Of a stretch of 6,104 nucleotides of DNA, positions 1 to 6,104 are shown piece after piece. Under the pieces are notes generated by a model. It searched no databases, had not been told where the DNA came from, and was given only the letters and a program-made list of their open reading frames with translations. The stretch's first letter is position 1. Every line of letters starts with the position of its first letter. The translations under genes and the position numbers were made by a program. The stretch is from Candidatus Eiseniibacteriota bacterium. Its GTDB lineage: Bacteria > Arandabacterota > Arandabacteria > JAGLYR01. Location of the stretch: NCBI GenBank assembly GCA_023132135.1, contig JAGLYR010000104.1, positions 1 through 6,104 on the forward strand, read 5' to 3'.

Positions 1-893
1 CGGAGCGCGTTTCCCGGGAAGCCCCGGTCCTGATCCTGAAGTACCAGAGGTCGGAAATGAGGCCCGGGGGGGCAGCCAATGCTCTGGCGAACCTGCGGGC
101 CCTGGGCGCGCGTCCCATGGCCTTGGGCGTGGTCGGAGAGGATGAGGCAGGCCGGGATCTCCTGGGAGCGCTGGGTTCCGTCGGGATCGACTGCAGCGGA
201 GTTCTCCGAAGTCCGGACCGGGAGACGGTTCGGAAAACCCGCGTCCTGGCGGGCGGGTTCCACACCGTCCGGCAGCAGATCGTCCGAATCGACCGGGAAG
301 GGACACCTGACCTGGCGGCTGTGTACGAGGAGGATCTCTTCCGCATTCTGGTTTCCCTGCGAGGTCGTGTAGACGCGGTCCTGTTCTCGGACTACGGGCA
401 GGGCGCTATCTCGGAATCGCTGGCGTCTCGGGCGATCCAGCTGGGTCGTCAAGAGGGATGGTGTCTCACCGCCGATTCCAGGCATCGCCTGGGGATGTTC
501 CGGGGCGTCTGGGCAGCCTGTCCGAACGAGTCGGAAGCCGGGCCGGCGGTCGGGATCCGGATCCGGGACGAGCAGACGCTGATCATGGCGGGAGGGAAGC
601 TGCTGGACATACTGGATCTCCAGAGCGGGCTCCTGGTTACGCAGGGGCGCCTGGGGATAAGCGTGTTTGAGCCTGGCGCAGAGAGGGTGCATCTCCCGAT
701 CTTCCTCGAGTGTGACGCCGCGGATGTCACCGGAGCGGGAGACACGGTGGCATCGGTGCTGACGCTGGCGCTCACGGCGGGGGCATCGTTGCTCGAAGCG
801 GCTACGTTGGCCAGCTGTGCGGGATCCTTGGTGGTCATGAAGCGCGGGACGGCGACGGTGTCGGCGGAGGAAATCCTGTCCTGCGTGGGGTAG
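1..893 (+). CDS. rfaE1: D-glycero-beta-D-manno-heptose-7-phosphate kinase (RfaE1, PfkB family), 5'-truncated by window edge
   Basis: This cytoplasmic kinase phosphorylates D-glycero-D-manno-heptose 7-phosphate at C1, an early step of ADP-heptose synthesis for the LPS inner core. The frame is open back to base 3. The codons before the first ATG (57) encode ERVSREAPV, which matches the SRISPEAPV segment of E. coli HldE, so 57 is an internal Met and the real start lies outside the window. About 30 N-terminal residues are missing by comparison with E. coli HldE. Visible are the PfkB N-terminal signature RPGGAAN (60-80), the segment [13 protein letters not shown] followed by CPNESEA in the middle, and the C-terminal DVTGAGDT motif (723-746), whose second Asp (741-743) is the expected catalytic base. 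The adenylyltransferase domain that is fused in enterobacterial HldE is here a separate gene starting 4 nt downstream. A generic PfkB sugar kinase is the alternative, but the neighbour argues strongly for the heptose enzyme. Confidence 0.93.
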
Positions 894-897
894 AGGC

Positions 898-1389
898 ATG
901 AAAATTCTGTCGAGGGACCAGCTGGCATCCCGGCTGGAGGCACTCAGAGCGGACGGGAAGCGTGTGGTTCTGGCCAACGGCTGCTTTGACGTCCTGCACG
1001 TCGGCCATGTGCGGTATCTGGAGGGAGCCAGGGCGCTTGGAGATGTGCTGGTGGTGGCGGTGAACAGCGACGGGTCGGCTCGCAGGATCAAAGGCCCTGG
1101 CCGCCCGCTGATGCCGGCCGAGGAGCGGGCCGAGATCCTGGCGGCATTCGCGTTCGTCGATTTCGTTGTTGTATTCGAGGAGACCACGGTCGAGGGTTGC
1201 CTGCGAGCGCTGGAGCCCGACGTGCACGCGAAGGGCACGGATTACACAGTGGAAACGGTTCCGGAGCGGGATGTGATGATTGAACTGGGAGGCGAAACTG
1301 CGATTGTGGGTGATCCAAAGGATCACTCGAGCCGGGATCTCATCCGGCATATGCGAAACGAGATACAGGGCAGGAGAAGAGAGCCGTGA
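898..1389 (+). CDS. rfaE2: D-glycero-beta-D-manno-heptose 1-phosphate adenylyltransferase (RfaE2)
   Basis: This enzyme transfers AMP from ATP to heptose 1-phosphate, giving ADP-heptose, the donor for LPS inner-core heptosyltransferases. The 163-residue protein has the nucleotidyltransferase fold. [11 protein letters not shown] carries the HxGH nucleotide-binding motif at residues 34-37. [14 protein letters not shown] follows, then a basic [13 protein letters not shown] helix. Near the C-terminus, [12 protein letters not shown] (SSR at 144-146) takes the place of the family's STT-type phosphate-binding motif. The length and order correspond to the C-terminal domain of bifunctional HldE. The ATG lies 4 nt after the kinase stop, and the purine-rich GTGGGGTAGAGG overlapping that stop can act as ribosome binding site. 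The end overlaps the next gene by 4 nt. Nothing looks broken. Confidence 0.95.
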
Positions 1390-2141
1390 GTCCGGTGACA
1401 GTGCTTGTCCCGACGTTCAATGAAGAGGGGAACCTGCGGGACTGTCTGGAAAGTGTGAAGTGGGCCGATGAAATCCTGCTTGTGGACTGCGGCAGCACCG
1501 ACCGGACGCTGGAGATCGCTCGCGAATATGGCGCCCGGATTCTCCGGCATCCCTACGAGAATTCGGCGGCCCAGAAGAACTGGGCTATCCCACAGGCCAC
1601 GCACGACTGGGTTCTGGTGGTGGATGCCGATGAGCGCGTGACGCCGGAATTGCAGGTGGAGATCAGCCGGATCGCGCGAAACACGACGGTTTCGCGGCCT
1701 GGGTACTGGATCCGACGGCGGAATTTTTTCCTGGGACGCGAGATCCGGTACTGCGGGTGGCAGCGGGATCGTGTTCTAAGGCTTTTCGAGAAAGACGAGG
1801 GGCGCTACGAGTCGAGGCGCGTTCACGCGGAGATTCAGCTTTGCAGAGCGGGAGTTCTCCACGGGAGTCTTCTCCACTACAGTTACCGGACCCTGGGCGA
1901 CTACCTGACCAAAGCCGACCGGTACGCGAGCTGGGGCGTCGGCGATCTTCTTGAGGCCGGGAAAAGAACGGGGCCGGTGGGGATTCTGGGCCACGCGGCC
2001 TTTCGGTTTGTGAAGATGTACCTCCTGCAGCGGGGATTTCTGGATGGGGCGCATGGGCTGGTGCTCTCGGTCCTGGGTTCCTTTACGGTATTTCTGAAGT
2101 ACGCGAAGCTGTGGGAGATGAGGCGAGCGCGGCATGGCTGA
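1386..2141 (+). CDS. Glycosyltransferase family 2, WaaE/KdtX-like LPS core glycosyltransferase
   Basis: This is a GT-A fold family 2 transferase of 251 residues, close to the usual length of WaaE-type enzymes that add a hexose to inner-core heptose. The N-terminus has LVPTFNEE (residues 7-14), then [11 protein letters not shown] with Asp34 and Asp39. The metal-binding DAD is at residues 80-82 (VVDADERV). The acceptor region [12 protein letters not shown] followed by a conserved VHAE is typical of this subgroup. The C-terminus is hydrophobic or amphipathic ([19 protein letters not shown]), suggesting peripheral attachment to the inner membrane. The start is GTG, overlapping the upstream stop as GTGA, with AGGAG at 1372-1376 nine nt before it. 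The position between the ADP-heptose genes and another glycosyltransferase supports a core-assembly role. The sugar donor and linkage cannot be read from the sequence. Confidence 0.92.
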
Positions 2142-3234
2142 GCGATTTCGAATCGTCCACGTGAACACCGCACGGAGCTGGAGGGGGGGCGAGAGACAGG
2201 TTGTTCTCCTCGCGCGGGGGCTCAAAGATCATGGACACACGGTGCTCCTGGTCTGCCAGCCGGGATCGCCCCTCGCTGTGCGCGCTGCCCGGGAGGAACT
2301 GCCCGTGGTCATGCTCCGGATGCGCGGAGAATGGGATCTGCCGGCCAGCATGCGCCTGGCCTCGTGTGTGACGCGTTTCGGGGCGGACCTTGTGCATCTT
2401 CACACGGCGCACGCGCACACGCTGGGTCTTCTGGCCGGGCTATGGACACGAATGCCGCCCCGGATCATATCCCGACGGGTAGATTTCCGGCCTCGGTCGA
2501 ATCCGCTGAGCCGTCTCAAGTACAGAATGCCGGGACAGACCTACATTGCTGTGTCGAGGAACATCCGGGATGTGCTTGTTGCCTCGGGGGTGGATCGAGC
2601 GAGGATCCGGACTATCTACAGCGGGATTCCCATCCAGGACGCGTGCCTGCCCGCCGACAAGAAGACCCGGGGGGACCTGGAAATTCCGCCAGGGACGCAT
2701 GTCGTTGTTTCGGTAGCCGCTCTGGCGCCGCACAAAGACCATTCGACCCTTCTCAGAGCCGCCGGAAGAGTGATGCGCGAGGTGCCGGAGGCTCACTTCC
2801 TTCTCGTAGGAGAAGGGGAGTGCGCGGGAAGAATCCGGAAGGAGATCTCGGATCTCGGTCTCCAGGCACATGTGACCATGGCCGGATTCCGCGATGATGT
2901 GGATGCAATCCTTGCAGCATCGGATCTCTTCGTGAGCTCGTCCTGGCTCGAGGGCCTCGGAACATCGATCATCGATGCGATGGCGGCTGGTCTCCCTGTG
3001 GTAGCCACCAGGGTTGGAGGGATTCCAGAGGTGGTCCGGGATGGTCAGGAAGGTCTGCTGGTTCCCGCTCGGGATCCCGAGGCATTGGCGAGGGCTCTTG
3101 TGTCGGTACTCGGATCGGAAAGCAGAAGGAACGCTCTCGGTCAGGCCGCGGCAAGGAGAGCATCCCGTTTCAGTATCGACCGGACTATCGCGGAAACAGA
3201 AGCGCTGTACTCCGAAGTGAAATCTGTTTCGTAG
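2134..3234 (+). CDS. Glycosyltransferase family 4 (GT-B fold), LPS/surface polysaccharide
   Basis: This 366-residue retaining glycosyltransferase uses a nucleotide-sugar donor and probably acts at the cytoplasmic face of the inner membrane. The N-terminal acceptor domain opens with IVHVNTARSWRGGERQVV, a glycine-rich loop usual in this family, and contains DLVHLHTAHAH. The interdomain segment is TIYSGIP. The C-terminal donor domain starts VVVSVAALAPHKDHSTLLRA and continues with LLVGEGE and MAGFRDDVDAILAASD. The EX7E-type motif reads EGLGTSIID, with Glu273 and an Asp (281) in the second acidic position. The ATG overlaps the preceding gene by 8 nt (ATGGCTGA), and GAGG at 2120-2123 is a plausible ribosome binding site. 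The context suggests a core or O-chain sugar transfer; the sugar added is unknown. Confidence 0.92.
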   Translation: MAERFRIVHVNTARSWRGGERQVVLLARGLKDHGHTVLLVCQPGSPLAVRAAREELPVVMLRMRGEWDLPASMRLASCVTRFGADLVHLHTAHAHTLGLLAGLWTRMPPRIISRRVDFRPRSNPLSRLKYRMPGQTYIAVSRNIRDVLVASGVDRARIRTIYSGIPIQDACLPADKKTRGDLEIPPGTHVVVSVAALAPHKDHSTLLRAAGRVMREVPEAHFLLVGEGECAGRIRKEISDLGLQAHVTMAGFRDDVDAILAASDLFVSSSWLEGLGTSIIDAMAAGLPVVATRVGGIPEVVRDGQEGLLVPARDPEALARALVSVLGSESRRNALGQAAARRASRFSIDRTIAETEALYSEVKSVS

Positions 3235-3235
3235 C

Positions 3236-4012
3236 ATGGTGGGGTGGTGCGTGCGATTTCGGCAAGGACTCAGGCTGTTTCTGCTTTTCCTCGCCGCCAA
3301 CGCGGCGCCGGTTACGCTGGCGGCAGATCCGGCGCCGGTGTTTCGGGTCGGGGAGACGTTGACCTACGCGCTCAAGTGGGGACCGGTGAGGGCAGGGACA
3401 GCCGTAATGGCTGTCCGCGACACCGTGCGGGTCGATGGCCGGGCATGTTTTCACGTTGTCTCGGAGGCGTGGTCCAACGCGTTCTTCTCTGTCTTCTACC
3501 CCGTCGAGGACCGGGTAGAGACGTGGATAGATGTGGAGCGGTTGGTTCCCCTGCGGCATGAGAAGCATCTCAGCGAGGGAACGTATCACCAGGATGAGAC
3601 GATCGTGTTCGATCACGGCCGCGGGATGGCCCAGTACTCCGACGGTGAGTGGGTGGAGTTCCGGCCCGGTGTTCAGGACATACTGTCGGCGCTCTACTTT
3701 GTCAGATCCCTCAAGTTTTCGCAAAAGGGGCCGATTCTTATTGAGAATCAGACAAACAGAAAGAACTACACACTGGAAGTCAGAGTGCTCCAGGAAGAGT
3801 GGGTCACCACTCCTTCGGGGCGGTACCACTGTACGGTGATCGAGCCTTTCCTGAAGGCGACAGGACTCTTCAGACAGGAAGGGCGGTTGTGGATCTGGTT
3901 GACCAACGATGAGCACCGGATCCCGGTCAAGATGAAGAGCAAGATAAAGGTGGGTTCCATCACCGCTTTGCTGGAGAGTGTGAGCTGGCGGGAAGGAGGG
4001 GAAGCGGAGTGA
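3236..4012 (+). CDS. Exported DUF3108 domain protein
   Basis: The product is predicted to be secreted by Sec and to act in the periplasm or at the outer membrane. The N-terminus has basic residues (VRFRQGLR) followed by the hydrophobic run LFLLFLAANAAPVTLAA, with likely cleavage after an Ala near residues 23-30. There is no lipobox Cys. The mature part begins FRVGETLTYALKWGPVRAGTA, the characteristic opening of DUF3108 (PF11306), and ends with PVKMKSKIKVGSITALLESV, also typical. The family function is not established; proteins of this kind often lie beside LPS or envelope genes. The ATG follows the upstream stop after one base and has little Shine-Dalgarno support. An in-frame GTG at 3251, preceded by GGTGGGG, would give the shorter signal peptide MVRFRQG and may be the true start. 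The 3' end overlaps the next gene by 4 nt. Confidence 0.88.
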   Translation: MVGWCVRFRQGLRLFLLFLAANAAPVTLAADPAPVFRVGETLTYALKWGPVRAGTAVMAVRDTVRVDGRACFHVVSEAWSNAFFSVFYPVEDRVETWIDVERLVPLRHEKHLSEGTYHQDETIVFDHGRGMAQYSDGEWVEFRPGVQDILSALYFVRSLKFSQKGPILIENQTNRKNYTLEVRVLQEEWVTTPSGRYHCTVIEPFLKATGLFRQEGRLWIWLTNDEHRIPVKMKSKIKVGSITALLESVSWREGGEAE

Positions 4013-5019
4013 CATCCGGCAACGCACGCCCGGGTCGGGAGAGGAGCATCGGCGCGTCGAAGTCGCGCTACGGCCGCAGCGATTTCTCCCGAATTCGCAC
4101 GCGGTCTATCCAGGACCGCTCAAGCAAGGTCCACCTGGAACACCTCGCGCAGCCCTACCGCCGGGGATCGCTCTTCTCGGAGTTCCTCGATGGTCTGCCC
4201 GATGTGCTCGCGGTGCGAGACCTGCGGGATCTGGTGACAGCGATTGTCAAGGCGCACCAGAGTGAACTTCCGCGGATCTTCATGATAGGGGGGCATGTCA
4301 TCAAGTGTGGTCTCGGACCGCTCCTGATACAGTTGATGGAACGGGGCGTTGTGACCGCGATCGCGGGTAACGGATCCGTTGCCATCCATGACTTCGAGCT
4401 GGCGATGTGGGGAGGTACCTCCGAGGATGTAGACGAGGCACTCGCGGAGGGGGAGTTCGGGATGACGGAGGAAACGGCTGTGGCCATGAACCAGGCCATA
4501 ACCCGGGGCTATGAGAATGACCTGGGGTTGGGTGAGGTCCTGGGTGAGACACTCCTCCGGGACGCTCCCCACGCAGACCGGAGTGTACTGGCCACCGCGG
4601 TCCGGTTGTCGATCCCGCTGACGATTCACGTGGGAATCGGGACGGATACGATTCACGAACATCCTTCCGCCTCTGGGGCGGCGTTGGGGGAAACCAGCTA
4701 CCGGGATTTCCAGGTTTTCACCCGACAGGTGGAAATGCTGCGGGAGCGAGCCGTGGTTCTGAACATTGGCTCAGCCGTCATTATGCCAGAGGTGTTTCTG
4801 AAGGCTCTCTCGGTGGCAAGAAATCTTGGACAGCCGGCCCGTGGATTCGTGGCTGCCAATTTCGACATGATGTTGCACTACCGGCCCAGGGAGAATGTGA
4901 TCCGGCGACCAACCCTGACAGGCGGGCGGGGCTACGCATTCCTGGGGAGGCACGAGCTGTTACTGCCCCTCTTCTTCGGGGCCATTCTTGAAGCTCTGGA
5001 GTCGGATGTTGTCGAATGA
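4009..5019 (+). CDS. Conserved protein of unknown function, possibly deoxyhypusine-synthase-like fold
   Basis: This is a 336-residue soluble protein without signal peptide or membrane segment. I do not recognise a characterised function. After a basic N-terminal tail of about 35 residues come RIFMIGGHVIKCGL (Lys99), TAIAGNGSVAIHDFE (His127, Asp128), GTDTIHEHPSASGAALG (His216, His218), VVLNIGSAVIMPEVFLKA (252-265) and ANFDMMLHYRPREN. These read as strand-loop-helix units of a Rossmann-like fold. Their order resembles, from memory, deoxyhypusine synthase, where a G-rich loop is followed by TAGGVEEDL and later by PALTDGSLGD and GGGVVKHH. The lysine of that last motif, which forms the enzyme-substrate intermediate, has no equivalent at the matching place (NIGSAVIMPE), so that activity is not expected. 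The GTG start overlaps the upstream stop (GTGA) and has a strong AAGGAGGGG ribosome site at 3993-4001. It is the last gene before the promoter at 5022. Confidence 0.85.
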   Translation: MTSGNARPGRERSIGASKSRYGRSDFSRIRTRSIQDRSSKVHLEHLAQPYRRGSLFSEFLDGLPDVLAVRDLRDLVTAIVKAHQSELPRIFMIGGHVIKCGLGPLLIQLMERGVVTAIAGNGSVAIHDFELAMWGGTSEDVDEALAEGEFGMTEETAVAMNQAITRGYENDLGLGEVLGETLLRDAPHADRSVLATAVRLSIPLTIHVGIGTDTIHEHPSASGAALGETSYRDFQVFTRQVEMLRERAVVLNIGSAVIMPEVFLKALSVARNLGQPARGFVAANFDMMLHYRPRENVIRRPTLTGGRGYAFLGRHELLLPLFFGAILEALESDVVE

Positions 5020-5021
5020 CG

Positions 5022-5050
5022 TTGACTCTTGACGATATATTTGCTAAAAT
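5022..5050 (+). promoter_or_regulatory. Sigma70-type promoter with extended -10
   Basis: A -35 box TTGACT (5022-5027) is separated by exactly 17 nt from a -10 box TAAAAT (5045-5050). The -10 is preceded by TGC (5042-5044), which gives the extended -10 TGN element. The spacer is AT-rich in an otherwise GC-rich window. Transcription would begin near 5057. It starts 3 nt after the upstream stop codon, so it separates the core operon from the sugar transferase gene. A second TTGACG at 5029 is too close to the -10 to serve as its -35. Confidence 0.75.
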
Positions 5051-5097
5051 GAGTAGTTCGGAGGCAAGTGTAGCGGGCAGAATACTTGAGAACAACT

Positions 5098-5119
5098 CTG
5101 TAACTGCGCCTTGTTACAG
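5098..5119 (+). repeat. Perfect 7-bp inverted repeat CTGTAAC-N8-GTTACAG
   Basis: The arms CTGTAAC (5098-5104) and GTTACAG (5113-5119) are perfectly complementary around an 8-nt loop. The repeat lies about 40-60 nt downstream of the predicted transcription start. It could be a hairpin in the leader RNA or a dyad operator for a dimeric regulator; the sequence does not decide which. Confidence 0.55.
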
Positions 5120-5163
5120 GCATTTTACCCGGGGTGGTGAGCAGCCTACGAGAATTTGCTAAG

Positions 5164-5193
5164 GGTTCTGATGGAAGTCGGGTGGTGAGAACC
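5164..5193 (+). repeat. 6-bp inverted repeat GGTTCT-N18-AGAACC in the leader
   Basis: GGTTCT (5164-5169) and AGAACC (5188-5193) are perfect complements around an 18-nt, G-rich loop. This is weaker than the other leader hairpins because of the long loop and may be chance. Confidence 0.3.
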
Positions 5194-5217
5194 AGATTTC
5201 GGCCCCTGGGCAAGCAA

Positions 5218-5242
5218 GGGAGAGGGAGCGCGGGGTCTGGGG
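5218..5242 (+). promoter_or_regulatory. Putative G-quadruplex motif in the leader
   Basis: Four G-runs (5218-5220, 5224-5226, 5232-5235, 5239-5242) are separated by loops of 3, 5 and 3 nt, satisfying the usual G3+N1-7 pattern on the RNA-like strand. The motif overlaps an alternative stem, AGCGCG (5227-5232) with CGCGCT (5243-5248). The two structures therefore cannot form together. GC-rich sequence raises the chance of accidental G-runs, but the surrounding coding strands do not show this arrangement as obviously. Confidence 0.45.
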
Positions 5243-5248
5243 CGCGCT
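5227..5248 (+). repeat. 6-bp GC hairpin AGCGCG-N10-CGCGCT
   Basis: The arms AGCGCG and CGCGCT are perfectly complementary with a 10-nt loop that contains the last two G-runs of the quadruplex motif. Forming this stem would break the quadruplex by consuming the first G of its third run and the bases between runs. Confidence 0.45.
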
Positions 5249-5346
5249 GAGAGCAGGTGGAGAGAGGGCGGTCTGTCTGTTTGGCGTGGCTGGGGGGTGG
5301 CCGGAACCCTAGGCAGCGATCCCAGAGGAGTCCTTCGGTTGAAGAA

Positions 5347-5374
5347 GGCAGGGCGCTGTGCCCTGCCGCTTTTT
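5347..5374 (+). terminator. Rho-independent terminator upstream of the sugar transferase
   Basis: A perfect 8-bp GC-rich stem, GGCAGGGC (5347-5354) with GCCCTGCC (5360-5367), closes a 5-nt loop GCTGT and is followed by GC and TTTTT (5370-5374). It lies downstream of the 5022-5050 promoter and 42 nt before the next start codon, so it would end the leader transcript unless bypassed. A small hairpin CTTC-GGTT-GAAG (5333-5344), or the alternative pairing CCTTC (5332-5336) with GAAGG (5344-5348), sits just upstream; the latter shares two bases with the terminator stem. Confidence 0.75.
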
Positions 5375-5394
5375 GATAACGGCAAGGCGCGGGT

Positions 5395-5413
5395 TGGGAG
5401 GACAGACGTCCCA
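5395..5413 (+). promoter_or_regulatory. Shine-Dalgarno region enclosed in a small inverted repeat
   Basis: GGGAGG (5396-5401) is the only Shine-Dalgarno-like sequence before the ATG at 5417, but it is 15 nt away, longer than optimal. It lies in TGGGA (5395-5399)-N9-TCCCA (5409-5413), and alternatively in GGAC-AGAC-GTCC (5400-5411). Pairing could mask the site, or folding could bring it closer to the start codon. Confidence 0.35.
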
Positions 5414-5416
5414 CTC

Positions 5417-6034
5417 ATGCAGTCGAGCGATGCAGCATATACGTGGACGAAGCGCGTGATTGATGTGACGTTTGCGTTCATTGCACTCGTCATTCTCATG
5501 CCGGTTCTTCTCGTTGTTGCGGTCGGCGTGAAAATGGACTCCACCGGGCCTGTCGTTTTCCGGCAGAAACGTGTCGGGAGGTACGGGAATCCCTTCATTT
5601 TCTACAAGTTCCGGTCGATGGAGGTAGGGGCGGAGGACGCCCGCGCGGAGATCCTTCACCTCAACGAAGCGGAGGCGCCGCTCTTCAAGATGCGCAACGA
5701 TCCGCGAGTTACACGCTTGGGTCGTTGGATCCGGAAGTACGCAGTGGACGAGATCCCACAGTTGGTCAACGTCCTGAAGGGTGACATGAGCTTTGTAGGC
5801 CCGCGGCCACACTTGCCCGAGGAAGCCCGGCAGTACACGCCTGAGCAGTCGCGGAGGCTCTCCGTGATACCAGGGATCACATGCCTCTGGCAGGTCTCGG
5901 GTCCGAAGCGGATCAGTTTCCATGAGTGGATCGCCGCGGATCTCGAGTACGTGAATCGCCGCTGTCTGTCAGTGGATCTGGCAATTGTACTGAGAACCAT
6001 CAAGGTGGTGCTAACGGGTGAGGGAACGTGCTAG
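5417..6034 (+). CDS. Small bacterial sugar transferase (monotopic phosphoglycosyl transferase, PglC/WcaJ-type catalytic domain)
   Basis: The enzyme moves a phosphosugar from a nucleotide sugar to undecaprenyl phosphate at the inner membrane, starting a capsule, O-antigen or exopolysaccharide repeat. With the ATG at 5417 it is 205 residues, the size of the minimal family. It begins with the basic KRVIDV and a hydrophobic segment (FAFIALVILMPVLLVVAVG) whose Pro suggests a re-entrant helix. DSTGPVVFRQKRVG and FYKFRSME follow, then NDPRVTRLGRW, the catalytic pair Asp111-Glu112 in VDEIPQL, DMSFVGPRPHLPEE, and PGITCLWQVSG. The four-helix N-terminal half of WbaP/WcaJ is absent. An in-frame GTG at 5297 would add 40 residues without family resemblance and would place the terminator inside the coding region, so I reject it. 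The donor sugar is not deducible. It has its own promoter region, apart from the upstream core operon. Confidence 0.92.
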   Translation: MQSSDAAYTWTKRVIDVTFAFIALVILMPVLLVVAVGVKMDSTGPVVFRQKRVGRYGNPFIFYKFRSMEVGAEDARAEILHLNEAEAPLFKMRNDPRVTRLGRWIRKYAVDEIPQLVNVLKGDMSFVGPRPHLPEEARQYTPEQSRRLSVIPGITCLWQVSGPKRISFHEWIAADLEYVNRRCLSVDLAIVLRTIKVVLTGEGTC

Positions 6035-6079
6035 CCTGGACTATGCACGAATCCGGAAGGATTCGTGCATAGTCCAGGC
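6034..6079 (+). terminator. Perfect 21-bp hairpin with GGAA tetraloop at the gene end; candidate transcript end
   Basis: The left arm (6034-6054) and right arm (6059-6079) are perfectly complementary over 21 bp around the loop GGAA (6055-6058), a GNRA-type tetraloop closed by C-G. The stem starts on the last base of the stop codon. It is much longer than a usual intrinsic terminator stem, and no T-tract follows (next bases AGAGCAATAG). It may act as a non-canonical terminator or 3'-end stabiliser; an inverted repeat from a mobile or recombination site, or a sequencing/assembly fold-back, are alternatives. The inverted repeat itself is certain, its role is not. Confidence 0.6.
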
Positions 6080-6104
6080 AGAGCAATAGAGAAGTAGACA
6101 ATAG

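Follow-up and report, generated by a model that had tools for sequence, protein, structure and literature searches.

A probable attenuation leader RNA between a promoter and an intrinsic terminator ahead of a sugar transferase gene

Why should a near-consensus promoter be followed by an intrinsic terminator immediately ahead of a gene? The question is raised by a window of 6,104 nt, which makes up all of contig C7 in a draft genome of 3.4 Mb (G000, 96.4% complete) and carries, in order, two heptose genes that resemble the two domains of HldE, two glycosyltransferases, a DUF3108 protein, a GSU2086-family protein, a leader, and a sugar transferase. The GSU2086-family gene (4009–5019, + strand; NCBIfam NF052581, 394.6 bits, above the cut-off) is a syntenic anchor, with relatives in 6/7 other genomes of the phylum at 44–54% identity. 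The sugar transferase (5417–6034, + strand) has the catalytic domain of priming polyprenyl glycosylphosphotransferases (PF02397, 1.9e-64); against TIGR03025 it scores 275 bits, which is under the cut-off, and aligns to the C-terminal part of the model only. At 205 aa it is a short form that lacks the N-terminal half present in the long form, and a long-form sugar transferase with 44% identity is found elsewhere in the genome (C8:16175). The answer that we favor, and consider probable, is that 5022–5416 holds a promoter and an attenuation/antitermination leader through which an exopolysaccharide operon would be expressed by conditional read-through.

The promoter (5022–5050, + strand) is of the sigma-70 type and begins 3 nt past the stop codon of the GSU2086-family gene. 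It consists of a −35 element TTGACT (5022–5027), a spacer of 17 nt, an extended −10 TG (5042–5043), and a −10 element TAAAAT (5045–5050), and agrees with the consensus at 10/12 positions. A promoter this good (at least 10/12 plus the TG) has an expected count of 0.01 per window strand, and one as good or better occurred in a fraction of 0.0002 of shuffles of 5020–5416; five relatives have the same design (TTGACT, 17 nt). Transcription is predicted to start near 5057. The terminator (5347–5374, + strand) was supported by pattern, shuffles, and fold, and reads GGCAGGGC-loop-GCCCUGCC followed by GCUUUUU, with a stem at 5347–5354/5360–5367, a loop of 5 nt as folded, and a T-run ending at 5374, near which the RNA 3′ end is predicted. 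All 8/8 stem pairs have a pairing probability of 0.99–1.0, and a hairpin of equal length and G+C content with a T-run was present in 0.45% (0.0045) of local shuffles. The promoter and terminator sequences are thus above chance, and both elements of the original prediction, an extended −10 promoter with 17-nt spacing and a Rho-independent terminator 42 nt ahead of the start codon, are present.

The ATG of the sugar transferase (5417) lies 42 nt past the T-run, and a pattern search of these 42 nt returned no promoter-like site. Promoter, leader, and intrinsic terminator therefore precede the gene without a further promoter between, which is the general layout of an attenuator leader. The original prediction had offered a stand-alone RNA as an alternative, that is, a small RNA (5057–5374) acting in trans, with the sugar transferase downstream by incident. 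Promoter, RNA, and terminator do form a complete unit, and the leader is unique within its own genome, but the terminator is too near the gene for another promoter, and the distance is shorter still (17–19 nt) in 4/5 relatives, so that the operon needs read-through. We consider a solely trans-acting RNA quite improbable, a dual role as small RNA and attenuator leader being possible.

The predicted leader RNA (5057–5374, + strand) is about 318 nt long, close to the ~315 nt claimed originally. It is noncoding by codon usage, scoring −0.49 to −0.52 per codon in all three frames, whereas 16 genes from the window and the contig after it score +0.20 to +0.38. Two open frames were rejected as coding on the same measure: the sugar transferase frame where it continues upstream of its ATG (open for 76 codons, −0.19 per codon) and a 48-aa ORF at 5016 (−0.42 per codon). 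The leader had also been called structured, for which folding energy gives no support: the fold of all 318 nt exceeds shuffles in stability by only 0.97 SD (z = −0.97; 18/100 shuffles as good), and z = −0.71 without the terminator. This result is compatible with a constitutive partial terminator that ends both upstream-operon and own-promoter transcripts and leaves the sugar transferase at a fixed read-through fraction, the leader sensing nothing. Such a reading is also consistent with a leader sequence unconserved between families, but it does not sit well with a strong promoter placed ahead of the terminator, 3 nt past the upstream stop codon, and a passive terminator would not need the near-invariant hairpin and box that are kept at fixed spacing in the relatives. 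We regard it as unlikely.

Individual parts of the leader fold with more certainty than the whole. A central domain with high pairing probabilities is closed by a long-range helix, whose 5′ arm AGGGUUCUG (5162–5170, + strand) pairs with 5302–5310 at a probability of 0.95–1.0 and whose 3′ arm is CGGAACCCUAGGCAG (5302–5316, + strand). Directly 5′ of the former, UUUGCUA (5155–5161, + strand; fold and pattern) forms the 5′ side of a core helix, with 5157–5160 paired with 5312–5315 (probability 0.93–1.0), and farther upstream a pattern search, designed post hoc, identified a GGGGUGGU box (5131–5138, + strand). A small-molecule riboswitch, responding to a second messenger or a sugar nucleotide, would place its aptamer at 5131–5316 and use the terminator as expression platform; the well-paired central domain, the terminator-type platform, and the location before exopolysaccharide genes all fit. 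Against it, no Rfam riboswitch matched the window even at E 10, the conserved helix of the relatives is a simple duplex in which no ligand pocket is evident, and folds of growing transcripts gave no convincing antiterminator competing with the terminator. We consider a riboswitch very unlikely. A G-rich stretch at 5208–5235 fits a four-run G-quadruplex pattern, which is present in 14% of leader shuffles.

Of the new findings, the conserved leader in five relatives is the most useful. The comparison set comprised seven further genomes from the phylum, all from families other than that of the window (six belong to one family, the seventh to a different one), and loci were located through the conserved upstream pair DUF3108/GSU2086-family in the other family. 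Five genomes from four genera of that one family (G001, G003, G004, G006, and G007) share a common layout: GSU2086-family gene, sigma-54-like site, TTGACT-17-TATANT promoter with an extended −10 as in the window, leader, terminator, and export gene. The first gene past the terminator encodes a polysaccharide export protein and heads an exopolysaccharide operon. Spacings are fixed or nearly so: a GGGAGUGGU box lies exactly 50 nt past the start of the −35, the T-run ends 198–208 nt past the same point, and the start codon follows the T-run at 17–19 nt in 4/5 (149 nt in G006). The leaders form a 15-bp helix with the core AGGUAAGUUUGCUA pairing with UGGCAAACUUACCU (94.7% of cells paired), in which 9/15 pairs are invariant and 1 has changed on both sides; in the terminator helix both-side changes are found at 6/11 pairs. 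Five sequences are too few for covariation to establish the hairpin. Both of its arms are nearly invariant, which fits recognition by a protein, a DNA operator appearing less likely.

A sigma-54-like site, TGGCACGCWAATTGC, which we take to agree with the sigma-54 consensus, lies 162–167 nt 5′ of the −35 in the relatives. Their exopolysaccharide operon is preceded by TGGCACG-N4-TTGC sigma-54-like sites and by repeated TTGCA/TGCAA motifs; site and motifs are both absent from the window. A profile search for a PrsR-type regulator returned many sigma-54 regulators, none of them above the family cut-off. The export gene was detected at 0/80 loci that have the upstream gene in other phyla, many of which have heptose genes next, and the layout therefore looks phylum-specific.

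Is the window leader a member of the same group? At the level of whole sequence the answer is negative. A DNA search of the whole leader against 98 genomes recovered only itself and two chance matches of 26–27 nt, and summed Smith–Waterman scores against the leaders of the relatives were not significant (P = 0.27). A covariance model of the relatives' leaders (R1) aligned with the window leader by the terminator alone (11.8 bits) and had no match in G000; among 386 genomes it had five true matches. Eight further matches of 22–28 bits were not counted as members (of four alignments viewed, three were terminator-only and one was poor over the whole length), and the model supported 0 of 56 pattern matches in viral contigs. 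We also set aside a promoter-proximal match to the arms of the relatives (5049/5117; P = 0.13 over the leader, 0.018 locally).

At the level of short motifs, the window and the relatives share more. The GGGGUGGU box resembles GGGAGUGGU, UUUGCUA corresponds to UUUGCUAC or CUUGCUAC, the GGCA part of CGGAACCCUAGGCAG corresponds to AUGGCAA, and the core pairing in the window is the counterpart of UUUGCUA/UGGCAAA. We defined a signature, written after viewing both leader sets, as the box, 8–22 nt, [CU]UUGCUA, 25–200 nt, and [AU]GGCA[AG]. It matched the five relatives' leaders and window position 5131 only in 2.35 Mb (both strands of redundant, fetched loci), had 0 matches in 1.0 Mb of additional sequence from viral contigs, and was found in 1e-4 of leader shuffles, figures that overstate the case given the post hoc design. 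The window thus has the box and a YUUGCUA paired with a WGGCAR, by a post hoc descriptor and at a position that depends on a contig join. Homology with the relatives' leaders is suggestive from this short signature.

The join in question links C7 to C8. The end of the window (6032–6104) is the first ~70 nt of a ~210-bp repeat, and the start of C8 is its last ~88 nt in the same orientation; the export orthologue of the window's genome, with 33% identity, starts about 100 nt into C8. The simplest join of the contigs would be C7–repeat–C8, though many contigs of the genome end in this repeat, which weakens it. Because the two contig ends carry parts of one repeat, the window leader probably sits at the gene position equivalent to that in the relatives, provided that the join is right. 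The original expectation of conservation in relatives is borne out in part. The architecture is conserved, and the five leaders could be aligned, with both-side changes in the terminator; the sequence of the whole leader is not conserved, the hairpin has a single both-side change (1/15), and the window joins the alignment by its terminator alone. Conditional read-through of a polysaccharide operon gains from the shared layout, the fixed spacings, and the conserved hairpin, and loses from that lack of whole-leader conservation.

No known RNA family accounts for these leaders. Rfam searches of the window and of the leader alone, at lax thresholds, returned terminator-like or chance matches only, the best in the window being SorX (21.4 bits vs. 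a gathering threshold of 46.6), a resemblance that lies mostly in the terminator; the relatives' leaders likewise had no family, lax thresholds included. The RNA class, not recognized at the outset, thus fits no Rfam family. The EAR element of the eps operons of Bacillales is a leader RNA that precedes an exopolysaccharide operon and promotes read-through; the leaders here resemble it in that position but differ in lineage and motif, without any Rfam match. Terminator-type c-di-GMP riboswitches also place a terminator just 5′ of a surface-polymer gene, but the Rfam search gave no aptamer match in the window. RfaH/ops and UpxY systems are alike in acting by anti-termination at the start of polysaccharide operons, and the window resembles NusG-paralogue anti-termination in having a long operon whose leader contains a terminator. 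Both systems, however, need a specialized NusG paralogue, and none (RfaH/LoaP/UpxY) was found in G000 (96.4% complete), which has one match to PF02357; the relatives have one or no such gene per genome. The suggestion of an RfaH/LoaP/UpxY-type factor is accordingly disfavored.

A close parallel in architecture is LoaP acting on the dfn and mln leaders of Bacillus velezensis: ahead of a long biosynthetic operon, the leader there carries first a recognition hairpin and then an intrinsic terminator (PMC12691694). The window is similar in having an upstream candidate hairpin and a downstream terminator. LoaP, however, is a NusG paralogue that recognizes a small UNCG-type hairpin, whereas only one NusG-domain gene was found in the window's genome and the shared core is UUUGCUA/GGCA.

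In the reading that we favor, attenuation with conditional read-through, RNA polymerase would start near 5057, make an untranslated leader of ~318 nt, and stop at 5374 unless a signal allowed it to continue, in which case transcription would extend into the sugar transferase and on, probably, to the export genes of C8. The genes would be transcribed through the terminator because 42 nt in the window, or 17–19 nt in four relatives, can hardly fit another promoter. The putative recognition part is the GGGGUGGU box with the UUUGCUA/GGCA helix, a diverged form of the conserved box and hairpin of the relatives. Because the conserved element is upstream of the terminator and has no overlap with it, its effect is probably exerted on the polymerase during elongation, through a protein that it recruits or a signal that it senses, and not by refolding of the terminator; by analogy, recruitment-type anti-termination, as in LoaP/dfn, is arranged in this way, and overlapping switch helices are not. 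Since no NusG paralogue was found, the recruited factor would be something else, and CsrA, with one copy in the window's genome, is one candidate among others. Transcription, its regulated read-through, the identity of the recognition element, and the trigger are all inferred from sequence.

Our best reading of the leader is therefore a new RNA of a known kind, serving attenuation or antitermination of exopolysaccharide genes, and most likely an RNA switch that would turn production of the cell's sugar coat on or off. Anti-termination recurs in polysaccharide operons, where it has hitherto been attributed mostly to NusG paralogues or to the leader element of Bacillales, and a conserved leader hairpin of fixed geometry in a poorly known phylum, with no NusG paralogue detected, points to another route. 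The five aligned leaders open this route to direct tests in vitro and by reporter fusion. A broader proposal can be made only tentatively, and we would put it well short of an even chance: that exopolysaccharide leader RNAs with a GGGRGUGGU box and a UUUGCUA/UGGCAA hairpin form an undescribed class spanning the phylum, which recruits a factor other than a NusG paralogue to make polymerase ignore a downstream terminator, stands under a double promoter (sigma-54 plus sigma-70) in the relatives, and has in the window its most diverged known member.

The palindrome that follows the sugar transferase forms the left end of the ~210-bp repeat, which is MITE-like (ends TAGCCTGGACTATGCA...TGCATAATCTAGGCTA) and is matched dozens of times across the genome, frequently where contigs end. 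Its initial TAG closes an open frame of >100 codons in 6/9 copies listed (281 codons in the window, 6032–6034), as if the element inserted at the TA of stop codons.
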